DNA of 37,498 nt, taken from a virus. The notes beneath the pieces were generated by a model. The model had not been told where the DNA came from. It did not search any database and saw only the letters and a list, made by a program, of their open reading frames with translations. Below, in pieces: positions 1 through 37,498 of this stretch (its first letter is position 1; the number at the start of each line of letters is the position of its first letter). A program made the translations under genes and the position numbers. The stretch is from positions 1 through 37,498 of IMG/VR virus record IMGVR_UViG_3300050014_000087; one strand, given 5' to 3'.

Positions 1-2406
1 TTTGGGTATTGTAATTTAGTAACGTTAAATCTTTTCGGATTTTTATCTGGAAGTTTTGGTGCTTATAGTGGAAACTTCCAAAGTGGAAGTGGAACATTTG
101 ATCCTTGCACAGGACTTTGGGGAAGTGAATCTCCAGAATATAAAGTATTGGCAGTTTTATCCAATACTATGTTTTATGGATTAGATACAACACTTCATGC
201 TCCTGGATTTTTAGGATCAACTCAAAACACCGCTAGTTCCATAGATGGAACAACTTCAATAGGATTAGATTACAACTTAACATTAAGTCAGTCTTCTGCT
301 GGTGGATATGGAACATATCAATTCTCATTAAATCCAAATGATTTAAAATATATTACAAATGTATTTGGAAACAATGCTAGAGCAGGAGATCCAAGCACAT
401 TTGCTCCAGGAACTAAAATTGAATCATCTTATCTTTATAATATATTTGAAGACGATATTGCAAAAATTGCAGCCGAACCAACAAAATGGAGAGTTAATGG
501 TACTGCAATGCCATCTGGATCTTGGACAGGTGAACCTTTGAACTTTACAGATCAATGGTCATTGAACTTGGATAATGGAGATTCTGCATATGGATTAACT
601 AATGCATATACTCCTTGGGTAGTTTCTCAAAAAATATCTGCATGGAATGGTGGAACTTCAACAAGATTCCCATTGTTCAGATTATTAACATTACAAGACG
701 GAACATATACAAATACATCTTGGAAAATTGAAATATCAAATGTAAAATTAGCAGGAACCGTTGCTGGAAGTGACTGGGGAACGTTTACATTAACAGTTCG
801 TGATTATAGTGATACAGATAAAAAAGTGAAAGTTATTGAACAATTTAATAACTTATCAATGGATCCTAAATCACCAAACTTTATTGCACGTAGAATTGGT
901 GATCGTTATAATTATATCAGATTTGATGGTAAAATCATTGAATTCGGTGATTATGATAATCTAAGCAAATACATTCGTGTAGAAATGACTCCAAATCCAT
1001 ATCCTACTACGGCAGTTCCTTATGGATTCCAAGCTTATTCAGTACCAGTAAATGGTGCATTGGGATATTGGACTAATCCAATGGCATTCAGTAAAGCATC
1101 TGTCTATAGTTTATTTCCTGGAAAATATCCATCTGGAATTGACTTTATGGGTGCTCCCGCTGGTGCAGATACGGAATTAACCAATTTGTATCCTACATCT
1201 TCAATTGGACAACAACATTGGAGAGATAATCTACAATATTTTGCACCAGTTCCTTCTGGAGCAACCGTAGGTAGAAATACAACATTTGCTTTGGATGAAG
1301 AAATTACATCAAATGGTGTAGCTGTTCAAAACAGTAATTATTTATCAGCAAGTAATTCTATTCCATCAGTATTTACGAATACTGCAAATGAAATAGTATA
1401 TACGAAAATGCGTAAATTTATATTCGGATTCCAAGGTGGATTTGATGGTCAATCACCAGCGATTAAAGAAAATCTTGGTGGAGATATGACAGCAGGAAAC
1501 ACACAGGGACTTAACTGTTCTAATAGTACTGCTGCTGGATCTATCGCATATAAACAATGTATTGGTGCGTTGGGTAATGCCGACGAATTCGATATTAATC
1601 TTATTGTAACTCCTGGAATTGTATATTCATTACATCCATATGTTACAAACATGGTTGTAGAAATGTGTGAAACTCGTGGGGATTGTTTCTATATTCTTGA
1701 TATATATGAGGATGATGGAAACCCAACAGCAGGACAAATTGACGAAGTTATTAACCTTGCAAGTGAGTTTGATACGAGCTATGCAGGAACATATTATCCT
1801 TGGTTAAAAATTAAAGATACTAACACCAATCAATTAGTAACCGTTCCACCATCTGTTGTAATGCCAGGAGTTTATGCAGCAAATGATAGAGTTGCTGGAG
1901 AATGGTGGGCAGCAGCTGGATTAAACCGTGGTGGAATTGCAGTTGCGAAACATGTAACTGATAGAACAACTCACGTTGAGCGTGATGTTTTATACGAGGG
2001 AAGAATAAATCCTATCGCAGCATTCCCAGGACAAGGAATTGTTGCTTGGGGTCAAAAAACCTTACAAGTAAAAGCATCTGCATTGGATCGTATCAGTGTA
2101 AGAAGATTGTTGATTGAGATTAAAAAATTCTTCGCTTCTACTGCAAGATACTTGGTATTTGAACAAAATACTGCGGCAACTCGCAACAAGTTTTTGGCAA
2201 TTGTCAATCCTTATTTGGAAAGTGTACAACAACGTAGTGGGTTGTATGCATTTGAAGTAAGAATGGATGAAAGTAATAACACTCCAGACTTAATTGATAG
2301 AAATATCCTTTATGGTCAAATCTGGCTAAAACCCGTCAGGAGTTCTGAATTCATAATTTTAGACTTCAATGTTATGGCTTCAGGTGCAAGTTTTTCAAAT
2401 TCTTAA
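1..2406 (+). CDS. 18: Tail sheath protein (gp18-like), 5' end outside window
   Basis: The frame is open from the first base, so at least 801 residues of a longer protein are visible; the TTG at 148 is not a credible start. The C-terminal block (about 1990-2370) has the hallmark of contractile sheath proteins: GRINPIAAFPGQGIVAWGQK, then SALDRISVRRLLIEIKK, a FEQN segment and a closing LYGQIWLKP strand. In T4-like phages this domain forms the inner sheath layer that packs on the tail tube and drives contraction, while the variable upstream part faces outward. It is clearly longer than T4 gp18 (659 aa), so extra surface domains are likely. A hairpin terminator follows directly. The tube gene, adjacent in T4, lies 10 kb downstream here. 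Family assignment is firm; the N-terminal boundary cannot be seen. Confidence 0.93.
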   Translation, partial: FGYCNLVTLNLFGFLSGSFGAYSGNFQSGSGTFDPCTGLWGSESPEYKVLAVLSNTMFYGLDTTLHAPGFLGSTQNTASSIDGTTSIGLDYNLTLSQSSAGGYGTYQFSLNPNDLKYITNVFGNNARAGDPSTFAPGTKIESSYLYNIFEDDIAKIAAEPTKWRVNGTAMPSGSWTGEPLNFTDQWSLNLDNGDSAYGLTNAYTPWVVSQKISAWNGGTSTRFPLFRLLTLQDGTYTNTSWKIEISNVKLAGTVAGSDWGTFTLTVRDYSDTDKKVKVIEQFNNLSMDPKSPNFIARRIGDRYNYIRFDGKIIEFGDYDNLSKYIRVEMTPNPYPTTAVPYGFQAYSVPVNGALGYWTNPMAFSKASVYSLFPGKYPSGIDFMGAPAGADTELTNLYPTSSIGQQHWRDNLQYFAPVPSGATVGRNTTFALDEEITSNGVAVQNSNYLSASNSIPSVFTNTANEIVYTKMRKFIFGFQGGFDGQSPAIKENLGGDMTAGNTQGLNCSNSTAAGSIAYKQCIGALGNADEFDINLIVTPGIVYSLHPYVTNMVVEMCETRGDCFYILDIYEDDGNPTAGQIDEVINLASEFDTSYAGTYYPWLKIKDTNTNQLVTVPPSVVMPGVYAANDRVAGEWWAAAGLNRGGIAVAKHVTDRTTHVERDVLYEGRINPIAAFPGQGIVAWGQKTLQVKASALDRISVRRLLIEIKKFFASTARYLVFEQNTAATRNKFLAIVNPYLESVQQRSGLYAFEVRMDESNNTPDLIDRNILYGQIWLKPVRSSEFIILDFNVMASGASFSNS

Positions 2407-2430
2407 TAATCAACTACTTATGTAATCATA

Positions 2431-2456
2431 AAATCCCACATAAAGTGGGATTTTTT
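2431..2456 (+). terminator. Rho-independent terminator after sheath gene
   Basis: A perfect 9-bp stem (AAATCCCAC at 2431-2439 with GTGGGATTT at 2445-2453), a 5-nt ATAAA loop and a T-run to 2456, 25 nt after the sheath stop. It isolates the highly expressed sheath transcript from the HEG that follows. Confidence 0.85.
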
Positions 2457-2494
2457 ATTATAATTTTTCTTGATATTTTGGTTGGTTGCATGTA

Positions 2495-2501
2495 TATTTA
2501 T
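2495..2501 (+). promoter_or_regulatory. Candidate late promoter motif TATTTAT
   Basis: The motif ends 4 nt before the ATG at 2506, which is why that start is preferred over the upstream TTG at 2470. It sits between the sheath terminator and the HEG. Confidence 0.5.
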
Positions 2502-2505
2502 CCAT

Positions 2506-3468
2506 ATGAACAAAGAAGAACTGATTCAATTTATTGAAATACATAAAGATAATTATAGCATTCAATTAAAACGACACCATCCTTTATTGTATGATAAAAT
2601 TAATAAATTATATACGTTTCCAAAATTTGGACAAAAATTATATCATTATCTCAACGGCAATGATATTGGAAAATGTGAAATATGTGGAGAGCAATGTCAA
2701 TTTGATGGGATACATAAAGGATATCGTAAAAGGTGTTCTTATAAATGTATGGCTCAGAGTAAATATGTAATAAGTCATGAACTACGAAACTGTGTTATAT
2801 GCAATAAACAATTTGAAATATATAAAAATAGAGAAAAAACGACATGTTCCAATGAATGTTTATTAAAATTAAATTCTAGTCCAGAAGTTAATGAACGACG
2901 AATGTTATCATTAAAGAAATCCATGATTATAAAATATGGAGTAAATCATGTATCTAAAATTCCAGGATTTAAAAATAAACTAAAATTAACCAAACTATTA
3001 AATCACGGCGATGAAAACTATAATAATATAGAAAAAGGAAAACAAACGAAATTGGAAAAATATGGGGATAAAAATTATAATAATCCTATAAAAAATGAAA
3101 ATACATGTATGAGACGATATGGAGTTCCAAATGTATTTCATTTAAAAAAGAATAAAACAAATGGAAAACAAATATCCAATTTTCAAAAGCGGGAATATGA
3201 GAAAGTTTTGTTACAATATCCAGATGCTGAAATTGAGAAATATTTACCGGATGTTAGAAAATCTGTAGATATTTATATTCCATCAATAAAAAAAGTTATA
3301 GAATGTTTTGGTGATTATTGGCACTGTAACCCATTATTATATTCGGAAAGTTACTATCATAAATATATACATATGAACGCTAACGAGATATGGAAAAAAG
3401 ACGAAGAGAGAATTATTACATTAAAATCCTATGGATATGATGTGGATATAATATGGGAGAATTCATAG
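2506..3468 (+). CDS. Free-standing homing endonuclease, EDxHD/Vsr-like
   Basis: A 320-residue protein. The N-terminal third has two Cys pairs of zinc-knuckle type (CEICGEQC, then CVICNKQF with a later CSNEC). The middle has about four degenerate repeats built on a KYG-x-x-N core (for example KYGVNHVSK, KYGDKNYNN, RYGVPNVFH), a DNA-binding repeat style common in phage HEGs. The C-terminal domain carries ECFGDYWHCNP, matching the E-D-x-H signature of the Vsr-related EDxHD nucleases (I-Bth0305I type), and ends in the family-typical DIIWEN strand. Start chosen at 2506 because a late motif sits just before it and the frame upstream looks non-coding. It is likely mobile DNA between the sheath terminator and the next structural gene, with a role in spreading itself by cutting related phage genomes. 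Confidence 0.8.
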   Translation: MNKEELIQFIEIHKDNYSIQLKRHHPLLYDKINKLYTFPKFGQKLYHYLNGNDIGKCEICGEQCQFDGIHKGYRKRCSYKCMAQSKYVISHELRNCVICNKQFEIYKNREKTTCSNECLLKLNSSPEVNERRMLSLKKSMIIKYGVNHVSKIPGFKNKLKLTKLLNHGDENYNNIEKGKQTKLEKYGDKNYNNPIKNENTCMRRYGVPNVFHLKKNKTNGKQISNFQKREYEKVLLQYPDAEIEKYLPDVRKSVDIYIPSIKKVIECFGDYWHCNPLLYSESYYHKYIHMNANEIWKKDEERIITLKSYGYDVDIIWENS

Positions 3469-3522
3469 GATAGCAGATTGATGGAATAAGAAGATAAACT
3501 TGAATGTAATATTATGGTATGA

Positions 3523-3529
3523 TATTTAT
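3523..3529 (+). promoter_or_regulatory. Candidate late promoter motif TATTTATA
   Basis: Eight bases separate the 7-nt core from the ATG at 3538, and no ribosome-binding sequence is present. It would drive the 740-residue Pro-rich protein independently of the HEG upstream. Confidence 0.55.
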
Positions 3530-3537
3530 ACCTGTAT

Positions 3538-5760
3538 ATGGATCAAGATTTTCTAAATAATATAAACGGATCTCCTTATGTGGAGGAAGGTGCATTTTCA
3601 AGATTACAATCTAAAGCAGCACAGATATCAAGAGGTGCAACATCAATGTTAGGTCAAGGAGGTCAACCACCGTATGAAACCATAATTCGTTCATTATGGG
3701 ACGGATTCGTGAAAAAGGTTACTCCTATATTAAATGATTGGAATTCTCAAGGAAAACAAGTTTTATCAACATTTACTTTGAACCAGTCTCAAGAAGAAAT
3801 GGCAAATATATTAGATAATATCTACTCATCATTGCGTTCTTCATTTAATCCAAAATATCCAAACAGTTTACTTAGAGAATCATTGGACGAAGCGTTTTGG
3901 GATATGGCAAAGCGTGATATTGGTCTTAATAAAAAATTGGGGTCTAATGATCCATCTAAAATAATAAATGGATTTAAGAATAAAATATTAAATCTATATA
4001 ATATGTTTTTAAGTGATGCATCAAAAACTACTAATATACCATTACAAAATGTAGAAAATGTTGCTTCCAAATTAAATTTTAAAGGTGTTGCACAACCACA
4101 AACGGGGGTTATACCCGCTGGAACTATATCAAATGTTATAGGAAAATTAAAAACATTAAAAACGATGCCAGATGTTCCATCTGAACCAATTCCAGGAACA
4201 ACTCCACCCGTTGCTCCATCAACTCCAGAATCTACTCCACCCGTTGCAGCGGCAGTGGCACCCACAGCACCCCAGACATCTCCATCATCTAATACAAATA
4301 CACCAAGTGGTAATGCAGAACCTTCTAGTGAGAGTGAAGGGAAAATTACAGACAATGATGCAGCATTTTTAATTCTTGAAGTAGTTAAAATAATTATAGA
4401 AACAGTTAAAGCAGATGCATCACATTCTGCTGATATATTTAATGCTCCAGAACTTCCACAAAGTATGCATGATAAGCAAATTAATGAGGAAGACGTTCCT
4501 GAGAAACCAACTGATAAAAATAATACAACAACTGATGATAAAAGTGATGAAATGCCTGGAGAATTCGTATATAATTTCCATAGCAGAGATAAAAAATTTC
4601 CAGGATCTTTTTCTATTAATGTTGGTAACCAAAAAACGATTAAATTACCTTCAGGAAAACAGAAAAATATTCAAGTAATATGGCATAGTCATAAAGGAAC
4701 TAATGATATATGGGTAATGTCTAAAGGTGATGATGGTAAAGCAACAAAGGCATTAATATTTAAATTTTATAATGATCAAGCAGCACCACAATTGGGGCAT
4801 GAAAAAACAACAAATGTTGATTTACTTTTAAAACAATCCAAACCTATGGGTGGACCTACTTTAGATCAAACCAAAATTGATCCTAAAATAATGTCCGAAA
4901 TTAATTCGTTGCAATCAGATTTGTTTAGATCATTATTTGCGGTTGTTAGACGTAAAGGAATGGAGTTTAAACCAAAGGAGAAAGGATTATATTCTTTGAC
5001 GTTTGATGATGAAGGTGTTGTTACATCACACCAAAAAGACGGAAAAACAAAACAATATGCTGAAGGTGATCTTAGACAGGTTTTAAACGGTCCTCCTGAA
5101 ATTGCTGATAAATGGAAAAAATCACTTGAAGCGGTTGGATATTTTGACAAGTTCCCAGATTTAAAACCAACACCAATTGAAAATTATAAAAACTTTAAAG
5201 ATGCTATTTTAACATTAATTTCTTTAAAATATGGAGAAAAAGAATCTACTAACTTAGTAGCAAATGCATGGGCTAAACTTAAAACTGAAAACCCAACACA
5301 ACCTCCAGAAAAAATAGAAACATCTACACTAGTTAAAAAAGCGTTGTCAAATAAACCAAATATACCAACACAACAAACAACCCCAGTTAACAATCCTTCA
5401 ACCCAAACTACCACGAACGTTGAACAACCAAAAGTATCTGATACAACACAACAACCTAAACCAGAAGAACCCCCTGTTGATAAACCAAAAACAAATCCTA
5501 TTTCAATGGAAAATGGAGAAATTGTATATACTGTTCCAAAAACTGGTGAAATAAAATATCTTGATATGGATCAGGTGTTTCAATTGATGAACTCAAAATC
5601 ACATCCTGCTTTTGTAAAAGCATTGAAAAATTCAGGATTTTATGATAAAGTTATGCAAGCAATAAAAAGAAAAGAAACCAAGAAAAAATCATTGGATGAA
5701 ACATATACTTCGGGTGGGAACATTAATCCTTGGAATAAATCAAATATTTTCCTGTATTAA
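3538..5760 (+). CDS. Large Pro/Thr-rich putative virion protein, unknown function
   Basis: A 740-residue protein I do not recognise. An N-terminal mostly helical domain (about 1-210, with a Trp-containing stretch near residues 53-70) is followed by a Pro/Thr/Ser/Ala linker (about 215-265), a second folded region (about 275-560, with VYNFHSRDKKFPGSF and IQVIWHSHKGTNDIWVMSKG suggesting beta structure), another Pro/Thr/Gln linker (about 600-650) and a short C-terminal helical domain ending in a basic KRKETKKK stretch. Two flexible linkers between folded modules suggest a long, multi-domain virion or internal protein rather than an enzyme. It has its own late motif and sits between sheath and tube genes, which also points to a late, particle-associated role. 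No signal peptide or membrane segment is visible. Function is open. Confidence 0.75.
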   Translation: MDQDFLNNINGSPYVEEGAFSRLQSKAAQISRGATSMLGQGGQPPYETIIRSLWDGFVKKVTPILNDWNSQGKQVLSTFTLNQSQEEMANILDNIYSSLRSSFNPKYPNSLLRESLDEAFWDMAKRDIGLNKKLGSNDPSKIINGFKNKILNLYNMFLSDASKTTNIPLQNVENVASKLNFKGVAQPQTGVIPAGTISNVIGKLKTLKTMPDVPSEPIPGTTPPVAPSTPESTPPVAAAVAPTAPQTSPSSNTNTPSGNAEPSSESEGKITDNDAAFLILEVVKIIIETVKADASHSADIFNAPELPQSMHDKQINEEDVPEKPTDKNNTTTDDKSDEMPGEFVYNFHSRDKKFPGSFSINVGNQKTIKLPSGKQKNIQVIWHSHKGTNDIWVMSKGDDGKATKALIFKFYNDQAAPQLGHEKTTNVDLLLKQSKPMGGPTLDQTKIDPKIMSEINSLQSDLFRSLFAVVRRKGMEFKPKEKGLYSLTFDDEGVVTSHQKDGKTKQYAEGDLRQVLNGPPEIADKWKKSLEAVGYFDKFPDLKPTPIENYKNFKDAILTLISLKYGEKESTNLVANAWAKLKTENPTQPPEKIETSTLVKKALSNKPNIPTQQTTPVNNPSTQTTTNVEQPKVSDTTQQPKPEEPPVDKPKTNPISMENGEIVYTVPKTGEIKYLDMDQVFQLMNSKSHPAFVKALKNSGFYDKVMQAIKRKETKKKSLDETYTSGGNINPWNKSNIFLY

Positions 5761-5824
5761 GTACTTATTACTATTTATTTTATTATATTCCTTATTTTAT
5801 TTTTAAGAATAATTATTTATATAT

Positions 5825-5838
5825 TCGAAGTACTTCGA
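5825..5838. repeat. 14-bp perfect palindrome, possible operator
   Basis: TCGAAGTACTTCGA is its own reverse complement. It begins at the -10 box of the minus-strand promoter at 5838-5866 and covers the expected start of transcription, the usual place for a repressor site. It lies in a 197-nt AT-rich gap (5761-5957) that has no other gene apart from the nucleotidase remnant. Confidence 0.5.
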
Positions 5839-5866
5839 TTGTACAGTAATTTTAAATACATGTCAA
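5838..5866 (-). promoter_or_regulatory. Minus-strand sigma70-type promoter
   Basis: On the minus strand: TTGACA (5866-5861), a 17-nt spacer, TACAAT (5843-5838). The upstream and spacer bases (AAAGTTGACA-y-G-n-AT) resemble those of the minus promoter at 16822-16852, suggesting one promoter class, probably read by host polymerase early in infection. It points into the 3' end of the 740-residue gene, and no minus-strand ORF follows, so its product would be an antisense or non-coding RNA, or its gene has been lost. Confidence 0.5.
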
Positions 5867-5886
5867 CTTTTTATAGAACTTAATGG

Positions 5887-5961
5887 ATGAAAAATACAGA
5901 TTACTTATTATATGTAGATATGGACGGGTTTGGGTTGTACAACACTATTTATATGATATGA
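5887..5961 (+). pseudogene. Truncated duplicate of the nucleotidase 5' end
   Basis: A 24-codon frame starting MKNTDYLLYVDMDG. The intact gene at 6610 starts MKNKDYQLYIDLDG: 10 of the first 14 residues are identical, and the DNA is alignable for about 42 nt. Similarity stops where the HEG's late motif and start begin, and the stop codon overlaps the HEG ATG. I read it as the original start of the nucleotidase gene, cut off by HEG insertion, with the working gene now using a copy of its 5' end that lies at the HEG's 3' end. Confidence 0.7.
5946..5952 (+). promoter_or_regulatory. Candidate late promoter motif TATTTATA
   Basis: It lies 5 nt before ATG 5958 and fixes that codon as the HEG start; the next frame-compatible ATG upstream (5883) falls within the nucleotidase remnant. 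Confidence 0.5.
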
Positions 5962-6620
5962 CTGAAGAACATAAACGAAAAATATCAGAAGCATTAAAAG
6001 GAAAACCTCATTTTTATTCTCGTGGTAAAAACAATCCTAATTATGGAGGAAAACTTATCAATAATCCAGAAACAAAGAAAAAATACTTAGAGTCTGTAAA
6101 AATACGAGGACAGGGGTGGAATGATGTTTTGATAAAACAACACGCTGATAGAATGTTAGGAGAATCAAACTGGATGCGTGGAAAACATCATAGTGAAGAA
6201 ACGAAACAAAAAATAAGAAACACAATATTATCTGGATTTGCTTCTGGTAAACGAACCCCGAATAAAACTATGGTTTCCAAACCTGAAAAGGATATTGCTA
6301 AATTGTTGACTGAAATGGGACATTCTATAAAAATGGGAGTAAGAATTGAAAATAATTTATATGATATTTTAGTTATTGAAAAAAATTTAATAATAGAATT
6401 TAATGGAGATTATTGGCATATGAATCCATTAAAATATTCTTCCACATCTTACAATAAGGCGTGTGGTATGACTGCTCAAGAAGTATGGAATCGGGATAAA
6501 CATAAATCCGAAGTTGCTATAAAAAATGGCTACAAATTCAGATGTATATGGGAAAATGATTATAAAAAATCTAATAATAAAAATGATTTTTTGGAGAAGA
6601 TATTGATTGATGAAAAATAA
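5958..6620 (+). CDS. Homing endonuclease, NUMOD3 plus EDxHD-type nuclease
   Basis: A 220-residue protein. The N-terminus (MTEEHKRKISEALKGKP) and a second copy near residues 75-95 (MRGKHHSEETKQKIRNTI) are NUMOD3 motifs, short DNA-binding helices found in GIY-YIG and HNH homing enzymes. The C-terminal nuclease domain has LIIEFNGDYWHMNP, the E-D-x-H core of the EDxHD family, and the terminal RCIWENDY strand. The start at 5958 fits because NUMOD3 motifs begin at the Met and a late motif precedes it. Its last 11 nt overlap the start of the nucleotidase gene, and a broken copy of that gene's 5' end lies just upstream, so this is a HEG insertion at a gene start with a repaired target. It is related to the nucleases at 2506 and 32012. 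Confidence 0.85.
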   Translation: MTEEHKRKISEALKGKPHFYSRGKNNPNYGGKLINNPETKKKYLESVKIRGQGWNDVLIKQHADRMLGESNWMRGKHHSEETKQKIRNTILSGFASGKRTPNKTMVSKPEKDIAKLLTEMGHSIKMGVRIENNLYDILVIEKNLIIEFNGDYWHMNPLKYSSTSYNKACGMTAQEVWNRDKHKSEVAIKNGYKFRCIWENDYKKSNNKNDFLEKILIDEK

Positions 6621-7164
6621 AGACTACCAGTTGTATATAGACCTTGATGGAGTCCTTGTAGATTTCAATGGAGGTTACGTTGACAATTATAAAAAATCAA
6701 AGGGAACGTTGACTAATTATGATGAAAAAGAAGCAAGGAAAGCATATTCCAGTACTGGATCTGAATTTTGGGTTGATTTAAAATGGATACATGGTGGTAA
6801 GGAATTATGGAAATCAGCAACCAGTTTATTCGAACGTGTATATATTCTATCATCAGCAGGCTCGGGTGACCCAACAAGGGGTAAAGAAATTGTTAAAGGT
6901 AAGAGGTTATGGATAAATAAGAATATACCTGAATTAGATCAAGAAAAAGTCTTTATTGTGATGGGAAAGGATTTAAAACCACAATTCGCAAACAAAGCAT
7001 CCATTTTAATTGATGATATGCCTATAACCATTCAACGATGGAATAAGGAAGGTGGATTTGGAATTTTACATAATTCAAACCATTATAAAAGAACCATTGA
7101 AGATTTGGAAGATATTGCTGGTCCTATAAAATTAAGTGAACTTGTAAAACGATTTAGACATTAA
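6610..7164 (+). CDS. HAD-superfamily 5'(3')-deoxyribonucleotidase-like protein
   Basis: A 184-residue protein. HAD motif I is at residues 8-14 (YIDLDGVLVDF), with the nucleophilic first Asp and the acid/base second Asp of the DxDG-V/T-L signature. A Ser-rich LSSAGSGDPT segment near residue 80 fits motif II. The later ILIDDMPITIQRW (about residue 135) matches motif IV, the pair of Asp residues that bind magnesium. Family members remove the phosphate from deoxynucleoside monophosphates and occur widely in phages, where they are thought to adjust nucleotide pools. The start is ATG 6610, 11 nt inside the upstream HEG; the TTG at 6607 is less likely. It has no promoter of its own, so it probably depends on read-through from the HEG. 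The exact substrate cannot be read from sequence. Confidence 0.8.
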   Translation: MKNKDYQLYIDLDGVLVDFNGGYVDNYKKSKGTLTNYDEKEARKAYSSTGSEFWVDLKWIHGGKELWKSATSLFERVYILSSAGSGDPTRGKEIVKGKRLWINKNIPELDQEKVFIVMGKDLKPQFANKASILIDDMPITIQRWNKEGGFGILHNSNHYKRTIEDLEDIAGPIKLSELVKRFRH

Positions 7165-7176
7165 TACTTATAACAT

Positions 7177-7896
7177 ATGATTGGAAATACTAAATATACA
7201 ATTAACGAGAAATATTTTACAGAAATAAATTCTGAGGATAAGGCGTATATTCTTGGGTTATTTTATACTGATGGAAATGTGTCTTCCAAAAGTAATAGAA
7301 TTTGTCTTGGTATGAATGATTTAGATGTAATAGAATTTGTAAAATCTAAATTAGAAGCAACCAATCCAATTCATATTATTAAAGATAAAAGAACTATAAA
7401 ACTACATTATCGGTTGGATATTTTTAATAAACAATTACGAGAGTCTCTTATAAATCTTGGATGTGTTCCTGTTAAATCTAAAATAATTGTTTTTCCGGAT
7501 GATAAAATAGTTTCAGATGAGTTTTTAAAATATTTTATTCTTGGATGTTTTGATGGTGATGGATCGGTGTTTAGTTCTGATAATAAGAATTTTACGTGGA
7601 ATTTTGTAGGAACAAAATCTATGTGTGATGGAATATCTTCATATATAAAGAATAATTTAGACATAGTGCTTAATGTAAAATTAGTTCCACATTTTCAATT
7701 TTTATATCAAATAAGATGTTCGAAACGAGATGATATTTTTAAACTTTTGGAATATTTATATTATGATGTTTCTTTCAAAATGAAAAGGAAATATGTTGAA
7801 TTTATAAAAATAAAAAATTTAATAGATTTTCGTCCAACTAATCAATATTGGAAAGATAGAAAAAGAAATGATATTGGAGAATTTATTTATGGATAA
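7177..7896 (+). CDS. LAGLIDADG homing endonuclease
   Basis: A 239-residue protein with the two LAGLIDADG helices of a monomeric enzyme: AYILGLFYTDGN near residues 24-35 and YFILGCFDGDGSV near 113-125. The acidic residues at the ends of both helices (D in TDGN, D in GDGS) are the metal-binding catalytic pair. The repeat spacing of about 90 residues fits a single-chain two-repeat protein. A weaker motif, TACTTATA, ends 4 nt before the ATG. The final 8 nt overlap the start of the next gene, a layout shared with four other HEGs here. It is a free-standing enzyme and no intron is evident around it. Confidence 0.88.
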   Translation: MIGNTKYTINEKYFTEINSEDKAYILGLFYTDGNVSSKSNRICLGMNDLDVIEFVKSKLEATNPIHIIKDKRTIKLHYRLDIFNKQLRESLINLGCVPVKSKIIVFPDDKIVSDEFLKYFILGCFDGDGSVFSSDNKNFTWNFVGTKSMCDGISSYIKNNLDIVLNVKLVPHFQFLYQIRCSKRDDIFKLLEYLYYDVSFKMKRKYVEFIKIKNLIDFRPTNQYWKDRKRNDIGEFIYG

Positions 7897-8275
7897 AGAT
7901 GTTAATGAACTAATAAACATAAGTTTAAACGATTTTTTTAAAGAATGTCGTTTAAATGATATTTGTTTGTGTGGAGAGAACAATATTTCCGAAGGGAACG
8001 ATTATACAGATGATGGTGGGTTGACATGGAGACATATTAAATGTAAAAAACTTATTTCTAGTAATAATATTGTTACGGAATTATTACGTCATTCGGTGGA
8101 AGAAGCTCGTGAGATTCGTAAATTGGCACGAAAAAATAAAGGTTTAATGAAAGAAGTTGATGAGAATCCAATACTTCCAAAAGTAGATGGACTTCCGATT
8201 AGTGGAGAGAAGAAATATAATAAACAAGAACCAGGTGGTCAAATGGCCGCAGTTAATATAGAAGAAAATAAATAA
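7889..8275 (+). CDS. Small protein with Cys/His cluster, unknown
   Basis: A 128-residue protein starting MDKDVNELINIS at ATG 7889, which overlaps the end of the LAGLIDADG gene; the in-frame TTG at 7868 would extend it by 7 residues. Residues 20-55 hold C-x(6)-C-L-C-G, then WRHIKC, which could bind a metal ion, although spacing does not match a named zinc finger. The middle is a charged helix (SVEEAREIRKLARKNKG), and the C-terminus is polar and probably disordered. It is separated from the nucleotidyltransferase gene by one base (its stop ends at 8275 and the next ATG is 8277), so the two are very likely co-translated and may work together. Family unknown. Confidence 0.7.
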   Translation: MDKDVNELINISLNDFFKECRLNDICLCGENNISEGNDYTDDGGLTWRHIKCKKLISSNNIVTELLRHSVEEAREIRKLARKNKGLMKEVDENPILPKVDGLPISGEKKYNKQEPGGQMAAVNIEENK

Positions 8276-8276
8276 A

Positions 8277-10865
8277 ATGTCTAATTTTCGTATATACAAT
8301 GATACTCTTTGTCCCGATATGTGGGATGAATACGCTCACTTGGATCCTCGAGTAAGAGTTAATCTTTTAAGAATGGCATATGATTTTTATGAAAAATCAA
8401 AACTTCCATCTCCTATTGTTGACATTTATTTAATGGGGTCAATAGCAAATTATAATTGGACGCCAGATAGTGATTCGGATGTTCATGTTATTATTGATTA
8501 TAATAAATTGAAAATGCCACCAGAAACTGCCAATAAAACAGTAAAAACTGTTAGTGCAAATTGGAACTTAGAGCATCAAGTTACCGTAAAAAGTCATAAA
8601 GTTGAAATGAACCTTCAGAATGTTAATGAGTTAAAACCTCACGTAACTGGAATTTATTCACTTATAAAAGACAAATGGGTTAGGGTTCCTACTAAACAAA
8701 ACGTTCAAGTAGATAAAATGGCTATTCAATCAAAATACTCAGGTATGAAAAAATATATTGAGTCTGCAATGAGTAGTCAAAGTCGTGAAACAATGAAAAG
8801 TGCAAAAGAATATGTTGATGCATTTAGACAATATGGATTAGATACCAACGGCGAACTTAGTGTTGAAAATATTGTATTTAAAATTCTAAGATCAAAAGGA
8901 ATTATAAAACAACTTAAAGACTCTATAAATGCAACATATGATAGAGAGATGACCGTTGCCGAAGGAAATACAAGTCCCGATGATTATAAAAATATTCATT
9001 ATTTAGACCAAATGCAGGGAGCAATTGATGTTAAAGTTCAAAAAGGAATGGAGTTATGGAAACAATCAGGACTTAAAGTTGGAGATGTTTTATATACACC
9101 ATCAGGCACTGAAGTTACCATTGCAGGAGCGGGGGTAAGAGTAGATAAAAAAGGAGAACCAATTGTATATGTGACGTATTATGATAAAGAGGGGGATGAA
9201 GTAAAAAGTTCAATATATCTTAATAAACTATCATATGAAAATCCAAATGTAGAAGAGGATTATATTGGAACAACGTTTGATGGAGAATTGAAAGCAACCC
9301 CTGTTCAAAATGCCAGATCGGAAATTCATAATCAACATGGAATGATTTCGGGTGTAAATTCCGAAAATTGGAGATATATTGAAAAAGATAATCTTGTTTT
9401 ATGGAATACAGCACCAACATTGGAAGATAAAGAACGTGTTAATGTATTTCTATCAAAACGAGGATTTATAAATCCAAGACATAAAAATATATATACGTTT
9501 GGTGAAGTTAAAATGTCTGATGTAAAATCCAAACTTCCACTACCATCAATGCCAAAGGATGATCAAGGTAATCCCGAATTTAGTCAAATGACTTTGGATA
9601 ATCTTAAAGCAATGAAGAATAAATCTGCTCGGGCATATGATTATTATAAAAACAAAAGTGATGTTGATGGAATTACAAATGCATTAAGAGATTATTGTAA
9701 GTTCAATTTTGAAATAAAAAGAAGATTGAAGTATATAAATCAATCAATTAATGAGAGTGGTGATCCAGATTATAATGCTGCTGCGGACTTCTTTGAAAGA
9801 CGAGATAAACAACTAGCGGATTTGGCGGATTTATTAAAACGTAGTGGAGGTAAAGGAATAGTTCGTTGGGATGTGGTTCCTGCAAAGTTATTGAAGAAAA
9901 CGTGGTTGGTATTTGGAAAATATCATAGAGTAGATTCAAATGATATAGATAAAATATCAGATCAAATATTAACAAATATAGCGAGACTTCAAGCATCTAC
10001 AGAAATGATGGGTCATTCAAATTTTGATGTTAGACCAGAACTAGAAGATTTGGGATATACATTTACAGATGAAGAATGGGAAGATTGGATGACTAATTAT
10101 TTTACCAATAATGATGGATATTGGTTACTAAGCGATTCTGCGTTACCCACATTACAAGAATTATATAGTAAAATTTTTAATGCAGAAAATGATGAAGAGA
10201 AATTATATGCTATAGATAAAGTATTAAATGTGGTTCACCCAAGAAATGATTTAGCATCTATGTTTGTAGAGGGAGGAAGTGCAACTTTGCAAGATGTTTC
10301 AAACCAAGGAGGATATGATTCTCAAAATATAGATGAAATTGCATTTAGTGATAAACTTCCATCTGATAATGCTCCATATATTATTATTGGATTTACAAAT
10401 GGGGATAATAAAACCATATCTGGTATTGATACAACTGGACATCTTGGACATTCCATGTTTAGAAACTTTCCAACTTTAATTCCAGTGTATCTTTGGTGGA
10501 GATATAAATCAAGTAATCAAACATTATATGTGGCATATGAAAATGGTATTCCAACACATATGAGACATTTAAAAAAGAATGTATTGTTGGTAGCATTAAA
10601 ATATCTAAAAGACACATACAATATAAAACCATTACATATTGAAAAGAAATTAGACGATTATTTAGACTATGGACATAGATTGAATGAAAAATCATTAAAA
10701 ACAGAAGGATACGGCGCAGCAAATCCTGAAGAAGACCCATTACATATTCAAGGGGAACGTTGGAGAATAAAATTTGGTAGCAGAAAAACACCAAAAATGA
10801 ATGATGTTACTGAAATGATGAATGAATTGGTTAATGAAACAATAGAAAAATTAAAAAATAAATAA
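8277..10865 (+). CDS. Large protein with N-terminal pol-beta-type nucleotidyltransferase domain
   Basis: An 862-residue protein. Residues 48-75 read IVDIYLMGSIANYNWTPDSD then SDVHVIIDY: the GS pair, a spacer and a DxD (D66, D68) typical of the pol-beta nucleotidyltransferase superfamily, where the aspartates hold the magnesium that activates a nucleotide. Upstream, LCPDMWDEYAHLDPRVR is a helical lead-in; I recall similar domains in large T4-like cyanophage proteins. The rest (about 110-840) is a series of mixed alpha/beta segments without a motif I recognise, with a possible SH3-like strand set around residues 262-320. The C-terminus ends in an amphipathic helix (ELVNETIEKLKNK) like those of the small proteins at 14395 and 15073. 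What is modified is unknown: tRNA, protein and nucleotide targets are all known for the fold. The transferase domain is a small part of the whole. Confidence 0.8.
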   Translation: MSNFRIYNDTLCPDMWDEYAHLDPRVRVNLLRMAYDFYEKSKLPSPIVDIYLMGSIANYNWTPDSDSDVHVIIDYNKLKMPPETANKTVKTVSANWNLEHQVTVKSHKVEMNLQNVNELKPHVTGIYSLIKDKWVRVPTKQNVQVDKMAIQSKYSGMKKYIESAMSSQSRETMKSAKEYVDAFRQYGLDTNGELSVENIVFKILRSKGIIKQLKDSINATYDREMTVAEGNTSPDDYKNIHYLDQMQGAIDVKVQKGMELWKQSGLKVGDVLYTPSGTEVTIAGAGVRVDKKGEPIVYVTYYDKEGDEVKSSIYLNKLSYENPNVEEDYIGTTFDGELKATPVQNARSEIHNQHGMISGVNSENWRYIEKDNLVLWNTAPTLEDKERVNVFLSKRGFINPRHKNIYTFGEVKMSDVKSKLPLPSMPKDDQGNPEFSQMTLDNLKAMKNKSARAYDYYKNKSDVDGITNALRDYCKFNFEIKRRLKYINQSINESGDPDYNAAADFFERRDKQLADLADLLKRSGGKGIVRWDVVPAKLLKKTWLVFGKYHRVDSNDIDKISDQILTNIARLQASTEMMGHSNFDVRPELEDLGYTFTDEEWEDWMTNYFTNNDGYWLLSDSALPTLQELYSKIFNAENDEEKLYAIDKVLNVVHPRNDLASMFVEGGSATLQDVSNQGGYDSQNIDEIAFSDKLPSDNAPYIIIGFTNGDNKTISGIDTTGHLGHSMFRNFPTLIPVYLWWRYKSSNQTLYVAYENGIPTHMRHLKKNVLLVALKYLKDTYNIKPLHIEKKLDDYLDYGHRLNEKSLKTEGYGAANPEEDPLHIQGERWRIKFGSRKTPKMNDVTEMMNELVNETIEKLKNK

Positions 10866-10891
10866 TTCAGTCGTTTTATATTCAGTCAGTA

Positions 10892-10898
10892 TATTTAT
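10892..10898 (+). promoter_or_regulatory. Candidate late promoter motif TATTTAT
   Basis: Its position, 5 nt before ATG 10904, supports 10904 rather than the later ATG 10935 as the original start of the HNH nuclease gene, and so supports a frame break inside that gene. Confidence 0.5.
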
Positions 10899-10903
10899 TG
10901 TAT

Positions 10904-11059
10904 ATGGGAAGAAAACAATTAAATAGGACTGAAGATGAACTCCGAAAGCAAAAACGAATCCGAAATCAACGTTATTACCAACGACATATCGACGAAATCA
11001 AACATAAACAAATGCAACGATATTTACAAAGTAGGAAAACATCATTGGCCAGCGGGTAA
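10904..11059 (+). CDS. N-terminal fragment of the HNH homing endonuclease (separate frame)
   Basis: A 51-codon frame beginning MGRKQLNRTEDELRKQKR and continuing with a basic helix (RYYQRHIDEIKHKQMQRYLQ). The same style of helix opens the endonuclease VII-like protein at 29262 (EYYLKNKDKRNEQSAKWRK). It starts 5 nt after a late motif. Removing one A from the AAAA run at 11036-11039 would join it to the HNH frame, giving SRK-HHWPAGNFIDLIGK. I take it as the true N-terminus of the next gene, put out of frame by an insertion of one base or by sequence error. Confidence 0.6.
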   Translation: MGRKQLNRTEDELRKQKRIRNQRYYQRHIDEIKHKQMQRYLQSRKTSLASG

Positions 11060-11618
11060 TTTTATAGATTTAATAGGAAAACGGTTTGATAAATTGTTGG
11101 TAATAAAAAGATTACAAAATGATATTCATAACCAATCAATATGGTTATGTCAATGTGATTGTGGAATAATAAAACCAGTTTCTGGAGCTAATTTAAGAAA
11201 TAGACATAGCAAATCTTGTGGATGTTGGAACGTTTATGCTACTACGCAGAGAAATTTGAAACCCAAATATTATTGGATTTTTTCAATGGTAAAAAGAGTT
11301 GCTAAATATAATAATAAAGTTTGTAGTTTAACATATGATGATATTCTTGAATTTGTAAAAATAAATAAATGTCATTATTGTAGTGGTGATATTGTATGGA
11401 AAGAACATGGGATAGTGGGAGAATTACACAGCTATATGTTGGATAGAAAAAATAATTCTATTGGTTATACAAAAGAAAACTGTGTTGTATGTTGTTCTGT
11501 TTGTAATCGTGTAAAATTTGATGTATTTACATATGATGAAATGTTATATTTAGGAAAAATAGTTGAAAAAATTTTTAATGAAAGAAAATATGATCAAGTT
11601 AAAACCATTGTTGTGTGA
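10935..11618 (+). CDS. HNH homing endonuclease
   Basis: 227 codons from ATG 10935, but only the part from about residue 37 (HHWPAGNFIDLIGKRF) looks genuinely coding; the first residues are Asn/Ser-rich and probably read out of frame (see 10904). Domains: a GKRFDKLLVIKRL beta segment with CQCDCG and KSCGC cysteines, a DNA-binding zinc module common in phage HNH proteins, then the HNH nuclease at about residues 145-205: CHYC, LDRKNNSIGYTKENC and CSVCNRVKFD, the zinc-binding and H-N-H-like core (the first catalytic position reads MLDRKNN, as in this subfamily). The last 29 nt overlap the ADP-ribosyltransferase-like gene. If the N-terminal break is real, the protein may be inactive or weakly expressed. 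Confidence 0.75.
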   Translation: MNSESKNESEINVITNDISTKSNINKCNDIYKVGKHHWPAGNFIDLIGKRFDKLLVIKRLQNDIHNQSIWLCQCDCGIIKPVSGANLRNRHSKSCGCWNVYATTQRNLKPKYYWIFSMVKRVAKYNNKVCSLTYDDILEFVKINKCHYCSGDIVWKEHGIVGELHSYMLDRKNNSIGYTKENCVVCCSVCNRVKFDVFTYDEMLYLGKIVEKIFNERKYDQVKTIVV

Positions 11619-12450
11619 AAATGAATTGAAACATATATCACTAAATACTGCGATTACGAATAAAATGTTTGGTCCTGTATATCATGGTACTTCACAAGAT
11701 AAATTAGAAAAAATAGGACAAGAAGGTTTTAAAGTATTTGTTGGAAATGATAGAAGTGGTGATGTAACTAATGGATTTGAAACAAGTAATTATTCAGGAG
11801 GAATACCTGCACCAATACATATGCTTGGATTTGGTGTATATTTTACAACTGTTAGAGCAATAGCACAACAGTTTGCTGGTGGCACTTCATCTGGTCTAAA
11901 AGCATACTTTTTGGATGTTCCACATTTAGAAACTATTAATTTTGGTTCACCTAATAATATGATGAAATGGTGGATAAAGAATGGATATGATTATAAAGTA
12001 ACTCTTCAAACTACTTTTTTTGGTTTAGGAATAAAATGGGATGGAATGGAGAATAATCTTCCGTTAATACAAGAAGAGAGATTTAGAGCAACTAAACACT
12101 TAACAGAAGAATTACGTTCCAGATATGATGCTGTGTGGTATAAAGGAAAAGGTATTCGTAGATTATTAGATGGAGATCAAGTATGTGTTTACAATCCAGC
12201 TAATATTTATGTTATGGATAAATCTCTTATTAAACCAGGAGAATTGGGAAGTAAAGTAAGAAGAAAATCGGATGGTATGATAGGAATTATTGCGAGTGAT
12301 AAAGATGATATAAGTGATATATTAACTAAATATCCAGGAGCAAGTAATTGGCTTTTACCAAACGCAAAGTATAGATTTCAAGTTAAATGGAATAAAGGCG
12401 GAACACAATCAGTTCAAGACGTGGAAGTTGAACCATATATTAAGAAGTAA
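11590..12450 (+). CDS. Putative ADP-ribosyltransferase (PARP/ART fold)
   Basis: A 286-residue protein starting MIKLKPLLCE at ATG 11590 inside the end of the HNH gene; earlier in-frame starts (11563, 11578) are less likely. PVYHGTS places a His at residue 32, GFGVYFTT a Tyr at residue 84, and DQVCVYNPANIYVMD near residues 195-210 a Gln where PARP-type enzymes have Glu, so the H-Y-[E/D/Q] triad of ART folds is complete in its Q form. That form often means mono-ADP-ribosylation or altered activity. The last 65 residues (VRRKSDGMIGIIAS to QSVQDVEVEPYIKK) look like a separate SH3-like module. The first ten residues resemble the cleaved capsid-targeting peptide of T4 internal proteins, including the transferase Alt. 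It could modify host polymerase or another target just after injection. The fold call is by motif only. Confidence 0.7.
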   Translation: MIKLKPLLCENELKHISLNTAITNKMFGPVYHGTSQDKLEKIGQEGFKVFVGNDRSGDVTNGFETSNYSGGIPAPIHMLGFGVYFTTVRAIAQQFAGGTSSGLKAYFLDVPHLETINFGSPNNMMKWWIKNGYDYKVTLQTTFFGLGIKWDGMENNLPLIQEERFRATKHLTEELRSRYDAVWYKGKGIRRLLDGDQVCVYNPANIYVMDKSLIKPGELGSKVRRKSDGMIGIIASDKDDISDILTKYPGASNWLLPNAKYRFQVKWNKGGTQSVQDVEVEPYIKK

Positions 12451-12480
12451 ATATTTTAATATATTTCTCAATGTCACGTA

Positions 12481-12487
12481 TATTTAT
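12481..12487 (+). promoter_or_regulatory. Candidate late promoter motif TATTTATA (tail tube)
   Basis: It lies 33 nt before the tube start, leaving a real A-rich leader (ending CAAAAGATTTAAAAT). The longer leader may help the high expression needed for the most abundant tail protein besides the sheath. Confidence 0.6.
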
Positions 12488-12520
12488 AATAAGACCAAAC
12501 ACAATCAAAAGATTTAAAAT

Positions 12521-13012
12521 ATGGCAGATTTATTAACCAACGACGAAACGTTTTATAAGATTTGGGAACCAAAAACAAAAAATAGGTTCTTAATGTATAT
12601 TGACGGTATCCCAACATATCTTATTCGTAAGACAGATAGACCTAAATGGACACAAGAACGTAAAACGATAGATTATATCAATTTACAATGGTTCTATAAA
12701 GGTAAAACCAAATGGTCTGAGATTACCATTGAATTGTTTGATCCAATTGTTCCTTCTGCTACCCAAACGGTGTTTGAGTGGTTTAGATTATCTCACGAAT
12801 CTGTAACTGGTAGAGATGGATATCAAGATTTCTATAAGAAAGAAGTCACTATTGATGTATTAGGTCCAGTAGGTGACAAAGTTGAAGAATGGACTCTTAA
12901 AGGAGCATTCCCCACCGATTATGATGGTGGAACTCTTGAATGGGAAAATGATGGAGATCCAGTTCTCGTAACACTTAAGCTTTCGTATGACTACGCTATA
13001 CTTCAATTTTGA
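12521..13012 (+). CDS. 19: Tail tube protein (gp19-like)
   Basis: A 163-residue protein, the same size as T4 gp19 (163 aa). It shows the family layout: a helical N-terminus, NRFLMYIDGIPTYLIRKTDR (the conserved FxxxIxGIPxxLI segment), long beta strands (WSEITIELFDPIVPS, VTIDVLGPVGDKVEEW) and the closing GGTLEWENDGDPVLVTLKLS strands that stack rings into a tube. Hexameric rings form the channel inside the sheath through which DNA passes. It has its own late motif and is followed after 73 nt by a strong terminator, so it is expressed as a single-gene unit. In T4 it follows gene 18 directly; here accessory DNA lies between. Confidence 0.93.
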   Translation: MADLLTNDETFYKIWEPKTKNRFLMYIDGIPTYLIRKTDRPKWTQERKTIDYINLQWFYKGKTKWSEITIELFDPIVPSATQTVFEWFRLSHESVTGRDGYQDFYKKEVTIDVLGPVGDKVEEWTLKGAFPTDYDGGTLEWENDGDPVLVTLKLSYDYAILQF

Positions 13013-13085
13013 TGTTGTTGTATATAAACAACTTATGAAATTATTTAGAATCGCATAATCATAAGTAAAATAAATTGATGTTTGG

Positions 13086-13122
13086 AACCCTTCTGGTATA
13101 TTTATGTTCAGAAGGGTTTTTT
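13086..13122 (+). terminator. Terminator of tail tube gene with a late motif in its loop
   Basis: A perfect 10-bp stem (AACCCTTCTG at 13086-13095 with CAGAAGGGTT at 13109-13118), a 13-nt loop (GTATATTTATGTT) and a T-run to 13122. The loop holds TATTTAT, and the T-run abuts the ATG of the next gene. Confidence 0.85.
13099..13105 (+). promoter_or_regulatory. Candidate late promoter motif in terminator loop
   Basis: TATTTAT lies in the loop of the tube terminator, 17 nt before ATG 13123, so the same DNA could end the tube transcript and start that of the HNH nuclease. Confidence 0.45.
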
Positions 13123-13917
13123 ATGTACAAATGTTTAAAATGTGAAATAAGTTTTGAAAAATATAAGTCTCTAAGTTTACATATGTTTAGGACACATAAC
13201 GTGTCATCCGAACAATTTTATGTTGATTATTATTTAAATGGGTTATGGCCAGAATGTAAATGTGGATGTAAGAATAAAGTAAAATGGTCTTGGCAATTAA
13301 AAGGATTTAGAGATTATTGTCAAGGACACCAATCACGAGTAAAAAATAATTGGGGGCATAATCCTAAAGCATTAGAACATTCATTAGATACAAGAAAAGA
13401 AAGGTTTTCGACTGGCGAAATAACAACGTGGAATAATGGATTAACAAAAGAAACAAATGAAAGTGTTAAACGATATGGAGAAAAAATATCGGAAAGGTTT
13501 ACATTAGAAATAAGAGATGAATATTCTAAAAGAATGCGAAAGTTGCGTAATGATGGAAAAATAGTTCCACTATATGGAAATAGACATTCTCAATGGAATG
13601 GTGGAACAAGTTCAATATCAATGTTGGTGTATAATGATGTTTCGTTTTACAAGAAATGGAAATATCCAATTTTAGTAAAAGATGGATTTAAATGTGTGGA
13701 ATGTGGAAGTAATAAAAAACTTCATATACATCACGATAAAGAAATGTTATGTGAAATAATAAAAAAATATGTTGGGGATGAAATAGATGTTTCAAATTTT
13801 AATACTAAAAGAAAAATTGCAAATGAAGTAATTAATTATCATATAAATAATAAAGTATCTGGGATTACTTTATGTAGTAAATGTCACGAAAGCAAACATC
13901 CATCTTTAAATTTTTAG
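13123..13917 (+). CDS. Homing endonuclease with C2H2 zinc finger and HNH domain
   Basis: A 264-residue protein. It opens with a C2H2 finger, MYKCLKCEISFEKYKSLSLH then MFRTH (Cys4, Cys7, His20, His25), followed by a second Cys cluster (ECKCGCKNK). The middle is basic, with WNNGLTKETNESVKRYGEK and GNRHSQWNGG segments that are common in this nuclease group. The C-terminal nuclease has CVECGSNKKLHIHHDKEM and TLCSKCHESKHP, the Cys-His pairs and the HHxK core of HNH enzymes. Start chosen at 13123 because it gives the finger from its first residue and follows the promoter motif; the ATG at 13075 would place the start upstream of a terminator. It is inserted between the tube gene and a late gene. Confidence 0.82.
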   Translation: MYKCLKCEISFEKYKSLSLHMFRTHNVSSEQFYVDYYLNGLWPECKCGCKNKVKWSWQLKGFRDYCQGHQSRVKNNWGHNPKALEHSLDTRKERFSTGEITTWNNGLTKETNESVKRYGEKISERFTLEIRDEYSKRMRKLRNDGKIVPLYGNRHSQWNGGTSSISMLVYNDVSFYKKWKYPILVKDGFKCVECGSNKKLHIHHDKEMLCEIIKKYVGDEIDVSNFNTKRKIANEVINYHINNKVSGITLCSKCHESKHPSLNF

Positions 13918-13922
13918 ATTAA

Positions 13923-13929
13923 TATTTAT
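13923..13929 (+). promoter_or_regulatory. Candidate late promoter motif TATTTATT
   Basis: It lies 4 nt before ATG 13934, immediately after the HNH gene stop, giving the peptidase-like gene an independent but nearly leaderless transcript. Confidence 0.5.
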
Positions 13930-13933
13930 TCAT

Positions 13934-14269
13934 ATGCTATTAAAACTTATTCTTGAACAACACAATAAATCTGTTAATGATATAAAGAGAGTAATTCCAT
14001 CATTAGTACAAGCGGCACAATTGGTATATAATGAATGGGACCAAAGCGACCCAGAAAATGATGATTATGGTGGAGGAGGAATATGTCAAGATATAGCGGA
14101 CGCAATAGCGGGGGTATTGGATGATAATGGAATAGAATGTATGACTATTGATTCCAGAGGAATGGGTGAACAACATGTATGGGTGGTAGCAAGAGTAGCA
14201 GAAGGAATATTTGAAGTTGATATCCCATATCATTTATATGAACGTGGCGGGGGGATATACTTGGACTAA
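13934..14269 (+). CDS. Possible cysteine-peptidase/transglutaminase-like protein, frame broken near the end
   Basis: 111 codons to the first stop. The N-terminus, MLLKLILEQHNKSVN, is short and hydrophobic with a Glu at position 8, like a capsid-targeting peptide. A glycine run leads to GGICQDIADAIAGVLDDNGI (Cys51 at the start of a helix), then GEQHVWVVARV (His81 on a strand) and FEVDIPYHLY (Asp96). The C-H-D order and spacing fit the papain/transglutaminase fold, used by peptidases, amidases and transglutaminases. The frame stops at 14269, just after six Gs (14249-14254), while the next frame continues naturally (see 14253-14357). With one G fewer, the product would be about 140 residues. The Cys-His-Asp reading is by pattern alone. 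Confidence 0.55.
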   Translation: MLLKLILEQHNKSVNDIKRVIPSLVQAAQLVYNEWDQSDPENDDYGGGGICQDIADAIAGVLDDNGIECMTIDSRGMGEQHVWVVARVAEGIFEVDIPYHLYERGGGIYLD

Positions 14270-14357
14270 GATACCTAATGTTAGATTTGATAATAATTCT
14301 ATAGTTATTTCTAAAATGCCCGATGATGTAGATTGGGATGAGATGAGTCAATATTAG
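14253..14357 (+). other. Out-of-frame C-terminal extension of the gene at 13934
   Basis: In the +1 frame after the G6 run the reading is GYTWTKIPNVRF, then a charged tail (SKMPDDVDWDEMSQY) and a stop at 14355-14357. It continues ERGGG from the upstream frame smoothly, keeps protein-like composition, and fills what would otherwise be a 125-nt gap. It is the likely original C-terminus. Confidence 0.55.
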
Positions 14358-14382
14358 TCTATATTTTAACATTAAACAGTGA

Positions 14383-14389
14383 TATTTAT
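14383..14389 (+). promoter_or_regulatory. Candidate late promoter motif TATTTATA
   Basis: It lies 5 nt before ATG 14395 with the same ATGAT spacer as the motif at 5946. It would transcribe the pair of small genes 14395 and 15073. Confidence 0.5.
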
Positions 14390-14394
14390 ATGAT

Positions 14395-15072
14395 ATGAAA
14401 CAAGAACTTTTGGAATATTTAGTGCGCTCATGTGTTAAAGAAGTATTAACACAATCAACAATACAAGAAGGAGATCCTGAAATAAAAGGTGCAGCAGCAC
14501 CACCCGCAGATGGTCAAGGCACTGCCGAACAACCAGAGATTCCAAATGAAAAAGATAGTATTCCAGAAGAACCAAAAGAACCAGAAACCCCACAATCTCC
14601 AGAGTTAAAGGGAGTAGTTTTAGTCAATCCACGAGATAAATCCAAACTTCAAAAAGTTCCTCTTAAATCGGGAGACGATATGTCATTAGATAGAAATTTA
14701 CATCAACTTTCTGCTGCTTTAGCTGGATCTAATGTAAAAACCGCAGCATCTACATTACGAATGGTGAAAGACGCCGTAAAAAATCCAAATACAATTACTT
14801 ATTTATATCTTGGTAAATACGATCCAAATTCTGATGAAATATTTCTTATGGCAGATAAAAGCTTACAAGTTGCCAAAGATGCATCCGTTCCCCCAACTGA
14901 GTTGGGAACATCAACTTCCAAAATGGTTCCTGATGATTTTAAAGCAAGTACTACCACAGATAATTATGGACAAAATATCAATGCTCAACCACCTACACCG
15001 AATGGTATTAATGAAATAATGTTGAAGAAATATATTTCTAAAGTAGTATCTGAAATTTTAAATAAAAAATAA
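14395..15072 (+). CDS. Putative structural/packaged protein with terminal amphipathic helices
   Basis: A 225-residue protein of unknown family. It begins with an amphipathic helix (MKQELLEYLVRSCVKEVLTQ) and ends with a similar one (INEIMLKKYISKVVSEILNKK). After the first helix comes an acidic Pro/Glu-rich linker (about 25-70), then a compact domain (about 72-165: KGVVLVNPRDKSKLQKVPLK, a helical segment, and ITYLYLGKYDPNSDEIFLMA). The rest is Thr/Asn-rich and probably flexible. The next gene starts directly after its stop. The helix style recurs in the next protein and at the end of the 862-residue nucleotidyltransferase protein, so it may bind a shared partner such as the prohead core. No enzymatic motif is visible. 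Confidence 0.72.
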   Translation: MKQELLEYLVRSCVKEVLTQSTIQEGDPEIKGAAAPPADGQGTAEQPEIPNEKDSIPEEPKEPETPQSPELKGVVLVNPRDKSKLQKVPLKSGDDMSLDRNLHQLSAALAGSNVKTAASTLRMVKDAVKNPNTITYLYLGKYDPNSDEIFLMADKSLQVAKDASVPPTELGTSTSKMVPDDFKASTTTDNYGQNINAQPPTPNGINEIMLKKYISKVVSEILNKK

Positions 15073-15435
15073 ATGAAACGTAATCAGCTAGAAGAACTTA
15101 TACGCCATATTACACGAAAAGTAATAAAGGAATATACTGTTATGTCGTCATCTACCGATAAAACTGGTAGTCCAACAACAGATCCTGCTGCCCCACCCGT
15201 AGATGCAATGACTTCGTTAGAGAAAGCAAAAGCGGAGAGAGAAGCAGATAAGGAGAGATTAAAAACCATTCGTACGGCGGATATGGATTTGAAAGGTGTA
15301 AAAAAGCAATCCGATTATTTTAATCAACAAGTAAAACAAAATAAGTTAGAAGTTACTGCAAAAGAAAAAGAATTACAAAATCTAAGGGCGGGAAAACAAA
15401 TTAGTACTGGTGGTGCTGGAAGTATTTCTGCATAA
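15073..15435 (+). CDS. Small coiled-coil protein, co-translated with upstream gene
   Basis: A 120-residue protein whose ATG follows the upstream stop with no gap, so it is probably translated by coupling. The N-terminal helix, MKRNQLEELIRHITRKVIKE, matches the first helix of the preceding protein in pattern. A Thr/Pro/Ala linker (about 25-48) leads to a charged coiled coil (about 50-110: SLEKAKAEREADKERLKT and NQQVKQNKLEVTAKEKELQN) and a Gly-rich end. A short rod with a docking helix suits a scaffold, core or virion accessory role. No homologue recognised. Confidence 0.7.
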   Translation: MKRNQLEELIRHITRKVIKEYTVMSSSTDKTGSPTTDPAAPPVDAMTSLEKAKAEREADKERLKTIRTADMDLKGVKKQSDYFNQQVKQNKLEVTAKEKELQNLRAGKQISTGGAGSISA

Positions 15436-15452
15436 AATATAATAATTCGAAA

Positions 15453-15498
15453 ATTTTATAGTTGCTATATGTATTCTTAGACGTAACAACTATAAAAT
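15453..15498. repeat. 12-bp perfect inverted repeat just before gp26-like start
   Basis: ATTTTATAGTTG (15453-15464) and its exact complement CAACTATAAAAT (15487-15498) flank a 22-nt loop; the right arm ends 2 nt before ATG 15501. There is no T-run after it, so it does not look like a terminator. As RNA it would hide the initiation region; as DNA it could be a protein-binding site. No late motif precedes this gene, so control here may differ. Confidence 0.6.
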
Positions 15499-15500
15499 AT

Positions 15501-16322
15501 ATGGATCAAATTATACCTATTACTAGACCGAATGTAAATTCGCCAGTTCCTTCACCACAGAAGATGGAATCTAAATTTCCCACGGAGACAATTAACCTCC
15601 CTTCCAAGGGATGGTTTTATCCAGTTGAAAATCCGTTATCATCAGGAACTTTAGAATTAAAAATGATGACTGCAAAGGAAGAAGATATTCTTACTTCAAA
15701 AAATCTTATTCAGAAAAATATTGTTTTGGATAAACTTTTAGAATCAGTTATTATAAATAAAAATATTAATGCAGACGAAATGTTAATATGTGATAGAAAT
15801 GCTGCATTTTTTGCTATAAGACGATTGGCATATGGAGATGATTATTCCGCACAAGTTACGTGTGGAAGATGTGGAAAAGAGAATACAATTTCTATTGATC
15901 TTGGTAAAATGGATAATAAACCATTTGATTTTGAAAAATATACAAAAGGTGAAAATAGATTTGATTTCACACTCCCATCGTCCAAAGTTGTGGTTACATA
16001 TAAACTTTTGTCAAAAAAAGATGAAACTGCAATTGAACAAGAATTGACTGGATTGGCAAAAATTACAAAAGATTTTACTCGTGAAATTACTACAAGACTA
16101 AGTCATATTATTATTGCAGTCGATGGAAATGGTGAAAAATTAGCAATAAGAAAATTCGTCAATGAGGAATTAAGATCTATTGATAGTTTGGCATTAAGAA
16201 AACATTTAAAAGAAACAATGCCCGATATTGATACAATTTTTAATTTCTCGTGTAATTTTTGTGGTTTGGAGAGAAAGGAAGAGACTCCAATGGGAGTATC
16301 CTTTTTTTGGCCTAACCGATGA
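15501..16322 (+). CDS. 26: Baseplate hub assembly protein (gp26-like, T4 baseplate family)
   Basis: A 273-residue protein. After a Pro-rich lead (residues 1-30) come ETINLPSKGWFYP, the conserved LPS-x-G-x-x-Y entry of the T4 baseplate family, and LELKMMTAKEEDILTSKNLI, also typical. Two CxxC pairs (CGRCGKEN near residue 124, CNFCGLER near 255) probably bind one zinc ion. In T4, gp26 is needed for assembly of the baseplate hub. Start chosen at ATG 15501, as the TTG at 15462 lies inside the left part of the hairpin region. The C-terminus (VSFFWPNR) ends just after a run of seven Ts, where a +1 shift enters the gp51-like frame. T4 also has 26 followed by 51. Family assignment is good; the shift mechanism is open. 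Confidence 0.82.
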   Translation: MDQIIPITRPNVNSPVPSPQKMESKFPTETINLPSKGWFYPVENPLSSGTLELKMMTAKEEDILTSKNLIQKNIVLDKLLESVIINKNINADEMLICDRNAAFFAIRRLAYGDDYSAQVTCGRCGKENTISIDLGKMDNKPFDFEKYTKGENRFDFTLPSSKVVVTYKLLSKKDETAIEQELTGLAKITKDFTREITTRLSHIIIAVDGNGEKLAIRKFVNEELRSIDSLALRKHLKETMPDIDTIFNFSCNFCGLERKEETPMGVSFFWPNR

Positions 16323-16548
16323 GTATAAAATTGGGCTTCATGAGTTAATATTTGATTTATGTCACATTGGTTCGTTTGGGTATAATTCTGTATATGCAAT
16401 GCCAGTGCAATACAGAACCTTCTATGTTAGAAAGTTGTCTAACATGAAAGAGAAGGAACATGCTCAATACGAAAAATCAATGGCATCAAGTTCTGGTAAT
16501 AAATCATCCAATGTTAGCAGAGGCCCAGGATTAAATAGAAATCAATAA
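16261..16548 (+). CDS. 51: gp51-like baseplate hub assembly factor, likely reached by frameshift from gp26
   Basis: Only the part after about 16303 reads as protein: FFGLTDEYKIGLHELIFDLC, then SVYAMPVQYRTFYVRKLSNM and a polar Ser/Asn-rich tail, about 80 residues. A short protein with a Y-x-MP-x-x-x-R-x-F-Y core next to gp26 fits T4 gene 51, a catalyst of hub assembly. This frame has no ATG before the core; the GTG at 16261 used here is the nearest alternative start and lies well inside gp26. At CCTTTTTTTGG (16300-16310) the gp26 frame can pass to this one by +1 (or -2). That would give a gp26-gp51 fusion made at low level, or the run may hide a sequence error. Its stop overlaps that of the minus-strand membrane protein. 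Confidence 0.6.
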   Translation: MVWRERKRLQWEYPFFGLTDEYKIGLHELIFDLCHIGSFGYNSVYAMPVQYRTFYVRKLSNMKEKEHAQYEKSMASSSGNKSSNVSRGPGLNRNQ

Positions 16549-16817
16549 TGTCGTAATTGCAGTAATCCAAGCACAATCCAACCAATAACTGCAATTGCCC
16601 ATAACATAACTCGAATTGATTTCATGTCCTGTTCGGCACGTTTTTCACAATCATCATAAAGAACGTAATACCTTCGCTTGCATTGCTTTATATATGGTTC
16701 AAATATTGGCGCAACGAGGCACATTACAAATGCGAGCAGAATGGCGATTACAACTGCCGCTCCTGCGGCAGATTTAATTGAGTCCGATACATTCGTTATT
16801 GGATTTTTTTCATTCAT
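16542..16817 (-). CDS. Small two-TM membrane protein on the opposite strand
   Basis: A 91-residue protein. Hydrophobic segment 1 covers about residues 17-39 (AAGAAVVIAILLAFVMCLVA), segment 2 about residues 70-88 (VMLWAIAVIGWIVLGLLQL); between them is a charged stretch rich in Arg, Lys, Asp and Cys, and there is a short polar N-terminus. The layout fits an inner-membrane protein such as a holin-like, superinfection-exclusion or host-modifying protein; sequence cannot decide. It has a well-formed promoter, fills an otherwise empty 361-nt gap, and its composition (97 G+C in 240 nt at 16561-16800, about 40%) is clearly above its neighbours (about 27-33%), all arguing for a real, recently acquired gene. 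It is the only convincing minus-strand gene here and converges with the gp51-like frame. Confidence 0.72.
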   Translation of the reverse strand: MNEKNPITNVSDSIKSAAGAAVVIAILLAFVMCLVAPIFEPYIKQCKRRYYVLYDDCEKRAEQDMKSIRVMLWAIAVIGWIVLGLLQLRHY

Positions 16818-16821
16818 GACT

Positions 16822-16852
16822 CAAATGTAGCACCTTTTTATATTCGTGTCAA
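16822..16852 (-). promoter_or_regulatory. Minus-strand host-type promoter for the membrane protein
   Basis: On the minus strand: TTGACA (16852-16847), 17 nt, TACATTTG (16829-16822), which satisfies both sigma70 TTGACA/TAnnnT and the Bacteroidota TAnnTTTG consensus. Only 4-6 nt separate the box from ATG 16817, so the mRNA would have almost no leader. It is the strongest host clue in the window. Confidence 0.75.
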
Positions 16853-16879
16853 CTTTCACATAAAACTTTTATTGGGTTA

Positions 16880-16886
16880 TATTTAT
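16880..16886 (+). promoter_or_regulatory. Candidate late promoter motif TATTTATA (tape measure)
   Basis: It lies 23 nt before ATG 16910, upstream of the tail assembly genes, and close to the divergent host-type promoter at 16822-16852, so the two compete for the same 70 nt. Confidence 0.55.
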
Positions 16887-16909
16887 AACTGATACGAACT
16901 TTTTAAATT

Positions 16910-19378
16910 ATGGCTAATAACCCAACATTACCAATTGGACCCGATGAGAATGATATTGCTCTTTTACAAAAGACGTATGATCTCCAGAATAAACTTAAAG
17001 ATGTAATGCTTAAACAATACAATATCATGGAAGATATTGGGGTTGAAAATTTTAACTTGGAAGCTAAATTAAACAAGCGTTATGAAAAACAAGTAGAATT
17101 ATTAAATGATCAACAAAAAGAACTTGTAAATATTCAGAAAATGAATGATGGATTGATTGGGTTGGAAGGTGTAGCATTGACAACTCAAAAGATGTATATA
17201 GAAGGTGCTAAAGATAGATTACGAGCCAATGAAATTTTGTATGATTTATTGGGAAAACAAAATCAAATAGAAATAGATTCTGCAAAAAAACAACATCTCG
17301 AAGATACGAAATGGTATAGTTTTGCTTCAAAATTTGCAAGGGAACAATTTGGATTTAAAATAAAAGAATATGAATTAGCCAAATCTATAGGATCTGAATT
17401 GCGCAAATATCCACTTTTAGTATCCAGTTATGTGGAACTTTTCGCAACAGGATTAGTTATTCTTACTAATTCTTATAATTTGTTTTTAAAACTAGATAAA
17501 TCCGCAGCAAATTTTAGAATGACTTTGGGTGCAACCCGAAAATACACTGAAGATATTAGGGCAATGGCACAACGTATTGCTATTGATTTTGGAAATGTAG
17601 GTGTTTCTATTGATGATGTATATAGTTCCGTTTTATCACTTGGAAATCAATTAGGAAATGTTCATTTAGTCACTTCTGAGTTGGTAAAGACCACATCATT
17701 ATTAAAATCACAATTAGGAATATCTCAAAAAACAACTGCTGCGTTTCTTCGTAATATGGCATCTGTTTCCAAAACAACTTTGGAGTCTCAACAAAATATG
17801 GCAATGATGGCAGGAACAATGTCTGAAATTGCTGGTATTCCATTGGATGTTATAATGCAGGATATTTCAAGCAAAACATCTACTACGCTAACAATGATGT
17901 CTAGACTTCCAAACATTGTTCTTAGATCTACTATAGAATTAAGACGTATGGGGACATCACTTAATGAGGCAGCGAGATCTAGTAGAGATATATTAAATTT
18001 TACAGACAGTGTTGTAGCTGAAATGGAAGCATCGGTTCTTCTCGGAAAAAGTATTAATTTACAATTAGCTCGTGAGTTGGCATATAGAAGAGATTTGGAA
18101 GGATCAACTAAAGAAATTTTAAGAATTACTAAATCAATAGATTTTGAAAATTTAGATGTTTTCCAACAGGAAGCATTTGCTACCGCAACAGGAAAAAGTG
18201 TAGATGAATTAAATAGAATGTTAGTAGCATCAAGACAATTGGAAAAAGCGAGATTAGATCCAAATTTATCAGATAAAGTTGCTGCATATGATAGAATACG
18301 GAATGCGAATGCGGAAACGTTGAGCGCAACTACTGCTAATTATGCATTGAGTTTACAACAATTAGCAAATCAAGAAAGAATAACATCCATAACAAATAAA
18401 TGGAATCAAATTCTTGCCAAAGCATCACAGATATTTTTACCAGTTATTGATGGATTACTTGCCGCAGTAATTCCAATTATGGATATTGCACAAGGATTAT
18501 TTGCTTGGAATCTGGCACTTTTACCCCTTGGTGTATCCGTCAGTTCTATATTTGGATGGATGTCTGGAATTCTAGGAATATCTAAAAAAATATCATTATC
18601 AATGATGGTTTTCGCTCGTTATGGAATAGAGACCATGACAACAATGGAAAAGGTATTTTTATGGGTTGGTAAATCATCAATTGCGTTTGGAAAGTTTCTT
18701 GGATTTTTTGGAAGATATATTCCTATTCTTGGACAAGTAATCATGGGTATTCAATTCTTATTTAATTTAACAAGTAGAATATATAAAATATGGAATGATC
18801 CAAACATGAATTTTGGAGAAAAAATACTTGCTGGTGTTGGTGCTATTGCAGGAGCATTATTTGATACGCTTGTTAAACCATTTGTTGATGCTTGGAAGGC
18901 AATAGGATCTTGGTTAGGAAATTCACCAAGCGAATTAGGACTTGAAATAGTAAAAGGAGTAGCATCTGTCGGAGCTATGTTATTTAATGTTATAACTAAT
19001 CCATTTAAACTTGGATTTGATTGGATTTTATCACATATGCCGTTTAGTGATAAAATAGCGAAGACGATGGGGTTTGGTATGGGAAACAATATTGAAGCAA
19101 AGGCCACAACTGCATATACCCCAGCGGTAACTATTAATCCAAAAGAAACTAATTTAAACATACCACAGAATAAATCAACACAGGAACCCACTCTTGCTCA
19201 AACCAATGAAGAATCTGATAATAGTCGGGTATTAACAGATATTCTAAATGCAATTACAAATCTTAATAAAAATCTTGAGAATGGTAAAATTGGATTTTAT
19301 TTGGACGGACAACTACTTTCGGCTACTTTGGCAAGGACTAGTGAGTTTAGAAATGGTTATGGAGTTAACAAAGCATAA
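16910..19378 (+). CDS. Tail tape measure protein
   Basis: An 822-residue protein. Residues 1-140 are a long charged coiled coil (QKTYDLQNKLKDVMLKQYNI onward). About 165-190 (PLLVSSYVELFATGLVILTN) is hydrophobic, then come helical repeats with few turns (about 195-500). A hydrophobic region with several membrane-like helices follows (about 500-680: IFLPVIDGLLAAVIPIMDIA, LALLPLGVSVSSIFGWMSGI, KILAGVGAIAGALFDTLVKP), and a polar tail. Coiled coil plus late hydrophobic helices is the tape measure pattern: it fills the tube lumen, sets tail length and is ejected to help DNA cross the inner membrane. At about 1.5 angstrom per residue, 822 residues suggest a tail of roughly 120 nm. It holds the position of T4 gene 29 relative to gp26/gp51, but sequence similarity to gp29 is not evident. 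Confidence 0.82.
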   Translation: MANNPTLPIGPDENDIALLQKTYDLQNKLKDVMLKQYNIMEDIGVENFNLEAKLNKRYEKQVELLNDQQKELVNIQKMNDGLIGLEGVALTTQKMYIEGAKDRLRANEILYDLLGKQNQIEIDSAKKQHLEDTKWYSFASKFAREQFGFKIKEYELAKSIGSELRKYPLLVSSYVELFATGLVILTNSYNLFLKLDKSAANFRMTLGATRKYTEDIRAMAQRIAIDFGNVGVSIDDVYSSVLSLGNQLGNVHLVTSELVKTTSLLKSQLGISQKTTAAFLRNMASVSKTTLESQQNMAMMAGTMSEIAGIPLDVIMQDISSKTSTTLTMMSRLPNIVLRSTIELRRMGTSLNEAARSSRDILNFTDSVVAEMEASVLLGKSINLQLARELAYRRDLEGSTKEILRITKSIDFENLDVFQQEAFATATGKSVDELNRMLVASRQLEKARLDPNLSDKVAAYDRIRNANAETLSATTANYALSLQQLANQERITSITNKWNQILAKASQIFLPVIDGLLAAVIPIMDIAQGLFAWNLALLPLGVSVSSIFGWMSGILGISKKISLSMMVFARYGIETMTTMEKVFLWVGKSSIAFGKFLGFFGRYIPILGQVIMGIQFLFNLTSRIYKIWNDPNMNFGEKILAGVGAIAGALFDTLVKPFVDAWKAIGSWLGNSPSELGLEIVKGVASVGAMLFNVITNPFKLGFDWILSHMPFSDKIAKTMGFGMGNNIEAKATTAYTPAVTINPKETNLNIPQNKSTQEPTLAQTNEESDNSRVLTDILNAITNLNKNLENGKIGFYLDGQLLSATLARTSEFRNGYGVNKA

Positions 19379-19380
19379 TA

Positions 19381-19387
19381 TATTTAT
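19381..19387 (+). promoter_or_regulatory. Candidate late promoter motif TATTTATA
   Basis: It falls 2 nt after the tape measure stop and 6 nt before ATG 19394, in a 15-nt gap, so the baseplate gene can start a transcript of its own. Confidence 0.5.
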
Positions 19388-19393
19388 AATACT

Positions 19394-21964
19394 ATGGGAA
19401 GTCAACAAACAATAAAACCAACTGATTCGTTTATTACGATACCTCAAAACTATCCTAGTCAACCAGTTCCAGGAAAACTACAAGTTTTGTGGGAAACGAA
19501 TGAACGTAAACTATATCATAGATTATCTCCATATGCAGATTATAGTAATAGGTTAATTGGTGGATTCACAACTGAACCATTTAATTATACTTATATTGAT
19601 GAATCTGGAAAAGGTCTGGCGGGGTTACGAAAATATGAATCTCAAATGTTTCCAATAGGTTCTGCCCCAATAGATGTAATACGAGTATCTAAGTTTTTAG
19701 CATCTGGAAGAGGAATATTGTTTCTTGGAAAACAATTTTTGCTTCAGACTGGAAATCCATATAACGAGACTAGAATTTATAATCCAACATCTCCAATTGT
19801 AGCAGCGGGAATGACTTTGGGGTTAGGATCTATTAGACCGTCAAGACATCTGGATATTTCGGGTCTAGGTGGGTTGGCCAGAAGTTTGATTGGTGATGCA
19901 ATTCCAAATGCATTGTTTGGTCCTCCTAAAATTACAAAACCACCAGGTACTGCTGAAGGTGCTTTAATCGGTGGACCATTGGAAACTACTGGTGGAAAGG
20001 GTCTTTTAAGAGCAGGCACTGCCAACAAAGCTAAATCACATTTAGAAACATCTTGGGTATCTGCTGGAAAACAAAATTTTTCATTTGGATCTATAGTAAA
20101 GAATTTAGCAACTTCTTTGTTTGCTAATTTTATTCCCGCAAGGCAAAATGGAATTTTACAAAGAAGTGATGAGGGAGCATATGGATTGATGCTTGGAAGT
20201 GGAACGAGTAGGTTTTCATATAATGGAGCAAATTCTACAGAGTTTTCTTATAATCCAATTTGGTATGCGGGTGGAAAAATAATGAGAAAAAATAATGAAG
20301 TTCCACCTTCTCCATATAGAACATATTATCTGGGGAATACGGCAATTCAATTAACCAAATCTAAAATTCAAAATGGATTTGATTTTTCCAGTATGCACGT
20401 TGGATATCAAATATCTCCAAATCCATCTGCCACTACAACTGGAATTCGTTATGGGGATAATGTAGGAACTGATGCTACTCCATCTGGAGATGGATATTCA
20501 TCATCGGATATTATGATGAATTATTATTATTATAATAATCCTACAAAATATACCACAGTTCCAACTAAAAACCCTGGTGAAAAAAGTATAAATAATACTA
20601 AAAGTGATTTGCAGAAAGTTTTGAGTAATATCGGAAAAGCAAGTCAAAATTTATATAAAGTTAATATACTTAGAGATGATTCTACGGTTATAAGAAGTGG
20701 TAAGGCAAGCACTTATGGATATGATAGATTATTCAATACTTCAAAACCATATTCAAACCCAAAAAATTATCCACTTGGGATGTTACAAGATTATAGAGAT
20801 AGTAAAGTGGTTGATGATACAATTTCATTTGGCGAGTCGTATGGTCTTCCGACGAATGGAACATTTGATTCTATAAATACATTAACCGTATTACCGAAAT
20901 CGGCAATGGAAAATGGTCAATGGGGGAAATTGAATTTAAAAGGATGGGAAACAAAACAGTGGGAACCATATAAAAGTGATTTAATTGCGTTCTTTTTTTA
21001 CGATGTTGTTAATGAAAATTTTATACCGTTTAGAGCATCATTAACTGGAATAAGTGAAGCTGGAAATGCATCGTGGGAAGAAATGCAGTTTATTGGTCGT
21101 GGTGATAAAACATATTCATATGGTGGATTTAATAGAAATTTATCTTTCAAATTCAAAGTTGTAATTGGTAGTATTGCTGAGTTAGCACCAACTTGGCAAA
21201 GAATAAATTATTTGACGACATTAATAAAACCAGCGGGTTATACCAAAGCGACACTTGATTTTAATGGTAGTTCGGTTGTTAATAGATTTCTAATTCCACC
21301 CATGGTAATGTTAACAATTGGTGATTTTTATAGAGATCAACCAGTTCTTATTCAATCTATTAATACATCAATTCCTGAAGATGCTACATGGGAAACTTTA
21401 AATGAAGATAATTCGGGAAATGAAGGATGGAGTTATTTAGCAAAATATATAAAAACAGATCCAACAATGAACTATGGTCAACTTCCAAGAGAAGTTGATA
21501 TTGACGTAACACTTATTCTTCTTGAAAAAGAAAGAGCATTGGTTGGTGGTGCTAATTTTGGTCATGCTCCAAGGAATAGTGATGGTTCATTTAATTCACA
21601 AACGGTGCCTAATAATAAATTCCCCAATACTATGAATAGATCACTTGTTGTTCATAATGACTGGAGAAATAATTCTAAGAATGATGTAAGTTCTAATGAT
21701 AGTTCTCAACAAAAAGTGCCAGATGCAGTTCCATCTCCACAATCTCCACCAGTTAAAACTCCATCTGTTAATAAATTATCTCCACAACCATCACCTGTGT
21801 TAACAATTCCAGATACTGATATTGCTCCTGCAACAAAGGCAGTGGTTCAGCCTCCCGTACAAGCACCAGTTCAACCTCCTGCACCAGTTGAACCACCCGC
21901 ACAAATACCACCCACTCCACCCATACAGCCTGTTATGCCAGTAATAATTTCGCCAATTACTTAA
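19394..21964 (+). CDS. Large baseplate/tail-tube junction protein (gp48/gp54 position)
   Basis: An 856-residue protein. The N-terminal part is Gly/Ser/Pro-rich and Tyr-rich (about 1-480), with FNYTYIDESGKGLAGLRKYE near residue 70. The central domain (about 525-720) is the best defined: PYKSDLIAFFFYDVVNENFI, PFRASLTGISE, WEEMQFIGRGDKTYSYGGFN, then LAPTWQRINYLTTLIKPAGY and the strand VDIDVTLILLEKERALVGG. This arrangement is seen in tail-tube initiator and cap proteins of contractile systems, where a tube-like domain bridges hub and tube. The C-terminal 110 residues are a Pro-rich tail ending in QPPAPVEPPAQIPPTPPIQP. It precedes the gp53-like gene by 3 nt. Placement on the tube side of the baseplate is inferred from gene order and domain style, not from clear homology to gp48 or gp54. 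Confidence 0.65.
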   Translation: MGSQQTIKPTDSFITIPQNYPSQPVPGKLQVLWETNERKLYHRLSPYADYSNRLIGGFTTEPFNYTYIDESGKGLAGLRKYESQMFPIGSAPIDVIRVSKFLASGRGILFLGKQFLLQTGNPYNETRIYNPTSPIVAAGMTLGLGSIRPSRHLDISGLGGLARSLIGDAIPNALFGPPKITKPPGTAEGALIGGPLETTGGKGLLRAGTANKAKSHLETSWVSAGKQNFSFGSIVKNLATSLFANFIPARQNGILQRSDEGAYGLMLGSGTSRFSYNGANSTEFSYNPIWYAGGKIMRKNNEVPPSPYRTYYLGNTAIQLTKSKIQNGFDFSSMHVGYQISPNPSATTTGIRYGDNVGTDATPSGDGYSSSDIMMNYYYYNNPTKYTTVPTKNPGEKSINNTKSDLQKVLSNIGKASQNLYKVNILRDDSTVIRSGKASTYGYDRLFNTSKPYSNPKNYPLGMLQDYRDSKVVDDTISFGESYGLPTNGTFDSINTLTVLPKSAMENGQWGKLNLKGWETKQWEPYKSDLIAFFFYDVVNENFIPFRASLTGISEAGNASWEEMQFIGRGDKTYSYGGFNRNLSFKFKVVIGSIAELAPTWQRINYLTTLIKPAGYTKATLDFNGSSVVNRFLIPPMVMLTIGDFYRDQPVLIQSINTSIPEDATWETLNEDNSGNEGWSYLAKYIKTDPTMNYGQLPREVDIDVTLILLEKERALVGGANFGHAPRNSDGSFNSQTVPNNKFPNTMNRSLVVHNDWRNNSKNDVSSNDSSQQKVPDAVPSPQSPPVKTPSVNKLSPQPSPVLTIPDTDIAPATKAVVQPPVQAPVQPPAPVEPPAQIPPTPPIQPVMPVIISPIT

Positions 21965-21967
21965 TTT

Positions 21968-22267
21968 ATGAGAAGATATTCTAACATCCCAATAGAAACT
22001 AGATATGATGGAAAAAGAGTTTATAAAACTACACGATATCCAGTAATTCCTCCATCATCAAGTGATTTATATATAATTTCCAATGAAACTGATTTTTTGG
22101 ATACTTTGGCGTATAAGTATTATGGAGATCCAACACTTTGGATTATTATAGCTTCTGCTAACCCAGGGTTGGGAAAGGGAAGGTTAAGTATTCCATCAGG
22201 ATTAACTTTAAGAATACCTATCAATATAAATGATATAATAAGTCAATTTAATAATATTAATTCATAA
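21968..22267 (+). CDS. 53: LysM-type baseplate wedge protein (gp53-like)
   Basis: A 99-residue protein. Residues 35-90 form a LysM fold: DLYIISNETDFLDTLAYKYY, GDPTLWIIIASANPGLGKGR, then LSIPSGLTLRIPI. The D-x-L-D-x-x-A-x-x-x-Y-GDP-x-L-W pattern is typical of small baseplate LysM proteins such as T4 gp53 and its counterparts in other contractile systems, where the domain clamps the wedge to the hub rather than binding peptidoglycan. It is shorter than T4 gp53 (196 aa) because it has only a short N-terminal arm. The start is 3 nt after the preceding stop, so translation is probably coupled. Confidence 0.82.
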   Translation: MRRYSNIPIETRYDGKRVYKTTRYPVIPPSSSDLYIISNETDFLDTLAYKYYGDPTLWIIIASANPGLGKGRLSIPSGLTLRIPININDIISQFNNINS

Positions 22268-22288
22268 AATAAATTGTATAATTAATAA

Positions 22289-23113
22289 ATGTGTGATATA
22301 ATAACAAATATTATGAATGTTTGGAAAAAAAGTTGTCCTAGTTGTGGAAAAGAACAGGAATATAAGTTAAAAAAGAATTTTAATAAAGCAATTAGGTTAA
22401 ATCGTATGTGTAAAGAATGTATGTATAAATCTGATATTTACATTAAAAAACATAAACATAATACATCTGTTATGTGGAATGATAAATGTAAACGAGAATA
22501 TATAATTCAAAAAAGAAAAGAATCTATTAATGAATGGAAAAAATCATCGTCTATAACGTTTAATACCCAAGAATATAAAGAAAAACAGAGTAAGATACAA
22601 ATTGAATATTTAAAATTACATCCACAAAAAACTATAAATAATATAGAACGATTTTCAAAGTTAAGAGAAGATGAAAACTCAGTTTTTAATTCACCCGAAT
22701 ATAAGGAGAAATTAAAAAACGCATCTATAAATGCATGGAAAAATCCTACTATTCGTAAAAAATACAATGATGCGCTTGTTAAGACGAAATGGATAAAAGT
22801 TAGAACTGATAAAGGGCAACTAGAGTTAATGGATAAATGGAATAAATTAGGATTTCGGTTTCAACCCAATTATCAAATAAAAACAGATAAAGATTTATTC
22901 TACATTGATGGATATGATCCAATTCACAATGTAGTATTGGAATATGATGGAAAATATCATCTTAAACCATCCCAACAACAAAAAGATTTAATTAGACAAA
23001 ATAAAATAATAGATATACTACATCCTAAAAAATTCTGGAGATATAATGCAATGAATAAACAGTATAAAAACATTCTAGAGAAAGTAGGAACCCCTGATGC
23101 CACAAGCAATTAA
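22289..23113 (+). CDS. Homing endonuclease, PD-(D/E)XK-like with zinc knuckle
   Basis: A 274-residue protein from ATG 22289; ATG 22313 (MNVWKKSCPSCGKEQEY) is an equally good start. An N-terminal zinc knuckle pairs CPSC with CKEC near residues 18-48. The middle has three copies of a charged segment with WKNPT/FNSPEYKEKL/FNTQEYKEKQ, DNA-binding repeats of NUMOD type. The C-terminal nuclease (about 195-250) reads DKGQLELMDKWNKLGFRFQP, FYIDGYDPIHNVVLEYDGKY: D, then E-x-D on the next strand, as in PD-(D/E)XK nucleases, and a following Lys/Gln-rich helix. It is a different family from the EDxHD enzymes here. The last 17 nt overlap the start of the hub-like gene, separating it from gp53. Confidence 0.75.
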   Translation: MCDIITNIMNVWKKSCPSCGKEQEYKLKKNFNKAIRLNRMCKECMYKSDIYIKKHKHNTSVMWNDKCKREYIIQKRKESINEWKKSSSITFNTQEYKEKQSKIQIEYLKLHPQKTINNIERFSKLREDENSVFNSPEYKEKLKNASINAWKNPTIRKKYNDALVKTKWIKVRTDKGQLELMDKWNKLGFRFQPNYQIKTDKDLFYIDGYDPIHNVVLEYDGKYHLKPSQQQKDLIRQNKIIDILHPKKFWRYNAMNKQYKNILEKVGTPDATSN

Positions 23114-26030
23114 GCCCTGGGAGCCAAGTAATTTTCCATCTGAAATACAAGATGAACTAAACCGAAGAAAGGTCAATAGAAGTTTTTCATTTGTAGAAGC
23201 GGATAAAGGTGGATGGGAATCATCTGGAAATGGTGATTGGAAAAAATATAATGGTCCTATGTCTCCTTGGGTAAGATTTTGTTCTAATGGAATAGGAAAA
23301 CAATATCAAATAGATTCTAATGGAAATTATGTTTTAGATAGATATGGTAATAGAAAAAAATTAAAAGATTCTGATATCAAGCCTGGATTTGTATTTTTTG
23401 GAGGTAAAGATTTCTACAGTGGTTATGGTATAAACAATACAGAAAAGAAAGAATCAATAATTGGATATGTTCCTGATAAAACAAGTACTCCACATATTAT
23501 AGAAAACTTACAAACGAGTCAATATCCAATTAATGTTCCTCCTCCAGAAATAGAAAAAATAAATGTAACCATTCAAAAGGAGTTATATAGAAGAGCTACT
23601 ATAGAATGGGTTTGTTTTTCTAAAGCACAGATGGAATATATGACTCCATATTTTTTAATACCTGGAATTTCTTGTGTATTAGAATGGGGATGGAATCATT
23701 ATGATACAACATCTTTAATAGATTTATCAGAAACTAAAAAGTTAAAGAAAATGTTCAATAATCCATATCTTCTTTATACTGAAAATATTTTAAAATCCAA
23801 GGGTAATTATGATGTAATTATTGGAATCGTAACTCATTTTGAATGGGCTATGGAAGGAAATAAAATAAAATGTAAAACGGAAATTACATCAAAAGATCGT
23901 ATATATGCTGGACTAATAGTGGATTCTAATGTTGAGGAAGGTAAGACTAAAAATGATTTTGTAATTCCATATAACAGTCTTTCTCAATTTATTGATAAAG
24001 AAATATTTAATTTTAAAAATATAAACGCTACTGATAGTATTGAGAAATCTATGGAGAAAGTATCTCCAATTAAACCGTTTATAGCATCTCCATATAATTC
24101 TTTAATAGAGCAACAAAAACAAATAGATGCAAAATCAACACAACCATCTTCATTTAATAATTTTTTATCGGCAATAACAAGTTCAATCTCAAAAATATTG
24201 GATAGTGTTCCAAAGACTGGTTTAAATGGAAATGGATTGGAAACTCTACAAAATCAACTATATCCCGACAATAAAAAATCATTAGATACATATGCTTCTT
24301 CTTCTCTCAATTTTAATCAGTTTATATCATATGTTAACCAGAGTCATCCAAACAATTGGACGGAATATGTTTATGGGGTTTTCTATGGAAGAAATTTAAA
24401 AGATCCAAAAGGTTTATTTCAGGAGGGCGCAAATAAAAAAGAGGATTTTGATTATAAATCACACAACGATAAGTTATGGATTAATTTTGGTTTGTTAATT
24501 GAAATTATTAATTTTCACGCATCATCGTTAACACATATGGGTCAAAAAGAATTATTTCATATTGATATTGATGATGTTGTTATTGGTGGGCATCCTAATT
24601 TAATATCTTCAAATGGAGATGTTTGTTTAATTCCAAATGCAATGGCACCCAAGTATTTTTTTGGACCTTGGTATGCATTAAGACAAGATAATAGAGTAGA
24701 AAATGAAAATGATTATCTTTCTCAAATGCAACCAAGTACCTATCCATCAACCGATGGAACACTTAAAATGGTGGATGCCGAAAGAGATGGTAAATTAGCA
24801 GATTATAGAATAAAGGTTATTTGTAAACCAATTTATAACATTTATAGAGATGATATAGACGAAATTATAAATGGTATAAGATATAATAATACAAACGTTG
24901 GAGATGCCAACAATTTTTCAAAATCCAGTAATAAATATTCATTCCCATTTATTAACAATGTTAATGAATATCCTGCAAAATTTTCTGGATATTTAAAAAA
25001 TATTTATGTTAATGTTACGTTTCTACAATCGTTGATAAATAATTCGGATGTAAAAACTTACCCTCAATTCATAAAAAAAGTTTTGGAAGGAATTTCTGGA
25101 GCGTGTGGAGATTTTTGGGATTTTTCATTGGTTGGGGGCAGTGGAAGTGGTTATGATAATGATGATGATAATAATATTAAAATATCTTCTATGAAGATTG
25201 TTGATAATAAATTTATGGCATCTATTAATAAAGGAAAAGTTTTTACTTTTGATTATTATGATTCAGATAGTTTGTTATTGGGTGTAAATTTTAAACCAAC
25301 GATTAGTAATGCACAGGCTATTAGAAGTATTTATTCCAAGAATAACCATCCAGATAAAACTATATCCATTATTAATGGAAATAATGAATTGTTAGATTAT
25401 AAATTTGAAGATCGTCTTACTAAAGATGATGAAGAATATTCACCGCCAGTATATAATAAAGATATATCGGGATTTGTTAACACAATGCGTGAACTACAAC
25501 AAGTTAGACCAATTGATGGTTCTTATCAAATTACATGTGTAAGTAAAAATTTAATTCAGTCCAATATTCCAACTCATTCTCAAAGTGGGATACAAACTAT
25601 TCTTAACTCGGTTCCAAAAACTGGGTTAAATGGAAATGGATTAGAAACTCTACAAAATCAATTATATCCAGAGTCTATTAAAAAAGTGCCGATTAAAGAA
25701 GTTCCAGTTATACGAAGATTAGTTCTTCCTTCCGCAGAAATTCTACGTCTCCTACTTGACGATGGCGATGAAGAAAATAATCCAAAATATACTGGTATTA
25801 TGCCAGGAATTCAGGCAACATTCACAATTCAAGGAATTGGTGGGTTAAGAACGTTTATGATGTTTCTTGTTAGAAACCTTCCAGAACCATATTCTCATAA
25901 AAATATTGTATTTAGAATTGTAGATGTTGTGGAAAACGTTGAAAATGGAAAGTGGATTACGACTATTACCGCAGGTATTATTCCATTACGTGGGTTTATT
26001 AAAAAACGACTCGGAATAGATCCAAAATAA
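23097..26030 (+). CDS. Large baseplate hub-like protein with a 21-residue internal repeat
   Basis: A 977-residue protein beginning MPQAIKPWEPSNFPSEIQ. Distinct regions: a WVCFSKAQMEYMTPYFLIPG segment (about 175-195) with LEWGWNHYDT after it; a linker with the first repeat copy (370-390); a central domain (about 440-680) including ELFHIDIDDVVIGGHPNLIS and PKYFFGPWYALRQDN; an acidic Asp/Asn stretch (about 690); the second repeat copy (838-858); and a C-terminal beta domain (TFTIQGIGGLRTFMMFLVRN, LPEPYSH, FRIVDVVENVENGKWITTI). That last block resembles hub proteins of the gp27/gpD type, where strands such as these close the barrel domains. It follows gp53-like, as expected for a hub or spike-carrying protein, but at 977 residues is far longer than T4 gp27 (391 aa). 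Confidence 0.62.
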   Translation: MPQAIKPWEPSNFPSEIQDELNRRKVNRSFSFVEADKGGWESSGNGDWKKYNGPMSPWVRFCSNGIGKQYQIDSNGNYVLDRYGNRKKLKDSDIKPGFVFFGGKDFYSGYGINNTEKKESIIGYVPDKTSTPHIIENLQTSQYPINVPPPEIEKINVTIQKELYRRATIEWVCFSKAQMEYMTPYFLIPGISCVLEWGWNHYDTTSLIDLSETKKLKKMFNNPYLLYTENILKSKGNYDVIIGIVTHFEWAMEGNKIKCKTEITSKDRIYAGLIVDSNVEEGKTKNDFVIPYNSLSQFIDKEIFNFKNINATDSIEKSMEKVSPIKPFIASPYNSLIEQQKQIDAKSTQPSSFNNFLSAITSSISKILDSVPKTGLNGNGLETLQNQLYPDNKKSLDTYASSSLNFNQFISYVNQSHPNNWTEYVYGVFYGRNLKDPKGLFQEGANKKEDFDYKSHNDKLWINFGLLIEIINFHASSLTHMGQKELFHIDIDDVVIGGHPNLISSNGDVCLIPNAMAPKYFFGPWYALRQDNRVENENDYLSQMQPSTYPSTDGTLKMVDAERDGKLADYRIKVICKPIYNIYRDDIDEIINGIRYNNTNVGDANNFSKSSNKYSFPFINNVNEYPAKFSGYLKNIYVNVTFLQSLINNSDVKTYPQFIKKVLEGISGACGDFWDFSLVGGSGSGYDNDDDNNIKISSMKIVDNKFMASINKGKVFTFDYYDSDSLLLGVNFKPTISNAQAIRSIYSKNNHPDKTISIINGNNELLDYKFEDRLTKDDEEYSPPVYNKDISGFVNTMRELQQVRPIDGSYQITCVSKNLIQSNIPTHSQSGIQTILNSVPKTGLNGNGLETLQNQLYPESIKKVPIKEVPVIRRLVLPSAEILRLLLDDGDEENNPKYTGIMPGIQATFTIQGIGGLRTFMMFLVRNLPEPYSHKNIVFRIVDVVENVENGKWITTITAGIIPLRGFIKKRLGIDPK
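24204..24266 (+). repeat. Internal protein repeat, copy 1
   Basis: Codes for residues 370-390 of the hub-like protein, SVPKTGLNGNG followed by LETLQNQLYP, identical in amino acids to copy 2 at 25608-25670. The preceding residues (I-x-x-ILD) and following D-x-x-KK also match. Confidence 0.85.
25608..25670 (+). repeat. Internal protein repeat, copy 2
   Basis: Codes for residues 838-858. Against copy 1 the DNA differs by 5 synonymous changes (AAG/AAA, GGT/GGG, TTG/TTA, CTA/TTA, CCC/CCA) plus an AGT/TCG serine switch, with no amino acid change. Confidence 0.85.
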
Positions 26031-26032
26031 AT

Positions 26033-26060
26033 TTGACTTCTTCTTTAAAAATGATATTAT
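26033..26060 (+). promoter_or_regulatory. Possible sigma70-type promoter for the polymerase gene
   Basis: TTGACT (26033-26038), 16 nt, TATTAT (26055-26060), 9 nt before ATG 26070. No late motif is present, consistent with earlier expression of a replication gene than of the baseplate genes upstream. Confidence 0.5.
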
Positions 26061-26069
26061 GGTTTGTTG

Positions 26070-27425
26070 ATGATAGAAACATTAACTGATTATAATAATT
26101 TTAAATCCAATAACTCGGTTGGAGATTTAATATTGCATGTGATTCCATTTAAAGATGGGATGCATCCTGCTATTAATAGTTCACTTATTTTATTTGTTAG
26201 AAATATTTTAACTGGAAAAACATATTATTTTTCTTTTAATCACCCAGATTCGAAATCCACCATTACTCCATCCATTTTTATAAATGATTTTTTGGTTAAT
26301 AATAAAAATAAAATTTGGGTATTAGATAAGAAATCATTTACACAAGTTTTTAAATACTCCAATGTTTATGATGCCAATTTGATGGGATATTTACAAAATA
26401 ATTCTACATTGGAATTGGATTCATACGAAACTCCTGCTCATTATCTTATTCGTAAAAATTCAAATGGAATTGGAAATATAAACTTGGCAATCCCCATTCT
26501 AAAACATAAAGAAATGTTTGATGAAATGTCTAATGACATTACAGCAATGTTGGAAGGAAATGATGTTGATAGTTCATTTATTAATTTTAATGATGTTATA
26601 ATTGATACTCTTGGAAAGTTAGAATCACAAGGCATTTTTGTAGATAAAGAAAAATTTAATACACGTTTTAAAGTAAATGTTGGAGAAGATGGATTGGTTT
26701 ATAGTCAATATAATGTTTATACTTCAACTGGAAGACCAAGTAATAGTTATGATAATGTAAACTACTCTGCCATAAATCATACGGATGGTACACGAAAATG
26801 TTTTGTATCAAGATATAAATCAGATGGAAGGATGGTTTTAATTGATTATACTACATTTCATCCAAGAATCATATGCCATTTGACTAATTATAATATTCCA
26901 TTGGAAGTTGATATATACGAATATTTGGCAAAATTATATTTCCATAAATCTGAGGTTGATGAAACTGATGTAAAGAATTCTAAGCAACTGACATTTCGCC
27001 AATTTTTCGGCGGTGTGGAAGATGAATATTCTCATATAAAATATTTATCAAATTTAAAATCTTTTATTAATGAACAGTGGACGTTTTTTAAGAATAATGG
27101 ATATGTATTAACTCCAATATTTAAACGAAAAATTACTGATAAACATATTTTAGATCCAAACCCTCCGAAGGTTTTTAATTATATTTTACAAGCAGTTGAA
27201 GGTGAGATTTCAATTTCCAGATTAAAGATGGTTATGGATTATTTACAGAATAAAAAAACAAAACCAGTTCTTTATATTTATGACGCAATACTTTATGATT
27301 TTAATAAAGAAGATGGATATGAAACATTAAATGATTTACGCAATATAATGAGTTTGAATGGTATATTTCCTATGAAAACATATGTTGGGGAAAGTTATCA
27401 TGATGTTAAATTAGTATCCGTTTAA
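26070..27425 (+). CDS. Divergent family-A DNA polymerase-like protein with apparent thumb deletion
   Basis: A 451-residue protein (ATG 26070; TTG 26064 less likely). Family-A landmarks appear in order: LESQGIFVDKEKF (Pol I 'ERNGIKVD' position), STGRPSNSYDNVNYSAI (the TGR-x-S segment, about residue 220), motif A LIDYTTFHPRIICHLT (Asp259), motif B as K-QLTFRQFFGG (Lys305, matching the O-helix K-x3-F-x3-YG with Phe for Tyr), a Q-x3-G-E-I helix and motif C LYIYDAILYDF (Asp405, HDE changed to YDA). Both catalytic aspartates are kept. Only about 30 residues lie between GIFVD and TGR, against roughly 110 in E. coli Pol I, so the thumb helices are mostly missing. Residues 1-170 may be a decayed exonuclease domain (YDANLMGYL). 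Its neighbours include SSB, UvsX and a 5' nuclease. Activity remains to be shown. Confidence 0.72.
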   Translation: MIETLTDYNNFKSNNSVGDLILHVIPFKDGMHPAINSSLILFVRNILTGKTYYFSFNHPDSKSTITPSIFINDFLVNNKNKIWVLDKKSFTQVFKYSNVYDANLMGYLQNNSTLELDSYETPAHYLIRKNSNGIGNINLAIPILKHKEMFDEMSNDITAMLEGNDVDSSFINFNDVIIDTLGKLESQGIFVDKEKFNTRFKVNVGEDGLVYSQYNVYTSTGRPSNSYDNVNYSAINHTDGTRKCFVSRYKSDGRMVLIDYTTFHPRIICHLTNYNIPLEVDIYEYLAKLYFHKSEVDETDVKNSKQLTFRQFFGGVEDEYSHIKYLSNLKSFINEQWTFFKNNGYVLTPIFKRKITDKHILDPNPPKVFNYILQAVEGEISISRLKMVMDYLQNKKTKPVLYIYDAILYDFNKEDGYETLNDLRNIMSLNGIFPMKTYVGESYHDVKLVSV

Positions 27426-27452
27426 AATATCTATTTTTGAATATTCTTCATA

Positions 27453-27459
27453 TATTTAT
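27453..27459 (+). promoter_or_regulatory. Candidate late promoter motif TATTTATA
   Basis: It lies 11 nt before ATG 27471, giving a very short A-rich leader (ending TTAAAGAT). Confidence 0.5.
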
Positions 27460-27470
27460 ATGTTAAAGAT

Positions 27471-28316
27471 ATGTCAAGTGTTTCAGATAGAGTATTTAAT
27501 GAAGTTTGTCTAGATAACCGTATAAGTGACGGTATTTTCCGAATGGATGAAGAAGAGCATATGAATGCCCTTCGTGATTATTTTTTGAAAAGAGGTATAA
27601 CTAAGGAAGCTGCCATACATGTAACCAATCGAATGGTTGAAGGTAAATTCCCAGAACGACAGGCATATAATAAGGATGGTATATTAGTTACTTTCCCAAC
27701 TCCAAAACATAAAGCAAATGCAATATCTCGTGGAACTCATTTTGAAAAAAATCCATCTCCACAAAATTCGTCATCACAAAACTCAACTCCAGATCAGTCT
27801 GAAAAAGTAAAAACTGCACCGCCAGGATCTAAACCAGAACCAGGAGAAGTTCCTTCTAAAGAACCATCATCAAAAATTTCCGACGAAGAACCTGATGAAC
27901 CAGAGGAACCAAAAGATGGAAGTAGTGATGAAGATGATAATGATGAAACTGATGATGGTAAAAGTTTGCCCAAATCATCATTTTCATCGTCCGATAAAGT
28001 TGGTGGTGGAGAAAATACTTCTGATAAGAAATTAGAAATAGAACCTCCAAGGGGGGATGAAAAACCAGAACCAATGGCTGCTCCATCTTCTCCAGTAGAA
28101 CCTCCTGCCCCAAGAACTCCTGAAAGAATTGCGGCTGAAAAAGAAGTTGCACAACAAATTTTTAAAACTGATGATACCGTGTTAACGAATGTTGCAAACC
28201 CATTAAATATTAATGAGTCGGCATTAAATCATCAATTGAACGAACTCTATAAAAAATCATATGAATGGGGTTATAAAGAAGCGGTCACGTTTTTAACACC
28301 TTATATAAAGTCTTAA
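27471..28316 (+). CDS. Acidic, low-complexity protein with folded ends, unknown
   Basis: A 281-residue protein. Residues 1-85 look folded (RMDEEEHMNALRDYFLKRGI, TKEAAIHVTNRMVEG, TFPTPKHKANAISRGTH). About 90-215 is a disordered Ser/Pro/Glu/Asp-rich region with a very acidic core (SSDEDDNDETDDGK). The last 60 residues are helical again (ERIAAEKEVAQQIFK, LNHQLNELYKKSYEWGYKEA). Long acidic linkers between helices occur in phage scaffold, core and DNA-mimic proteins, but no family is recognised. It has a late motif, so a particle role is more likely than one in replication despite the polymerase upstream. Confidence 0.68.
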   Translation: MSSVSDRVFNEVCLDNRISDGIFRMDEEEHMNALRDYFLKRGITKEAAIHVTNRMVEGKFPERQAYNKDGILVTFPTPKHKANAISRGTHFEKNPSPQNSSSQNSTPDQSEKVKTAPPGSKPEPGEVPSKEPSSKISDEEPDEPEEPKDGSSDEDDNDETDDGKSLPKSSFSSSDKVGGGENTSDKKLEIEPPRGDEKPEPMAAPSSPVEPPAPRTPERIAAEKEVAQQIFKTDDTVLTNVANPLNINESALNHQLNELYKKSYEWGYKEAVTFLTPYIKS

Positions 28317-28326
28317 TTTAAATATT

Positions 28327-28725
28327 ATGCAAGATAATTTCAACCGCCAATTACTTTGTACTTTTTCAACTTTGTCCGAATTCAAAGAAACACTTCATAA
28401 AATTAATAAATTCTATGACGTATATAATAATAGAATATTTGCGTTTTCAAATGTAAATAATCCTAAAGAAGTATATATTACATATAATGTATTAAATATG
28501 AAAAAGGAATCTCCCAAATTCCCCAATACAATTCTAATTCATCGTAAAAAACAAACCAATACTTTATATACCCTTAATAGCATGAATAAGTTAATAGAGG
28601 AAGAACATGGAAGTATAGATCATAATTACGTTATTGATTGGACATTATATTCAAATTCACTTATAATCACTGGCGATGTATCAATTAGAATAATTCCTTT
28701 AAAAATACTTTCAATTACTGAATAA
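28327..28725 (+). CDS. Conserved-looking small protein, unknown
   Basis: A 132-residue protein, 10 nt after the preceding stop and probably in the same transcript. It alternates short strands and helices (LLCTFSTLSEFKETLHKINK, NPKEVYITYNVLNMKKE, NTILIHRKKQTNTLYTLNSM, YVIDWTLYSNSLIITGD), giving a compact alpha/beta look with no Cys pairs, membrane segment or nuclease motif. Several phage small proteins with a similar strand-helix layout bind nucleic acid, but nothing specific supports that here. Confidence 0.62.
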   Translation: MQDNFNRQLLCTFSTLSEFKETLHKINKFYDVYNNRIFAFSNVNNPKEVYITYNVLNMKKESPKFPNTILIHRKKQTNTLYTLNSMNKLIEEEHGSIDHNYVIDWTLYSNSLIITGDVSIRIIPLKILSITE

Positions 28726-28778
28726 ATAAAAGTTATTAAAATAAATGTTTTTTATTTTTCATATGCTATATATTGTAT

Positions 28779-29246
28779 ATGAAAAAAATGAAAAATGAAA
28801 AACGAGTTATAAACATTCCTAAAGAAGATTTCGACCATATTAAAAAATATTGTGATGAACATTCACTGGATATGGCAAAGTGGGTTTTAAATAATTCTTT
28901 GGAAAAACTTAAAAAGGAATTTTTTTATGAAGGAATGATTTCTGTTTCTGAGGTTAAAGAAATATTTGAAAATTCATCTAAAGTAAACATGCCGAAAAAT
29001 TGGAAATCTATTGTGATGGAAACTATTAGTAATGGTATTAGGAGTAGAGTTATTCATGGAGGATTGGATAAATATAGCAATGTTTATACTTGGAATCCAA
29101 TTATACAGGTGGAAAATATGTATGGACTACATTCCGATTTGTCATTATCTGAATCACAAACCAGTGAAATTATTGGTGAATTAACAAGTCGTGGGTTTAC
29201 TGTAATGAAATCTGATTATACCGTGCTATATTTCATATCTTGGTAA
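28779..29246 (+). CDS. Small basic protein with possible ribbon-helix-helix N-terminus
   Basis: A 155-residue protein from ATG 28779; TTG 28773 would add two residues. The start, KNEKRVINIPKEDFDHIKKY then CDEHSLDMAKWVLNNSLEKL, has a strand followed by two helices, the order of Arc/MetJ-type DNA-binding proteins, so it may regulate transcription. The remaining 100 residues form an alpha/beta domain with VENMYGLHSDLSLSESQTSE and a closing VMKSDYTVLYFISW strand. No late motif; the sequence just upstream is AT-rich. It precedes the endonuclease VII-like gene and SSB. The regulatory role is a guess from one motif. Confidence 0.6.
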   Translation: MKKMKNEKRVINIPKEDFDHIKKYCDEHSLDMAKWVLNNSLEKLKKEFFYEGMISVSEVKEIFENSSKVNMPKNWKSIVMETISNGIRSRVIHGGLDKYSNVYTWNPIIQVENMYGLHSDLSLSESQTSEIIGELTSRGFTVMKSDYTVLYFISW

Positions 29247-29261
29247 AATAAGCAAAAAGTT

Positions 29262-29711
29262 ATGATTTCCGAAAAGCAAAAACAATATTTTCAGGAGTAT
29301 TATCTCAAGAATAAAGATAAACGAAATGAGCAGAGTGCTAAATGGCGAAAATCCAATAAAGAAAAATGTAAAGAATATGTCTATAGGTGGAGAAATAATA
29401 ATCGTATGAAAACTCATAAAATAGATAAACGAGCACATCTAAAAAATAGGCATGGCATAACATCAGAAGGATATACAAAAATGTTATTAAATCAAAATGG
29501 ATGCTGTGAAATTTGTGGAAAACCACATACTGATTATAAAAGAAGTTTTCATGTTGACCACAATCATTTGACAGGAAATATTCGTGGACTTCTTTGTGTT
29601 AGATGTAATGCCGGAATTGGATATTTTAAAGATAACACGGATTTACTTGAAAAGGCCAAATTATATCTAACCAAATATGCAATACTAGAAAAAGTTAAAG
29701 ATTTAAATTAA
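29262..29711 (+). CDS. Endonuclease VII-like HNH nuclease (free-standing)
   Basis: A 149-residue protein. The N-terminal 60 residues are a basic helix of the kind seen in mobile nucleases (YYLKNKDKRNEQSAKWRKSN). Then come CCEICGKPH, FHVDHNHLTGNIRGLLCVRC and NAGIGYFKDN: a zinc site of two CxxC pairs around VDH-x-H-x-TG-x-x-RG-LLC-x-x-CN, the signature of T4 endonuclease VII (gp49, 157 aa). T4 gp49 resolves Holliday junctions and trims branched DNA before packaging. Here the different N-terminus and the location between unrelated genes make a homing-type relative more likely than the packaging resolvase, although the two cannot be separated by sequence alone. Confidence 0.78.
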   Translation: MISEKQKQYFQEYYLKNKDKRNEQSAKWRKSNKEKCKEYVYRWRNNNRMKTHKIDKRAHLKNRHGITSEGYTKMLLNQNGCCEICGKPHTDYKRSFHVDHNHLTGNIRGLLCVRCNAGIGYFKDNTDLLEKAKLYLTKYAILEKVKDLN

Positions 29712-29781
29712 AATAAGTTGTAAAAGTGTGTGTTTTGTGAGAAACTGTGATAGTTATAAACGTTAAGACTCAATTTATTGA

Positions 29782-29811
29782 TTGACGATTAACCAATTAA
29801 CTGATTAAAAT
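29782..29811 (+). promoter_or_regulatory. Possible sigma70-type promoter and A-rich leader of SSB
   Basis: TTGACG (29782-29787), 18 nt, TAAAAT (29806-29811). The leader to ATG 29830 is AAAAAAAAGAAAACATC-like: A-rich with no Shine-Dalgarno, as in Bacteroidota genes. The surrounding 118-nt gap (29712-29829) holds nothing else recognisable. Confidence 0.5.
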
Positions 29812-29829
29812 TAAAAAAAAGAAAACATC

Positions 29830-30672
29830 ATGGCAGTAAATGTACAAGCACTCGCCGCACGTCTCAAACAGTTTGAGGATGGTGCGAAAGCCTCAGAATT
29901 CGCAAAATTACTTTGGAAACCAAAGGAAGGACTTCAGACAGTTAGAATTGTTCCTTATAAATTCAATCCAGATTCTCCGTTTATTGAATTGAAGTTTTAT
30001 TACAAACTTGCAGGAAATAATTATCTTGCTCCTTGCACTTTTGGAAAACCAGATCCTATACTTGAAACAATTGACGCACTTCGTTCAAGTGGAAGTAATG
30101 AAGAAAAGGATATCGCCGCAAAATTGGCTCCAGTTACTCGAACCTATGCCCCAGTTATTGTAAGGGGAGAAGAAGAGTTGGGAGTTCGTTTTTGGGGATT
30201 TGGAATTCAAGTCTATAAGCAATTGTTAAAACTTATGACTAATGCAAAATATGGAGATATTACTTCATGGACTGAAGGAAGAGATATCGAAGTAGAGTTT
30301 CATAAAGAAAGCAAGAAAAAGAATGCTAAGGGACAATCTTTCCCAGAAACAAATATTCTTGCAGATCCTAATATAACTCCAGTTGTTAATCCTACTCGTA
30401 GGGATTTGATGGAAAAACTTATGGATCAAACAGACATTCTTACGATTTTTCCTTTGAAATCGTATGATGAATTAAAGTCTGTTGTTGACAAGTGGTTGGA
30501 TCCTGCTCAGGATACATCTGCTCCAGAGACTGACACTCCTTCAGCTAATAGCAACCCTACACCAGCAAGTGGTGCGGGTCAATCCTCTACTCCAGCACCC
30601 GCAGCAGCATCTTCTGCTAACTCTGGTGCAATGGCAGACGAGTTTGAAAAGTTCTTTCAAACTAAATCATAA
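29830..30672 (+). CDS. 32: Single-stranded DNA-binding protein (gp32-like)
   Basis: A 280-residue protein close in size to T4 gp32 (301 aa). The N-terminus (VNVQALAARLKQFEDG) matches the cooperativity arm region, and LWKPKEGLQTVRIVPYKFNP is the well-kept KxxxG-x-x-x-x-RI-x-P entry to the DNA-binding core. Further strands (FIELKFYYKLAGNNYLAP, VRFWGFGIQVYKQLLKLM) complete an OB-type fold. A Pro/Ser/Ala/Thr linker (about 222-268) leads to the acidic, aromatic tip ADEFEKFFQTKS that contacts partner proteins. Oddly, only one Cys (LAPCTFGK) remains, so the zinc site of T4 gp32 is missing. It coats ssDNA for the polymerase and UvsX next door and is followed by a terminator, so it is probably expressed on its own at high level. 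Confidence 0.88.
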   Translation: MAVNVQALAARLKQFEDGAKASEFAKLLWKPKEGLQTVRIVPYKFNPDSPFIELKFYYKLAGNNYLAPCTFGKPDPILETIDALRSSGSNEEKDIAAKLAPVTRTYAPVIVRGEEELGVRFWGFGIQVYKQLLKLMTNAKYGDITSWTEGRDIEVEFHKESKKKNAKGQSFPETNILADPNITPVVNPTRRDLMEKLMDQTDILTIFPLKSYDELKSVVDKWLDPAQDTSAPETDTPSANSNPTPASGAGQSSTPAPAAASSANSGAMADEFEKFFQTKS

Positions 30673-30700
30673 ATAATATCGTAATATATTAAAATTACTT

Positions 30701-30735
30701 GTTAATGCTACCGATCTATGGTAGCATTAACTTTT
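30701..30735 (+). terminator. Terminator between SSB and uvsX
   Basis: A perfect 12-bp stem (GTTAATGCTACC at 30701-30712 with GGTAGCATTAAC at 30720-30731), a 7-nt loop, then TTTT. It ends 14 nt before the uvsX start and overlaps the in-frame TTG at 30699, which excludes that codon as a start. Confidence 0.88.
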
Positions 30736-30749
30736 ATATAAAGGAACTT

Positions 30750-31958
30750 ATGGCTATTGCAAAAAAGAATTCAAGTAAACACATTGACAGTGACGTAGAT
30801 ATAGAACGTGATGAGTTAGCATTGCTCGTTCAAAAAGAACTTAACAAATCTCAGAAAGATGGAACAAAGGTATCATTCTTTTTGGATGAAGAAGATAATC
30901 CAGTGGATGTTAGAGAATGGGTAAGTACTGGATCTACTCTTCTTGATTTGGCCATTTCTAATAGACCCCACGGAGGGTTTCCTGTTGGTAGAATGGTAGA
31001 ATTAAGTGGTTTGGAAAGCACTGGAAAAAGTTTAATGTGTGCTCAAATTATTTCAGAAACACAAAAGAGAGGCGGATTAGCCGTATTTTTTGATTCTGAA
31101 TCAAGTGTTGACAAAAAGTTTTGGACCGTTCTCGGTGTAAACATTAAAAATGTAAATTATCAGAAGTTCACTACTTTAGAGGAACTATTCGCAATGATTG
31201 AATTGGTTATTGGAGTATTCCGAAAGAAGGATGATGGACGATTGCTTACTATTTTTATTGACTCGGTTGCTCAAGCATCTGTAGAAACAGAAATGGAATC
31301 TGAACATGGAGTTAGTGGATACAATACAGGTAAAGCAATTATTCTTAGTAAAGCAATGAGAAAAATTACGAACCTTGTATCTAATCAACGTGTTCTTATT
31401 GTTTATACTAATCAAGTTCGTTACAATATGAATGCAGGACCATTTGGTGACAAGTGGATTGTTCCTGGTGGAAAAGCATTACCATTTGCTTGTTCGGTTC
31501 GTCTTCGTCTTGCCAACTTGGGAAAATTAAAAGTTACCCGTGGTGGACAAAAAGAAGTTATTGGAATGAAGTGTACTGCTCAAGTCATTAAGAATCGTTG
31601 TGGTCCTGGATACAGAACTGCTCAATTTGAAATTCATTATGACAGTGGTATTCAAGATTTATCAAGTTGGTTAAACTACATGAAACTTCATGGACTTATC
31701 ACTGGTGATAAAAGTGGATATACTTTCACTAGAACTAGTGGTGAAAAAATTGAGTTTGATGCAGCAAAATTTGTAGAATTAATGAATACCGACTCAAACT
31801 TGAAAGAAGAAGTTTATCAATCTATATGTAATGAATATATCATGCAGTATCGTGATCCAAATTCCAAAATTGTAGAAGAAATTGAAACCGAAAGTGGAGA
31901 AAATGATGACATTACTAAAGATGCAGTAAAAGAATCAGATTCTTCTGATGAAGATTAA
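30750..31958 (+). CDS. uvsX: UvsX/RecA-type recombinase
   Basis: A 402-residue protein (T4 UvsX 391 aa). Start ATG 30750, preceded by AAAGGAA, the only clear Shine-Dalgarno-like site before a major gene here. Landmarks: STGSTLLDLAISNRPHGGFP, Walker A GLESTGKS (87-94), the AVFFDSESS segment with the catalytic-type acidic residue, LLTIFIDSVAQAS (Walker B), the L1 and L2 DNA-binding regions around TEMESEHGVSGYNTG and NAGPFGDKWIVPGGKALPFA, and a C-terminal acidic tail (SGENDDITKDAVKESDSSDE). It pairs homologous DNA for recombination-dependent replication and repair, with SSB upstream and the 5' nuclease downstream. The sequence looks intact. An EDxHD homing gene now separates it from the 5' nuclease. 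Confidence 0.93.
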   Translation: MAIAKKNSSKHIDSDVDIERDELALLVQKELNKSQKDGTKVSFFLDEEDNPVDVREWVSTGSTLLDLAISNRPHGGFPVGRMVELSGLESTGKSLMCAQIISETQKRGGLAVFFDSESSVDKKFWTVLGVNIKNVNYQKFTTLEELFAMIELVIGVFRKKDDGRLLTIFIDSVAQASVETEMESEHGVSGYNTGKAIILSKAMRKITNLVSNQRVLIVYTNQVRYNMNAGPFGDKWIVPGGKALPFACSVRLRLANLGKLKVTRGGQKEVIGMKCTAQVIKNRCGPGYRTAQFEIHYDSGIQDLSSWLNYMKLHGLITGDKSGYTFTRTSGEKIEFDAAKFVELMNTDSNLKEEVYQSICNEYIMQYRDPNSKIVEEIETESGENDDITKDAVKESDSSDED

Positions 31959-31999
31959 ATAATTACACCTTTATACGATGCTTTTCTGTATTACCTTTA

Positions 32000-32006
32000 T
32001 ATTTAT
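32000..32006 (+). promoter_or_regulatory. Candidate late promoter motif TATTTATA
   Basis: It lies 5 nt before ATG 32012. The HEG therefore has a late motif although both neighbours are replication genes, as if the promoter came with the HEG. Confidence 0.5.
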
Positions 32007-32011
32007 ACTAT

Positions 32012-32938
32012 ATGGATAATACAGAATTGCATAAAGTAGTAGATGAATATTATAATGAGTTTATTACAAATGAAAATATAATTGGGTTTGAAGGACTTCT
32101 TAAAACTAAAGGATTCGGCAGTAAACTCCGAGTCCGTATTAGAAATTTAATATATAATAAGTATGGTAAAGAAAATCTGATTGCTATCTACCGTAGTAGA
32201 TTGGCGAAATCTGCTCATAAAAATAGAACTAAAGAAAGTTATTATATTTCTCCAGAACAACGAGAAAAAATGATTTATGGTAGTAAGAAAAGTTGGATTG
32301 GGGATGATGCTCGAAAAGAAAAAAGTAGAGAACTGATGGTAAAATATTGTCATCCCAATGCATGGACAGATGAAACTAATAAAAAAAGATCTAAATCTCG
32401 TGAAGGATATAAACACAGTGAAAATACCATTCAGAAAATAAAAACCGCACTTTCTGGAAAACCATTAACAAAAAAACATAGAGAAGCGTTGTGTGTGCCT
32501 AAAATTAGATCAGGATCTTTAGGACTTAAACGGAGTGATATTACAAAACAAAAATTATCTCAAATAACAACTTTGCAGTGGAAAAGTGGGATTCATAAAG
32601 TGACATATAAATCTAAGGGGCAAATAGAAGTGGCTAATATGTTTAGAAATGAAGGTTTCTGTGTAGAAGAGGAATTTTTTATAAACGGAAAACCATATGA
32701 TGTTTTTGTAAAAGACAAAAATTTGATAGTAGAGTTTAATGGAACATACTGGCATAGAGATCCAAGATTTTATGATGTATCTTCCATATGTCAAGAAAAG
32801 TGGAATTATGATAAGAATAAACTTGATATAGCTAAACAAAATGGATATAATGTGTTTGTAATATGGCAATATGATTGGGAACATAGTAATGATAAATTGT
32901 CAATAATAAAGGAAATATTAAATGGAATTAACCAATGA
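32012..32938 (+). CDS. Homing endonuclease, NUMOD3 plus EDxHD-type nuclease
   Basis: A 308-residue protein. An N-terminal helical DNA-binding region (about 1-90, with KTKGFGSKLRVRIRNLIYNK) precedes two NUMOD3-type stretches near residues 128-185 (HSENTIQKIKTALSGKPLTK, SDITKQKLSQITTLQ). The C-terminal nuclease reads KGQIEVANMFRNEGF, LIVEFNGTYWHRDPRF and VFVIWQYDWEH: the E-x-N-G-x-YWH-x-D core of the EDxHD family, with Thr in place of the Asp of the two relatives at 2506 and 5958. It sits between uvsX and the 5' nuclease and overlaps the latter's start by 17 nt. The changed Asp/Thr could lower activity. Confidence 0.82.
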   Translation: MDNTELHKVVDEYYNEFITNENIIGFEGLLKTKGFGSKLRVRIRNLIYNKYGKENLIAIYRSRLAKSAHKNRTKESYYISPEQREKMIYGSKKSWIGDDARKEKSRELMVKYCHPNAWTDETNKKRSKSREGYKHSENTIQKIKTALSGKPLTKKHREALCVPKIRSGSLGLKRSDITKQKLSQITTLQWKSGIHKVTYKSKGQIEVANMFRNEGFCVEEEFFINGKPYDVFVKDKNLIVEFNGTYWHRDPRFYDVSSICQEKWNYDKNKLDIAKQNGYNVFVIWQYDWEHSNDKLSIIKEILNGINQ

Positions 32939-33044
32939 AGAAAAAAAAAGATTGTATTCAATCTTTCAGAAAGGAGTTACCGTCACAAAAGAAAAATGGA
33001 CTCGTCAGACGAATTCGAGTATTCTTTTGATTGACGGTACTTAG
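32922..33044 (+). CDS. N-terminal part of the 5' nuclease, out of frame with the rest
   Basis: 40 codons from ATG 32922, 17 nt inside the HEG, ending SSILLIDGT then TAG (33042-33044). LLIDG is the strand that gives the first metal-binding Asp of FEN-type nucleases. One extra T in the ACTTAG at 33039-33044 would join it to LANTFIRCWSANPAMDENG in the main frame, a normal FEN sequence. Without the join the catalytic Asp is not in the main product. Confidence 0.72.
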   Translation: MELTNEEKKRLYSIFQKGVTVTKEKWTRQTNSSILLIDGT

Positions 33045-33082
33045 CTAATACATTTATTAGATGCTGGTCAGCTAATCCTGCA

Positions 33083-34000
33083 ATGGATGAAAATGGAAAT
33101 CATACAGGCGGAATTGTTGGATTTCTTAAATCTATTGGGTATGCCATAAAGCTTCTTGGCCCAACTCGTTGTATAGTTGTATTTGACGGGGCAGGAGGAT
33201 CATTTAAACGTCGCCAAATATTCTCCGAATATAAAGCACATAGAACTGGAAAAGTTAGATTAAATCGTGCTTACGAAGATTTGTCAGATGCTAACACAGA
33301 AGAAGAACATATGCGAAAACAATTTACAAGAGTTATTCAATATCTTCAAACTCTTCCAGTAAATATGCTTTCGGTTGACCACGTTGAAGCAGATGATGTA
33401 ATTGCTTATCTTGCAACGGATTATTTTAAAGAATCGAATAAAGTTTATATTATGTCATCAGATAAAGATTTCCTTCAATTATGTAATAATAATATAAATG
33501 TATATTCTCCAACTAAAAAAAGAATTTATGGACCCGCAGAAGTGTTGGCAGAATATCAAATTCATCCTAATAATTTTGTAATGTTTAGAGCAATGGATGG
33601 TGATAACTCCGATAATATTAATGGTATTGAAGGTGCTGGTCCAAAAACAATAATAAAACACTTTCCATGGTTGAATGAAGAAAAAATACACACTACTGAT
33701 GAACTTGTTTCTCATGCAATTAATTTAAGAAATAAATATAAAGTAATGGAAAACATTGCAAGTGGGAAAGATATATTGGATAGAAATGTTTCATTAATGC
33801 AATTAAAAGATACAATGTTAACTACTATTGCACAACTTCATTGTAATGAACGTTTGGGAACATCTCAAATACCAAAATTGGATAGAAATGCATTTTTCAC
33901 ATTGATTAGAGATGATATGATAGATAATAACATTCCTTATCATGTTGATTGGATTAATACGGTGTGGGCGTCATTGGATTCTGTAGTAAGAAGTGAATAA
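33083..34000 (+). CDS. 5'-3' exonuclease / flap endonuclease (FEN, T4 RNase H-like), frameshifted 5' end
   Basis: 305 codons from ATG 33083; the frame itself opens at 33035. Motifs in order: IVGFLKSIGYAIKLLGPTRC, IVVFDGAGGSFKRRQ with EYKAHR (second Asp and the helical arch), VEADDVIAYLA, SSDKDFLQL and GDNSDNINGIEGAGPKT (the H3TH loop and last Asp). This is the FEN/Pol I 5'-nuclease family that removes RNA primers and flaps in lagging-strand synthesis. The first catalytic Asp is missing from this frame and is in the fragment at 32922. Three explanations: sequence error, recent decay, or a -1 shift at translation; no standard slippery heptamer is present, so the first two are favoured. It works with the divergent polymerase at 26070, whose family usually carries this nuclease as its N-terminus. 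Confidence 0.85.
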   Translation: MDENGNHTGGIVGFLKSIGYAIKLLGPTRCIVVFDGAGGSFKRRQIFSEYKAHRTGKVRLNRAYEDLSDANTEEEHMRKQFTRVIQYLQTLPVNMLSVDHVEADDVIAYLATDYFKESNKVYIMSSDKDFLQLCNNNINVYSPTKKRIYGPAEVLAEYQIHPNNFVMFRAMDGDNSDNINGIEGAGPKTIIKHFPWLNEEKIHTTDELVSHAINLRNKYKVMENIASGKDILDRNVSLMQLKDTMLTTIAQLHCNERLGTSQIPKLDRNAFFTLIRDDMIDNNIPYHVDWINTVWASLDSVVRSE

Positions 34001-34003
34001 TAT

Positions 34004-34309
34004 ATGAATAAATATAAGTTATTAAAATTCGGCCATTGTTATCTTAATAAAACTGGAAATTTTGTGGTTGGTTTATTGAGTGGTAATGTTAAACATGGAT
34101 ATGTGTTTGCATGTAGTCATGCCCATCCATCTGTTATGATTAATGAATGTCATATGCAATCTAGAATTGTTCCGAACGATGGAAATTGGATTGAGGTTTC
34201 GAAAGAAATGTTTAATGCAGTACATGCCGTGCATGTGACTGGTCATGTTGTAACATTTCCAATTGGCTTGCCTGATAAGGAATTACCTATCATATCTAAA
34301 ATGTATTAA
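34004..34309 (+). CDS. Small protein, unknown
   Basis: A 101-residue protein, 3 nt after the 5' nuclease stop and so probably co-transcribed. It is rich in His and Met (FGHCYLNKTGNFVVGLLSGN, FACSHAHPSVMINECHMQSR, NAVHAVHVTGHVVTFPIGLP), which might mean metal binding, but spacing follows no known motif. It looks like a small beta-rich domain. No late motif, signal peptide or membrane helix. It ends the replication group before the fibre genes. Confidence 0.6.
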   Translation: MNKYKLLKFGHCYLNKTGNFVVGLLSGNVKHGYVFACSHAHPSVMINECHMQSRIVPNDGNWIEVSKEMFNAVHAVHVTGHVVTFPIGLPDKELPIISKMY

Positions 34310-34329
34310 ATTTTGGATTCTGGTATATA

Positions 34330-34336
34330 TATTTAT
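34330..34336 (+). promoter_or_regulatory. Candidate late promoter motif TATTTATA (fibre genes)
   Basis: It lies 38 nt before ATG 34375, the longest distance in the set, at the switch from replication to fibre genes; likely drives all three genes that follow, which are tightly spaced. Confidence 0.5.
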
Positions 34337-34374
34337 AGATGTATAAAATAACGGGTTGTTGTTTTATATAATAT

Positions 34375-35316
34375 ATGCCAGATTTATCTACACCACTTTA
34401 TACCATTGTAGTTGCAGGTTCAGGAGGAACAGTTTTTACTTATGGAAGCACTAGCACTACTTCATCCATTGGATCAAGCGTTCCTCTTATAGTTAATGGA
34501 TACTCTTTAGATAATACTCCATTAACTGGAAGTCCAATTTTAATTGGAGCTAAAGCGGTTAATCTTTCAACTTATACTGCATCATATACCTCATCTAATA
34601 TTGGATCATTATCAATTGATAAAAATAATGGTGCATTATTGGTATCACAAGGTAATTTAACTCCAGCCGTAGATGGCGTAGTTGTATATGGATCAGATAA
34701 TGCAACATGGAGACCTATAAGTGTAATATCGGCATCTGTTACTAAAAGTGTAGTATCTCAAGTTTTGTTAGTTCAACCAGTAGATGATCATGGACAAATA
34801 GGAAGTAATGTTGGAGGATTCACATTATATACGTCTAGTTCTTTTCTTCGTCCCGCAGCACCAAATACAGCATCATATGTGAGTGGTGATATTATTGCAA
34901 ATAGTCCATCCGCAGCAACCACAAATGTTATTCCAAATGTTGTTAGGGTTGTTGGTGGATCTGGAACAATATTAAATGCGACGTTAGTTGATGGAGCAAA
35001 TCAACCAACCATCGGAAACTATGAAGTATATTTATTTAAGAAAAATAGAACTTCTGAAAATGATAATTCTTTATTTTCTTGTTCTTATTCTGATGCTCAA
35101 ACCCTTGTTGGAGTAATTCCGTTTGTACAAAGTTCGTCTTTTGTAATGTGTTCTGGGTCTGCTGGAACAACATTATATACAAATCCTAATGTTTTGTTAT
35201 CGTTCGTATGTTTACCGTTGACAAGTAGTTTATTTTGGAACTTGGTTGTAAGAAATTCTTACGTTCCTATATCTAGCGAACAATATACATTGAATTTAAA
35301 CATTTCGGCGGATTAA
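34375..35316 (+). CDS. Beta-rich virion structural protein
   Basis: A 313-residue protein, Ser/Thr/Val/Gly-rich and nearly without Lys runs, charge clusters or long helices. Segments such as LYTIVVAGSGGTVFTYGSTS, IDKNNGALLVSQGNLTPAVD and LNATLVDGANQPTIGNYEVY alternate strands and turns, as in phage decoration, fibre or baseplate beta-sandwich domains. Its genes downstream are a lectin-like and a beta-helix protein, so a fibre attachment or surface role is likely. Family not recognised. It has its own late motif and is followed by the next gene after 3 nt. Confidence 0.7.
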   Translation: MPDLSTPLYTIVVAGSGGTVFTYGSTSTTSSIGSSVPLIVNGYSLDNTPLTGSPILIGAKAVNLSTYTASYTSSNIGSLSIDKNNGALLVSQGNLTPAVDGVVVYGSDNATWRPISVISASVTKSVVSQVLLVQPVDDHGQIGSNVGGFTLYTSSSFLRPAAPNTASYVSGDIIANSPSAATTNVIPNVVRVVGGSGTILNATLVDGANQPTIGNYEVYLFKKNRTSENDNSLFSCSYSDAQTLVGVIPFVQSSSFVMCSGSAGTTLYTNPNVLLSFVCLPLTSSLFWNLVVRNSYVPISSEQYTLNLNISAD

Positions 35317-35319
35317 AAT

Positions 35320-36003
35320 ATGAATCCGTTGTTTAATAAAATAATTAGTAAAGTTAAAACAATGAATATTGTTATTCCACCTGTAGTAGTTTCTGGTGGA
35401 GGAGGTGGCCAGACATTTTTAATTTCTGAAAATTTTGAAAGTGGTGCTGCTCCAGCTGGATGGAGTTCTACTTCATCAGGAACTGCTCCAGATTATAACT
35501 ATGCAACTGCTCCTGCTCCTCTTGAAGGATCTAAGTCATTAAGAGCAGCAACGGCAACTGGATTGATTAGAATTCAACCTCCAGCATTTACGGCAACTGG
35601 AGATATATGGGCATATTTTCTGTTTGCATTTAAAACACAATCTTCAACGGATGGTATATTTTTACTTCAGAGCAGTGGATTAACTACACAGCTAAAAATG
35701 GGATTAAATGGCAATCAGTGGTATTTAAGAGAAGGAGCACTGGAAGTTCAATCTACCACAATTACAGCAAACACTAAGTATCATGTGTGGATTCATTATA
35801 CAAAAGGAACTGGATCAAATGGAGTATATCAATTATATGCTTCTACCACAGGAACAAGAGGTTCTGCAATATTGAATTATTCAAATGGAACTGCAACCAG
35901 TGATATAGTATCAGTAGAAATTCAAGCGTGGAATACAACTGGTGATCATATTATTGATAAGTTGAGAGTAAGTACAACTGAAATAGGAGATAACCCATCA
36001 TGA
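35320..36003 (+). CDS. Lectin-like (concanavalin A/LamG-type) tail protein
   Basis: A 227-residue protein. After a short helix and a Gly run (VSGGGGGQTF, about residues 25-35), ENFESGAAPAGWSSTSSG begins a jelly-roll of the LamG type. Later strands (IWAYFLFAFKTQSSTDGIFL, GNQWYLREGALE, KYHVWIHYTKGTGSNGVYQL, DHIIDKLRVST) fit a concanavalin A-like sandwich; phages use such domains to bind surface sugars. The Gly run is a hinge to a shared carrier or trimer. It overlaps the next start as ATGA, so translation is coupled. Confidence 0.68.
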   Translation: MNPLFNKIISKVKTMNIVIPPVVVSGGGGGQTFLISENFESGAAPAGWSSTSSGTAPDYNYATAPAPLEGSKSLRAATATGLIRIQPPAFTATGDIWAYFLFAFKTQSSTDGIFLLQSSGLTTQLKMGLNGNQWYLREGALEVQSTTITANTKYHVWIHYTKGTGSNGVYQLYASTTGTRGSAILNYSNGTATSDIVSVEIQAWNTTGDHIIDKLRVSTTEIGDNPS

Positions 36004-37498
36004 GCTTATGGTATTTAGATAGTTCTGCATCAGGAACGAATGTAGGAACAAGCTGGACGAATGCTTGGAATTCTCCCACATCTGTAGTATGGGGTGCAAG
36101 TGGAGTTAAGGCTGGTGACACTTTATATGTTAGTGGAGGAAGTACTAGTAAAAATTATACTACTACATTAACTATTGGTGCAAGTGGAACAGCGGGAAAT
36201 TTAATTACTATTTCCACTGGTATAGATGCTGGGCATACAGGAACTGTAACGTTTGAAAATGCACAAATAAATGTAGGATCATATAAATATATTCATATAA
36301 CGGGAGGTGCATTGAAACATTTTTTAATTCAAAATGTTGCTCCTGGATCAGATTATACGGCTGCTATAGTAGGATCGGAGGGTGGACATTTAATTGAATA
36401 TATTAAAATAAATAATTGTCCTTCGGGTATAGCATTCACAACCGCTATTACAGATCCATGTACCGCTGATCATTGTGATTTAACACTTATATATGGTAAA
36501 GTTGGTATAGATTTTCGTGGTGAGGGAGATTTGTCGGTTTATGATAAATACGTTATATCAAATTGTAACATACAAGGAGTTTATGCAACTTCTCCTTTGT
36601 TAGTAGGTCCAGATTTAATTCATGTGAGAGCAGGATCGACAGTAAAATATAATCATTTCTCTTATGTGTTGGGAACCCCAAATACGGATGAACATCCAGA
36701 TATCATCCAACAAATGGGTCCAAAATATGTAAAAATATATGGAAACACATTTGATGGATCTGTTGATAGTTGTATAGATGTTGATTTCTTTTTTAGTACC
36801 GATAGGACAATGGTTAATTTTTGGATTTTTAATAATTTAATTTGTTCTACAAACCCTTCAAAACGAAATTATCAAGCAATTAGAATATATACAAATTCTG
36901 GTGGATTTTCATTAGTAGATGGGCTTAGAATATTTAATAATACACTTGTTGATATAGAAAATAGAACGCTTGGCATATTTGGAGGAGTATCTACAAATGT
37001 AACAAATACATTTATTAAAAATAATGTATTTGTAAATTCTGCTGGAATTGATATAGAATTAAATCCAGGATATTCTGCCGCCAGTTGGAATGTTGATTAT
37101 AATATTATTTCTGCTGGGGCACATGGTTCTATAACGTGTTATGTATCGGGAGCATACACCCAAACACATGGTTCTAATTCCACACCTACATTTGTAAGTT
37201 ATACTGAAAATGCTGATTCAAACAATTTACAATTAACATCTGGGGATACCGTTGCATTAAATCAAGGAACAGATTTATCAGCATATACTACCGTTGATAT
37301 TCTTGGAACAAATCGTCCACAGGGTGCTGCGTTTGATATAGGAGCATTTGAATTCCCACTTGGGGATGTTTCCCCAACAATAACATCACAACCAAGTAAT
37401 CAGACAGTTAATGTAGGGGATACTGCCACATTTTCAGTTACTGCAACTGGAACCCCATCTCCAACATATCAATGGTATAAAGATGGTGGATTAATGTC
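36000..37498 (+). CDS. Beta-helix tail-fibre/spike protein with Ig-like domain, cut by window end
   Basis: Open from ATG 36000 to the last base, 499 complete codons. The start MSLWYLDSSASGTNVGTSWT then AWNSPTSVVWGASGVKAGDT is the entry motif of right-handed beta-helix proteins (residues 1-40). The helix body (about 45-440) has coils such as YIHITGGALKHFLIQN and LRIFNNTLVDIENRTLGIFG, and closes with RPQGAAFDIGAFEF, the end-cap of this group. Then SPTITSQPSNQTVNVGDTAT and FSVTATGTPSPTYQWYKDGG open an Ig-like domain common in surface proteins of Bacteroidota and Verrucomicrobiota. This suits a host-binding spike, possibly with polysaccharide-degrading activity; no catalytic residues are identifiable. 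The rest lies beyond the window. Confidence 0.8.
   Translation, partial: MSLWYLDSSASGTNVGTSWTNAWNSPTSVVWGASGVKAGDTLYVSGGSTSKNYTTTLTIGASGTAGNLITISTGIDAGHTGTVTFENAQINVGSYKYIHITGGALKHFLIQNVAPGSDYTAAIVGSEGGHLIEYIKINNCPSGIAFTTAITDPCTADHCDLTLIYGKVGIDFRGEGDLSVYDKYVISNCNIQGVYATSPLLVGPDLIHVRAGSTVKYNHFSYVLGTPNTDEHPDIIQQMGPKYVKIYGNTFDGSVDSCIDVDFFFSTDRTMVNFWIFNNLICSTNPSKRNYQAIRIYTNSGGFSLVDGLRIFNNTLVDIENRTLGIFGGVSTNVTNTFIKNNVFVNSAGIDIELNPGYSAASWNVDYNIISAGAHGSITCYVSGAYTQTHGSNSTPTFVSYTENADSNNLQLTSGDTVALNQGTDLSAYTTVDILGTNRPQGAAFDIGAFEFPLGDVSPTITSQPSNQTVNVGDTATFSVTATGTPSPTYQWYKDGGLM

Follow-up and report, generated by a model that had tools for sequence, protein, structure and literature searches.

The window analysed here, the whole 37,498-nucleotide stretch of IMG/VR virus record IMGVR_UViG_3300050014_000087, carries on its plus strand a gene for a polymerase-like protein of the family divPolA1, followed by genes of replication and recombination proteins. 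The open reading frame encodes 453 amino acids if read from the TTG start codon at position 26064 and 451 amino acids if read from the ATG at 26070. Residues are numbered here in the 453-aa form, in which the D259, K305 and D405 of the first-pass annotation become D261, K307 and D407. The locus comprises the following features, given with the evidence for each:

21968 to 22267, plus strand: baseplate wedge/hub protein, gp25-like, an upstream landmark (phrog_7145, E=3e-7)
26064 to 27425, plus strand: divPolA1 gene, thumbless family-A polymerase core (ORF, AlphaFold2 model, fold match, family profile)
26064 to 26558, plus strand: residues 1-165, exonuclease-like domain lacking the DEDD carboxylates (model alignment to Pol I large fragments including the 3′-5′ exonuclease domain; column conservation)
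26670 to 26684, plus strand: residues 203-207, short link at the site of the missing thumb, the absent part being approximately 558-650 of E. coli Pol I (HMMER, HHalign, span count)
26727 to 26735, plus strand: residues 222-224, TGR, with R224 equivalent to Pol I R668 in 70/70 sequences (alignment of 70)
26844 to 26846, plus strand: motif A catalytic Asp261, equivalent to Pol I D705 in 70/70; H266 stands at the E710 position in 70/70 (alignment of 70)
26982 to 27011, plus strand: motif B, from K307 (K758) to F315 (Y766) and G316, FFGG (alignment of 70)
27282 to 27284, plus strand: motif C catalytic Asp407, equivalent to Pol I D882 in 70/70 (alignment of 70)
28327 to 28725, plus strand: 132-aa conserved protein (conserved HRKK...TNTLYT.N.LN; locus comparison)
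29830 to 30672, plus strand: gp32-like single-stranded DNA-binding protein (PF08804, E=4e-10)
30699 to 31958, plus strand: UvsX-like recombinase (phrog_97, E=6e-65)
33083 to 34000, plus strand: 5′-3′ exonuclease of the FEN / RNase H type (phrog_107, E=3e-35)

The AlphaFold2 model of the protein, calculated from 62 sequences of the window and IMG/VR, has a mean pLDDT of 93.4 and a pTM of 0.91, and Foldseek ranks the Klenow fragment of E. coli first among the PDB entries (1d8y; E=4.7e-18; TM of 0.77 by query length). In a VIA alignment with the M. smegmatis Pol1, 412 residues are aligned with a Z of 28.7 and an rmsd of 3.4, covering residues 1-450 of the model. The profile, Foldseek and VIA comparisons all show the Pol I fold with motifs A, B and C in order, and the protein as modelled consists of a Pol I exonuclease-like domain, a palm and fingers, the thumb being absent. 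The first-pass annotation had described a family-A core with these motifs and the TGR segment in Pol I order and had proposed fold prediction and structural search against Pol I as a check, which bears the assignment out.

A Pfam search with the window protein alone gave no match at E<=1, the gathering score of PF00476 was not reached, and the family-B polymerase family PF00136 was likewise not matched. The PF00476 profile search that had been suggested therefore fails for this protein by itself; however, it succeeds for 43 of the 62 relatives (best E=8e-13), some of which pass the Pfam cut-off, and no RNA-polymerase families are among the Pfam matches of the 62 members. PHROG 17 (DNA polymerase) matches window residues 197-431 with E=2e-13. 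While phmmer with the window sequence alone found nothing in the PDB, a profile built from the 62 relatives recovered Klenow fragments (E=3e-9), and the family profile was needed for the PDB match because the single-sequence search gave nothing. The HHalign comparisons of the family with single T7 gp5 and immuto PolA sequences were not significant, single-sequence templates being too weak. Given the E-values of Foldseek and the profile and the Z of VIA, the homology of divPolA1 to Pol I is not a matter of chance.

The thumb subdomain of Pol I is absent from the window protein according to HMMER, HHalign and a count of the residue span. First, HMMER aligns profile positions 162-199 to approximately residues 520-557 of E. 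coli Pol I, whose positions in this alignment are offset by 323 from the chain numbering, and the alignment then resumes in the palm. Next, the edges of the gap, at which window residue ~202 corresponds to E. coli ~557 in HMMER and window residue 208 to E. coli 651 in HHalign, leave about 5 window residues where E. coli Pol I has about 93. Finally, the conserved glycine G190 and the TGR arginine R224 are separated by 33 residues in the window and by 19-39 across the family (n=70), as opposed to 123 residues in the equivalent span of E. coli Pol I from G544 to R668. The short distance from GIFVD to TGR on which the absence of the thumb had originally been proposed is thereby confirmed, and the deletion, to judge from the aligned relatives, is a trait of the family and no assembly error.

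The exonuclease-like domain was passed over in the first-pass annotation, which covered the polymerase half only. Within residues 1-165, D103 is by column conservation the sole near-invariant acid, and a conserved DxE is missing from the sequence columns of the first strand (22-28). The 3′-5′ exonuclease site is very probably dead, as read from the sequence columns and the model rather than residue by residue on the coordinates.

Conservation in the polymerase site was counted over 70 aligned sequences including the window, most of which share only about 22-62% identity with its protein. D261, D407, R224, Q376 and G316 are each present in 70/70 sequences, and K307 in 69/70. The equivalents of D261 and D407 in Pol I bind metal, and R224 and Q376 correspond to R668 and Q849, which together with N845 touch the template and the primer terminus in Pol I; of these contacts R668 and Q849 are kept in the family and N845 is mostly kept. 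At the E710 position there is a histidine, invariant in all 70 members, and at the position of R754, a triphosphate-binding residue of Pol I, there is a valine in the window and an arginine in no family member. The H-D-E of motif C in Pol I is Y-D-A/S in the family, with an invariant tyrosine at the H881 position and alanine or serine at that of E883, and the replacement by YDA observed in the first-pass annotation is thus correct for the window. The same is true of the phenylalanine noted in place of the O-helix tyrosine Y766, although only the window has this change, and tyrosine stands in the remaining 69 sequences. Given the lost R754 and the replaced H881 and E883, catalysis by divPolA1 may be weak or altered. 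That the polymerase site is conserved in a protein whose exonuclease site has decayed argues for divPolA1 being an active polymerase.

The family was named divPolA1 by Yutin et al. (2024, Virol J 21:200; PMC11348598), who described it in 14 phages including Flavobacterium phage immuto. As published, divPolA1 keeps the catalytic palm, has a truncated thumb and an inactivated 3′-5′ exonuclease, adjoins replication genes and occurs in genomes that additionally encode a regular PolA, PolB or PolC; it was reported without a function (PMC11348598). The window gene has the catalytic residues of the palm, the truncated thumb, the dead exonuclease, homology to immuto and replication genes downstream, and is a member of this family. 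The polymerase type has therefore been known since 2024, and of the two possibilities raised in the first-pass annotation, that of a new polymerase type falls, while that of a repair-type enzyme dependent on partners is plausible. The direct homologue in immuto is gp001, found by tblastn with E=4e-45 over 92% and by the family profile with E=6e-118. The family proves far larger than published, with hundreds of candidate relatives: scanning IMG/VR by motif yielded 582 candidate stretches, of which the best 80 were inspected and are at least 30% identical, the complete ORFs among these 80 having about 420-465 residues. A scan of genome bins gave four stray contigs. One divPolA1 frame, at 86154-87413 of a 210-kb viral contig (G027:C1), contains a single in-frame TGA, for which recoding, a frame break or an error is possible.

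The gene order around divPolA1 is near-universal, running from baseplate genes through divPolA1, the 132-aa protein, gp32 and UvsX to FEN. The last four are each found in 31 of the 32 loci with at least 7 kb of downstream sequence, and a gp25-like gene in all 37 loci with 7 kb upstream; the late-region location near SSB, UvsX and FEN genes that had been noted earlier is thus upheld, the three being identified by PF08804, phrog_97 and phrog_107, respectively. The divergence of divPolA1, measured as pairwise protein distance, follows that of the 132-aa protein (r 0.82), gp32 (0.79), UvsX (0.76) and FEN (0.88) about as closely as UvsX follows gp32 (0.84), the permutation maxima being at most 0.24. 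Since the gene order is kept and the protein distances correlate, divPolA1 travels with the recombination module, while the replicase differs among genomes, and the family has the look of a vertically inherited core component of the recombination-replication module of such T4-like phages. The neighbourhood alone cannot separate roles in replication, recombination and repair. New in comparison with the publication are the candidate relatives, the near-universal gene order, the correlated divergence, the invariant histidine at the E710 position and the loss of Arg754.

The 132-aa protein has homologues in 75 loci, almost always between divPolA1 and gp32, and its core contains an invariant HR and N..YT.N..N. 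Its model is alpha/beta with a pLDDT of 90 and has no close match in the PDB (best Foldseek E 0.09, best VIA Z 5.1), and the matches to PHROG are weak and allow no assignment. The protein is a candidate partner of divPolA1; as a literal thumb supplied in trans it was rejected, the thumb being helical and the model alpha/beta.

Several other genes accompany the locus. A 977-aa protein at 23097-26030, directly upstream of divPolA1, has no Pfam or PHROG match and is probably a tail or baseplate protein, and relatives of it are located upstream of divPolA1 in about 36 loci. The ORFs at 2470-3468, 5883-6620 and 32012-32938 all match the same homing/HNH endonuclease families; the third lies between UvsX and FEN, where some relatives (L035 and L037, for instance) also have homologues, others having them elsewhere. 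Two ORFs, at 29262-29711 and 10935-11618, match recombination endonuclease VII / HNH families, the former being within the interval between divPolA1 and gp32. In an 862-aa ORF at 8277-10865 the first 225 residues match the uncharacterised PHROG 36119 (E=3e-38), and no relatives of this ORF were detected in the divPolA1 loci. A conserved protein of ~160 residues is encoded downstream in the window's clade (L116 18791-19264, L115 6143-6640, L118 661-1230) and may resemble the clamp-loader small subunit gp62 of T4.

The activity, substrate, pathway and partners that we infer for divPolA1 are those of a distributive accessory DNA polymerase that fills gaps or extends strands during recombination-dependent replication, a role to which we would give about an even chance. 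The protein most likely keeps template-directed nucleotide addition through D261, D407, K307, R224 and Q376. Because the thumb is absent, its hold would be on the primer end alone, with the upstream duplex left free, and distributive synthesis is to be expected. Its task would most likely be the filling of short gaps, Okazaki-type maturation together with the separate FEN, or the lengthening of strand-invasion ends that UvsX makes on DNA coated with gp32. Replication of the genome would be left to a separate enzyme of the PolA, PolB or PolC type. FEN and divPolA1 would then possibly represent a split counterpart of the bacterial Pol I.

Translesion synthesis or damage tolerance at stalled forks, together with UvsX, is a conceivable, though unlikely, alternative role, with which the recombination-gene neighbourhood agrees, as does the low processivity expected of an enzyme having neither a functional proofreading site nor a thumb; however, the sequence gives no sign of an enlarged lesion-tolerant pocket, and the proposal overlaps with the gap-filling model. 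It appears doubtful that divPolA1 synthesizes DNA without gripping a duplex, in a terminal-transferase-like, primer-making or protein-primed manner, by a logic such as that of the thumbless Abi reverse transcriptases. The duplex-binding thumb is wholly lost and the active site preserved, as such an activity would have it, but the template and primer-terminus residues R668, Q849 and mostly N845 are kept. AbiA is likewise without a thumb, a loss that its authors tie to a single-stranded product (PMC11077055); the Abi enzymes, however, place another domain in the thumb site and none is seen in divPolA1. A role as primase was rejected, since immuto has a gene annotated as DnaG and thus already possesses one. 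There is also only a slim chance that the family-A active site of divPolA1, released from the duplex-gripping thumb, operates within a dedicated complex that includes gp32, UvsX and the 132-aa protein. Priming, extension or tailing of recombination intermediates would then be its task, and the 132-aa protein might provide in trans the DNA contacts that the thumb no longer makes; if true, this would be a kind of polymerase activity that T4-type replication is not known to have.

That divPolA1 has lost catalysis and serves as a structural or regulatory subunit, such as a scaffold loading gp32, UvsX or the replicase, is quite improbable: the replaced R754, H881 and E883 and the already dead exonuclease-like domain are in favor of this, but both metal-binding aspartates, the motif B lysine, R668 and Q849 show no or almost no variation over 70 divergent sequences, unlike the decayed exonuclease site. 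Very unlikely, and largely refuted, is the main idea of the first-pass annotation, by which divPolA1 would serve as the principal or only replicase in place of a family-B enzyme and gain processivity from partners, since, despite the conserved replication-gene neighbourhood and the absence of another family-A polymerase in the window, relatives including the window's own clade carry a separate full-length replicase.

The complete genomes of immuto and Mel-JY01 encode, respectively, a separate PolA (a 778-aa frame ~38 kb from divPolA1) and a separate PolB, and the 484-kb record LR756508 contains PolB pieces and a DnaE match. PolB is present in 7 of 17 longer contigs. A search with a conserved gene that lies further downstream in the clade of the window reached additional longer contigs, and a further 10 contigs among these carry both divPolA1 and PolB. 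One of the 10 is G026, a 100-kb contig from the same clade as the window, in which divPolA1 is 55% identical to that of the window and PolB lies 57 kb downstream. The family-B polymerase sought in the rest of the genome is thus found in relatives, while the window record is a fragment of only 37 kb that has no PF00476 match and leaves the regular PolA, PolB or PolC of its own genome outside view. Several fragments of the wider clade also have no match of the PolA, PolB or PolC type, and since longer contigs carry PolB, this absence is most likely due to contigs that end too early. The complete genome of the phage from which the window comes is predicted to contain a full PolB.

If active, divPolA1 would be a natural Klenow-type polymerase that lacks a thumb, and thereby a test of what this domain is really required for. 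Its role in recombination-dependent replication is a concrete, testable question, with the 132-aa neighbour as a defined candidate partner.

Among known systems, Rhodothermus phage RM378, which the first-pass annotation had brought forward as a family-A precedent, is likewise a T4-like phage; however, in profile searches it has a family-B match (E=1.2e-34) and neither a PF00476 nor a divPolA1 match, and the precedent was rejected. The AbiA, AbiK and Abi-P2 reverse transcriptases similarly consist of palm and fingers without a thumb but have a reverse-transcriptase fold and a helical domain in the thumb site, the likeness being one of analogy only (PMC11077055). The divPolA2 of barbaviruses is also a second, thumb-lacking PolA-like protein next to a regular PolB, although its unrelated N-terminal globular domain and variable gene neighbourhood set it apart in the published description (PMC11348598). 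The Klenow fragment of Pol I (PF00476) shares with the window protein the exonuclease-like domain, palm and fingers, the motif order A-B-C and TGR, whereas in the window and its family the thumb is absent, the exonuclease site is dead, R754 is lost, E710 is replaced by histidine and HDE by YDA/S. Finally, divPolA1 of immuto, although this protein, gp001, shares only ~29% identity with that of the window and has a tyrosine at the Y766 position where the window has phenylalanine, has in common with it the palm residues, the truncated thumb, the dead exonuclease domain and the downstream replication genes.
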